Origin: Capsaspora owczarzaki ATCC 30864
Lineage: Eukaryota > Opisthokonta > Filasterea
Length of the DNA: 64,000 bases
Direction of reading: 5' to 3'
Assembly: GCF_000151315.2 (NCBI RefSeq)
Contig: NW_011887292.1
Coordinates: 1,157,534 to 1,221,533, forward strand
Shown piece by piece: positions 1-64,000 of this stretch. The first letter of the stretch is position 1; each line of letters opens with the position of its first letter. The notes under the pieces are model-generated. The model was not told where the DNA came from. It ran no database searches and saw only the letters and a program-made list of their open reading frames with translations. A program made the translations under genes and the position numbers.

Positions 1-412
1 CTGCAACGCCGTCCGCGTCGTCGTTCGCTGAAACGACCCTGGATGGATTGTCGCCGTCAGACAGCCTGCTGTTTACCGCAACGGCATCCATCCTGGAGCC
101 TGCCGCAACTGCTACGTCCGAGGCTCTTGTCACCTTCCTCACGTCGCTCTCTGACGCAGCACCAACGCCGTCCAGCACGGGCTTTGTCCCAGCAAGTGGC
201 CAGGCCGACCAAGTCGTCGATCCGACCATGTTCTGCGAGCAGCCGTGGACGTACGTCTCCCCAGACGTCTTTCCAGTCATTTGGAAGATTGTCTACTGGA
301 CCTCGCAGCTCCTGACTTGGTAAGCGCGAGCAGCCTTCGTGTTTGACTTGTTTCTGCCCATCACATTCGCTTCTGCTCGATACAGACCCCTTCCATCTCA
401 TTGACTTGTTTT

Positions 413-468
<56 letters not shown>

Positions 469-3047
469 GCTGCTGCTTTGACTTACCCGCAGGATTATCC
501 TGCCATTCATGCAGTCGTACGTTGACGCGGGCGACTTTACCTTCTGGGGCAAACTTAAAACGTCCATCCGAGAAAACCTCATCGTGTACGGCTCTCTCGG
601 CGTGCTCGTCGTCGGCCTGTTCTTGTACATTGCCATCAAAGCCTCGCTCAGCGTGGATGCATTACTCGGTATCGCAATGGCGGCTTCAAACACATGGGGT
701 TTGTTTCTGCTGATCGGGCTTCTTGGTGTCGGTCTTGTCGAAACGCCGCGTTCCACCTGGAACGAAAGTCGGGCTGGTATGTTTTTTTTTTTTTTTTCGT
801 TTTTTTTTTTTTTGCTACATTCATTTTTTTTGGTTGGTGAAGATTCTTTTTGGTTCATTCACACTCATACCTTGTGCACCAACTACTCTTGGGAAACAGA
901 CTGGGTCACTCGACACCTGCAGTTCAAAGCGTCCAAGCTGCGCACCGAACTCGATGACGCAGAGGATGACCTCTCTGAAACGCTGACGGATGTCAAGGCC
1001 GTTACCCAAAAGATCAATTTCACCCACCACTTGCGCCCATACGTGGACGAAATCCTCTTCAAGTGCCCGACCAATGCTGCTGATGATCTCGCAAATCGTC
1101 CCAACAAGCACTCGCGCTCCACCGCCTCTGAATCCCGCCTTGAGGGCCTCACAGACATCACCCTCAGCTCTCTGGCCAAGCTCCACCGCCGTGTCATTCG
1201 CCGCTCGCTTGCTGTGCGTCGCACTCAGGCCTTGTACGAGCGTTGCATGGACGAGGCGCTGGAATTCGAGGAAATGGTAGAGCAGAAAGATATCGCGTGG
1301 ACCCACTTCCAGTCCAACCTTTCAAGCTCGTACAGCGGACCCTTCAAGAAGTTTGTCCACAAATTCAGTATGTGACCGCTGAAAGCGAATGTTGTCAGTT
1401 TTGTTGAGAAGCAAGATAGAAGAACGATGGGCTTGATTTTTCTCACGTTGAATGTCCCGTCCTCAGCATTCTTGTGGCGATTCCGTCTTCGTCGGTTGCT
1501 GTTTGCCTTTGCAGCATTCGTGTTCCTGTTCTTCTCGTTGGCCATCATCTGGTCCGAGTGCTCCTTCTTCAAGACCGACCCGACGCTTTCGCTCTACGCA
1601 ATCATCATGAACAGCGCAGGCACATCCTACCAGTACACCAACGTGGAGGTCAGTGATTTGTGTTCCGCTCTTGCTGCTGCTGCTGCTGCTGCTGTCTCTC
1701 CCCGCCTTTTGGTTGCAATTCGTCTGACTGGTTTCTCGTTTTTGGATTCTTCGACAGGTCTTTTCTTTCATCTCACTGACTTACATGGCAATCTGCGCGT
1801 ATGCAGTCATTTTCCGCATCCGCTTTTTCAACTTTTATTACCTTGCAAAGCACCAACAGACGGACGACAGCAGTCTGCTCTTCTCTGCACTGTAAGGCAA
1901 CGAACGCACTGCCAGTCACAGCGATTCAATGCTGTAGCTTTCACCGTTGCTCACCTTTGCCCTGGGGTTTTTGCGATTTGGCACAGCTTCCTGTCGCGTC
2001 TGACAGCCCCGCTTTGCCTGAACTTTTTGAGCATGAGTCACCTTGACGGCCATGTCGTTTCGACAATCTCGCAAGAAACGGCCTTCACGCAGGTTTGTTT
2101 TGCATCTGCTCTCTTCATTCTCGTCCTGCACGCTCGTTGTTGATTTGCGCTGATCTGTACGAACACTCTTCTCGACTGGCGATGCAGATTATGGGCCACA
2201 TGGACGTTGTTGGCTTCATCCAAGACGGATTCAACGTGTACTTCCCCATCTTTATCGTGCTCATTGCCGTGCTCGCATGGTTCCACGCTTGCGGCCGCTT
2301 CCTGTCGTGCATTGGCATGTCTCGCTTCCTCGACAACGACGACCTAGCCAACGATGCCATTGTCGAGGGTCGTGAACTTATTCGTCGTGAGCGTCGCCTT
2401 CGCGAGCGTGCACAAAACCCCGGCGCCGCGTCGCACAACAGCCTTCCAGCGATTCGGGTGCGTATTTGCTCGGGCTTGGCTTTCCTTCTATCAGGCGCTC
2501 AGTTTTGCATGGTTTTGAATGTTCTTTTGTTTGATTCCCCGCTCACCTTCACTGAATAATCTCGTTGTTTCTGCAGGCCCGTGGCGATGACTCTATGAGC
2601 CGGTCATCTTCCAATGCTGCATCAACCTCAGTGATTGTCGACCCTACTGCCGATGCGGCAGGTTCTGGCGGCCTTTGGTCAAGCTTCAGCTCTCGCTTCC
2701 GATCTGCGCCATCCAACGCGAGCGCCCCATCCATTGCAGTGCACGACGCACCGCCAGTGTCGAGTACAACGGGCTCGACGTACACCCGTGCATCCCGCGG
2801 AGCTGGCTCCAGCGTGTACGGATTTTCCCTTGGCGCTTCGGCAACTAGTAGCTCGAACAATGTCAATGAGGACTCGTGGCGTGCCTCCGATCGCCGTCCG
2901 TTGAATACAGGGCGTGATGATCACGTCATTGGCCTCGATTTCGACGTGGGACAGTCGGGTTCTTTCACCTCTGGCCTGCCATCGAGCGCTCGGGGAAGCA
3001 GTCGTGGCGGTGGCCGTGCCAACACAAACATTTTTGATGACTTTTAA
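1..3047 (+). CDS. LMBRD2: LMBR1-domain membrane protein LMBRD2 (5' end outside window)
   Basis: Multi-pass membrane protein of the LMBR1 family; human LMBRD2 is linked to GPCR/beta-adrenergic signalling. Exons: <1-319, 493-776, 900-1367, 1467-1648, 1758-1891, 1987-2092, 2188-2457, 2577-3047, all GT-AG and phase-consistent; 743 residues are visible. Family hallmarks in order: YWTSQLLTW then ILPFMQSY across the first junction, NTWGLFLL with VETPRSTWN, WSECSFF, FRIRFFNFYYLAKHHQTD, LTAPLCLNF, and a basic ELIRRERRLRERA stretch after the last membrane segment. The C-terminus NIFDDF resembles the NDIFNDV-like end of the human protein. The first visible ~80 residues are Ser/Thr/Ala-rich and probably extracytosolic. 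Intron 2 (777-899) is a stop-free multiple of three. The start codon lies upstream of the window. Identity is secure; exact exon edges are by eye. Confidence 0.93.
413..469 (+). repeat. (TTG)n microsatellite in LMBRD2 intron 1
   Basis: About 19 uninterrupted TTG units followed by two CTG units, ending about 20 nt before the intron 1 acceptor. It doubles as the pyrimidine-rich 3' tract of the intron, so length changes could affect splicing. Confidence 0.95.
782..813 (+). repeat. Interrupted T-tract in LMBRD2 intron 2
   Basis: Sixteen T, CG, then fourteen T just after the donor of the 123-nt intron. Typical of the sense-strand T-runs in introns throughout this window. Confidence 0.95.
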
Positions 3048-3357
3048 AAATTCTTGAATGGGGTGTGCAGCATAGAAGTTTTTGAGGATTGATTCTATTT
3101 CCGACGCGTTGATATTTTTGTTGTTGTTGTTGTTGTAGTTGTTGTTGTTGTCGTCGCAGTGGGTTTCTTGTCGTCATTGTTTATTGTTTGTGTGTGTGTG
3201 TGTTTTTTTTTTGAGATGTAATACTACTCGAAGCTTGTAAAAGCCCCACCATGGTTGGTTGTTCGTTCAAAGTTTGAAGCATGCTATTTGGTTCGGAGCA
3301 AAGCACGAGAACAACAAAATCAACGAACGCAAAAAGCTCAAACACAACAACGAAACA
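3048..3357. other. Convergent spacer between LMBRD2 and FAAH 3' ends
   Basis: No gene seen. It holds a (TTG)n tract with one interruption at 3118-3150 and a (GT)n run with a following T-run at 3188-3213. It presumably contains the 3'UTRs and poly(A) sites of both flanking genes. Confidence 0.7.
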
Positions 3358-5714
3358 CTACTCGCAAGTGCTGCTGGGTGTCGCGCTCTTCTTGGCAGCA
3401 CGCGCTTGTTCCAGCAGAGAATAGTAGAGAGCGGGCTCACGACGAGTGACAGAGGCTTCACCAATGCGTGCCATCTGCAGCAATGTGTGTTCGTGATACC
3501 ACTTGCCCATCAGCTGGAAGCCAATGGGAAGACCATCCGCTGTATAGCCCGAAGGGAAGCTGATGCCTGGCACTCCCGTCAGGTTTGCCAGCACGGACGT
3601 TCGCATGATTCGGCCGGTCTGCTGAGCATTGAGCTCATCGGTTGCCAGGGCATGCTCGTTGATGCGTGGTGCCGCAATAGCCGTGGACGGGACAGCAATC
3701 ACGGTGATGCCTCCTTCCTCAAACAGACGACGCAACGTGCGAATTGCTCGAGTGCGGTAGCGCTGGGCGTTCTGGTAGTCGGTGGCTGTGAACATCTCAC
3801 CCAGGTACAGTGGAGCCCGCGTCGTCAGACTCAGACGGTGCCAGTCAGAGTCGGCAATGTTGCCACGCATGCTTGCAATCATTTCCGACAGGATGGTGAT
3901 CAAGTGGCTCACCTGATTGGAAGGAGCACGGGTGTCAAAAACAAAAAGTGTGCCTCGGTGAGCTCTCCTTCCGAACCAAGACACCACAGCACATACAACA
4001 CATACAGCACAAAGCATCACAAAATATCACCCCCCCCCCATTACCTTGATCTCCTCAAGCTCGGGAATGGCAATGGGCCGGATGGTGGCGCCCTTGGAAA
4101 CAAACACATCCAGCATGGCACGGCACGACTTTACAACCTGCTCGTCGGCGTGGTCAAACATGCGATCGTACACGCCAATCTTCACGCCAGTCAGATCGTC
4201 ACTCTCAAAATTGGAGAGATGAATGCTCGGCTGGATGGTGGAGTACTCGTCGCGCTTGTCGGGTCCAGCGGTCAGTGCGTACGCCAGTGCCACGTCGCGC
4301 ACGGTGCTTGCAATCGGACCAGTGTGGCCGACAGACGGGCACAGGGGGAAGGCACCAAACTCGCTGATGCGCGACCACGTCGCCTTCAGGCCGACCACGC
4401 CACAAAGCGAGGCCGGAATGCGGATACTGCCACCACCGTCCGCGCCGATGGCGATAGGGCACAAGCCGGCAGCGACGGCAGACCCACTGCCGCTCGAAGA
4501 GCCACCGGTGTGATGGCCGAGGTTGTACGGATTGCGGCAGACTCCGTGGTTCACGTTCGACCCCGTCGTGCCAATGCCAATCTCGTGCATGTTGGTCTTG
4601 CCAATGATGATGGCACCCGCAGCACGAAGCGACGCCGCTGAGGCGCAATCGGTCGTGGCAACCTTGCCCAAGACGCGTGTTCCGACCGTGGTTGGGTAGC
4701 CAATCTGGCAAAAAACAAAACGACTTGGGTTGTTTAGCGTTTCGGCACGTACGTGTCTGAGCTCGTGCTCTTCATACTCTTGCTGAGATTGCTGAGATGC
4801 AGCCAGCTTGACAACAACACAACCCCCCAAAACGAATGCACAAAAAAAACAAACAGAAAAAAAAAAAAACCCTCACCACATCGAGCTCGTCTTTGATGGC
4901 GACAGGAACACCGTCGAGAGGGGACAACGGAGTGCCATCACGGTAGCGCTGCTCCGAGGCCCGCGCTTGCTCGAGCACACTGTCGGGTTGCGTGGCAATC
5001 ACCGCTCGCAGGGGCCGCTCGAGCGCGTTGGACGCGGCGATGGCGGCATTCAGCGCCGTCACGACATCCACCGGCGACAGCTCCTTGCTCACATACGCCT
5101 TGTGGAAGTCATGCACCGTGTCAAAGTGGAATCCTGGCGCTCCAGTGGGACGCGCGACAATGTCCTCGACTTGGACTGCCTGCGCGTTGGCGAATTCGGT
5201 TGAAAGTGCACTGCCACCCAATCCAAAGCAACCACAGTCGACCGCAGTCAAAGTGAGTCAAAGTCAGGCGAAACGCAGCACTTCAGCAGAGCAGAGCAGA
5301 TTAGAGTGAATCAGAGTGAATCAGCAACAACGGCCAAAGCTCAGACCGAGCGGAAGCAAGATGCAAATTGCTGTCGAAAAGTTCAAACTCCGAATGCATG
5401 GGGAGAGGGGGGGGGGGAGAGACACTGAAACTCAAACGGCGTGCGGTGCGTTACTAGTCTGGGACGAATGGGAGCAGCGTGGGCTGGTCTGGCACAGGAC
5501 GCTTGCGGAGCAGGTAGCCGCCAGAGTCCGAGAGGAGCTTGGAGCGCACGGAATGGCTCGAGTGCATGACCGAGACGCCGATGCGCAGGAGCGTGTTGGC
5601 GAGCACGGGCGCGGACAAGTCAGAGACCTCGTATGGCGTTGCTGCAATATCAGCCGCGGAGCCAGGCACAACAGCAGCGGCAGCAGCAGCAGAATGAGAC
5701 GACGAAGAAGCCAT
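3358..5714 (-). CDS. FAAH: Fatty acid amide hydrolase, plant-type amidase-signature enzyme
   Basis: Predicted serine amidase cleaving N-acylethanolamines and other fatty acid amides at membranes. Exons: 5714-5455, 5210-4877, 4704-4045, 3912-3358; total 602 residues, almost the length of plant FAAH (~607). The amidase-signature triad is visible: Lys193 in VAIKDE, cis-Ser267 in GGSSSG, nucleophile Ser291 in DGGGSIRIP. The first exon aligns with the plant FAAH N-terminal helix region (DLSAPVLANTLLRI, then RKRPVPDQPTLLPF), and the end RREPALYY matches the plant KKPAIFY region. The ATG at 5714 is followed by an Ala/Ser-rich stretch. No ATG exists in exon 2, which supports the upstream first exon. 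It is head to head with TRM5. Bacterial-type GatA is an alternative but lacks this N-terminal region. Confidence 0.88.
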
Positions 5715-6278
5715 AAAAATTTGGACTGAATGGATTTTGGCTGAAAGCGATTCTGAGACTCGCTCTCAGACTATGTTGCTCGACATTGTTGTTACAAACT
5801 GAAACTGACTCGTTTGCTGAGAATGGAGCGCATGTGACGACTTTTCCCCCCAGTCCTTCTTCTCGTGCTTCTCTTCTCAACAACGCTGCTGCCTTCGCTG
5901 CTCCGACCATCACCAAGCGCCTTGCTGCTCTGCCATCCAGTGCCGCTGCTCCTCCGCCATCCGCTTGCCCGCACTCTTGCTTCAACTTCTGCTTCTGCTT
6001 CTGCTTCTGCTTCTGCTCCTCCTGCACTTGCCTGTGCTGCTGCCGTGCTTGCTTGCGTTGACCATCAGCAACCTCGTCCGTTTCATCATCGCCATTCCTC
6101 GTTCAGTGGCTTGGCTGGAGCAAGTACACGTGCGCCCAAGCTCACATCCACTGCTGCTGCTACGACAGCTCATCTGCTGCGTCAGAACGACCAACGAACA
6201 CCACTCGCATTCGCGAACTCACGATCAGCGTCAATCCACTCATCCACGAGGAGCTGCTCTTCCACCGAAGCCAAGACA
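5715..6278. promoter_or_regulatory. Shared upstream region of FAAH and TRM5
   Basis: 564-bp spacer between divergent start codons, the likely bidirectional promoter. From 5838 to 6278 the TRM5 frame is open without any ATG (see findings). (TTCTGC)n-type repeats lie around 5985-6018. A pyrimidine-rich acceptor-like site ends at 5853. No core-promoter motif could be assigned with confidence. Confidence 0.5.
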
Positions 6279-7910
6279 ATGGAACAACCCAGCGCTCCAT
6301 CTCAAGCGCAGGCTCAACCGTCAGACACTGCCGTGCTGCCACGCCAGCGCATCGAGCCTCCCCGCCCGGAACCAGTCATCCCGATGGACCCAGAGTGGCT
6401 CGCATCGCTCCAGGTCATGCAGCCGCTGTATGGCAAGAACCTGCGCCCGCCGTCTGCCGTGCGCGGACTCGTCTCTCTCGACAACCCCGAGGCACTCGCC
6501 AAGTTCAATGTGACACTCAAGGTGTTTGCCGTGGTGCTGCCCGCGGCCGAAGTGAGCACCTACTTTGCGCGCCTTGGCAAACTGCACCTCAACTTTCCCA
6601 AACGGCGAAACGCCCTCCCGTTTCCCGGTGATCCGCAGCGTCGAATGATTATTCTGTTCTACGCAGCACCTCAGGACACTCCGCTTGTGGGCGAGATCCC
6701 TACTCCGGCGGACGAGTTTATTCCTCAGCTGCCTGCTGGCGAGATGGCCGACAGCATGCGCGATCTCGGCGCCAGCGCCAATCTTGTCGTGTTTGGTGTC
6801 CAGTATACTGTCGACTCGTGGAATCTCGAGGAAATCCTGACTGCAGTTCTCCCCGTGGACCCGCCTGCATCGTTTGAGCAGGTCGGCCATGTCGCACATT
6901 ACAACTTGCGAGACGAGCACCTGCCATACAAGACTGTGGTTGGTCAGGCGACCATGCTCAAGTTCCCCCGGTTGCGCACTATTGTCAACAAAACCCACAA
7001 CATTGACAACACCTTCCGCTTCTTCCAGATGGAGCTGCTTGCTGGCGACAATGATTTCAACGTCGAGGTCAAGGAGAGCGGCTGCATCTTCCGCTTTGAC
7101 TTTTCCCGCGTGTATTTTAACTCGCGTCTGCAGCAGGAACACTGGCGCATCATCCAGGGCTGCCCGGCGCCGAACGTGGCGTGCGACATGATGGCCGGCG
7201 TTGGCCCGTTTGCCATCCCGATTGCCAAGCAAAAGTGTGTCGTGTACGCAAACGATCTCAACCCTGTGGCCTTCGAGAGCCTGTTGGTCAACGCCAAGGC
7301 CAACAAGGTTGCTCATCTCGTACATGCCAGCAATCAAGATGGCCGCAAGTTTGTGCGCGATTTGGCAGTCCGCATTCTAGCCTCGCATCTTTCTGGCAAG
7401 CCAAATCCTCTGCCGGCATTCACGCAGGTCATGATGAATCTTCCAGCCATTGCGGTGGAGTTTCTCGACAGCTTTATGGGGATTTTCGGCGAGGAAGCCG
7501 AGGCAGAGGCGCGTGCGCAGCAGCCAACGTCCACGCTCGCTCTCGGGTTCCGCGACGTGTTCAAGGTGTTGCCAGTCATCCACGTGTACATGTTCACCAA
7601 CGCTGAAAACATGGCAGCCGATGCCATCGCACGAACCAGCAAGCACCTGCGCTTCCCGGTCGACGACCACCTGGTCAAGGTTCACGACGTGCGTGATGTT
7701 GCGCCCAAGAAGCACATGTTTTGTGTTTCGTTCCGTCTGCCGGAGCAAGTCGCCTACGCCAATGCGACCGAGGCGGCATCTCTGAGCGCAGTGGCGCAAA
7801 AGCGGAATCACCAAGAGTCTGCTGCAACCGATGCGGATGTTGTTGCGAGCAGCAATGCTGAGGACGATGCGCAAAACAAGCGTGCACGTCTGGACGACGA
7901 GCAAGCTTGA
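6279..7910 (+). CDS. TRMT5: tRNA (guanine37-N1)-methyltransferase Trm5
   Basis: Class I SAM-dependent enzyme making m1G37 (and the first step toward wybutosine) in tRNA anticodon loops, preventing +1 frameshifting. Single exon. The first in-frame ATG at 6279 gives 543 residues, near the yeast and human lengths (~500). Visible motifs: SAM-binding AGVGPFAIPIAKQK followed by ANDLNPVAFESL, the NLPAIAVEFLD catalytic motif, and VHDVRDVAPKKHMFCVSFRLP near the C-terminus. The tail is acidic and low-complexity. An in-frame, mostly uncharged/basic Ser-Ala-Leu-rich extension without ATG precedes the start. In yeast Trm5 a longer N-terminal form is mitochondrial, so a dual-localised form is possible here. 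Confidence 0.93.
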   Translation: MEQPSAPSQAQAQPSDTAVLPRQRIEPPRPEPVIPMDPEWLASLQVMQPLYGKNLRPPSAVRGLVSLDNPEALAKFNVTLKVFAVVLPAAEVSTYFARLGKLHLNFPKRRNALPFPGDPQRRMIILFYAAPQDTPLVGEIPTPADEFIPQLPAGEMADSMRDLGASANLVVFGVQYTVDSWNLEEILTAVLPVDPPASFEQVGHVAHYNLRDEHLPYKTVVGQATMLKFPRLRTIVNKTHNIDNTFRFFQMELLAGDNDFNVEVKESGCIFRFDFSRVYFNSRLQQEHWRIIQGCPAPNVACDMMAGVGPFAIPIAKQKCVVYANDLNPVAFESLLVNAKANKVAHLVHASNQDGRKFVRDLAVRILASHLSGKPNPLPAFTQVMMNLPAIAVEFLDSFMGIFGEEAEAEARAQQPTSTLALGFRDVFKVLPVIHVYMFTNAENMAADAIARTSKHLRFPVDDHLVKVHDVRDVAPKKHMFCVSFRLPEQVAYANATEAASLSAVAQKRNHQESAATDADVVASSNAEDDAQNKRARLDDEQA

Positions 7911-8309
7911 AACGGGGTGCAAGGTGGTGCACGCATTGTGATTTCGATCTGGTGTTCGCGTTCTCTTTTGGCTGCTCTCTGCGTTTTGTTGTTTTTCGTT
8001 TGTTTTGAGAATCAAGGCCTTTTCCAATCTTGCACGTTCCCTTGCAATGCTCCACTACTCTCTGCTTGGGCTACAACTACGTTTTAAATTCACATACACC
8101 TTGGGACCATTCAGAGGTTTGACCAGGTTCTCGTCAAACTCGGCACAGTGCTCGTTGATTCGTTCCAAAATGCTTCATTGCTCTCGGTGTGACATTTTCG
8201 TTCCTTGAGATGCTTCTGGATTTCATTATTTTAATCTTTTCTGAGCAAGTTTCTCAGAGTTCTGATCAGTTCTGATTTGTGTCTGTGCAGAATTTCGCCG
8301 TGCTGACGA
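7911..8309. other. Spacer between TRM5 and UBE3C
   Basis: 399 bp between genes in the same orientation; presumably the TRM5 3'UTR and UBE3C promoter/5'UTR. No coding potential or RNA gene recognised. Confidence 0.5.
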
Positions 8310-11300
8310 ATGAACAGCGCCTTCTTTGGCGGCAAGTCGTCCCAGCGCACCGTGTCCATGTCTGGACGCGGCAGTGCCTCGGCGCCCGGCAGCGCTTCCG
8401 GCTCCCGTGGTGCCTCGTCCAATGTGTCGTCTGCCGCATTGATTGAGCAGCAGCAGCGCGAGAGAGCCGAGCGATCCGCGCTTCGCCAACGTCACGAAGC
8501 CGCCGCTCGCATCCAGGTCAGTTCCCCCAAGTCTCCCCAGCCGCCTTTCCTGCTTGAAGCATTCAATGCTACACTACAAGCGTTTTACGGATTGCGTCAT
8601 GGGAGACTTCCCCCCCGCGACACCGAACGTCAAACACACACAAACACACTGCACGAAACACACAAAGCTTCGCGAACCTTTTTGTTTTTTGGGTTTTTTT
8701 CCCGCGCTCGTGTGGCTGGCTGAATAATGCAATTGGGGGCGTCACTGTCGCTCACATTCTCTGTTGCCTTGAACTTGCATCTTGATGTGGTTGATTTTGC
8801 ATACAGAAATGCTTCAAACGGATGCGCGCTGCGGCGGGCGCTCGACGCCAACTGCGAGTCGAGTTTGATTGGGCTTTGTCTCAGTTGCACACTGTGGACG
8901 CTGGCCGCGCAGCATTGGATGACACCAACGCTCCCACCGCCATGTCCATCGACACCCCCGTATTGTCAAGTAACCATGGACTGCCAGGCTTCAATGCCAG
9001 CACTCAACCTTTGCCGTCCCCTCGTCAGCCAGCAGCCATCCAGTCTCTTCTCCCGCTAATCCGCAGGCTGGCCATCTTCCATTCGTTGCGTGATGCATCT
9101 GACTTGAGTCGTGTCGAGCACCTGGCCGCCGAGTTGCTTGTATGCCTTGAATCTACGAGTGAGTGTTCGTTACGCTTGTTGTTTCTTGCTTGTCGCTTCT
9201 ATGAAGTTTTGCGAGCACTCATCTCCTTTGAACCTCAAATCTCAAATCTCGCAGCTTTCAAACAAGACAATGCACCTCTATTGTCGTCCAAGGCATTCCT
9301 CCAATCTCTCTTCGTTGCCATGAAGCAGTTTGCAGTCATCGTCCTGAAGCGCCTCACCTCGCCCAAGGCCAGCGTTTCGGTCTTGAGCTTTGGATTCCTG
9401 AACATGATCACGGATCCCTCCAAATGGCAATCGTTTTCTGCGACTCCGGATACAGCTCGAGATGCACAGTATGTGGTGTTTGAGCTTGGCTTTGACGGAG
9501 AACATGATTGGATTTGGAACCGACTCTTCACTTTCTGTTTGTCGATTGAACAGCGAGGCACATCAATCGCTTTTAGTCAAATTGCGAGAGAACAACAGCT
9601 TGGCCATTCTCATCAATCTGCTCTTGCTTGCAGTAAGCCCTCGTCAGTCGACAATGCAAGTTTGCTCGACTGCGCTCACATCTTTCTATTTCAACGTTTG
9701 CAGACTGACCACCGCATCCAAGAACCTGTCGCAGCGAGCACCTTTGCACTGAAAGACCCGGTGCCAATTGTGGAGGTTCTTGTTCGGACCCTCCCTCCGG
9801 CAAGCAGCGGCCTCCCATTTTTGCTGCGCCACCTCTTCACCATTCCGTTGCTGTCCACTCGCTTGAGCGCGACGCAGCTGGCAATTCTGTTCCGGAATGT
9901 GACACTGCAGTCCATGTTCAGCGTCGCGAGCGTGTCTTTGTCCGTGGAGCTTGTCGAATCGGGAGCCCTAGAGCCGGCCAGCCTTGCAGCCATCAGTGGC
10001 AACCTGGCCGAGATTGTCAACCATCCCAAGTCGTTCGGAGGAGATGCTTCCTCCCCTGCCTTCATCCAAGCCGTGTATCACTACACGGTGCTGCAGTGTG
10101 CCATTGTGAGCTACTTGCCGCACGGAGCGTTCGGAGCCGCCTTTGAAGCTGAGCTCGAAAGGAGCCACTCCGCCTCCATAGACTCTGACGACGAAGACAA
10201 CGATACCTTCGAGGAAGAGCAGCAACGTCGCCGACGACTTTTAGCGTCTGGTGCATCAGCCTCGACTGGACCTCGCACTGTGCCTGCATGGCAACGTCCT
10301 TCTGCAGCAGCTACTTTGACTTCTCGTCTCTCCAGGGCACCTGCTCAAGCCCCACCCGTTGTGACAGCCGAAGCGCGGCGTGCCGCATCGGCCGACTACT
10401 TTGTTCGTCATCCACTCGATGCACGCCTGTGTGCGCAGTTGCTAAACCTGGGGTATCGGTCCCACTTGCGGACCCTCTTCCAGTTGGCAACAGCGACGCT
10501 GCCTGCAGACTCCCAGCAGGGTTTCAACGGCAGCATCATGCGTCTGCATGCCGCCTGCACCTTGGTCAATCTACTATTGCGCCGATCTGCTGCTCTGCGC
10601 CGACTTGTGCTCACAGGGATGTTGTCTCTCGGCGCGGCCTTCCCAGCGCATATTTGGCGAGTTCTTCACGCCTCTGGTGCCCTTCAAACGTTTGGCCAGC
10701 GCACATCATTCACTGACATGTCCCATTTGTGGATGTTGCAAGCCGTGTCGACGTTCGCCGAGCTCTTTTTGCAAATCCTCACCACAATGGACGACGAAGA
10801 GTTCATGTCCGGTTCCTCATCGTCGGCCTCCGTCCGCGCTGGCGCACTGGCACGAGAGCATCAACCAATCCAACCACATGCACCGTCCGCCAGTTCCTCT
10901 GCAATTCCCATGGCCATATCGCCAGCCAACTCGCGCCGCGAGTCGATTGACACCAGCTCCAGCAGCTCTCGGATGCCCTTCTCGCCAGCCGAGCTTGCCG
11001 TGCTGAGTCAGCAACTGACAGAGCTGACTGTTGCACTCTACCTGCCGGAACAGGCTTCCCCTGCGCAAGGGACGGATGACCACGCTCTGCGTCGTATCCT
11101 GACCCTACTCACGCGCCACTTGTACGATCGGGATGCGCGCGTGCATTTCGTCGACCCGCAGGTGTGGCGCCCTGTGGATTTGCACATCTCCCCTGAAGGC
11201 ATGTCCGTCGCCAGCTGGTATGACGTTCAACTGGTGGACGAAGACAGCCATGCTGCAGACCAGCCGCCTCCTGCAAGCTCCTTTCCCGCCACTTCCGCTC

Positions 11301-12781
11301 CCGGCACGTTCCCCGCCATGTTTTCCACGACCGAGTACGGCGGCTTGAGTGCCATGGCAGATGTGAGACACGGACCCGCGTCTGCTAGCTCCGTTTCTCC
11401 GCAATCGCCCAGTGTGACAATTCCGCTTCCTTCCTTTGGCACTTCAACGGTGACCACTTTGGCGCAACTCGCATCCGGCGCGTCGCAGCCCGTTGCAATG
11501 GCTTTGCGAGGGCCTGCGACCCCTGTCACTGGATTTTCGAGGCCGTTCGGTGTTGCAATGCACTACCCTCAGATCCGTCGCCAACGCCAGCTCGCCATTC
11601 TCCGCAACCTCCCTTTCACGGTTCCGTTTGACACCCGCATCCAAGTTTTCCGCGCTCTTGTGTCTGACGATCTGGGCCGATTGGAAAGCGGCGATGGCAG
11701 GATGTTTGGCCTTCATCTGACGGTGCGTCGCGCCCAGATTTTTGAAGATGCCTTTGCGACCATCTTCCCCACACGAGATCAACTCAAGCAACGCCTTCGA
11801 GTGACATTCATCTCCGACATCGGGACGGAAGAGGCGGGCATCGGCCAAGGTGTTGTCAAAGAATTTCTTACGGAAGTCATTCAGCAAGGCTTTGCGCCCG
11901 ACACGGGACTCTTCCTTGCCACCTCTGATAACTCCCTCTACCCCAACCCATCCGCTGTGGACGCTCGAAGCCAGCGGTTGTTTGAGTTTTTGGGCATGAT
12001 GCTCGGCAAGGTGCTGTACGAGGGCATCCTGGTCGAGCTGCCGCTGGCGCGCTTCTTCCTCGGCAAGTTGCTTGGCCGCCAGATTTACATTAACGACCTG
12101 GCGTCGCTTGATCCGCAGCTGTACAAAAACCTGGTCTTTGTCAAGCAGTTCCAGGGCGATGTCGAGGAGCTTGGCCTGGCCTTCACGGAGACAGAGTCCC
12201 AAGGTGGCTTTACTCGCGAGGTGGATTTGATTCCCGGAGGCAGTGGCATTGCCGTCAACAACGAGAATCGCATTCGGTACATTTTCGCCAAGGCCCACTA
12301 CCGCCTCAACTCGCAGATGCGTGTTCAGTCGCGCGCCTTCCTCCGCGGTCTTTCGACCATCGTTCCCACCGACTGGCTGCAGCTGTTTGACCAGGACGAG
12401 CTGCAGGCCTTCATTTCCGGCGGCGAGGGTCTTGTGGACATTGAAGATTTGCGCGAGAACACGGTCTACCAGGGCAGCTACTCGCAAACCCATCCCACCA
12501 TTTTGATGTTCTGGGATGTCGTGCGTTCGTTCGACCACGTCCAACGTCGAGATTTGCTCAAGTTTGTGACGAGTTGCTCGCGCCCTCCACTCCTCGGGTT
12601 TTCGCATCTTGTTCCAAAGTTTGGAATCTCACCGAGCGGCGACGGCGACAGCCCTGATCGCCTCCCAAGCGCAGCAACGTGTTTCAATCTGTTGCGACTT
12701 CCAGCCTTTTCCTCTGCACAGACCCTGCGTGAGAAGCTTCTCTATGCCATCGAAGCGAACGCTGGTTTTGAACTGAGTTGA
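8310..12781 (+). CDS. UBE3C: HECT E3 ubiquitin ligase, UBE3C/Hul5 family
   Basis: Proteasome-associated type HECT ligase that forms a thioester with ubiquitin before transfer. Exons: 8310-8516, 8807-9158, 9255-9468, 9554-9632, 9704-12781; 1309 residues. An IQ-like motif is split by intron 1 (RHEAAARIQ then KCFKRMRAA), as in human UBE3C. A helical middle region follows, with acidic and Ser-rich linkers. The HECT domain covers roughly residues 930-1309 and ends in [11 protein letters not shown] (catalytic Cys1277, codon 12680) and the C-terminus GFELS. A 3960-nt frame runs open from 8822, but introns 9469-9553 and 9633-9703 must be removed. The short exon between them encodes a well-formed helix ([17 protein letters not shown]) in another frame. 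Intron 9159-9254 is a stop-free multiple of three. The ligase identity is secure. Confidence 0.92.
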
Positions 12782-12957
12782 AAGTTTGCGTTTCGCTTTT
12801 GTTCATGTACCATCAATTTTTTTTTTTTTTGTATCATATCGTCTCGTCATTACATTTTCATCTTGTTCTTGCTTTGTCCAACAGAACTCTTTGGTGTACA
12901 GTGTTTTCGTGGTTGTTCACTCTTGATTCCTTGTCTTTCACATACACGCACATACGA

Positions 12958-14628
12958 ATGGGCAAGTCGTCCAAGGACAAGCGAGACATTTACTACCGCC
13001 TCGCCAAAGAGGAAGGCTGGCGGGCACGCTCTGCCTTCAAGCTGCTGCAGCTCGACGAAGAGTTCCAACTGTTTCTAAGTGCGCCCTACTTGTTGTTTGC
13101 TTGTCGCTGACTGTTCCGTGCTCGTGGTGCGGCCTTTGGTTGGAGCGCTTGTCGTCGTGCGCTCTCTCCTCGTGGGGACGCTCTGCCGTTTCTCCTTTGC
13201 TTTCATTGGGTAGTCATGCTCATTCGTTGTTTGTGTGTGTGTGTGTGTGTGCGTGTGGGTGGGTGTGCGGGGCGCCTTTTGCAGATGTCAGGCGGGCTGT
13301 CGACTTGTGCGCTGCTCCAGGCAGCTGGAGCCAAGTTCTCTCCAAGAAATGTCATCATCACGCTTGCATCGAGTCTCACACAATGCAGTGCAGTGCAGTG
13401 CAGTGCCCCGTAGCGTAAGATGTCGGTTTTTTTTTTTGTTGCTCATACTTGGATTGAATGCACGCGTGTTTCCGCAGTGTTCCAATGGAAAGTCTGCCGG
13501 CACACTGCCAAATCCCAAGAAAGATTGTCGCCGTCGATCTTCAAGCAATGGCACCGCTTCCCGGTGTCATTCAAATCCAAGGCGATATCACGAAAGAATC
13601 AACGGCGCAGCAAATCGTGGCCCACTTCGAAGGCGAACTAGCTGATCTTGTTGTGTGCGACGGCGCTCCGGACGGTAAATATGAGTGTTCAACAAAGACG
13701 GCTGCAGAGAGGTTGTTGGTTTTCCCGTCAAGACAATTTGGGCTCATACGAGATGTTGTGTGCTTCTAGTCACGGGTCTCCATGATATCGACGAGTACAT
13801 CCAGGCACAGCTGATTCTCGCGGTGAGTTGTTGTGTCTGGGCAAGCACGCCTTTTAGTTCAAACACTGACCACCCCAGCTTATCACTACTCTTCACTCTC
13901 TTGCCAGGCTTTGAACATTACAACACATGTCTTGCGACCTGATGGCGTTTTTGTCGCCAAAATTTTCCGTGGCAAGGATGTCTCGCTGCTCTACTCGCAG
14001 CTCAAGCTGTTTTTCCGCAATGTGACTTGCAGCAAGCCACGAAGCAGTCGAAACTCGAGCATTGGTAAAGAAAAAATCGTGTACTATGGAAGCTTTGTAG
14101 TCGAGGGATGCATTGTTGAAAGCTGACACCTTGCTCCTTGCTTTGCTGTTTTCAGAGGCCTTTGTTGTCTGCCGTGGTTACAGTCCACCGGTGGGATTCG
14201 TTCCAACGATGGCCAATCCGCTGTTGGATCAGCAGTATGGTATGCGAATGAATGACACAGCCGCTTTTTTTTTTTTAAAAGACGCGCACTTGACATGACG
14301 AGCCTTGTTGCTTGTTTGCTTATTTTGTTCCGTTCTTTGCCCTCTAGATCTTTCATTCAATCAATTGGAAGGCGTCAACCGGATTATTGTTCCGTTTGTC
14401 GCTTGCGGAGACCTTAGCGCGTACGATTCAGACCAAACGTATCCCCTGTCGCAACCTGGTCAGAGCGAGTATCACTTGCGTCCGGCTACGCAGGCTCCCA
14501 TCGACCCTCCGTACAAGCAAGCACTGCTTCTTAAGCGCACAAACATGGCTGCCCCTCGAGCAGCGTCTGATCAGCCCTCAATTGGCGCAGCGGCAGCGGC
14601 AGCTCCCGAGCCAATGCAAATGGAGTAG
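12958..14628 (+). CDS. FTSJ1: tRNA 2'-O-ribose methyltransferase Trm7/FTSJ1
   Basis: RrmJ/FtsJ-fold SAM enzyme that 2'-O-methylates positions 32 and 34 of tRNA-Phe and others with partner subunits. Exons: 12958-13078, 13285-13414, 13478-13674, 13770-13822, 13908-14064, 14156-14239, 14348-14628; 340 residues. Motifs: [102 protein letters not shown]. These include the K-D-K-E type catalytic residues of the family. Exon 2 carries an insertion of about 22 codons after LSKK, rich in Cys/His and encoded by GCAGT repeats; it has no counterpart I recall in human or yeast. All phases close. The reading of exon 2's 3' end is the least certain part. Confidence 0.9.
13382..13404 (+). repeat. Coding (GCAGT)n repeat in TRM7 exon 2
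   Basis: Tandem GCAGT units near the 3' end of exon 2, about 10 nt before the GTAAGA donor at 13415. They add Cys/Ser/Val/Gln residues to the extra segment. Confidence 0.8.
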
Positions 14629-14938
14629 AGCAAAATCGCTTTCTGTTCGTTAGTGCTTGAAATTCGCCCCCTCCTCCTCCGCTTCCTTTTCTTATGAACT
14701 CTTCAAAGAAAAAAAAAAAAAAAACTAAAGCTTTTCAATTTTCAATTTCCAATTTTCAATTTTCAATTTTCATTATCGAGGCGTGCATAACAAAAAAGAC
14801 AAATCACCAACATCCAAAAAAACAACAACAGTTCAACCAAAAAACCAACCAATATCATAACATTTCATTCCGCAACAATCCAAACCAATTCCTATTCAAT
14901 CAACAAGTCTTTGTTCGACTTTCAACAGCAGGTCCTTG
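14629..14938. other. Convergent spacer between TRM7 and SMC2
   Basis: 310 bp, AT-rich. It contains an A-run at about 14709-14723 and an imperfect (TTTTCAA)n tandem at about 14728-14772, then A-rich sequence. Likely 3'UTRs of both genes. No gene seen. Confidence 0.6.
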
Positions 14939-17900
14939 TTACAAGCGCATGGCTGCAGCGCGGTTTTGCGAAGCACCAGTTGCCTTGCTTCGGGGCTTGG
15001 CAGCACCCTTGCCCTTGTTCTTGGGCATGTTCTCGTCGTCATCTTCTTCACTGTCGTTGAGCAGGTCGTCGGTTTCGGCCGAGGTCGCGGCAGGCGCGCT
15101 TGTGGTGTTGCTACCCGAGGCGATCGCAGGGACGGGCTTGAAGCCGCGGTTTTGCTGCTGTGCGCGGGGCAGCTGCTTTTGCAATTGAACCGTCCGTGAC
15201 ACGGTCGAGACGCCGTCGACAAACTTGGTCTTGAATAGCACGTTGGCATTGTTGAACATGCCGTCCTTGAGCGAGACGACAATGAACTGAGATTGCGAAA
15301 AGTGCGTTCGCAGCATGTTGCCAATGTTCTGCGTGTGCGACAAGTCCAGCGCCGCATCCACCTCGTCCAAGATGTACATGGGCGCGGGCTTGAAGAGCAG
15401 CAGCGAGAGAATGAGAGAAAGGGCCACCAGCGAGCGCTGGCCACCACTGAGCTCGGTGAGGCTTTCCTTCCAGACACCGCCAAACGCAACCTTGACTTCC
15501 AGACCGCTGAGGACCGACTGGCCTTCCGGAGGGGACAGCTTGGCGTTGGTCCCAGGCAGCAGGGTGCTGAAAATGGAGCCAAAGTCGCGATTGACTTGCT
15601 CAAAAGTCTTCTTCAAGGCCTCGTTCTTCTTGACATCGAGCTCTTGAATGGCGGCCTCAATCTTGCTCTTGTCGTTCTCGACAATCTTCTTCTTCTTCAT
15701 GAGGTCGTTGTATTCTTGCTCGGCCTTGCCAAACATGTTGAGCACCTTCATGTTGATGGACTTTTGCAGCTTTTGTTGCGTCTCCTCGAGCTTGAGCAAG
15801 CGGCGGCGAGCAGCCTCGGGATCTTGCTCGGAAAAGTCGTAAGGCATGTTTTTGGCGCCAAAGAAGGCCTTTTCGGTGGCAATCCACTCGTGCTTGGTCA
15901 AGAGTCGCTCCACAAGCTTTGTTGCCTCCTTCAGTGTTTGCTGCATTTGCGTCACGTTGTGCTGCACCTTCTTCAGGTCAATGTCGGCATCAGTGCATGC
16001 CTTGCGACAAGCTTCAGCCTCTCGGGTGAGAGCCGCAATCTCGCTGTCGGTGGCGCTAATCTTCTCCTTCTTGCGCTGAAGATCGAGCTTGGCGGCATCA
16101 TACGCCTCGCGCTTGGCAGCCAAAGTCGTCTCGGCCTGCTCAACCTCTTGGGCAGCAGCTTCGATGGCTTGCTCGGACTGAGCGAGTTGCTCGATCGCCT
16201 GGGCCAGCTCCTTTTGGAGCTCAGTCAGCTCAAGCTCAATCATCTCCAGCTGGCCCTGCTTGGTCTTGGCAGCCTCGGCAGCCTTGGTTGCAGCGGTCTT
16301 GGCCTTGCTGATTTCGGCCTCAGCCTTCTTGACTTCAGAGTTGTGCTTGGAGTTGAAAGACTGCATGTCGCCTTCAATTCGCACGCTTCGGGCGTTGGCA
16401 GCCTTTTCGCGCGCGGCAGCATCCACCAGCACTTGCTCGAGACGAGCAATCTCGGCACGAAGGCGCGTAATCTCCTCCAACACGGCATGGTGGGAATTTT
16501 GCTGCAGGCGCTTTTGCAACAAGGTCGATTGATGCCGTGCCAGATCCAAGTCACGAGATGTCTTGGAGGTGCGCTCGTTGGCGGCACGCAGAGCAGCAAG
16601 CTCTTCAGTGATCTTCTTCAGGCGTGCCTCGGCAGTCTGCAATTGCTCACGAAGGGTTTGCAGCTCGGCCAGTTGATTGAGAACGGAAGATGAAGCAGGG
16701 GTTGTCGAGCCGCCCGTCAAGGTACCAGAGGCCTCGCAAACATCGCCATCCAGAGTGACCGTGCGGGCACGAATGTTGTTGTTGAAGGTGATGCGACGAG
16801 CCATCTCGAGCGTCTTGCAGACAAGCGTCGAGCCAAACACGTAGGTCATGGCCGCTTCCAGCTCCTCGTCGTAGCCAACAAGCGAGAGAGCAAGAGACAC
16901 ATTCTCCTTGCCCACTTCACGCTCGGCCAACTTGACCTTGTCTTGCGGCAGGCGACTGCCCTGGATCTTGTTCAGCGGGATGATGGTGACGCGCTTCTTC
17001 AGGCGGCCGTTGCTCAGCAGCTTTTGGGCAGTCGAGTCGCGGTCAACTACGACATTGTAAAGGCGACCGCCGGCGGTGATTTCGAGCGCAGTGGCATTCA
17101 CCTGGGGCTTGTCAACGGTGACCAGCGTCGCAACCAGACCCTTGACGGTGCTGCGGTCAAAGTTGGGCTCGGGGTCGGAGTAGTTAAAGTTGAGCGCGGC
17201 GACCTTGGCCGAGAGCGCATCGCACTTGTCCTTGAGCTCGGTCACGATGGCCTGCTCCTTGGCCTTGGCGGCGCCAAGTTCGCTTTCACGTTTGGGATCG
17301 ACGTTGGCCTCGGCAAGCTTTGCCTCAAAGCTTGCAATCGAGGCATTGCACTGCTCGAGCTCTGTCTGGACCTTGGAGTACTCCTTCTCGGTGGCCTTGG
17401 TGTCCTTTTCCTTCTTGACAAGTTCGCTCTGGCTGTGGGCAATCTTGATCTTGGCCTCCTTCTGCTCCGTCACTGCCGCGGTAGCGTCCTGCTTGGCCTC
17501 CATCAGCTCGTCGGCAAACGTCTTGACGCGGCCGGTGCCATTGTCGGAGGAGAAACCGTGCGCACGACGCTGCAACTGCTCGACCTGCTGGGTGGCTTGG
17601 TCGCTTTCCTGCTTGGCAGCTTGAAGGGCAGCAGTGGCCGAATCCTTCTCGCCAACCTTGGCAACGATGGCAGCGTCGAGGTCCTTGCGCGCCTTGAGCA
17701 GGCTGGCCTTGCCCTTGCGCTCGGACTCGAGCACTTCCTTTCGGTTTGTGGCAGCCGAGTTGGCCTTGACGAGCTCCTTGGACAGGTCAGCGACATGCCG
17801 GTCCAAGTCTTGCAGCGAGCCACCAGACTCTTGGTCGCGCTTGTGCGCCAGGACGGCAATGGTCTGCTCGAGGTCGATCGCCTTGCTTTCCTTGTTGCGG

Positions 17901-19360
17901 GATGTCAGCTTGAGGCGCTCAGTCTCCTCCTTGGCTTGCTGCAGCTCGCTCGTGCTCTCGTGGACGGCGCGATCTGCGTTGCTGTAGTCAAATGCAATGA
18001 CAAAGCGCGCCAGCTGGTCGCACTCGGTCTGTGTCTTTTGGTACTCGAGGTAGACGGAGCGCTCCTTGCGAAGCTTTTCCAGCGTGGGAGTAATCTCCTC
18101 GTTGAGCACCTTGTTAATCTCCTCGACCTTCTTCTCCTTCTTTTCGATCGTCTTGATGGCGGCCTCCTTCTTGTTTTCAAACATGCGGGTGCCGGCGGCC
18201 TCCTCAATCATGGAGAGGACTTCTGGGGGCTTCATGTTGAGCACCTTGGTGATGCGGCCTTGCATGATCAGGAAGTGTGGGTTATTGACGTTCAGCTGCA
18301 CCGAGTGGAAGAGGTTTTGCACGCGCTGTTGCTGGGCGTTGACACCGTTGATCAAGTACTTGTTTCGGCCGCCAATGATGACCTACAAGAACACACAGAG
18401 CGCAATCCAACAGACCAAAGTGAGCCCACCCAAGGACAAGGAAAAAAACGAAACCCCACCCCCCTATCACACCGAAGCATCAGAATGCCGTTTCCTTGAG
18501 CTCGCTTTTACCTGACGAGTGACAGTGATCTGATCAGAGTCTTCGTAGCCGACTGGGCTGGACTTTTTGTCCATATTATCAAAGACAATTGTGACGGTGG
18601 CCTTGGTGACACCAGCCTGACCCTGCTTGTACACGAGCTCTTGCAAGTTGCCAGCGCGGACCTATCCGTATACGGAGCCAGAAATCAGTGAGTCAAAACC
18701 AAACATGAACAATAAATGGAAAAGTGAAAAAAAAGAAAAAAAGAAAAAAAAAAAAAAGAAGGAAAAACACAAACTGTTTCAAATTCAAGCAACCCTTGTT
18801 TATTGCCGCCCCATTCTTCAGCCGCTGTCGCCAACCCCCACCTCACCTCACCATCTACGTGCAATTTCTGGTCAATACATCATGGAAGACAACCGGGCGA
18901 AGCGTCGCTGGAAAGCAACACGTTTGTTGCGAAAACAGTGAACTTGCGCTACAAATTTTTTGAATCGAAATTTTGGCGCGAAACCAAACCAAACAGAAAT
19001 GCGCTTCTCCCTCTTCGCTTGCCCGCGACTCAAACTTGCCCACCGAGACTTCCAATCGCGTCACTGCACAGTTATCGTTGCATGTCGTGTGCAGAGCGGC
19101 GCAATGGTGATGCACGCTCCGCACAGCGGCCACCAAAAACCGAAAGGAAAAAAAAGAAAAAAAAAAGCCGCTCAAACCGTTTCGTTTCGCACCTGTGTCA
19201 AGTTTGAAATGCCAAGCACAAAGCAGATCGAGTCGAGGATGTTGGATTTGCCAGAGCCGTTGAGACCCGTGATGGCATTGAAGCGCTCGTCGAACGGTCC
19301 CACAGTTGTCCGCTGGGCGTACGACTTGAAGCCCTCAATGATGATTTCGTGGAGATGCAT
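14939..19360 (-). CDS. SMC2: Condensin ATPase subunit SMC2
   Basis: Structural-maintenance-of-chromosomes ATPase of condensin I/II, paired with SMC4, compacting mitotic chromosomes. Exons: 19360-19193, 18661-18512, 18382-14939; 1253 residues against about 1200 in human. N-terminal Walker A is GLNGSGKSN, preceded by [21 protein letters not shown]2-specific stretches include [36 protein letters not shown] and [19 protein letters not shown]. Two long coiled coils flank a hinge. The C-terminal signature [13 protein letters not shown] and Walker [12 protein letters not shown] are intact. The tail is acidic then basic, Ser/Lys-rich. The 531-nt first intron is long for this window and holds A-runs (T on the sense strand). 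FCHo lies 285 bp upstream on the same strand. Confidence 0.95.
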
Positions 19361-19645
19361 GAGTTTCGAATGTGAAAGGAAAGGAAAAAAAAAGTTGAAA
19401 CACAGAAAAAAAAAAAAAAAGTGAACTGTTCCCTGTTTAGGTTTCGTGCGAATGGAGAATGAATACAGTATTGTTGGAGAATAGACGACAGCATACAGGC
19501 ATTGGCAATGCAAAAGACGAAAAAGAAGAAGAAGAAGAAGAAGAAAAAAAAAAAAAAGGAGAGAGACAAACACAAGACACAACAGCAAACCAAAAAACGA
19601 AACGAACGACCAGCAACCACCGAACAACCTCTTGCGACTGTGCTG

Positions 19646-21437
19646 TTAGGCATCAAGCTCGGCCATGTACTTGCCAGTTGCAAATCGCTTCACAATCCGG
19701 CCCATCTCGATGGTAGCGGCAGGAGTCTTGTCAGCACTGCCAAACACAAACTTGGGGTTGAGGTCGGTCACCGACGACCGCTCCGAGCGGAATTTGACGG
19801 CACACGTCACTGGGCGGCAAGAATCGCCCACAGGGAAGTGGGCGTCGAGCTTGCCCTTGCCCGATGCAATGGAGGGAAGCTGCCACAGAAGGCGACGACT
19901 CTCCGCAGTCCATTGGCCAGCAGGGGTTGAATCACACTCTGCACAGTCGCCGTCCACGACCACCAAGACGCTGACATCTTGCAGAGGATGCGCCAACAGG
20001 GACGAGCATTGATAAAACACAGAGACCGAGCTGCTGGAGGCGTCGCCAAAGTGGGCAACCGCGACGCGCAGCGGGACCGCCGCAACAGATTCAAGGACAA
20101 CCTGGTATTTGAAGACTTCGACGCGAGCAAAGCCATCAACGGCATGGGATTTAATGTATGCGACCAGGGCAGGGACGTTGAATGCGTACTTTTGATCGAG
20201 AATCGAGCTAGCACCGGCGTCCAACAGCGAGCTGTTTGCCTGGAATCGATCAAACCCGTTGCTTGGGACACCATCGAGTTGGAAGAAGAATGGCACGCCA
20301 GGATCGGCCGTGAGCACCTTGACTGCATCGACGGGGAAGTTGAACATGATCTCACCGGAAACGACACACTTGACCAGCGTGCTGCCTTTGAACATGGCGT
20401 TCACGGTTTCCGTAACAGCCGAAGCTACCGTCACGGACGAAAGCGAAGGCGCATCAAACACAAAGCTACCACCTGCAGGGATCGGGGCGGTGGATCCCGG
20501 TGTCGAGGTGGTGCTACTGGCTCCACTGTTCAAGCCGCCGATGGCAAAGGAGGGGCCGTTCAAGAGGCCGGTACCAGGAGCAGACGCCACGGAGGTCGGC
20601 CGACCTCGTCGCGATGAGCCCGAGGACGACGGGGGAGGCAGCAAGGGCGAGGGCGCAATGTTGGAGGCTGCGGAGGCAGCGGCCGCGGTTGTCACCATAG
20701 CCGTCGCTGGCGAAACGGCCTTGGGTGGCGATACCACAGGGGTGGATGATGGTGGTGTGCCAGTAGAAGAGACAGAGGAAGCGAGAGCCGCGTTCAAGCT
20801 GCTCGACGACGAGGTGCGCTGACGAGTGAGCTCGGCTTCCACAACAGCCGCCGGCCGAGGCGGTCGTGGCGGCAAGGACGGGCGTTGGGTCGTCGCGGGC
20901 TGGTCAGAGTCAAATGAAGTCTCCGAAAGTCCTGGGAGCGGACGCGACGACGGTGGAGGCGTGATCATCGCCGAAGGCGACGCAGAAGGGATTGGCCCGC
21001 TGACTGCGGACGCCATGCTGTACGAGCTGACCGACGACGTTTCTGAATCAATGTCATGGAGGGCGGAGCGCGGGCGAGTACGCGATGATGTGCGAGCGCG
21101 TGGCTCGTCGCCAGGCGGCCCGGCGAGGAGAGTGGGCGGGGGCAAAACACCCAAAGGCGACGGGAGTGCGCTCGAGCTGCTGCTTGAGGCAATGTCCGTG
21201 TTGGAGCGGCTGTTGGAAATCTTGACCATGAACTTGGGCTTGACTGTGCCATCGTCCTCGTCATCGGAATCACGCTTGGTTGCCCAAGTCGCTTGATACT
21301 CTGCAGCCAGGTCGGGGGCATCGCTGTACCCATCGTCATCGGTTGCGGGCGGCGCTCCTCCAGGTGCGGTGGCATTCGGGTCATCACTAACAAGGAAGGA
21401 AGGAAGGGAGAGGGTGGCACAGGGAGAGGTGAGTGAC

Positions 21438-21474
<37 letters not shown>

Positions 21475-23827
21475 ACTGCACCAATCCCGCAAACTTTGAT
21501 GAGACAAAAAATAAAATGGCATACCCTTTCAGGTCTGGGCGAGGATGCTTCTTCTTGCGCAAAGTGAACGATGAGAATGTGTGATGTCTGCGCTTCTCTT
21601 CAGCTCCCTCGTCTGCGGCTGTGGCGCCCGATGCGGTACTCGATGCGGTGCTATGAATGGATGCCGCATTGGAGCTGACAGAAGCTCGTCGGGCGCTGGA
21701 CCAGTCGACGCCTCCAAGATCCGGAATAGCAGCATCCATGAGCGATTCGCCTCCTGCCGCGTAAAGCTCAAAAGGCAGCAGATCTGGAGCAAAAACAACA
21801 AAGATAAAACAATAGCACAAGACAATGAGCAAACGAGCAAACGAGCAAACGAAATCGGCAATCTTTCCATCAATCGTACCAGGATGCTCCGTGCCCGTCT
21901 TGCGGGACGCCACAAATTCAGCGAGGAGCTGCTCGGGGGTGGCAGTCGTAATGGGCTGTGTTTTGTCCTCAATGACCTGCGGGAATAGACCAAAAAAAAA
22001 AATCAGCCAAATCGACACAAAAACGCAGCGCATGAGAAGGTCACGCAAACCCATAACGAAACCAACCTTTTTCAAGCGATCGGCATGGGATCGTTCCTTG
22101 ACGGAGATCTGTGCAAAGACTTGTTGCGACGCTTGCAGGTAGTCTTTTTCTCGAGCTTCAAATTTCTGAAGGAGGAGCGGTACGAGTTAGCTTTGTGTGA
22201 AATCCAAGAGCACCGACGAGACCATGTTGTAACAACAAACAGAAGAGGCATGCAGTGACTAACGGTTAAAACTTTGCTCATGGATGCCTCGTAACGTGCC
22301 AACTCTTCGCTGTACTTGACAGTGGCAGTCTTGTACTCGGCCTCTACACCCACCAAGTCACACATACGCATGGTACAAAACCAGAGATGAGACACGTACT
22401 GAGAAACGCCAAGCAATGAAAGCCAAAAAAGAAAAATAAACAAAGGACAAGAATTGGAACACCCACCGGCCTGTTGCTGCTTGCTTTTGTGCTTTTTGAC
22501 ATCCTGTCAATACAAAAATAAGATTCACGACCGACCAAGTGTGAGTGGAGACTCGTCACCAGTTCAGCACATCACACTGCAAGAAGACGCGCAACAACAA
22601 CGAAACGCTGATTCGAGCCTTGCCTTGCTCTTGGAGAGTTCTTGAGAGAGCTTCCAGTATGCCGCCTTAGTCTAGACGAAGTAGGAGTACCACAGCGTCA
22701 GCCAAGCTCCGTGTAAATCGAGCGTTGCATGAGAATACAAAAACGCAAGGTCGAAACATACCTTGGTCACCGTCGAGTGCGACGCCTGAAAGTTCTCCAC
22801 CTGGGTGTGAATGTCCAGAGCTTGCATGTCCTTTATTACCTTGGACTGATTGGCTGCGACGTCTTTGATTGTCTTCAGAGCGTCGTTGAGCTCGACAGCC
22901 AACTTGGCGTGTGTTTCCGCGACTCCAAGCGAGGAGCCAATCAAGCTCTCCCACCAAGTTTTGACCGATCTATGTTATCAAGCATGGGTGTGTCCACCGC
23001 AATCAACAATGAGGACGAGACTGCACACTGAACCGCTGCAAGCGATGCCACCAAATTGCACAAATTGTACAAATTGTGACAATTCCACCCTCACGTACCC
23101 AACTTCCTCCGATGGTGAGAGTCCCTTGGCCAATCGGGTCAAGGTTTTGGCATATTGATCTTCCAAAGCTTGTCTACCAACAAATGTCAGTTTTGGATGT
23201 GTGTGTCCGCCGACGCGGTGAGTGATCCTTGAGCCGCAAACAACAATCCAGACAAAGAAATGCAACGAGAAATTTGGTGCAACAAACCTTTGCTGCACAA
23301 AGTCAGAGAGCTCCTTCAGGACGTTTGATGTTTCCTTGAGGTTGTGCATCAGGACGGCAGAGCCATTGAGACTCGTTCCCTGTGTGAGGCCAAGTGAGTG
23401 GAAATGGAAGAGGCAGGTCAAGCAAGCGGAAAAAAAAAAAAGAAAAAAAAAAGAAAAAGAAAAAAGAAAAAAAAAAAGAAAAAAAAAAAGAAAAAGAAAA
23501 AAGAAAATGGAGGGTGCGATTCGACAGTGATGGCGATGGCGATGATGAGGGGGGTTGGACATTGATGCATTCCATTTGAGCGAAGGGGGCAAAACACGCG
23601 CGGCTTTGGATGAATGACAGAACAAGAACAAGAAGAAGAAAGAAGCCAAAAAAAAAAAAAAAAAAAAAGAAACAGGTCGAGCAACCGACCGCCTCTGGGG
23701 TGACTCAGGAACATCCCCCTCGTCGAGATTGATAGGAAAGAAGGACACAAAGCAAGAAGCGATGCTGCACCAAGCATGGGGAAGAGCGGGATGGCGAGCT
23801 TACCCAGAACGAGTCCGTGAACGACAT
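19646..23827 (-). CDS. FCHO: FCHo/Syp1 muniscin: F-BAR and mu-homology domain endocytic adaptor
   Basis: Early clathrin-mediated endocytosis factor that bends membrane with an F-BAR dimer and recruits cargo/AP-2 with a mu-homology domain. Eleven exons: 23827-23804, 23379-23288, 23173-23099, 22969-22762, 22671-22624, 22503-22467, 22343-22264, 22165-22067, 21976-21880, 21783-21525, 21386-19646; 919 residues. It starts MSFTDSFW, then LMHNLKETSNVLKELSDFV, matching FCHo F-BAR helix 1; the F-BAR covers about residues 1-255. A Ser/Pro-rich linker follows, then the mu-homology domain (about 650-919) ending VKRFATGKYMAEL, as in human RFATGRYLA. Exon 5 ends in a GC donor (22623). Introns 22066-21977, 21879-21784 and 21524-21387 are all stop-free multiples of three, so the region looks like one long frame. 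Small F-BAR exons are the least certain. Confidence 0.9.
21439..21473 (+). repeat. A35 run (T35 on sense strand) in FCHo intron 10
   Basis: Thirty-five consecutive A on the + strand inside the 138-nt intron 21524-21387 of the minus-strand FCHo gene. If retained it would encode a poly-Phe run. Confidence 0.95.
23430..23510 (+). repeat. A/AG-rich low-complexity tract in FCHo intron 1
   Basis: Runs of 8-12 A broken by single G over about 80 nt within the 424-nt intron 1, with a second A-run of about 20 near 23649-23668. The sense strand is T/C-rich. Confidence 0.9.
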
Positions 23828-24120
23828 TGCCTTTCAATTGCAAAAAAACGACTGACTTCCTTGAAGAACCAGAGTGATCACAATGCAAGCGAGTGTATTG
23901 AACTCAGTGGAATGGACTGGATACTGGACAAAATCAAAGACTATATCAACAAGAGATGTCGCGGCGAGCAGGATTCTCGTACAACATGAAGCGATGCACA
24001 ACCAAGCACGACAAAGCCATTGAGATTCGATTGTGAGTTTCAAAGAGAGCCGAAAACAGCTTTGTTGAAAGTTCACACGATCCCAGTGTGCCGCGCGTAG
24101 AAGCATCCCACTCATCGCCA

Positions 24121-24852
24121 TCAGACGTAGGAGACGGCGAGCTGGCCAAAGCGACTCGTGTTGGTCCAACCTGGGTACATGCAGCGCAGACTGACGGCAA
24201 CTTCCCAGCCTTCGCGGATGGAGCGGAGGTCTTTGTCCGTGTCACAGACCAGCCGAGCAGTCTTGTGCTCAAAGCTGCCCGTTGCGTGCCGGTTGATCAG
24301 AATCCGTTCGCGACGGAAGCGTTCGTTCTTGTCCTCGTCCAGCACCACCAGGTCAAACCAGCTCCAGCAGGCCTGGTACGAGCCCCGCAGATTGAAATCG
24401 CCGCCCCAGCCTTGATCGTGACTGTCACAGCACAGCGTGATGGCTTTGACGTGGGTCTTGGCTTCGTCCATGGTGGAGCGCGGCACAATGACGCTCAGGT
24501 ACCTCAGATCGGCGTTGTTTTGACCCTGGACCTCGTTCGGGTTGATATTGCTGATTGCCGGCCAATACTGGGCCTGGTCCATGATGTGCTCGGCAATCTC
24601 CAATGGCAGACGCGGTAGGAATTGCGTTACTGCCGTGGTGCTGTTGCTGATGTTGCTGCTGCTGCTGCTCGGAGCGCCCGTCATCAAACCAGCGTCCTTC
24701 GCCTCAGACACCTCGGATCCGTCCATCAAGAGTGCGCGCACTTTCTGGTAATCATCTTCACTGGCAAACGTCAACGGAGGAACGCGGGCCTCAGGTGGAG
24801 CAGCCGGATTGGGTGCCTGTGAATGCGCAACCCTTCGTCGCCTTGATGCCAT
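24121..24852 (-). CDS. F-box-like protein with C-terminal domain of unknown function
   Basis: Single exon, ATG at 24852, 243 residues. The N-terminal ~90 residues are basic then low-complexity (poly-Ser/Asn around residues 60-72). An F-box-like stretch LPRLPLEIAEHIMDQAQYWP follows. The C-terminal ~130 residues form a compact beta-rich module with CCDSHDQGWGGDF, SYQACWSWFDLVV, a charged strand with INRHATGSFEHKT, and a closing MYPGWTNTSRFGQLAVSYV. I recall similar SHDQGW...W-F...HA...PGW modules after short F-box-like or ankyrin regions in fungal proteins, but know no assigned function. A substrate adaptor of an SCF ligase is only a guess. It is head to head with RNF170. Confidence 0.72.
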   Translation of the reverse strand: MASRRRRVAHSQAPNPAAPPEARVPPLTFASEDDYQKVRALLMDGSEVSEAKDAGLMTGAPSSSSSNISNSTTAVTQFLPRLPLEIAEHIMDQAQYWPAISNINPNEVQGQNNADLRYLSVIVPRSTMDEAKTHVKAITLCCDSHDQGWGGDFNLRGSYQACWSWFDLVVLDEDKNERFRRERILINRHATGSFEHKTARLVCDTDKDLRSIREGWEVAVSLRCMYPGWTNTSRFGQLAVSYV

Positions 24853-25153
24853 GGAGCCAAAATCGACGAGGAAACAAAAACTGAGCTCAGAGTAGAAAAA
24901 AACACGCAATCAAATTGTCGTCAATTGCAAAAAAACCCAGCACACACATCGAGCATCAAAGCCCACACAACGGTGCTGCGTTTGTTGTCTCTTTCAATCC
25001 AAACACCTGTTTTTCCAATTCATTGTCGCTGACATTGGTTTGTTCTTTGTGAAGCAGTTACCACTTATTATTATTTATATTTCAAACAAAACCCGCCTTC
25101 AGCCAGTCGCAGAGAGCACCGGACTGCCAATCGAACAAGAGCTCGACACTGCC
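24853..25153. promoter_or_regulatory. Shared upstream region of the F-box-like gene and RNF170
   Basis: 301-bp spacer between divergent ATGs, a presumed bidirectional promoter. No specific motif could be assigned and no coding potential was seen. Confidence 0.45.
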
Positions 25154-26362
25154 ATGGGCGACCAACCGACCCAGCCGCGGATGGCGTCGTCCGTGCTCGA
25201 AGGCGTGGACGACGACGTGATTGTCCTGTGCTCTGGCGCACTCACGACAGTCGCATCGGCAGCCGCCCTCGTGTGGTGGCTGCAGCGGGGGACTGCTGCG
25301 AACGGCGGCGCAGGACGGCGGCGACGGGCGCCCATCCACCCTCAAGCAGAGCAGGGCGTCCTGCAGGCCAGGGCGAACATTCTACAGCATCGCCGACTCA
25401 GGCGAGACCAGGTTCACCATGGCGAGCATGCCAGCGACGACGATCCAGACACAGACGCAGACGAGGACGACGACCATGATGCGGATGAGGATGATGACCA
25501 GAACAACCGGAACTCCGACCGGCCGCCATCGCAACGAGGAGTGCCTGAGGCGCCGCCACTCATGCAACGCCAGGGCTCACGACGGTTTCACGAGCAGGAC
25601 GATGCATGTCCCATCTGTCTGCAGCAAGTGCAGTTTGCAATCGAGACAAACTGCGGTCATGTGTTTTGCTGTAAAGAAGGCGTCTTCACACACACGAGAT
25701 TCAATGGATGGATCGGCGACCGAGGCAATGATGCTGACTCTTGGTATTGCTCTTCTCTTTGGTTTTTTGCTTGGACTTGGCGCAGCACCATGCGTGGTCG
25801 AGTACTGGCGGCATTCGGCCCAAATGCAAGCAATGCAATGTCCCAATTGCCGACAACGCGTCACGCTGCTATTACCAGAGTTCACGGCGGCCGAGCTGGC
25901 CTCTGCTGAAAGTGCACGGCATCGGCGGCACTTGGATGAGTACAATAGAACGTTTGCAGACACTCCAAGAAGCGTATGTGTGCATTCTGGGCTCTTTTTT
26001 TTTTTCGGTAGTTCGGGGGAGTTGGGGTCGATCGTTCGTTGCTCACCTTTTTTTGGTGCTGTTGTTTTTGCTCGCCCCGCTGACAGCTACTCGATCATCT
26101 ACGAGATACACCGCAACTCTTTCGACGAATCATTCACGATCTATTCACTGGACAGAGCATCGTACGCTTGCTACGCCTCCGCGCATTTGTGTGCATGCTG
26201 GTCTGCCTGCTCTACCTGCTGTCGCCGTTCGATCTCATCCCCGAGGAGGTATTTGGAGCGTTCGGCCTGATTGACGATCTCCTCGTCATTTTATTAATTC
26301 TGGTATACTTTGGCACCGTTTACCGGGCAGCGGTCGTGCAGCGTCTGGTTCACCAACAGTAA
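25154..26362 (+). CDS. RNF170: RNF170-like ER membrane RING E3 ubiquitin ligase
   Basis: Membrane RING ligase; human RNF170 drives ERAD of activated IP3 receptors. Exons: 25154-25670, 25786-25973, 26087-26362; 326 residues (human 258). N-terminal membrane segment near residues 20-45, then an Asp/Glu/Arg-rich insert absent from the human protein. The C3HC4 RING spans residues 152-194: CPIC, TNCGHVFC, then S-P-C across the first intron, and CPNC. After it come LDEYNRTF and two C-terminal membrane spans (VCMLVCLLYLLSPFDLIPE and LIDDLLVILLILVYF), the DUF1232-like part of RNF170. The junction C/S-PCVVEYWR matches human CGACIIAYWR. All Zn ligands are present. Whether IP3 receptors are the substrate here is unknown. 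Confidence 0.93.
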
Positions 26363-26496
26363 TCCCTTCGTTTTGTCTTCCTTTTTTTTCTTCTTTGGTT
26401 CATACAAATGTCTTTATAACGTTTTAATTCTCGCTGTTCTCCAAATTCGAAATGTCAGCACGATTCACTCCACACTTCTTCCTTTTTTCTTCTTGA

Positions 26497-27068
26497 ATGT
26501 CAACATTCGTGGGTCGCACCATTGAAGTTGGTGCCAGGCGGCTCAAAATCAAAAAGCTGCTGGCTGAAGGTAGAACGTTCGCCTCTGCCACTGTGTCCAT
26601 CCATGCAAACGCCCGCCTCCCCCCCCCCAAACCCTCTACACTTCCCAAGGAGCTTGAGACGTCGATGTTTGCAGGCCCTTCACACAGCCAGCCGAAGCAA
26701 CACAGCAGGCGCCATTGAAGAACGACTCAATCGTCGCGTTCTTGCGATTCCAGTCACTCTGACGCCCGCGCTTTCCCCGACTATCTCGAAAAGGGGGGGT
26801 GACTTGATGATGGCGATGCACTCTGCCTGCTGGTTGGTGGTTTGCGATTGCTGGCTCGTCGTGATGAGACCGCGATTCTGTCGAACGCGAAACTTGGTTC
26901 TCTGTGTTTTTGGGGCTTTGTCCCCCCCCCCGCCCGCGCTCCCCCTTCACCGTCCACTTCGACCTGCGCTGCTGCCTCGCTTCTGTCTCGCACTTGATCG
27001 TGCTGGTCTGGTCAAGTGGTGGTGGTGGCGGTGACTTGCGATGATTCGTCCTCACTTCTGTGCATTGT

Positions 27069-27102
<34 letters not shown>

Positions 27103-30100
27103 GGCTTCGTCCCCTTCTGTCAGGTGGCTTTGCGTTCGTCTTTGTCGCACAGGACGTCGCTGCGGCGCCAGGAACGCCTGCCATCTACGCCGTCAAGCGC
27201 CTGATTCTGGCGGATCGCGATCGCCAAACCATGGCCAAGCGCGAGATTGAAATCATGGTACAGTTCAGCAGTTCATATGATTTTTTTGTATGCATTTGCT
27301 CACGTCCTTGTTTGCTTTGAATCTTTTCGACTCGATCGTCGACAGCGTGCCGTTTGCAAGAACGATAACATTGTGACGCTCTACGACTCCATTCTGATTC
27401 CAGGCGCACAGTCTGTCAGCGGCTCGGAAGAAGCCTTGATTGTTATGGACTTGTGTGTTGGCGGCATGCTGGTCGACATTATGAATGCTCGCAACAAGCG
27501 CCCCTTCACCAAGTGGCAAGTCTTGCGCATCTTTGCCCAAGCCTGCCGTGCCCTCGAAGTGCTCCATCGCCAGCAGCCTCCGGTCATTCACCGCGACTTG
27601 AAGGTCAGATTTGGCACACAATCGCCATTTTTTTTTGTCGTTTCGTTTTTGTTTTACGCTTGGTTCCTCATTTCCACGCCCCGTTTCAACGTAGGTGGAG
27701 AATCTTCTCGTTACCGAGAAGGGCCAAATCAAACTGTGTGACTTTGGCAGCGCCACCACCACGGTCATGAAGCCCGCCAACCATGCCGAAACGCTGCGTT
27801 GTGAAGACGAGATTCAAACCAACACGACCGCCCAGTATCGTGCTCCTGAGATGAACGATCTCTACAGCGGCCAAGCAGTCACCGAGAAGGCCGATATCTG
27901 GGTATGTTGCGTTACTTTGGTTCAAATTTTTTTGGTTGTGTCTTGGCCAACAACGGGGCGTCTGACTTCCGAGTGTCACGATCCACACCACACCAGGCTA
28001 TGGGTGTCATGCTGTACAAGCTGTGCTTCTTCGTCACTCCATTCGAAGAGGGCAGCAAGCTGGCCATCATCAGCGGAAAGTACTCTTTCCCCGAGCATTC
28101 TCAATTCCGCGAATTCCACGATTTGATTCGTACGTGTGCAAGGCCTCTTTTCTTCGTCTTCCGAGAATGATCCGAAATGATCAATGGCCGGCACTCATTT
28201 TCACTCAACTTGCCTATCTCATCTGCCCTTTGCACACTAGGCATCATGCTGAACGTCAACCCGGAAGAGCGACCCAACATTTCGGATGTCCTGCAGCAGG
28301 TCACGCTCACCTATGCCGAGCTCGGTCCAGACCCCACTCGCAAGACCCGCCCTGGCGGTGACAAAGGTCTTGCCGATTTGGCCGATGCTGATCTGATTGC
28401 ATCCTCGCCAGCGGCTGCTGCGATGCGATCTGACAGCCAGCGCGCCGCGTCTCCCGCAACTCCAGCAGCTGGCAGCGCTCCCTCCACTGGCGGCCAGGCT
28501 CCCGCCCGACCCGCGGGCCCTCCTGCGTCGGCTGCAGCACACGTGACTCCTGCTCCCCAGCGGTCACACTCGGATCTCCATTCCGAGACAAGCAGCGACT
28601 CGTTCGGAGGGTGGGGTGATGATTCTCGCCACGACAACAAGGCCTCTGCTCTCGGCAAGCACCTGTTTGAGAAGGCCAAAGACATTGGTGGCAAGGTGAA
28701 GACTGCCGGCACGTCTCTGGTCCGGAATGTCAAGGACAAGTCTTCGGAAGTCATTCGCAATGTGGTTGCCAGGTGAGCAAAGCGGGGAAAAAGAACATTT
28801 GCGACGAGGATGTTTTTCAGAATGTGGTGTGTTTTGGCTAACGTGCTTTTGAATTCCCTCAGCAACACGATCAAACAAACTCATGATCTTGACATGACCT
28901 ACATTACCCCTCGCATCATTGGTAAGCTCAAAAGCTTTGGAGCAGTGCGTTGCGCTGGTATTTTTTTTTGGTTGACTTTGAAGCGCACTGTTCCTGCCTG
29001 CAGCTATGGCATACCCTGCCGAGGGCCTCGAGTCCACCTACCGCAACAACATTGACGACGTCCGCAACCACTTGGACGCCAATCACCGCGACCACTACAT
29101 GGTGTACAACCTGACAGAGAAAAAGTACAACCACAACAAGCTCCGCAACAATGTCATGGACTTTGGATGGCCGCCGCACCAGGCCCCGCCGTTGGAACGA
29201 CTGTTTTCCATTTGCCAAACCATGCATTCTTGGCTCATGTCCAATCGGGAGAACGTTGCGGTTGTCCACTGCATTGCTGGCAAGGGTCAGACGGGTCTTG
29301 TCATTTCGGCCTATCTGAACTACTGTGGCCTGTTCTCGACTGTGGAAGATGCGCTGCGCCTTTTTGCCAGCAAGCGCTTCCGCACTTGGCGTGGTGTCAC
29401 CCAGCCCAGTCAGATTCGGTGAGACCCACGATTGATCAGATTGCACTTTGAGAGACCTGACCTCTGTTTGGCCCGCCGCCGCCGTGGGCGATTGGTTGTT
29501 GGCTGACTTTGTTGTCTTGCTTGGATTTGCTCGTCCACAGCTACGTGGGCTACTTCAACAAGCTGCTTGCCAACAACATCAATCCCCATGACAATGTGAT
29601 TGTTATTCGCAACATGGTGTTCAACACCATTCCTCAGTTTGATGTGCTACGGTCGGGCTGCCGTCCCTACTTTAAGATTTTCAAGGAGGGGCAGCTTCTT
29701 CGCTCGACACTGCCAACCAATCCGGATGAGCTCCCGTGCGTTTTTGGTTGCGTTTTCTCGCGTTTGGGTCTGATGCAGAAATCTCACAGCGATTGGATTT
29801 TTTCTGGAATTTTATTGTTGTGTATGTGCTTGGTAGGTCGTACGGTGTCAAGGACGGCCGTGCCAACTTCCGTCTCGATTGCGAGTGCCAGGGCGATATT
29901 CTGATCATCTGCTACAACGCCAGCGTTACGCTTGGCATCCTCAGCTCAACCCCCATGTTCCGCCTGCAGTTCCACACTGGAACCATGCGCTCGCAGAAGA
30001 TTGTGTTCAACAAGTCCGAGTTGGACGAAGCTGTTCGTGATGATCGCTTCTACGAAACTTTTGCCGTGCAGCTTGAAATTGAGATTACCGAGCGCAAGAT

Positions 30101-32400
30101 TACCAGCCAAGAGAAGCACGCCTGGGAGCTCATCCCACCCAAAGACCAGCGAGCGTACAAGCAGACGTGCTTTTTCAACGACGAAGAATCCGACCAGTTC
30201 CGCAGCGACTATGGTACGAGTGTTTTTTTTTTTTTGCTGTTGCTGGTTGAATCTGCCTGGCCCAACAACTTGTGCGTTCTCTGCACTCTGCGCTCTGACC
30301 TCGAACAGAACTGACGTTGCGCACGTACAAGGATAACAACCACCGTGCTGGTTCCACGTCAAGCGGGCCTGGCAAGCCCCAACCTTCCGAAGGTCACGAA
30401 GATGACGATATGGATCATGATAATGAGGTGCCAGAAGGCTACGAGTCATTCAACAATGGTCAAGCCGAAGATGATGATGATGATGACCGTGAGGAAGGAG
30501 GCTCTTCTCGTCAGGAAAACCCTGGTTTGGATTGGGACGAGGAAGAGGACCGTCATTCGGCCGCTTCCGGTCACGAGGCGCCACAACCGCGTGCGCCGCT
30601 CCCCCAACAAGTTCCCACGGGTCCGATTGGGGCGCAGCTTCTTGATCTGTTTGGTGACGAACCGGCGCCAACTCCAGCGGCGGCGGCGGTTCCAAATGCC
30701 GCGCGCGGTCCTTCGCCGATGCCTGCTGCTCAGCCTCAAGGTGCCACCAATCCTCCCCGTCCGAGCGTCGCAACGGATGATCTTTTTGGTCTTTTTGACG
30801 CACGTTCCCCTGCTGCACCTGCACCTGCAACTGCGCCTGCGAAAGCATCCCTCGATCCATTTGCAGTCCCGCAGCAGGCGCCGGCAGCGCGCTCTGCTTC
30901 AGTTACGCCACAACCGCAGACTCAATCTGCCCCGGCCAAGAAGAGCGGTGGATTGCTGGATGACTTTGACGTGTTTGGGCCTTCTGCAAGCGTCCCAGTG
31001 ACCTCCATCAACACCAACAACCACGCTTATGCCTCGACTGGCTCGACCCCTACCGTGTCTGCCCCTGCCACGGTCTCTGCCTCTCGAGACTTGTTTGGCA
31101 TGGATTCGTTCGGTCCAAGCTCGAGCGCTCCTTCGATGCTTCACACTCCGCCAGTATCCACTACTGGAGCCAACCAGCCAAAGTCCTCGTTTGACGATCT
31201 TCTTGGCGGATTCTCTGCATCATCGTCCCGCTCCAACTCGAATACTCCGATGAACAATCTTCCGCAGCAATCCATGCACAGCGGTGTCCGACCCGGCCAG
31301 CCACAGGCCAGCCACAGTACGGCGGCATGGGCGGCATGGGCAGCATGGGCAGCATGGGCAGCATGGGCGGCATGGGAAACATGGGCATGGGTGCCCAACG
31401 TCCATCCATGATGCCTCAGCAGCCCAACTACGGCGGCGGCTTTGGTGGTCCTTATGGCAACCCCTCTGCAGGTGTTCGTCCTGGAACTCCGATGCAGCAG
31501 CAGCAACCGGCGCAGCAGCAGCAGCAGCAGGCTCGTTCGTCCCACTCTGACGATCCTTTTGGTGATTTCGGATTTGGCAACGCTCCTGCCTCCAAACCCG
31601 CCACTACGATCCCGCAACAGGCGTATGGGCAACAGCCCTCGTTCGGTCAACAGCAGCCAGCTTTCGGTCAACAGGGCTTCGGCCAGCAACCCTTCCAAGG
31701 ACAACAGCAATTCCAGGGTCAGCAGCAATTCCAAGGCCAGCAGCAATTCCAAGGCCAGCAGCAATTCCAGGGCCAGCAGCAATATCGCCCGCAGCAACCT
31801 TCAATGCCACAGATGCGCCCAAACCTCAACACGCATACTGTCCCGCAACGAATGCCTGCAACGAACGCAAAGCCCGACGAAGGCGTCGGCGCGTTTGCGG
31901 ATCTGCTTGGCGGCCACTCTGGATTCAATCCCGCAGCCCACCGAGTCCCGGGCTCCATGAACGAAATGCGCAAGGCCGCCGTCAAAGGTGAGGCCAAGAC
32001 TCCGGAGGATCTCGAAGCCATTCGCGTTCAGGAATGGGTCGAAGGCGGCAAAAAGGGCAACATTCGCGCGCTCTTGTCCTCGCTGCACACGATTTTGTGG
32101 GAGGAGAGCGGCTGGAAGGAAGTGAGCATGGCACAGCTGCTCAAGCCGAGCGACATTAAAAAGCAGTTCATGAAGGCCTGCTTGATTGTCCATCCTGACA
32201 AGGTACAGAGTCCGTTTCGTGCTTGTGTCGTGATTGGACTCGAGTGTGCGTTGAACTGACTTTTGTGTGTGTGTGTGTGTGTGTGTTTGTGTTTGTGTGT
32301 CCGTCGCTAGGTTGCTGGATCGCCACACGAAAATCTCGCCAACCTGATCTTTTGCGAATTGAGCGAGGCACAAACCGCGTTCAAGGCCGCCAACGAATAG
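26497..32400 (+). CDS. GAK: Cyclin-G-associated kinase/auxilin: kinase, PTEN-like, C2, J domain; reading frame disrupted
   Basis: Clathrin-uncoating co-chaperone and NAK-family kinase acting on AP-1/AP-2 mu. Exons: 26497-26569, 27124-27257, 27346-27603, 27695-27901, 27997-28129, 28241-28772, 28863-28921, 29004-29418, 29541-29735, 29837-30213, 30309-32202, 32311-32400. Kinase motifs are intact: LAEGGFAFVFVA, AVKR, HRDLKVENLL, CDFGSA, RAPEM. The PTEN-like domain has HCIAGKGQTG (Arg of CX5R replaced by Gln), followed by a C2 domain. The linker is acidic, then Pro/Gln-rich, with GGM/GSM and five FQGQQQ repeats. The J domain has KACLIVHPDK with the HPD motif. An 11-bp tandem duplication at 31295-31316 shifts the frame before the J domain; read literally, translation stops at 31411. 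Without one copy the total is 1451 codons. Read error or real allele cannot be told from here. Confidence 0.9.
27071..27101 (+). repeat. T31 run in GAK intron 1
   Basis: Thirty-one consecutive T near the 3' end of the 554-nt intron 1, about 22 nt before the acceptor at 27123. C-runs occur upstream in the same intron (around 26622 and 26925). Confidence 0.95.
31295..31316 (+). repeat. Exact 11-bp tandem duplication in GAK exon 11
   Basis: The unit GGCCAGCCACA occurs twice back to back (31295-31305, 31306-31316). It lies exactly where the upstream frame (ending RPGQPQ) and the downstream frame (starting YGGMGGM) fail to meet. Confidence 0.95.
31321..31391 (+). repeat. Coding GGM/GSM repeat in GAK linker
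   Basis: 9-nt units (GGCGGCATG / GGCAGCATG) encode Gly-Gly-Met and Gly-Ser-Met repeats directly after the 11-bp duplication. Confidence 0.9.
31693..31782 (+). repeat. Five 18-nt units encoding FQGQQQ in GAK linker
   Basis: Five tandem copies of Phe-Gln-Gly-Gln-Gln-Gln with synonymous differences between copies. Such linkers in clathrin accessory proteins are disordered. Confidence 0.92.
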
Positions 32401-32622
32401 AGACAACACCTATTCTTCAGCTTTTTCAAGATTTGTTCTCGCGATGTTGCACTTTGGTTGCGTTTTTCCTGTTTTGCTTTGTTGTGAACTTTGCAAGCGA
32501 GGTGGACGGGTTGCTTTTTTTTTGTCTTTGTTGTTGTATTGAATTAGCTTTTCTTCAGTATCTCAGATAATAAGAGCGATTCTCGAATTGAGCGAAAGCG
32601 CACTCTTGCTTTTCTTTCGTGA

Positions 32623-33226
32623 ATGTCGCGACAAATCTCGCTGGACGAGCTTCGCGCACATGGACTGCGGGATCGAATTGAAGCATCGTCATCCAGCAAT
32701 CCTGCTCCAACCACCATGATGGGGCGTCTGCAGGCAATGCGCGAGGTCGAGCGCAAGCTCGTGGAAGAATTCACTGCCGCGGACCCCAAGCCCACCCTGT
32801 GGATGGCCCTTCACGGCAAAGTCCTTGACGTGACGACATTTGTAACAATGGTACGATAGAAGATTGAGTTGCGAATGCTGTGAGGCAAAACCGGACGGCC
32901 TGGAGGGAACAACTGACCGCCACAATATCGATGCTGACAGCACCCTGGTGGTCTCAAAGTCATCCTGTACTACGCCGGAAGCGACGCAACTGGGCCCTTT
33001 GCAACTATTGCACATTCGCGATCCGCTCATACAATGATTGAGCGATTCACTATTGGCGAGCTTGTTCCATGACCAACCTGCACGAATCTTCATTCATTCG
33101 TTCATTCATTCATTCAAATCCAAAATACTAATTGTATTGTTTCAGAAACGTCAAGCAGAAAAATCGCCGGAAAAAAAGAAGCAAAAGTCAGGAGGTGATG
33201 GTGGTGGTGGTGATACAAATGAGTAG
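32623..33226 (+). CDS. Small cytochrome b5-like heme-binding protein
   Basis: Soluble b5-fold electron carrier predicted from LWMALHGKVLDVTTFV, the heme axial HPGG (created across intron 1) and the second His in FATIAHSRSAHTMIERFTIGEL. Exons: 32623-32850, 32941-33063, and probably 33146-33226, giving 143 residues with a Lys-rich, Gly-rich tail. The last intron has a weak donor (GTTCCA) but a good 3' end (ACTAAT, T-rich tract, TTTCAG). Without this splice the protein ends at 33072 after LVP (119 residues) and is still a complete b5 domain. No membrane anchor is visible, so a cytosolic/nuclear form or a b5-like fold with another partner is likely. The N-terminal ~45 residues are charged and helical. 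Closest named relative not determined. Confidence 0.8.
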
Positions 33227-33321
33227 ACGTGGTGTTTGGGGCGGTTAGGAGCTGACAACCTCGAATGACCTGTTGTTGCTGTTCAGTCTTGACCTCGCAA
33301 CAACAAATGGGGCATCCCGAA

Positions 33322-33838
33322 TCAGGGTGCCTCTTCTTTGATCTCGGGTGCCTCGTCTTTGATCTTGGGTGCCGTCGAAGGTGCATCGGCGGCAAGAGGT
33401 ACGTCCGCAGCAGCAAGCGGGACATCTGAATTGCTCTCATCGTGATTGTGCTCGTGCTGTTCTGCATCAAGGCGAGTCTTCTTGACAGGCGGCGGTGAAT
33501 CGGTCTCGCGCGTGGGCTGCCCAGCAGCTTCCGCTGACGTTTCACCGGCCTGCGAACTGCTGGATGGAGTTGCAGAATCTTCTGCACCGTCATCCTCATC
33601 TTCACGCGGGCGCCTCGCGGGCTTCGGAGGTTCCTCTCGAGCCGGTTGTGGCGCTGTTGCCATTGGGGGCGCAACCGGTTGTTGCTGGGTTTGGTAGGGC
33701 TGCATGTAGTATTGCTGTTGCTGCTGCTGTTGGAGTTGTTGGAGTTGCTGTTGTGGTTGTTGTTGTAGGAGTTGCTGTTGGTGCAGGGGTTGTTGGGGCT
33801 GTTGGTAGTGCTGGTGCTGCTGGTGCTGCTGCTGCTGG

Positions 33839-33897
<59 letters not shown>

Positions 33898-36800
33898 GTA
33901 CTGTTGCTGCTGCTGCATGTGCATTGTCGCGGCACTCGTAACAGAATTAAAGCTGCGCGCAGAATCCGGCGGCGCTTGCCAAGGATGGGTCAAGGAGGTC
34001 AGGGCAATGGTCGGGACTGGGGTGGAAACCTGACCATCATCTGGCACGACTGCAATGTGGCCGAGAAGAACAGTGGTCAAACCGAGCCGAGCATGCACTT
34101 CGGTTTCGAGCAAAAAGTAAATGTACTCGTCAACGAGCAAACGAACGAGATGGAAGGAGCCAAACGTCGGGCAGCTGCGGAGAGTCAAATCGCGAATGAC
34201 GAGCGACGAGTAGTAGCTCCATCGCAGAATAAACTGGCAGGCGCGATACGAAAACTCGGCAAGGTTGGCGGCCGCTGCCGGAGAAGGCTGCAAAACACTC
34301 GTAAACATGCTGCTGGAAGACGATGCGGATGTGGCAGACAGAGGAGCGCCCATGACGCCGTTCATTGGAGGAGAGACGGCCAGTGCCGTGCCGAAAAACC
34401 CGTGCTTGGGTCGCGATGATGATGCGGATTGCTGCGAGATCGGGGACTTTGAAATGACGAGCTCGTCCACAACACTCTCCACCCAAAGCGTCAGGTCGTC
34501 CAGTCGTGAAATGCTCCGCAGCATTTGACGGAATTGCTCACCCAATCGTGCAACGACGGTTTCATCGCAGCGAGTCACCCAGCCGGCCTGATCGTGGACG
34601 CTGTCAAACTCGATGCGCGCAATAGCGGCATTCATGGCCTGGAGCTGCTCGGGATGCTGGATCATGGAGTGCACGGCTTGGCCCAGGTACGTGATGGCCG
34701 TTCGTCGACGAAGGGTTCGCGCGAACGTCGAGGAGGCGCGCACAAGCACCTCGACCACCTGCGGAGGCACGCAGGATTCGAGGGCATCGAGCATGGATCC
34801 CTCAATGTTCTTGGCAAACATGCGCACAGCCTGCAGGTTTTCGACAGGACGAACCAATTCGGGGACGAGATGCCTGGTGAGTCCGTCGTACATGGCCAGG
34901 TCTGCTCGCTCCAGGAACTCCAGCACGGCTGGATGAGAAACAAACTGGATTTGAATGGCCGAGAAGGCGCTGAAGGGCAGATTCAGCACCTGGATGGGCT
35001 GTTGCACGGCCGGGTTGGACGGCTGCCCGACAGGGCCAACGCCGTTCGCAGAAATGTGCCAGAATGTGTGCCAGACAAGTGGAATCAGTTCAAACTGGTG
35101 CGCCAGACCCAGCGCGAATACAACACGGCAAAGTTGACGGTGAGTGTGCACAAACTCGTCGCGCAAAGCGATCGCTTCGGCCCCCGAACCAGCAGGGAAC
35201 ACGTTGGGATCGATCGTCGCGGTGAACCGCGGCAGCATGTCGAGGAAGGCTGGGTTGATTTGCGTGGAGGGATCAACACCCGAAGAGCCACCTGTGCCCG
35301 GCGCAGGCACCGAAATCACCACGTAGGGGAGTGGTGCTGGGGCAGGGGGCGGTGGTTGCGGGGCAAGCTGATGCTGCTGTTGCGGCGGTTGTTGCTGTTG
35401 CTGTTGCTGCTGTTGTTGACGCAGGTACATGGTGCTGGGGGAGCTCGGTGTCGGGTAAAAGCCAGGTTGGTAGCCAGGGGGTGGCGCCAGATGCGATGGG
35501 AGTGGCGGCGCCATGCCGAATGCAGGGGGAGCGAAAGGCATCGCCTGCTGTTGCAAGTGCGGCGGTAGCGGGTGACCACCGGCATGGGGAGCGGCACCAT
35601 ACTCGACCGGGCCGCCCATGCCAGCCGCATCGGGCGCGGGATTCGCGTCGGCAGCGCGCGACTTTGGTGGGCGACCACGGCGCGGCTTCTTGTCCGATTC
35701 CCCTTCCAGCGACCACACGGTAATCTTACCAGAGCGACGAGGGTCGCTGTTGGGACCCTCGCCGCTGTCGTTATCATCGCCATCATCGTCGGCGGCGATG
35801 GCGTTGGCACCGCCGCGCTGGTTGCCTCGCGTCACTGCATGCAAATGCTCGTGCTGGGCGCTCAGCTGCTCGTACAACGGAGAAGATGGCTTGACGCGCA
35901 TGCCAATGTAGTGGTACTTTGACTGCCCGCGCATCCCCAGCCGCCGAGTGCGGAGCTTGGGAAAGACCTGGCGGATGAGCTTGCCAAAGGTGGCCGCGTT
36001 GATACGCGCCAGCTTGTTTTCGCGGCAGTGATCCTCATAGCTCGCATAAATGATGCCACGGGCCACGCTGCCAGTCGACGCCTGCTCAAAGTGGGTCGTC
36101 AACCACACCAGCGCGGCTGGAGAGTGCCGCACATAGCCGCTGCCAACACGATGGGAGCCCTGCATGTCGTCGTCGTCCTCTTCCTCTTCGTCGCCTTCCC
36201 CGTCGTCGCCGTCCGCACCATCCCCCATGTCGTCGTCGCCATTTGGGGTGAGTTTTCGTGCATGCAAGTCGTCCAACGAGCCATTCGACGGGCCGTGCAT
36301 TGCGGGGAGGTTGTGCATCATGGGCGGTTGCGGCGGCTGTTGTTGCTGGTGCTGCAGATAGGGAACTGGCTGCTCGTTTGGCGACAATGTTCGCAACTGT
36401 GCGCCTGCTGGCACAAGCAGTTGGGTTTGTGACAAGGACTGTTGCGGTGGCATGAGCATCTGCTGCCGTTGCTGGAATTGCTGTTGTTGCTGCTGCAGCA
36501 TTTGCTGTTGCGGCGATGGCTGTTGCTGCTGTTGTTGTGGTTGCTGTAGTTGCGGTGGTGCTTGCGACGCCATGTAGATGGGCTGCTGGTGTGGTGATGC
36601 AAGTGCCGGTGCTGGTTGTCCGACGTAAAAGCCGTGTTGCTGAGGATAGGGCTGCGACGGCGCCATGAACTGCTGGTTTGGCACATGCAGGAACTGCTGT
36701 GGTGGCTGCCCTGGCTGTTGCTGCATGAACATTTGGTCGTGCACTTGCTGCTGCTGCTGCTGCTGCTGCTGCGGCTGCTGCAGATATTGATGACTCGGAG

Positions 36801-36978
36801 CGGGCAGCAGGCCCATTGCAGGGCTGTTTGCGCTGGCGGCCGACGCGCTGCCCATGCTCGTCATGCTGGCGACTGGGCTGATGCGCATGCCACCCATCTG
36901 CACCATGGGGCCTGGATTTGGCTGAAATGACCCTGGGTGGTGGTTTACGAGGAAGGGCATGCTGGTGGTCGTGTCCAT
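33322..36978 (-). CDS. RFX: RFX-family winged-helix transcription factor
   Basis: DNA-binding factor of the RFX family (X-box recognition; ciliary gene control in animals, cell-cycle/DNA damage in fungi). Single coding exon, ATG at 36978 directly after an acceptor-like TTTTGCAG, so a 5'UTR intron is likely; 1218 residues. The RFX DNA-binding domain is at about residues 277-360: LVWLTTHFEQA, SVARGIIYASYEDHC, NAATFGKLIRQVFPKLRTRRLGMRGQSKYHYIG split by nothing. C-terminal to it are an AT-hook-like KKPRRGRPPK and a helical region (about 600-960) resembling the RFX extended dimerisation region. Very Gln-rich N- and C-terminal regions carry CAG repeats. The acidic C-terminus ends APEIKEEAP. It lies next to a 4-kb non-coding gap. 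Confidence 0.92.
33829..33919 (+). repeat. CTG/CAG repeat encoding poly-Gln in RFX
   Basis: Fourteen pure CTG units at 33841-33882 (CAG on the coding strand) inside a longer interrupted CTG/TTG tract. It encodes a Gln run near the C-terminus of RFX. Confidence 0.95.
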
Positions 36979-41853
<4,875 letters not shown>

Positions 41854-42000
41854 GAGGCGTTTGAGCTTGTTTTGTTCGTCATTCAACAAAAATTGCAATT
41901 TCACTTCTGCAGTCATTACAACCCGAAGATCTTTAATGGAACAACATTTTAGAAATACAAAACAATGCAAATTCACCAGTCAGCCTTGGCAGAGCTCTGC

Positions 42001-44697
42001 TCAGTTCCATGTTGTACCGACTTGTGCGATTGCGGGATTTGCAAACCGTCCGCATGGACGATTGCGTCGATTCTGTCGCCAGTAGGTTCCGCAAGCTATG
42101 CAAAAAAAAACAGACAGGAGCGGAGAGGGAGGAGGGGTAAGCGGCGAGTAAGGGTGAATCACAGGTCAAAAAGGCACCAAACAACCAACCCACATACCGA
42201 AGCAAAGCGGTTGGTTTGGCAAAGCGCCATGCAGCCACTCGGGAGTGTCAAACACACCGCAGTTTGCGCAAATGTCTGTCATTGCAGCGTAGCACGATTG
42301 ATGTCAGAAAAAAAATGGAGAACAGCAAGCAATAGGTCGCTGAGACACCTTACAATCAGCAGCTTCGTCCGTATTGTCAATATCAAGCTTGGTATCGACG
42401 GTCGAGGACGCGCCGGTGGTGAAAGGTAGCGGCACCGAAACGGTAGTGGAACGGCCGGTACTTGTTGAGTTGGAGGCGACTTTAACTGGTTGCTGGACAT
42501 TCAAGGCTGCACGAATCGCAGCCGAAGGCGGTATTTCGAGTGCATTCGGGAATGACGGGAGCAGATGTCGTAGGTTGCTAAAAACAGAGGCCGCTGCATC
42601 GCAAAAAGAAAAAAAACACATACATAGTGAGGCAACCCCAATCAGAACAAAATAGGTCAGAGACGTGAAATGCGTACCAACTGCAGCCTCATTCGATCCA
42701 GGAGATGACAAAAGTTGAGTGGATAATCGTTCAATTTGCTGCAGTTGCAGAGATCGCAGCAAAGCCGAGTTGGCCGACAGAATGACTGCCACTTTGTCTC
42801 TGAAGAAAAGAATCATAGACGCGTGCCATCAGTCAGTCGCAGATGAACAAAACAAAGTTGCAACCTGTCACATTGACCACATTCTGCAAGTGCTTTTTGT
42901 CTTCTCGTGATTCAAAATGAACGTACTTGGCTGAAATGCCTGCAACAGATCCAAGCTGCTGCTGAGCTTGATGGTTCAAGGCATCAATCTCTTGCTGCGA
43001 GGTGCGCATCGACGCAATGCGCTTTGCTTCGTCCACGTCGTTAAACAAGAGCGCAGATTCGTCCTTGCTGAGACTTGCATGAGCAGAGTTGTAAGTCGGT
43101 GCAAAAGTTGCTCTCGCGCCATAGGAGGTGAACACGACTATGGCGGGTTTTCAAACGAAAGAAGAGCCCAAGTTCAAGTCAGACCGATATGCAGGCATCT
43201 ACCCGTCGTACGCAATCAAAGAACGCAATCAAAGAACCTACCCGGCGACACAATGTGGCTTTGTGGCTCGTTCAACGGAACAATCGGAACTGGGACATTG
43301 GAGGCATAGCTTTCTAATGTGGGCACCGAAGCAGGCATTGCATGCGGCACTAGATCGACCCAATCGCAGCAGACAGCGAAACCAACATCAAAGCCCATGT
43401 CAAAACCAAAACCAAAAACGAAAACCAAACAAACATTAAAACTTAACTGCCACCCCCATTGAGCAACAAACCAGTCACTCGACTTACCGCTAAGTCCGAG
43501 AGGAGTGCTTGCTGTCATCGGAGCTAAACCGGAAGCTAACGTCGCATTCGCACTTGCTACGAGGGAGCTGGCAGTCGCATCGTCAAGAGGTGCGGCCGGT
43601 GTTGCACGTGCACGGCGAGGAAGCGCATGTCGAGCCAACACTTCTGGTGCCAAAGCAGCAATCTCGGCAGGAGTCAACGCAGTAACAGACTGGCGCCGGT
43701 GGTGTGGCTGCTGGTGCTGTTGTTGCTGAGGGCTGTGCTGTGAACTTGTGCGAGACTGCTGATGTTGAAGAAACTCTTGTTGCTGCTGGAGCAGGAGCTG
43801 TTGGTGTTGGTGGTGCGGCTGATGAGATTGCGGTTGTGGCGTTCGTCCTTGCAATTGTTGGTGCTGTTGGAGCTGGTGTTGCTGCAGTTGCAGCTGTTGT
43901 TGTTGCTGCTGTTGCAAGAGCTGCTGCTGCGACATTTTCTCGTCGCGAGACAGTTTCTGCTTGGGTGTTGATGCAGCGCCTGCCTCGTTGTCGCTGGCAC
44001 CTCGGCTGCTGGCAGCAACTGGGGTTGGCGGGGCGCGCAGCTTTTGGCGATCGCGCTCGAACGCCGTCAGGGTTTTGGGCACCAGACGGTCCACGGACAT
44101 CTGGAGCAGCTTCTTGGCTTGACGATGGTAGTGGTTCTCTGGGCCATTGTAGTGCATGCAATTGGTAAAGACGAGCTTGAGGTGGCGCTCGAAGGCTGCG
44201 AGACTGGGATACGCTCCGGCTTCAATGTTGCCGCGCATGGTTCGAAAGTCCATCGGCTCGCCAATCACGTCGGCATAGTCCGGCGCATCCTCGGCGCTCA
44301 CTGGCTCTGCAAAGAACATGTACTCGTCGCGGCCTTCGACGTCCTTGAGCAGCTGGCGCAAGTGCTGCTGGAGCAAGGCCCGCTCGGCGTCCGTCGCAGG
44401 CGCTCCCGGCTCGCCAGGCGCCACGTGCACCTGCGGCAATGGCGGCGCCATTCCTGGAGCAATCCCATCGCTGGCAACTGAAGCAGCAGCAGCAGTAGAT
44501 GGAGCGGTAGAGGTAGGAGCAGCGATCGACCCTTTGGCGCCATTTCCACTCTGCTGCTCCTGCTGCTCCTGCTGCTGCTGCTCCTGCTGCGATAGTCCAG
44601 TGCCCTGCCCGCTCGGCTCGGCGTTCTCCAATCGCGCGATCTTGGCCATCGGCTCGTCGTCTTGCGCGCCGTCCAGCGAGTGCTTGCGATCCGACAT
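42001..44697 (-). CDS. BRD7/BRD9-like bromodomain protein with C-terminal GATA-type zinc finger
   Basis: Likely acetyl-lysine reader of a SWI/SNF (BAF/PBAF) remodeler. Exons: 44697-43488, 43349-43242, 43137-42927, 42799-42678, 42593-42354, 42275-42198, 42095-42001; 687 residues, all phases close. Bromodomain at about residues 105-205: AEPVSAEDAPDYADVIGEPMD, then NCMHYNGPENHYHRQAKKL. Then Gln-rich linkers. The BRD7/9 (DUF3512-type) core follows: YGARATFAPTYNSAHASLSK, DESALLF, later a helical RSLQLQQIERLS. The last two exons encode CANC, 18 residues containing DTPEW, LCFACGTYW and RQNRRNRP: a C-X2-C-X18-C-X2-C GATA finger (Cys633, 636, 655, 658). I know of no BRD7/9 with such a finger. It ends convergent with SREK1IP1, head to head with SWEET. 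Confidence 0.87.
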
Positions 44698-44954
44698 TGT
44701 TGGATACGAAGCTTTTGAAAAAAAAAAAAAAAAAAGGATTGGATTGAGTTTTGTATTGAGTTTTGTATTGAATTTTTTTTTTTCCTCATTCAAACTGAGG
44801 CTCTGTTGTTTGTATGGAAATTGAACAACTAGCGTTTTCGCGTTTGTCGCTCGGTTGCGAATACGTTGCAATGTTTGTTCGTTTGGCTTTTTTTTTTGTT
44901 GTTGTTGGTCCACTCTTTTGTGCTTTGCTTGGAAATTTGCTTGCTTTGGCTTCA
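44698..44954. promoter_or_regulatory. Shared upstream region of the BRD-GATA and SWEET genes
   Basis: 257-bp spacer between divergent start codons. It contains an A-run (about 44716-44733), a T-run and a repeated TTTTGTATTGA. An in-frame ATG at 44814 upstream of SWEET would add 47 mostly hydrophobic residues and is judged less likely than 44955. Confidence 0.45.
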
Positions 44955-46204
44955 ATGATTCAAACAATTCTGAGTGTCGCTGCCATCATTGCGACCGTCG
45001 CCGTGTTTGCATCCAGCATGTAAATGTTGATTGAGAGGGGGTGGTTCAAAAATGGCTTGTTTTTGTGGGTTTTGCTTTTGTGTCTGCGTTGCTGCAGTAC
45101 TGACGACGAGCTCCACGACAATGACAGACCAGCCGTTCGTGAAATCGAGCGCAGTAGAACCACTGGCGCGACTTCCATCGTGCCCTACGTCGCAGGCATT
45201 GTCAAGTAAGACGAGCAACGAACACATCCCTCTTGCTGTGCTCGCGCTGACCGTGCTGTTGGGTGTGCCCGCGTTGGGTTGGTTGTCAACTGTGCAGCGC
45301 TGCGAATTGTTAACTCACGCATTGTCTGTCATACACCACCGTGACAACACAGCTGCGTACTATGGACAAGCTATGGCTTGCTCATCAGTGATCCAACGCA
45401 AATCATTGTGAATGGCATCGGCTCCGGCTTGTACATTTACTACCTGACAATTTACTTTTCCTACACCAACGACGCGGTGAGTTTCCGTCCCTTCTCACTT
45501 GCACACTTTTGTTCAACCGCTGATAGTCGAGAGGGATTGGCATGATCTGGATCTAACGATGGATGCATCATGATGTGCTCGCTCTGTTTCGCTGCCCTGT
45601 TCTTTTGCTCTTTTTTTTTTTTTTTCAATTTGGCAAACGTGAAACTCGTGTCAAAACGCCAAACCAGGTCACCGCGCGACGAACGACGTTGCTTGGGTTT
45701 TGCTACATTGCAGCTGCCTTTACGTGGGTCGGAGGCATGTCCACCACCCGTGCCGAAGTTACCTGGAACCTTGGCATTGTTGGAGCGCTGACCACGATTC
45801 TGTTCTTTGCAGCACCTCTCTCGCTGTTGGTAAGGGAGTGCCATGCGCGCTTCTGATGATCACGCCCTGAAAACGACTGACATTTTTGATGTCGCTGTCA
45901 TTTTCGTTTTTGGTTTTTGGTTGTTGTTTGTGTTTTCTGCTGGTAGGTGCGAATCGTCAAAACCAAGTCCACAGACGGCTTGTCGCGGCCACTGGCATGG
46001 CTCGGTTGCCTCGTGTGTATGTTGTGGGTTGCGTACGGACGGAACGATCCGTTTGTTTGGCAGCCAAACGCCCTCGGACTGCTCCTCTCGCTTTGTCAAG
46101 TCGCGCTCCTCTTTCTCTATCCGAGCACATCCCCAAGTAACGATTCGAGCAATGGCCAGGGTCCAATGGGTAGCTCTGGCCTCCACATTAGTTTAGGGAA
46201 ATAA
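44955..46204 (+). CDS. SLC50A1: SWEET (MtN3/saliva) sugar uniporter
   Basis: Seven-helix bidirectional sugar transporter built of two three-helix MtN3 repeats. Exons: 44955-45019, 45098-45205, 45353-45476, 45668-45829, 45947-46204; 238 residues, the usual SWEET length. First repeat: helix 1 (IQTILSVAAIIATVAVFASS), REIERSRTTGATSIVPYVAGI-N, CVLWTSYGLLISDPTQIIVNG, then YIYYLTIYF. Second repeat: LLGFCYIAAAFTWVGG, WNLGIVGALTTILFFAAPLSLL, VRIVKTKSTDGLSRPLAWLGC, LWVAYGRNDPFVWQPNALG. KTKSTDGLS and the conserved Pro and Asn residues are present. The start at 44955 is chosen because SWEETs begin just before helix 1. The short C-terminal tail is Ser/Gly-rich. Substrate cannot be read from sequence. Confidence 0.92.
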
Positions 46205-46313
46205 TGTCTCGAATCAACGAGGCGATTGTTGTTTTTATGGAGATTTTTGTGGTGTTGTTGCGGGTTTTATTTGAATTGTATTGGTGTTGAGCTTAAGGAA
46301 GCTGCGTCAAGTT

Positions 46314-49300
46314 TTACAAATACAAGCTGGCAGCAAACACGATATCGCGCTTGATCAGTGTGATACCTACAAGAATACAGAGCAAAAGCAGAGTCAGCAA
46401 ACTGTCACCACAAAAAAAAAGTTGACAAGAAACAAAACCGTGCGCAACACGGCTACTTACCAGCAGCAAACTTGTTCTCAAGCTCAGTGTTACCGATGGA
46501 TTTGGCCGCCTGGCACATTTGCCTCAAGAGCTCTTCGAGCCGGCGCATGCAACGAATGATGCTGCCTTCATAGACACGGGTCATGTTGCAGATCTGAATA
46601 AACTTGGCGCCCTGCAAAGCCACAAACCAAAAAAAAAAAATCAGGAATGACAGAAATCACGAATATCCACTCTCGTCGAAATGGCCAAAAGCGTCAAACG
46701 AACAACGAACAACAGCAAAGCATCTCTCAGCGTACCTTTGACCACGCATGCACCACGTCCATCATCTCGGATCGGAACGAGTTGACATACTCTTCTTTGT
46801 CAACCACCAGCTTGCTGTCTTGAGAGACCTCGGCAATGCGGCGTGCAGCATCCTGCATTTGGCGCAATGGGGCAGCAAGCTCCTCCTTGAGAGCGCCGCT
46901 CGACTCGGTCTTTTCCTCAAAGACAAAGCAGCTGAGCAGCGCAACAGCCTGCTCGATGGCAAGCTCGTTGAAGGCACCGTTGAAGATCATTTCGGTGAGA
47001 AGCAATTCGTCGGCGCTGCTGATTTCGCACGCCACACGGCCCTTGAGATCGACAACGTCCGACGAGGATGTGAAGCCCAGTCGACGCAGCACTCGCTTGC
47101 GGCACTTGAGTTCGTCCATCTGGAGGACGGTCTGGGACTGCTTGAGTTGCTTCCTTGCAGCCCGGACCTCTTCACCAAGCGCAATCTTTTCAGAGTAGCG
47201 ATTGAACAATGATTCCAAGTTTGCGTCCTTGTGCAATGCATGCGAGAAGAGACGCTGCTCAAGCGACTCGATTTGCTATCGGAACAATCAAAACCCGAGG
47301 GGAGGGAGGAGAGGAAGGAAAGGTGAGACTGTGCCTCGCATTGGGAGTGACAGCTCGCTCGCGACTGTACCTTGACAACTTTGCGTGTCCCATCATCGCG
47401 CACATTCATGTCTTCAATAGGATCCAGCACTGGAATGCCATCGGGGAATCGTCGCTTGACCTCCTACACAAGGTGAGTGTTGACAGAAAAAAACAAACGC
47501 GTTAGAAGAACACTCAAATATCACCAATTCAATCGAAACAAAGACCAGCCAAAGCTCACCAGAATCGACTTTTCGACTGTACGCCGATTGTCGCTGCTCT
47601 TGAGATCCTTGGCAAGATAAATACGAATGGTGCTGATCTTGTCCACCTTGTCAAGTACGACGGGTACCACTTGCACTTCCGCCTTATCATTGTCAAAGCG
47701 AACGGGCCGCGGTTGCTCAATGCCCTTGGTTTTGAGCGAGCATCGCAAAAGCACGTCCACAACCACCACAGCGTCCGAGCCGTCCACTGCAGCTGCCATG
47801 CCTTTGGCATTGGTGAGCTTCTTGTGATAGTTCACGACGGCACCCCATCCCCAGTCCTGATCGTTATCGGTCACGTGGACCAGACGACCGGCTTGCAGGA
47901 AGGGCAGCGAGTTTGCAGGCTGCATCACAATATCTTTCAAATTGACGCGCAAATGCTCGAGTTGCTGTCGCAGGTGGTAATACTCGGCGACGCGGTCTTC
48001 GTTCGGGATGGAGATTGCGTTGCGTTGTTGCTCGAGCTGGCGGGCCTCTGTCAAGACGAAGATGCCAATGGTGAGCAAGGCACGACACAAGCACAAACAG
48101 ACATTGTGCTACAACGCACTTTTGTGAAGAGCAGGAACCGCCGCATTGTTCTGGAATTGACGGAAGGAGCGCTGCAGCATGTACTCGGGGTTGATTTCCT
48201 CAACGCGAAGCAAGTTCAAGATCATGTTGTACGACAAGTAGAAGGCACTATTGAGAGGATCGGCTTCGCCCTACGCAGCGCAAAAATTCACAGCGAGTCA
48301 GTGTCAAGAAACCCAAACCTAGCTTCTTTTTTTTTTTTCAAAAAAAAAACCAAAACTCCTGCTCGTTCTCGTTACCTTTAGCAGGTTTTTGGCGACGGCA
48401 GGCTCCATCTTCTCGTCAACCATCAAAATAACAATACCGCGATCGTCGAGACCACGACGACCTGCGCGACCACTCATCTGAATGTACTCGCCAGATGACA
48501 CCCAGCGGAAATCCTTGCCGTCAAACTTGCGAACACTCGTAAACACAACCGTCTTGGCGGGCATGTTCAAACCCATCGAGAAGGTTTCGGTCGCAAAGAG
48601 CGCCTTCAACAAGCCCTCTTGGAACAAAATTTCAATGACCTCCTTCAGGATGGGCAGCAGACCAGAGTGGTGGATGCCAATGCCACGACGCAACAGGGGC
48701 AGAATGTTGTCCACTTGCGGCAATTTGCGGTCGTCCTCCGAGAGCGAATCGATGGCATTGCTAAACACCTCGTCCACAAGCTTCTTTTCGGCGTCGTTGT
48801 TAAAGTCGAGCTTGGACATTTGCAGTGCGTACTCTTCGCATTCGCGCTTGCTAAAGCTGAAAACAATGACAGGTTGGTAGCTGCGGTCCATAATCATCTT
48901 GACAATCTTGAAAATGTCCGAGGGCCCGCCCGTGCCACCGGCGCCCTTGCGCTTCCCGCCTGGGCCGCCTTTGCTGTTCTTGTTGCTGCTGCCGGATGCG
49001 GCAAGCGCGTTGGCCTCAGGCGTGTCGGCAAGAATAGCCATGGCCTTGGCGAAATTGTCGTCACGGAACTCGCCCTTTTCATCCACGACGAGGTAGAGAC
49101 CCTCGCCGCCGCCAGGGAAGATGTAGTGTTGAAGCGGCGTGGGACGGAAGCTCGTGTAGACGACGTGGCACGGTTGACGGTGCAAATGGCAAATCCACTG
49201 GGCAAACTCGCGCGCGTTAGGAATGGTTGCCGACAAAAAGACATAATGCACATTGTCGGGAAGCAGAATCATTGTCTCTTCCCAAACCACACCTCGCTCC

Positions 49301-50088
49301 TTGTCGCGCATGTAGTGCACCTCGTCGAAAATGACCCAGGCGACTTCACGCATGACCTCACTACCACGATAGAGCATGGAGCGCAAAATTTCTGTCGTCA
49401 TCACCAAGCACGAAGCACCAGGATTGATGGTGACATCACCAGTCATCAGACCGACGTCGCCAAACTCTTCATTGAGCTCGCGGTACTTTTGGTTGGACAA
49501 GGCCTTGATCGGAGTCGTGTAAATGCAACGCTGCTTGTCGCGCAGCGACATGGCGATCGCGTACTCGGCCACGACAGTCTTGCCTGCAGAGGTGTGTGCG
49601 GACACAAGCACGCTCTCGTGGTGCTCGAGGCAGCGCACAGCTTCGCGCTGGAATGGATCGAGCGTGAACGGGTAGCTTTTGGCCGGGGTGGCAGGCATGC
49701 GCGCGTCCGACAGCGGCCGATAGTCTGCGCTGGTCAGAATCGCCACCTCGTGTGTGCAGCGCTCTGTCGTCTCGACATTGATGATGGTGGTGGACAGCGG
49801 GGTGACGGTGAGTTCCTCGTCGATCGCGTCCTCGACCGAGGTCAAGTGCGCCGCCATCGGCAGCGGTGCTTCTGCAGACTCGACCTCGTCCATGGGCTCT
49901 TGCTTGGCGGTGATGCCGTGGGGTCGCTTGGAGTCGGTCTCGCTTGTCTCGTCGTCTTCGTCGTCGTCCTCACGGCTGCTCGCCTCGTCGTCATCCGCTG
50001 CCTCCGATGCCTTCTCCGCCTTGATCCGGGCGCTTGCAGCAGCACTGGCCTTGCTAGCGCTCTTCTTCTTCGTCGCACTTGTAGTAGA

Positions 50089-50121
<33 letters not shown>

Positions 50122-50481
50122 AGTTGAGCGGGGCTGCTTGCGCTCGTCCTCGCCATGTGGAGCATCGTCCTGGTGCTCCAGCCGCGGTCGCTTGGAACGC
50201 GCGTCGCCGCCTTCGTCTGCGCTCTCGCTCTTGACAGCACTACTGCTACTGCTACTGCTGCTGCTGCTGCTGCTGCTGCTGTGCTTGTTCTTGCGGCCCC
50301 GCGGCGTGGCAGCCCCAGCCTCGTCCTGCGCCGTGTCCATCATCACAGCCGCGTCCTCCGCTTCGGCCTTGATGCCGCCCTCGTCCGCGTCGCTGCGTGT
50401 GCGCCGCGCATTGGTGGTCTGGCGCGGTGGTGCGGCTGAGCTCGACCGATCAAACGCGCTGAACAAGTCCAAATCGTCCAT
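46314..50481 (-). CDS. MTREX: Nuclear exosome RNA helicase MTR4
   Basis: Ski2-like DExH helicase feeding RNAs to the nuclear exosome (TRAMP/NEXT-type complexes). Exons: 50481-48376, 48270-48120, 48047-47560, 47463-47371, 47275-46736, 46611-46461, 46366-46314; 1193 residues against 1042 in human. The N-terminal ~290 residues are disordered: acidic, poly-Ser and poly-Thr (a GTC repeat near 50090-50121). Helicase motifs: [47 protein letters not shown]. Later MTR4-specific parts: [55 protein letters not shown], and the C-terminus [13 protein letters not shown], nearly identical to human. The KOW/arch region is in exon 3. Head to head with WBP4. Confidence 0.95.
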
Positions 50482-50738
50482 CCTGTTTTCAAAGCAGCTC
50501 AGAAAAGGACAAAAAAAAAAGAAAAAGAAAAAAAGTATGAATGAATGACAATAAATTCTATGGCTTGTATTGCTATTGAATAGTCGAATAATCAAAACAA
50601 CAACAACAACAACACTCTGAGAAAGGCAGTCCTCTTCGTTTGAACTTCCAATGTAACGCTCAGCCAAAATCCTCGAGCACTTGCACATGCACTTGCAAAA
50701 CATCTCGCCACAATGATGACGATGATGCTGCTGAACTG

Positions 50739-50770
<32 letters not shown>

Positions 50771-50778
50771 TTGTGTAG
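50482..50778. promoter_or_regulatory. Shared upstream region of MTR4 and WBP4
   Basis: 297 bp containing the divergent promoter and probably the tiny first coding exon of WBP4. A tandem (TTGACC)5 at about 50739-50770 runs up to the WBP4 intron acceptor (TGTGTAG at 50778). One possible first exon is 50540-50565 (ATG, ending in phase 2 before GTATTG), but it is unproven. Confidence 0.4.
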
Positions 50779-52106
50779 GACTGAGTATTGGGTCTCGAAC
50801 GCGCGCAAGTTCTGCGAGTACTGCCGCGTCTGGTTTGCCGACAATAAGGCGGTATGTCAGATTTGAAGGGGAGGAGTTTGACTTGTTGGCATGATCATGA
50901 TGATGATTGCAGTCATCGTTGTCGGGGCGGGGCGCGCGGAGGGGGGGATTGTCGTTGTATGGGCGACCAATGCTCAACGATATGTGTCAATCGTCTTGTT
51001 GGTAGAGCATCCAAATCCACGAGCGCGGAAAGACGCATCAGGAGAACGTGCAGAAACACATTGACGATGTCAAGAAGCGCGGCGGACTGCAGCGCAAGGC
51101 AGACGAGAAGCTCAAGGAGCAGATGGCCGCCATTGAGCGCGCAGCCGCTGAGGCAGCCCAGCGAGACTTGGCGGCCAATCCTCACCTCAAGAAGGACTCG
51201 ACGGTTAAGAAGAGTGCGAAAAGTATAGCAGCAGCTGCTGCAGCGACGGCGGGCAGTAGTAACAACAGCACTAGTGGTGGAGCATCGGCTCCGGCGCCGA
51301 GCAAACCACCAAGCGCACCAAAGCTTGGCGCTTCTGCCAACGCAGGATTTGCCGCCGCTGCATCTGCCGCAGACAAGGCTGCTGCAGGATTGAAGCATTC
51401 GGATGCCGCTGCGACAGCAACCCCTCAAGCCTCGACAGCTGATTCTGCAACTGCGGAGGCTCCAGCAACGACCTATGCTGCTGAAGGAGGCGTCGAGCTC
51501 ACTGAACAACAAATGGCTGATTACTACAACTATTACTACTATGGCTTTTACGGACAGTACCAGACTGCTGAACAATCTGGAGAGGGCGCAGAGCAGGCAA
51601 CCACCGACCCAGCGTCTGTACCCAGCGAGTCAACCGATTCCACCAGTGTCACAAACGATAAGGGTGGCGCACTGACAAGCTCTGCACCGCAGGTTGATGC
51701 CACGACAGAGAGCACAACAGCAGGAGACCAGCCAGCCACGGAGGCAGCAGCACCTGCGGTAGTCGAAAAGTTTAGTCCGTATGGTGCATGGCAGCGCGTC
51801 GAACGCCCTCCAGAACCCGTACCCGTTGTAAAATCTGAATCCGAGAAAGGCGACGCTCCCGAACCAGACGGCTCCAACGGCACGGTGAAAGCCCGACGTG
51901 TGGGTCACTTTTCGACCCAGTTCGCCGCCGAGAGCGATGAAGAGGACGAGCACAAGATTACCTTTGGTGAGCGAACAACGCAATCTGTCGAGGATGCAAC
52001 CGGTGTAGCGGCAACCTCTGGCGACAAGGTTGTCTTCAAGAAGCGGCGCGCTCCTGCTGGAGCGGAAGCTGCTGCTCGCAAACGGCCCGCAACCGAGACT
52101 CGATGA
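50779..52106 (+). CDS. WBP4: WBP4/FBP21-like spliceosomal zinc-finger protein (first exon unresolved)
   Basis: Component of the spliceosomal B complex in animals. Resolved exons: 50779-50851 and 51006-52106; about 391 residues plus a short missing start. The N-terminus is a matrin/U1-type C2H2 finger, [13 protein letters not shown] then [16 protein letters not shown], joined across the intron and preceded by TEYW like the human MADYW. A Lys/Ala-rich helix follows, then Ala/Ser/Thr-rich low complexity, [23 protein letters not shown] and a C-terminal [11 protein letters not shown]. The last two match human NPYGEWQEI and PVFKKRRTENG. No WW domain can be found, although human WBP4 has two. Because exon 2 starts in phase 2 with no nearby ATG, an upstream exon is required. 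Confidence 0.8.
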
Positions 52107-52365
52107 GATGTTAACGATGTTGTTGTTTTTTCTTCTGCGCTTTTTTTTTTTTTTTTTTTTGCATCTGTTCGTTGTATGGAACAGCTGCGCTACTGCTTGA
52201 TGGTTTGTCCAGCAACGACCAAATGAAAAACACAAAGACACCCGCAATTTTCCAATGTGGTTGCAATCCAATTTTGATATTCGTTCAACGAGCTGCCTCA
52301 GCAACTGGTTTGACAGGCATAACATGCATAACTTAAGTGAGATCAAGGTGCTGCGACATCTCTGG

Positions 52366-52948
52366 TCATAGCAGGACAGTGTCGCCGGAGACGTCCCAGT
52401 CAACTGGCTCTTGCGATCGGCCGCCAGTCGCAGCAGACATGGCTCCTATTTGCGCAGTGCGAGCGATCGCGCCTCCCGCTGTGCTTGCAGCCGACGGAGC
52501 AGAGCCCGCCGCAGCAGCAGGCACGACGACGACGGCCATTGTCGGCGTGAGCGACTCTGCGTTGTTTGAGCTCATCAGTCCTGCGTGTTGACTGCCCGGA
52601 TTACTGCTGCTATTGGTGCCACTACTAGTATTGGCGCTCTGCTCTTGGATGGTCTGGCTCAGCGCGGCTGGCTGTGGAGGCCGTGGTCGCGGCAGCACCG
52701 GCAGCACAACGTTCGAGTGGTACGACTCGACCGCTGCATAGTAGCCAGGCTTGCTCTGAATCTGCTCAAGCGCAGCTCGCTTGGCCTGCACGAACTGGTG
52801 TCGTCGGACAACCTTGGGTTGCGAGATCGTAACAAGGCAAAATGGTTTTTTTTGGAGTAAGATCGATGAGCCTGTCAAGTTCTGAGCAATTCCAATTTTG
52901 TTCAATGTCAAACACAACAACACGTACCTCGTCGTGCGATGACGCCAT
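52366..52948 (-). CDS. INIP: SOSS complex subunit C (INIP) homologue
   Basis: Small subunit of the SOSS single-strand DNA-binding complex (hSSB1/INTS3/INIP) in DNA repair. Exons: 52948-52928 (MASSHDE) and 52812-52366; 155 residues, human 104. Match: QAKRAALEQIQSKPGYY, then YHSNVVLPVLPRP, against human QQKAALQHAHAHSSGYF and GNLILPVLPRL. The remaining C-terminal ~95 residues are Ser/Ala/Thr-rich low complexity without known motif. The intron acceptor (CCCAAG at 52813) has a poor pyrimidine tract and is the weakest point of the model. Identification rests on a single conserved block recalled from memory, so moderate confidence. Head to head with the ProRS gene, 248 bp apart. Confidence 0.62.
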
Positions 52949-53196
52949 TCAATGGAACAATCAACACACGATGATCAAATGGTTTGTTTGACGCGTGAGA
53001 GCGTGAGAGAGAGAGAGACACTGCGAACGGCAAGGAAAGCTAGACTGAGCTTTGTTTTGTTTCTTTGTGGCTCAGAATGATTGATGAGAATCCATACTCC
53101 CATTTGGACCTCCCAATTTGCAATTTGAAGTTGATTCAGTTTGGACTTTGATCTCGATTTCGAGTCTGTCTGAGATCCAGTCCTGAATAATACGCC
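52949..53196. promoter_or_regulatory. Shared upstream region of SOSS-C and mitochondrial ProRS
   Basis: 248-bp spacer between divergent ATGs, with a short GA-repeat near 53003-53019. Presumed bidirectional promoter. Confidence 0.45.
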
Positions 53197-56100
53197 ATGT
53201 TGAGCGTCCATTGCTGCTGCCGCAAGAGCGGGACTGGCGCTCGCATGGCTGCTAGCCTTGGCCTGACTGTCATCCACCGCTCGACGTCACCATCATCATC
53301 ATCATCATCATCGTCAGCATCGTGCAGTCGCAGCATGTCCTCGTCGTCCAAGCCAGACAAGCAAGTCCTCTCGCCGGAAGCGCTCAACCGCTCTGCCGCA
53401 TTGGCCGCAGCGCAACTCGTGGCCAGCGCCGCGGGCAGCGCCTTCGTGCGCCCACTTCGCAAGCCCATCGCGCTTGATCAGCGTAGTGCTGCTGTTGCTG
53501 CTGGAAGCGAAAACTCGACGCGCGCTTGGCTGGCTGCGAGATCCGCGCGCATGGCTCGCACTCAGGCCGAGAACGCAACGTCCACTCCCGCTGCCGCCGA
53601 TGCCACTGCTGCTGCTGCTGCTGCTGCCACTGCTGCTGTTGGACAGAGCGCAGCATTCTCAGTGAGTAATGGACTGCGTGGCCGCCGTGCAGTCAAGCGA
53701 AACCTTGTGTCGACGCTCTTCGCGCCGCTCTTCGCTCCGTTGGGCGCCGATGCCAAGACTCTCAGTCATCGGGTACGTGCTTCTTTGATTCGTCTGCTGC
53801 GGATCAACCGAGAGAAAACAAAATGAAGCAGTTTCGTTATTTACAAATGTTGTGATACCTCAACCGGACGATGATTGCTCATTCTTGAAGTGTTTTGACT
53901 TGGTTTTGCGTTTTGTTGGATTGGATGGCAGTACCTCACGTACGCCGGTTTGATGGTGCAACATGCCGCGGGCATCTATGCGCTCACACCAGTCGGACTG
54001 CGAGCGCTTGAGAACGTCACACGCATCATTTGCGAAGAATTAGAGTAAGGTTGGGTGACATTTCATGCATCACGCATGGCTGTTATTTACATTGGGGGGC
54101 GGTGTGCGTCTTGCTTTCAGACTTGTCGGTGCGCAACGCACTGCTCTGCCGATGCTCATGACCAAAGAGCTGTGGGATAAGACAGGTACGTCGTAGCATC
54201 GTCTGATTCGACTCTTTTTATGCGTTGCGCTTTTTGACCTCAATTGTCCTTTCTCATTCCCTTTTCAGGCCGATGGACCAGCTCGGGTCAGGAGGTTTTC
54301 CGGTTGCAGGATCGCAAGGGCCGTGACATGCTTCTCGGACCGGTAGGACGGCGGCCATGTTGTTGATGCGCTGCCTTGATGTTTTTGGTCGACCCAAAAA
54401 AAAAAATGCTCATTGTGTTTCAACTTGCAGACGCACGAAGAAGCGGTTTGCGAACTGGCTGCCACAAAACCACTTGGCCGAGGACAATTCCCGCTCATGC
54501 TGTACCAACTCGATCGCAAGTTCCGCGACGAGGCTCGGCCTCGGCATGGTCTGATGCGCGGGCGAGAGTTTTGGATGAAAGGTAAGTTCTATTGTTGATT
54601 TTGATGCTAGTAAGCTGTTGTTTTGATGCACTCAACTACGCAATTTCAATGACCTGTTGGTGACGCCAGACTTGTACACGTTCGATGTTGATATTGAGCA
54701 TGCGGCCAAGACGTACGATACGATTTGCGGTGTCTATGGTCGAATTTTTGACCGCCTCGGCTTGGACTATGTGCGCGCCGAAGCTGACACGGGCAACATT
54801 GGCGGCGTGCGGTCGCATGAATTCCATGTCATCTCTCCTGCGGGCGAAGACACTCTGCTTGTCTGCTCGAGCTGCAACCACGCCATGAACGAGGAGAAGG
54901 CTGTTGCCCAAGTTGCGCCGTTGCCCAGCAACCTCGCCGTGCGCCCTGCGCTTTCTGGCGCGGAGGTGGATGTTGCAGAGCAACACGCATTGATGCATGC
55001 CGACAAGTTGGCACAAGCTCTGGGAGTTCAAGTCGCCGTGGGCCAAGTAGACCAACACATTGCCGCAAACACTTTTGTCCGTATCTCAGGCTCCCAGCTT
55101 GAAGACGCCACTGGCCAGCTCGTGGACGACTTTGTCATTCTGCTGCATCGACATGACCGAAAGCTCAACCACTTGAAGACACAACGCGCGCTCAATCAAG
55201 CCCGCCTCCATCGGCTTGATTGGTCTAAACTGTGCACTGTGATTGAAAACGCGAGTGTGCAACGGCGCGTTCGAATTCTTCTCGACAACACCCTCACTGG
55301 TAGGTGCACGTTTCAGTTCGGTTGGCGTCGGAGTGCGTTGTTCAATACCGTTTCGGACGGATTTTTTTTCTTGTTTTGTTTTGTTTTCTTGATTACTTAC
55401 TGCTGGATTTTTTGTTTTGTTTTCTTGATTACTTACTGTGACGTGTTCACATCAACCACTACAGCGTCGTTGCCACCGAATCTCGAGTCGCCAGTCCTTC
55501 AGGCATTCAAGCAGCACCTGAGCGTTCCAGATGGCGTTGTCAAGTGTGACATCTCCGAGGTTGAGGCAGGAGACTTGTGCCGCACATGCCTTACCGACCA
55601 CGGTCGAATGGCGCCATTGGTGACCAAACTTGGCATGGAGGTGGGACATGCGTTCTTGCTCGGCCAAAAGTACTCGCAACCTCTGGGCGTCACATTCACC
55701 AACGCTGCCAACAAGCGCGTTACCACGGAGATGGGCTGTTACGGACTTGGTGTCTCTCGCATTCTGGCTGCCCTCGTCGAAACCCAGCTGCACAACGCGC
55801 AAACGACGATCGCACAATCCCCAGCCGCCTCTACAACTGCGCCTGCTGGGGCTGCTGCTGCTGCTACGCCGAAGCACCAACAGCAAACAGATCTCCTGAC
55901 CCTCGTACGATGGCCAATTGAGGTCGCGCCTTTCGCGGTTTGCTTCTCCTTTGGCGGCTTGGGCTTGAGTGATGAGACTCGCGATAAGTGGCAAAAGGTT
56001 GCTCTCGCGCTTCATGACACAATTGTCCGCCAAGGCATCCTCCCCGTCAACGCCATGTTGATTGACGATCGTCTCGGGGCCAGTGCCCGCGAGCAGGCGC

Positions 56101-56360
56101 GTGTGAGCGATGTGCTCGGCGTTCCAATCAACATCACCATCGACGCGGCTCAGCTCGATGCGCTGGCGTTGGACCCGACGTCGGGAGCACCCAGCCTCGA
56201 GCAGCTGGGCAATGTCCGATTTTCGCTAACGCATCGAACTTTGCTTGCTCCTCGTGCTGCCGAATCTCAATCGCTGACGGCGCTCGAGCTTTTGCAAGTA
56301 CTTCAAAAACTCGTGGAAAGTACCCCTCCTCGAGTGAGCCAGGCAAGCCCTATCGTGTAG
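53197..56360 (+). CDS. PARS2: Prolyl-tRNA synthetase, mitochondrial type
   Basis: Class IIa enzyme charging tRNA-Pro, predicted mitochondrial. Exons: 53197-53772, 53932-54044, 54121-54185, 54269-54342, 54431-54581, 54670-55299, 55465-56360; 834 residues. The Ser/Arg-rich, acid-poor N-terminus looks like a presequence, followed by poly-Ala. Bacterial-type ProRS core: [42 protein letters not shown] (motif 2, joined across the intron), SHEFHVISPAGED, LGQKYSQPLGVTF, EMGCYGLGVSRILAAL (motif 3), and a C-terminal anticodon-binding domain (about 690-834). An insertion of about 170 residues between motifs 2 and 3, with a VCSSC pair, sits where bacterial ProRS carries its editing domain; human PARS2 (475 aa) lacks it. 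Intron 55300-55464 is a stop-free multiple of three. Confidence 0.9.
55376..55438 (+). repeat. Tandem duplication in ProRS intron 6
   Basis: A 27-nt identical segment (TTGTTTTG... to ...TTACTTACTG) occurs at 55376-55402 and 55412-55438, offset 36 nt. The copies surround the region where the branch site would be expected. Confidence 0.88.
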
Positions 56361-56668
56361 TGTAGTCTTTGCACAATTTTGTGTGTTTGATACAGTATGT
56401 ACAACTACCTCTCTTCCCAGAGTCAGGGAACCAAGTAAACTCTGCGAGACACCGCTTTTACAACAAAATTTATCATTCCACAAAAACACACCGATACCAA
56501 CACACAGTTACACAAAATTGACAAGGAGGCGAGCGGTTGGAATCACTCCAAAGATTCGTTGTTTTTAAAAAAAAACCACGCACCCCCACCAAGAAATAAG
56601 ACGGAACAGCCAAAAAAAAAATGAGGGAATCCCGATTAGAAACAAATCAAGAACTTGGCTTCTTGGCT
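56361..56668. other. Convergent spacer between ProRS and AP-1 mu
   Basis: 308 bp with short A-runs; presumably the two 3'UTRs. No gene seen. Confidence 0.55.
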
Positions 56669-58499
56669 TTAGTTCATACGCAATTGGTAGTCACCGTTTT
56701 GTGTAATGTAGCGCACCCACGGAAGTGCTTGGTAGCCGCTGTTCTCAATGATTTTAAGATAGCGGACCTGGATGCCGGAGGTTGTAAAGTATGGAATCTC
56801 AAACTTGACCGAAATCGGTGGTCGGCCCTCCTGGTCTTCAGCATCAATACTGGGCAGACCAAAGTGAGCGCGCATGAGGAACTCTTTGCCGCCAGGGAAC
56901 TGCTTGATGTTCCAAACGATGGCGTTCTTTTCGGGTGAGTACGTGACCGTGCCGATGGTGGTCTTGAACTTTGGCGAATCAGCATCCGACGGGACTGGAA
57001 TGACGATATCAACATTGTTGGCAATCGAACGACGCTTGAACTGGCTCTTGGCTTTGATGAGGTATTCGACGCGCGAGTGCGAGTGTCGCTCGACGACGGC
57101 CTCAATCCAGATCAGCGGCTTGACGGCGGTGGATAGACGGTAGGACATGAGCTCAAACTCGCCATCCGGTGGCACGAAAGAAATGGTGCGATCGTTCTCA
57201 AAGCGCGAGAGACGCACGCACTGGTGGAATTTGACGTCCTCGAGCTCGACCGCCTTGGCCTTGCCGGCCGTTCGGCCCGTTGCCTCGAATAGCACCTTGT
57301 CGTTGAGGCCCAGCCGCAACTCGGGCATGCCACTCAAGAAGACGCGCATCTTGACTGCGCCCACAATCTCAGACCGCAAAACGTTGCCGTTTGCGTTTGC
57401 AAGCATGTTGACCGACTCAACCACATCCAAGAACACCTCGTTCTTCTTGTACTTGATGTTCGGTGGCCTCCACGACACGGCGTTCGTGAGTGCGACAGGC
57501 GGGCGTGGCGCCTCCTCTACTTTGTGATACTCTTGAGTAATGTACGATTGGAGAATCTTAGAGTCGGTGGCCTGCGGGTAGCCAAAGTCCATCAACTCGT
57601 CCAGCAGCTCGTAAACAATGACAAAGTTGTCGCGGATGCTCTCTTCCTCGAGTTCCTTGAAATACTCGGTGAAGACCTGCCAAAGCAAGCAGAGTTGAGA
57701 GTGAGCCAAAAAAGCAATGGGAAAAAAAAAATCAGCAATAATAAAATCAAAATTCAATTGTGTGATTGTTTTTTTCGTCGATTGTTCGCTGCAACTCCTG
57801 CCCTCCCTCACCGCACAAAGCCGCGCCCGTAGTAGAGGGAACATGTTCAACGGTGCATCGTCCCATCATCGCACTGCCGCCGCAAAACGCGCCTCGCTGA
57901 TAGTTGTCGCTCGCTCGCTCGACCAAAAAAAAAAAAAAAAAACGAGATCCAAGACTTTTTTGTCGTTGGGTTTTGGGTTTTGGGTTGCCTTACCGTGAGA
58001 AGCTTATGCAGGTAGACAAAGATCATGGCGACGTTGGCGTTACGCTTGGTCGTGGCCACCACTGGAGAAGCGAAGGCACAGGTGTGTGTGAGGGAGGGTA
58101 GGAGAGGGAAGGGGTTTCAAGGAGCAAAACAAGCAAAAAAAAAAAAAAAAAAAAAAAGTTCAACGGTCAGTTCAGTGCAATGGTCAAAAGCCAATGGTCG
58201 GGATCAAGGGTTTGCAATGCAGCGAGCACTCGATGGGCAGCCGCTTTCTTGGAGGCGGGTGAATGGTGGGGAAGGCAGGGGAGAATCTGAACGAACGTAC
58301 AATAGACATTGCTGTGCTTGACGTAGACGAACGTAACGCCGTCTGCAATCACAATGGGGGACGAGGTGCCTTCCTCCTCCATGTCGAGCAGGAGAGGCAT
58401 GAAGCGGTCGACGGCATTCATGGGGATGTCGCCGCGGTAGTTGCGGGAGATCAGCACCTTCCCCTTGAGATCGAGCAGGAAGACGGCAGACGCGACCAT
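56669..58499 (-). CDS. AP1M1: AP-1 clathrin adaptor mu subunit
   Basis: Medium subunit of the AP-1 complex at the trans-Golgi/endosomes; recognises YxxPhi cargo. Exons: 58499-58301, 58061-57994, 57676-56669; 424 residues, as in human AP1M1 (423). The N-terminal longin-like part starts MVASAVFLLDLKGKVLISRNYRGD. Then VFTEYFKELEEESIRDNFVI and YELLDELMDFGYPQATDSKI. The mu-homology domain includes NAVSWRPPNIKYKKNEVFLD, GMPELRLGLNDKVLF, SQFKRRSIANNVDI, PYFTTSGIQVRYLKI and the C-terminus GYQALPWVRYITQNGDYQLR. The linker Thr-Gln region targeted by GAK/AAK kinases in animals is conserved (SYITQEYHK). Introns contain sense-strand T-runs (about 57925-57942, 58137-58156). Confidence 0.96.
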
Positions 58500-58685
58500 T
58501 GTTCAAACGGAAAACGAGGACTGACGCTGATCTGACTTTGCTTGTGATGTGCTGAGAGATCACAAATGCTCAGTCCTTCATCAGTAGTATTGAACGACAT
58601 TCAACTTCGCCGTGACAACGTTGATCAACATCGATTGAGCGTCCATTTTTTTTTTTTCGGTGAAATTGAAAGCGTTTTTGCCAGG

Positions 58686-61054
58686 ATGAAACGGCGACGC
58701 GAGGCGGAACCACTCGATCATCACGGCTGCCCGGGATGGAGCAAGGTGGCGCAACGGGCTGAAGCAGCGTGCGGGTTGCTCTGTGGAAGCGGGTCGTTGC
58801 ATAGCAGCGCTCAGAGCTTGTTGGCGCTGCAGCTCGAATCGCTGTCGGCGCTCGTCGATGTCTTCCCCCTGCCTGCCAGCAGACGGTTGACAACGTTCAA
58901 TGGCGATCGAGATGTGTCAGACAGCGCGAGTCCTGGGCTTGGATTGATCAACGGGCGTGTGTGTGCCACGCATCGACACTGGCTGACACAATACGCGCTT
59001 GACCACTTTGAGAAGCTGATGCCTGCATTGGTATGGGTGCCAGAAACCACGATCGTTCGGTGCAGTATTTTAGAGTAGAAAGGGAGCGGGGGGGGGGTGG
59101 GCGGACTTGCATGATCGACCTATGATGCGCTCAGTTGTTGCCGGTTGGACTCGTTGCTGGCGCCAAAAAATTTCTCAGAACAATTGCTTCACATCTCGCT
59201 CCCGCCCAGTCGCGCACATGGCTGCCAAGGTAGTCCGCGGGCTGCTGTATGTTATTGTAAGGATTTCTTGAGGCCTTTTGTTGCATTATTGAACCTAAAC
59301 AGTCGAGCTGAACGATTTGTCCACTTTTTTGCCGATAGGAGGAAAGTCAAGCTTCACAAGTAGTCGCACAAAGCTTTGCACAAATGCAAGTGTTGCTCCT
59401 GACGCATCGTGCGCAATCATCGAACATGATACAAGGCGTTGCCGTGTGGTTGGACATGTTTCGCGAAATCATTCAAGCAGGCGACGCCACAAGTTCGTCC
59501 GACAGCTGGTTAGTTGGAACTTTTTCCTCCGGTTCACCCAAAACAAGGAAGCCCACGACTGCTTAATTCTGCTCACCCCCCCCCCCATTGTTTCATGCTT
59601 GTAGCTGCCCAGATTGCCGTGGCGCGCTCTCAAGCTTGCATGGCCCAAGTCAGGAGAATCTTGTTCAACGCATTTGTGCTGCACTCATGGAAGAGTCATC
59701 TTCCATTGTGCCACTACTTGTACTGCCACAGACGCATGTACAAGCAACGAGCCAGGTGGTCATTGCAACCGCCTTGCAAGCGTTTGTTCAGCTTTTACGC
59801 AATACACTGGACACCGTCGTCGACCACGACACAGCGGTCGCGTTGGCGGTCGTGGCCAGCCAGCAGCTCGTGCACCTCAACCCTTGGCTGGTCTCTGTGC
59901 AGATGCGATCGCTCTTTCGTGCAGATTGCATGTTTGGTCCGCGCCAATCGCTGGTGGGGTTGGTGCGGCGCTTCACGGAACTCGCGTCCAATCCGCAGGT
60001 GCCGCTCGCTGCTCGCGTTCGGCTTGTGGCGTGCACAGCGCTGGCGCTCGTGTCAGACTCAAAGGATGCACCAGTCCAAACGACCCCGACAGGCCGTGCT
60101 GCAATAATCTGGTGGAAGCAACTCGCTCTGCTTGCCAGGCTTACGAGCTCGATTGGCACTCTCGCTGAGCAGTTGGCAGCTCAACTCTTTGATCGAACCT
60201 GCGCCGAGCTTGCTTCCGAACTTGCTGCTGGCTCGCAGGCCATCAAGGTGGTATTGCACGCGCAACATTTGCTCGCGCCCACGCTCCACTCTCTGCACAA
60301 CGTCTTGCCCGATACGATGGACTATGAACGGATGCAGCGAAACACCCTGGTTGGCATTCTACAACTGTTATCGCTTCAAGATAATACGGTCATCTTCCGG
60401 CTCTTGTCGCCTTTGCTTCGCTGCGAACTTGCGACCGCTCGCCTCCTCGCCCAATCCGCGTTGCCTGAAGCGTTGCGCTCGACGGTAGACACAGTTCGGC
60501 AGACGTGGCTGCTGGACGATCTACTGAGTCCCTCGATGCTCACAGTGCTTGCGCTCCGACAGTTTTCAGATTCGCCAGGCGCGCTGCTCGAAGAGTGTAT
60601 GGAAAACGTGGCGTGCCTCGAGTTTTTTGCTCTTGCCTTTCGAATACTTGTGCAAGATTTTCCGCATCATCAGTGCACGCTCGATGAAGTGAATGCGGTG
60701 GTCACTCGACTGCACAGACGCGTGTCGGAATCCATAGACCCTGATGAAGGAGCGCTCGTCACGCACGTTGCTGCGCTTTCTCTAATAGGTGCTTATGGAC
60801 ACGACTCGAGCGACGAGGACGACGGCGATGGGAGTGAATCCGAAGCCGCAAGTCCGACCATGTGCGGTGCGGACGACAACGCTGACAACCTGGCTGAACC
60901 CTTTGATCTCGAGGTATTTCTGCCTCTACTCTCCAAACTTTTCAAGATGCTGTCTAATCTACAAGTAGCCGGCCAGGTCCCTGGTGAACTTGACACTCTG
61001 GCGAAACGCCTGGAGGTGTTTCTGCGCGAAATGGCTGCGCAGACGATGGAATAA
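58686..61054 (+). CDS. Uncharacterised helical protein (HEAT/ARM-like)
   Basis: Not recognised. Model: 58686-59030, 59135-59229, 59347-59508, 59605-61054; 683 residues, phases close only if exon 3 starts at the second AG (59346), not at the better-placed ATAG at 59338. Translation is rich in Leu/Ala amphipathic helices: LLPVGLVAGAKKFLRTI in exon 2; QVVAQSFAQMQVLLLTHR in exon 3; exon 4 begins CCPDCRGALSSL (a possible small zinc site) and continues with ATALQAFVQLLRNTL, LARLTSSIGTLAEQL and similar. An acidic stretch (DSSDEDDGDGSESE) separates the last helices. No signal peptide or membrane span. A scaffold of HEAT/ARM type is a guess from composition only. Head to head with AP-1 mu, convergent with AsnRS 53 bp away. 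Confidence 0.7.
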
Positions 61055-61107
61055 ACATAAGCAACGGCCCTATTGGTGGCAATTGAGCGCTCTAGTATAT
61101 TTTTGCA

Positions 61108-63099
61108 TTAATAGCGACATTGTCCTGCAGTGCGCGGGAATGGAATCGTATCACGCACGTTCTCCGTCCCCGTCAAATACATCATCAGCCGCTCAAAGCC
61201 CATGCCAAACCCGCCATGGGGTGCCGTGCCATACCGACGCAAGTCCAGGTACCACTGCATTTGCGGCAACATTTGATGGCTCCGCATGATTTGCATGAGC
61301 ACGGATGCGCGCTCTTCACGAAGGCTGCCGCCCACCAGCTCGCCAATCCCAGGCACAAGCAAGTCCATAGCAGCGACAGTCTTGTTGTCCATGTTGCGAC
61401 GCATGTAAAATGGCTTGATGGCCGCTGGGTAGTCGGTAATAAACACGGGACGCTTGCAGTACTGCTCGCACAGGAAACGCTCGTGATCGCTATTCAGATC
61501 CACGCCCCACTTGGGATCGACCTTGAACATGGTGCGTCGCTCTTCAAGAATTTCGACGGCCTCGGTGTAGGTCAGGCGCGCAAATGGCTGCTCGATCGTG
61601 TTGTGCAGACGCTCCAGCAGGTTGGAATCGACATGCCTTTGAAAGTGCGCAAGATCATCGCTGCACTTGGAAACGATGGTGGCAGTCAGATCCTTGACGC
61701 AGTCGCTGGTGAGGTCGAGCAGCTCGTCCATCTGGTCGATAAAGAACTGTTCCGCCTCGAGCATGTAAAACTCGGCCATGTGTCGCTTGGTGTGGGAGTT
61801 CTCGGCGCGAAAAGTCGGGCCAAGCACGTAAACGCGAGACATGCCGCTCGCCACAGCTTCAGCATGCAGCTGCCCGGAGCACGTCAGGTACGCTGGGTGT
61901 CCAAAGAAGGACTCGTGGGGTGCGGGTGGCTGGGAAGCGGCAGCAGCATCCGCGCCCACGGCGGCGGCTGGCGAGGTTTCCAAGCGAAAGAGGGATCCAG
62001 CGCCTTCACAGTCACTGCTTGTAATGATGGGTGTATTGACATTTAAAAAGTCTTTGTCCTGGAAGTGGCGATGAATTCTGGGGAATTGTTTGGGTGAGGA
62101 ATCCATGAGTGAGATGTTAAACGCTCCCACATCTGCGACAACACTCCACTCGACAGAGGAACGCCAAACAAACAAAACCGCCTGCCGTACGCCATAGTCA
62201 GTGCATTCCGCACGCGTAGAATGGCCCCGCCGCTGTTGGTACGTGCACGAAGGTGCGCAATGTCGCGCAGAAACTCGTTCGTGTGTCGCTTCTTCTGAAG
62301 CGGATAGTCTGTTTGGTCGGATGTTCCCAGAACGACAATTTCAGACGCGTCGATTTCCAACGCTTGGCCTTGTCCTGGACTGGCAACCTGAAACAGTTCT
62401 CGAGGATTAGCAGAGAGCAAAATATCCTGCCCACAATCCGCCCGTCACATCACTTTCACTTGGAGACGTACAAGCTTGCCCGTCACTTTGATGCAAGCGC
62501 CCGTTGCAATGTCCTTCTCTTGGCCAGGCTTGAGGACGATCTGAATGCTCTTCAGTGTGGAGCCATCGCTCAGCTCGGCGAACGACACTGACTTTTGGGC
62601 ACGCACCGATCGCACCCACCCGGACACTGCGTCGGCAAGCACGCAGCGCACAACCAAAAACAGTCAGTCAACGAACGGCAGATCGAGAGCAAGGAGAGGC
62701 GGGGGGAAGTGAGGAAGCAGCTTCTATTGGGCCCAGTGCATTACCGACAACATGGTCGCCTGCATTGCCTTCCACCAGCACGCTCCGGACGGACTGGAAG
62801 CGTAGCCGGACGACGTGTGTGTTTGCAACGTCGTTGCTATAGCGGCGATGCGGAAGTGTCACTGCGGAGGACGAGGAGAGCAACGCGGGAAGCGACTGAG
62901 CGCGCGTCTTGGCGATCGCTCCAGTCGCAGCGCTCGTCGCAGGGAGGACCATGCCAGTCGACAATGATGATGAGGATGAGGATGCATTGCGCGATGAAGG
63001 ATGCGCAATGGCGATCGTGGTGCTGGAACGCGACATCCACCGCATGGAAGCGATGGCAGGAGACAGCCCGCTGCGAACGCGCTGAAGTGAGTGCAGCAT
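61108..63099 (-). CDS. NARS2: Asparaginyl-tRNA synthetase, mitochondrial type
   Basis: Class IIb enzyme charging tRNA-Asn. Exons: 63099-62745, 62626-62472, 62387-62191, 62077-61108; 558 residues. The N-terminus [24 protein letters not shown] is a classic Arg-rich, acid-free presequence, followed by Ser/Ala-rich spacer. OB-fold anticodon domain: [30 protein letters not shown] across the second junction. Catalytic core: [33 protein letters not shown] across the third junction, [22 protein letters not shown] (motif 2), [16 protein letters not shown] and [13 protein letters not shown] (motif 3), ending [14 protein letters not shown]. Matches human NARS2 throughout. A short Ala-rich insert ([13 protein letters not shown]) occurs after GSLFRLE. 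Confidence 0.94.
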
Positions 63100-63346
63100 G
63101 ACAATAGAGATGGACTGAGAGCGGAGTGAGAATGAGGTTGAGATTGAGATTGAGATTCGACATTCTCCACGAGTGCAAGTCAACGATAGACACACACAAC
63201 GAAATGGGATGGAAAGACCAGCGAGTTGGTCGTGTAATGTTGGTGAAGCGACACAAAATCACAAAGTGTAGTCGCATAGCAAAACAACAAACAAACGCGG
63301 AAAGAGGCAGTGGATGCTCGGCCAGCACAAATCAATCGGAACAAAC

Positions 63347-64000
63347 TCATGGCGAGGGAGATGGTACTGGCGTGTGAGATGGTGCTGGCGCCGGAGTGTT
63401 GCCTGACGAGCCAACTGCCGCATTGTACTCGAAAAAGAAGAGCTTGAAAACGATGGCGAGAGTGGCATGCGACAACAGCATTGCCGCACAGATGCCATAA
63501 CTAATGCGATGGGGATGCGTTCGCAGCAGCGGCCAGATGTTTGTCAGAAGAGCGCCCCCTGATGATTGTTGTGCAAGGATGTTGTGCAAGAGCGTGTGAG
63601 ACAGAGAAATCCGCCTCGATTGTTGCCTCATGATGGAGCCATTCCACAAACTCAGAAAACCAACAATCGACAAGAAAAAAAAAACCCTCCAAAACTTACC
63701 TGAAAAGAACAGCGCGATTATTACTGCCAGCCATCGGAACCACTCGACTTGGAAAATAGATAGCAACTGCATATCGAAAAATTGCCAAGGTCAGATCCCT
63801 TAAATAAAGAAACCCGGACATTGTCTGCAACATGCAATTGCCTTACCGCCACTGGGATGAAGATGGAGAGCGAGTAGCCGTACAGGCACACCAGCTCGGT
63901 AAAGGCGATACGACCATTGCCAATCAACCATCGCAATGCAGCCCACAAGAGGAGCGGGACAACGAGCACGTAACCATACACAGAAGTGGCGCCGAAAGTG
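63347..64000 (-). CDS. YIPF1: YIPF1/YIPF2-like Golgi membrane protein (5' end outside window)
   Basis: Yip1-domain multi-span protein of the Golgi that binds Rab GTPases. Exons in window: >64000-63847, 63766-63700, 63558-63347; the last 144 residues are visible. Order: TFGATSVYGYVLVVPLLLWAALRWL, FTELVCLYGYSLSIFIPVA, LLSIFQVEWFRWLAVIIALFFS, LLTNIWPLLRTHPHRI, then a final membrane helix and a Pro/Ser-rich tail. YGYSLSIFIP and the W-R-W-L-x-x-x-I-A spacing match human YIPF1/2 (YGYSLFIYIP, VRWILVMIALG). Which of YIPF1 or YIPF2 it corresponds to cannot be decided. The start codon lies beyond 64000. Confidence 0.88.

Follow-up and report, generated by a model that had tools for sequence, protein, structure and literature searches.

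A predicted BRD7/9-type chromatin remodeler subunit with a C-terminal GATA-type finger in Capsaspora owczarzaki

Of the two human complexes PBAF and BAF, BRD7 is found in PBAF and not in BAF (PMC9741621). Within PBAF, BRD7 has an anchor motif located between two submodules and a C-terminal domain that binds to SMARCA4 and SMARCC; the BRD7 bromodomain was placed in weak density with support from cross-links (PMC9741621). In the map of PBAF bound to a nucleosome, an unassigned region next to the bromodomain of BRD7 is in contact with extranucleosomal DNA; the authors propose other subunits as the source of this region (PMC9741621). BRD9 defines a separate SWI/SNF subcomplex, and its DUF3512 is necessary and sufficient for binding to the complex (PMC6479050). 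GATA-type fingers are found in the NuRD subunits MTA1-3 and GATAD2A/B. In the finger of MTA1 the DNA-binding residues are not conserved, and a review considers it likely that this finger still binds DNA, either with a different specificity or perhaps with no specificity at all (PMC4244562).

We analysed a 64,000 nt stretch of the genome of Capsaspora owczarzaki ATCC 30864 (contig NW_011887292.1, positions 1,157,534 to 1,221,533), hereafter called the window; positions below are those of the window unless another locus is given. The window carries a seven-exon gene on the minus strand (44697-42001). Conceptual splicing gives an open reading frame of 687 residues with a start and a stop codon; no ATG precedes the start codon within the open frame. 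All six introns have GT-AG ends and are 78-138 nt long. Exon 1 (43488..44697) encodes the start codon, a Q-rich N-terminus, a bromodomain and a Q/H-rich linker. A match to DUF3512 begins in exon 2 (43242..43349, 108 nt) and has its bulk in exon 3 (42927..43137, 211 nt), which aligns with human BRD7. Exon 4 (42678..42799, 122 nt) encodes LLRSLQLQQIERLSTQ, which resembles LLRELQEAQNERLST of human BRD7. The BRD7/9-like core ends in exon 5 (42354..42593, 240 nt) and is followed there by a linker of approximately 50 residues that by eye is of low complexity. Intron 5 (42276..42353, 78 nt, GTAAGG...ACAG) separates this linker from exon 6 (42198..42275, 78 nt, phase 1-1), encoding cysteines 1-3 of a GATA-type finger. 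The fourth cysteine, a basic tail and the stop codon are encoded by exon 7 (42001..42095, 95 nt).

A Pfam scan of the protein at E up to 10, in which filters discard most matches above approximately 0.1, gave Bromodomain, DUF3512, GATA and a chance match to ALMT; BAH, ELM2, SANT and p66 gave no match. The bromodomain (residues 114-196) scores 71.8 bits (E 4.8e-20, cut-off 21.7). The DUF3512 match (residues 430-472), C-terminal to the bromodomain, scores 29.3 bits (E 9.1e-7, cut-off 23.4) and spans only 43 of the 186 profile positions (90-132). Among solved structures, the DUF3512 region matches the human BRD7 chains 7vdv_T and 7y8r_S with a chain E of 8e-6; the stretch aligned with BRD7 389-436 alone gives 23.0 bits (E 0.0007). 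A weak second piece, the exon 4 stretch named above, follows in the same order at BRD7 548-599, with 3.7 bits that are not significant alone. The sole further chain among the matches listed for this core query has an E of 1.1. The Pfam matches and the BRD7 alignment bear out the sequence-only reading that the upstream exons encode a bromodomain and a BRD7/9-type core in one frame.

It should be noted that the bromodomain on its own barely distinguishes BRD7 from BRD1, and the BRD7/9 assignment is therefore decided by DUF3512. Against single-domain chains of solved structures the bromodomain scores 70.2 bits for BRD7, 69.8 for BRD9 and 68.9 for BRD1. Chains with many bromodomains score higher when summed (PBRM1 124.8 bits, TAF1 97.2 bits), their best single domains giving 27.0 and 49.1 bits, respectively. 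As in human BRD7 and BRD9 (SMARCI), the bromodomain is followed by DUF3512, and the order of the core matches that of BRD7. Matches to Bromodomain are found at 21 places in the 27.5 Mb genome. DUF3512 has one match, at this gene, in a search that could miss a second copy fragmented by introns. This single place suggests that the gene probably encodes the organism's only BRD7/9-type (SMARCI) subunit.

The C-terminal end of the protein sets it apart from human BRD7. The joined exons 6 and 7 encode ...DYICANCGVFDTPEWLHGALPNQPLCFACGTYWRQNRRNRPCGRF..., in which four cysteines are spaced C-X2-C-X18-C-X2-C, within the CX2C-X17/18-CX2C spacing of GATA-type fingers. Pfam GATA (PF00320) matches residues 633-667 with 32.4 bits in the full protein (E 6.7e-8, cut-off 26.8), and the C-terminal 58 residues alone give 38.2 bits (E 1.1e-9). 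All three domains, Bromodomain, DUF3512 and GATA, thus exceed the curated cut-offs of Pfam, and the call of a GATA-type finger made from the letters of the sequence holds in this profile search. The top match of the C-terminal 58 residues among solved structures is human GATA-3, with E 1e-10 for the two-finger chain and 26.7 bits (E 5e-5) for the best single finger. With E values up to 10, the finger query matched 18 different sequences, none of them a BRD7 chain, and the database does contain chains named BRD7 of 651 and 652 residues. For human BRD7, this supports the sequence-only reading that animal BRD7 and BRD9 are not known to have such a finger.

The finger shares C-X2-C...C-X2-C, LCxACG and a basic tail with the fingers of GATA-3 and GATA-1, and TPxW with the first of their fingers. 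It differs from them in its X18 loop (X17 in GATA-3 and GATA-1), in having W-L-H, C-F-A-C and G-T-Y, and in being the only finger of its protein. With MTA1-3 and GATAD2A/B of NuRD it has in common that a GATA-type finger is found on what we take to be a subunit of a remodeling complex. Its host protein is unlike these, having a bromodomain and DUF3512 in place of BAH, ELM2, SANT and p66.

The sequence-only reading had the finger hidden by an intron placed between its two cysteine pairs. The hiding agrees with our results, since an intron-blind, frame-by-frame search of the genome found GATA matches at nine places at E <= 0.001 and missed the BRD7/9-type gene. The position of the intron was wrong. 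Intron 6 (42096..42197, 102 nt) falls inside the second pair (C-F|A-C) and interrupts the Ala codon, leaving three of the four cysteines on exon 6. The last residues encoded in full by exon 6 are ...PLCF, after which it holds a single base of this codon; exon 7 starts with the remaining bases of the codon, followed by Cys.

Two other GATA-type loci of the genome may be mentioned here. The minus-strand locus L008 (G000:C7:815111-818170) encodes a PAS_3 domain (Pfam E 1.5e-6) followed by a GATA finger that is also split by an intron and includes LCNACGLRFAKKAKA. It looks White-Collar-2-like, and thus like a component of the fungal light and clock system in a holozoan. Locus L007 (G000:C5:281977-285081) encodes a divergent GATA-type finger (31.1 bits) with W-Y-E and C-S-D-C, and a stop follows soon after in the same frame.

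For the finger to be part of the remodeler subunit, exons 6 and 7 must be spliced to the upstream exons. The opposite view is that these two exons form a small gene or transcript of their own and that the BRD7/9-like gene terminates in intron 5, as the stop codon met in frame when this intron is retained and an in-frame ATG just before the finger (M-T-D-I-C-A-N-C) would allow. Such a gene would need its own promoter within the BRD7/9-like gene, and exon 6 continues the reading frame of exon 5 at a distance of 78 nt. We scored 17 donor-acceptor pairs, within set limits around intron 5, with a splice-site model trained on nine other introns, five from this gene as modelled and four from a neighbouring gene as read by eye. 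The pair that gives the finger ranked first with a score of 6.6, against 4.7 for the runner-up; the finger is retained by two of the 17 pairs. Intron 5 has a branch-like CTGAC 29 nt before its 3' end, and CTGAC is found 28-42 nt from the 3' end in three of the nine other introns; intron 6 has no branch-like match. A separate gene is very unlikely. As the sequence-only reading had it, exons 42275-42198 and 42095-42001 are in phase with each other; the intron between them has GT-AG ends, and both belong to the single frame of 687 residues. The fusion of a GATA finger to a BRD7/9-type remodeler subunit is well supported by sequence, on a gene structure that is predicted.

What the finger does is less clear-cut, and it is here that two further explanations have to be weighed. 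In GATA-1, DNA is contacted at the Arg that follows the core Trp, at the knuckle Asn and at the Leu that follows CG. We compared the finger with nine other GATA-type fingers of the genome, L008 among them, and with both fingers of GATA-3. It has W-L where eight of the nine and both GATA-3 fingers have W-R, and C-F-A-C where seven of the nine and both GATA-3 fingers have C-N-x-C, so that the Arg after the core Trp and the Asn of the second cysteine knuckle, which are expected of a GATA factor, are both missing. The finger might nevertheless be a sequence-specific DNA reader of GATA type that guides the remodeler to particular sites, in line with a Pfam GATA score above the cut-off, GATA-3 as the top solved-structure match and a basic tail, RQNRRNRP, that shares N-x-x-N-R-P with the first finger of GATA-3. 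We consider this improbable, since the finger has W-L-H-G where W-R-x would be expected, C-F-A-C instead of C-N-A-C and G-T-Y instead of G-L-Y, at positions that contact DNA in GATA-1. The loss of the Arg and of the knuckle Asn would fit a module for protein contacts only, making no contact with DNA and having as its partner another subunit of the remodeler, a transcription factor or the histone tails. NuRD provides precedents for this: the finger of MTA1 lies in one of the regions to which RBBP4/7 binding has been mapped, and a role in histone-tail binding is reported for GATAD2A/B (PMC4244562). The retained basic tail argues against a purely protein-binding finger, as does the DNA binding likely kept by MTA1, which likewise lacks the usual DNA-binding residues and is perhaps without sequence specificity (PMC4244562). 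We regard this explanation as rather unlikely, if less so than the specific reader.

The suggestion that the subunit could bind DNA directly is therefore upheld only in part: the basic tail speaks for it, and the loss of the residues of a specific reader, W-R and C-N-x-C, weakens it as far as GATA-finger binding is concerned. A nonspecific contact with DNA, or a contact with protein, is at least as likely as direct binding of GATA type, and sequence-specific GATA reading is unlikely for a finger with these residues. An auxiliary contact with DNA, nucleosome or protein, of the sort suggested for the MTA1 and GATAD2 fingers of NuRD, suits the finger better than sequence-specific reading does. 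The finger could also have decayed and be without function.

The reading that we favour, with reasonable though not high confidence, is that of a single BRD7/9-type (SMARCI) subunit of SWI/SNF whose C-terminal GATA-type finger gives a weak and mostly nonspecific contact. We infer the SWI/SNF membership, the zinc binding and the function of the protein from its domain anatomy. In brief, the DUF3512/BRD7-like core would dock the protein in the SWI/SNF remodeler, and the bromodomain would read acetylated histone tails. The finger would add a weak contact, mostly not sequence-specific, with DNA, the nucleosome or a partner protein, and the low-complexity linker between core and finger could allow it to reach DNA or adjacent subunits.

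Two candidate genes for other SWI/SNF subunits, polybromo-like and Ssr4/BAF57-like, lie elsewhere in the genome and speak for this reading. The polybromo-like ORF has three bromodomain matches and, by eye, a BAH-like stretch at its end. ARID matches are located at four places. A protein combining Ssr4 and an HMG box, an intermediate between Ssr4 and BAF57, has been described in Capsaspora owczarzaki (PMC9170682). We found a locus resembling it (L031, G000:C1:1327894-1331214), where a single long Q-rich frame encodes Ssr4-N-like and HMG-box-like stretches. Ssr4 is over the cut-off at this locus in the genome search (27.9 vs 27 bits), and the pieces run separately are just below it (24.1 vs 27 for Ssr4, 24.9 vs 25.4 for the HMG box). 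A search of the genome for GLTSCR1 gave no match, and the controls in that search were equally without match.

Two neighbours of the gene in the window may also be noted. A frame of 1244 residues on the minus strand (33322-37056), approximately 5 kb from the BRD7/9-type gene, contains an RFX match at 35890-36117 with 115.5 bits and probably encodes an RFX transcription factor, judged by this domain. It is the only one above the cut-off of the two matches to the RFX DNA-binding domain in the genome. The other match, at locus L033 (22 bits, below the cut-off), was considered as a lead to ARID2; we rejected it on account of a nearby frame that, by eye, resembles a packaging-type ATPase. This locus (G000:C6, around 1473724) is possibly an endogenous viral or Maverick-like element. 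The convergent neighbour of the BRD7/9-type gene (about 41032-41853, plus strand) has a frame in which a zinc knuckle (zf-CCHC_3, E 3.7e-8) is combined with an extended RS-rich tail, and we take it to be SREK1IP1-like.

In the open literature, represented mostly by titles and the openings of abstracts, we found no description of a protein combining a bromodomain, or BRD7/9, with a GATA finger. The word GATA occurs zero times in the main text of a eukaryote-wide survey of SWI/SNF subunits (PMC9170682), and passages of an article on fungal SWI/SNF and RSC mention it only as GATA3 (PMC13221647). A search of the IMG/VR viral contigs with 43230-44697, which runs through exon 1, intron 1 and exon 2 and thus lies upstream of the finger in the gene, gave 144 pattern matches and no relatives.

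One may speculate that the finger was already present in the BRD7/9 of the common ancestor of filastereans and animals and was then lost in animals, its contact with nucleosome-exit DNA near the BRD7 bromodomain passing to other subunits of PBAF, and that in Capsaspora it can be switched by splicing via exons 6 and 7. We regard this combined scenario as very unlikely. As exon 6 is 78 nt long and in phase 1-1, skipping it would remove the finger yet keep the frame. Regulated exon skipping and intron retention have been reported in Capsaspora (PMC3870316), which makes a splicing-out of the finger testable.

Transfection and genome editing of Capsaspora have been described (PMC6001378, PMC9170242). 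With an extra finger on what is probably the only BRD7/9-type subunit of a unicellular relative of animals, this gene may be seen as a natural experiment on what a contact like the one with extranucleosomal DNA in PBAF contributes.
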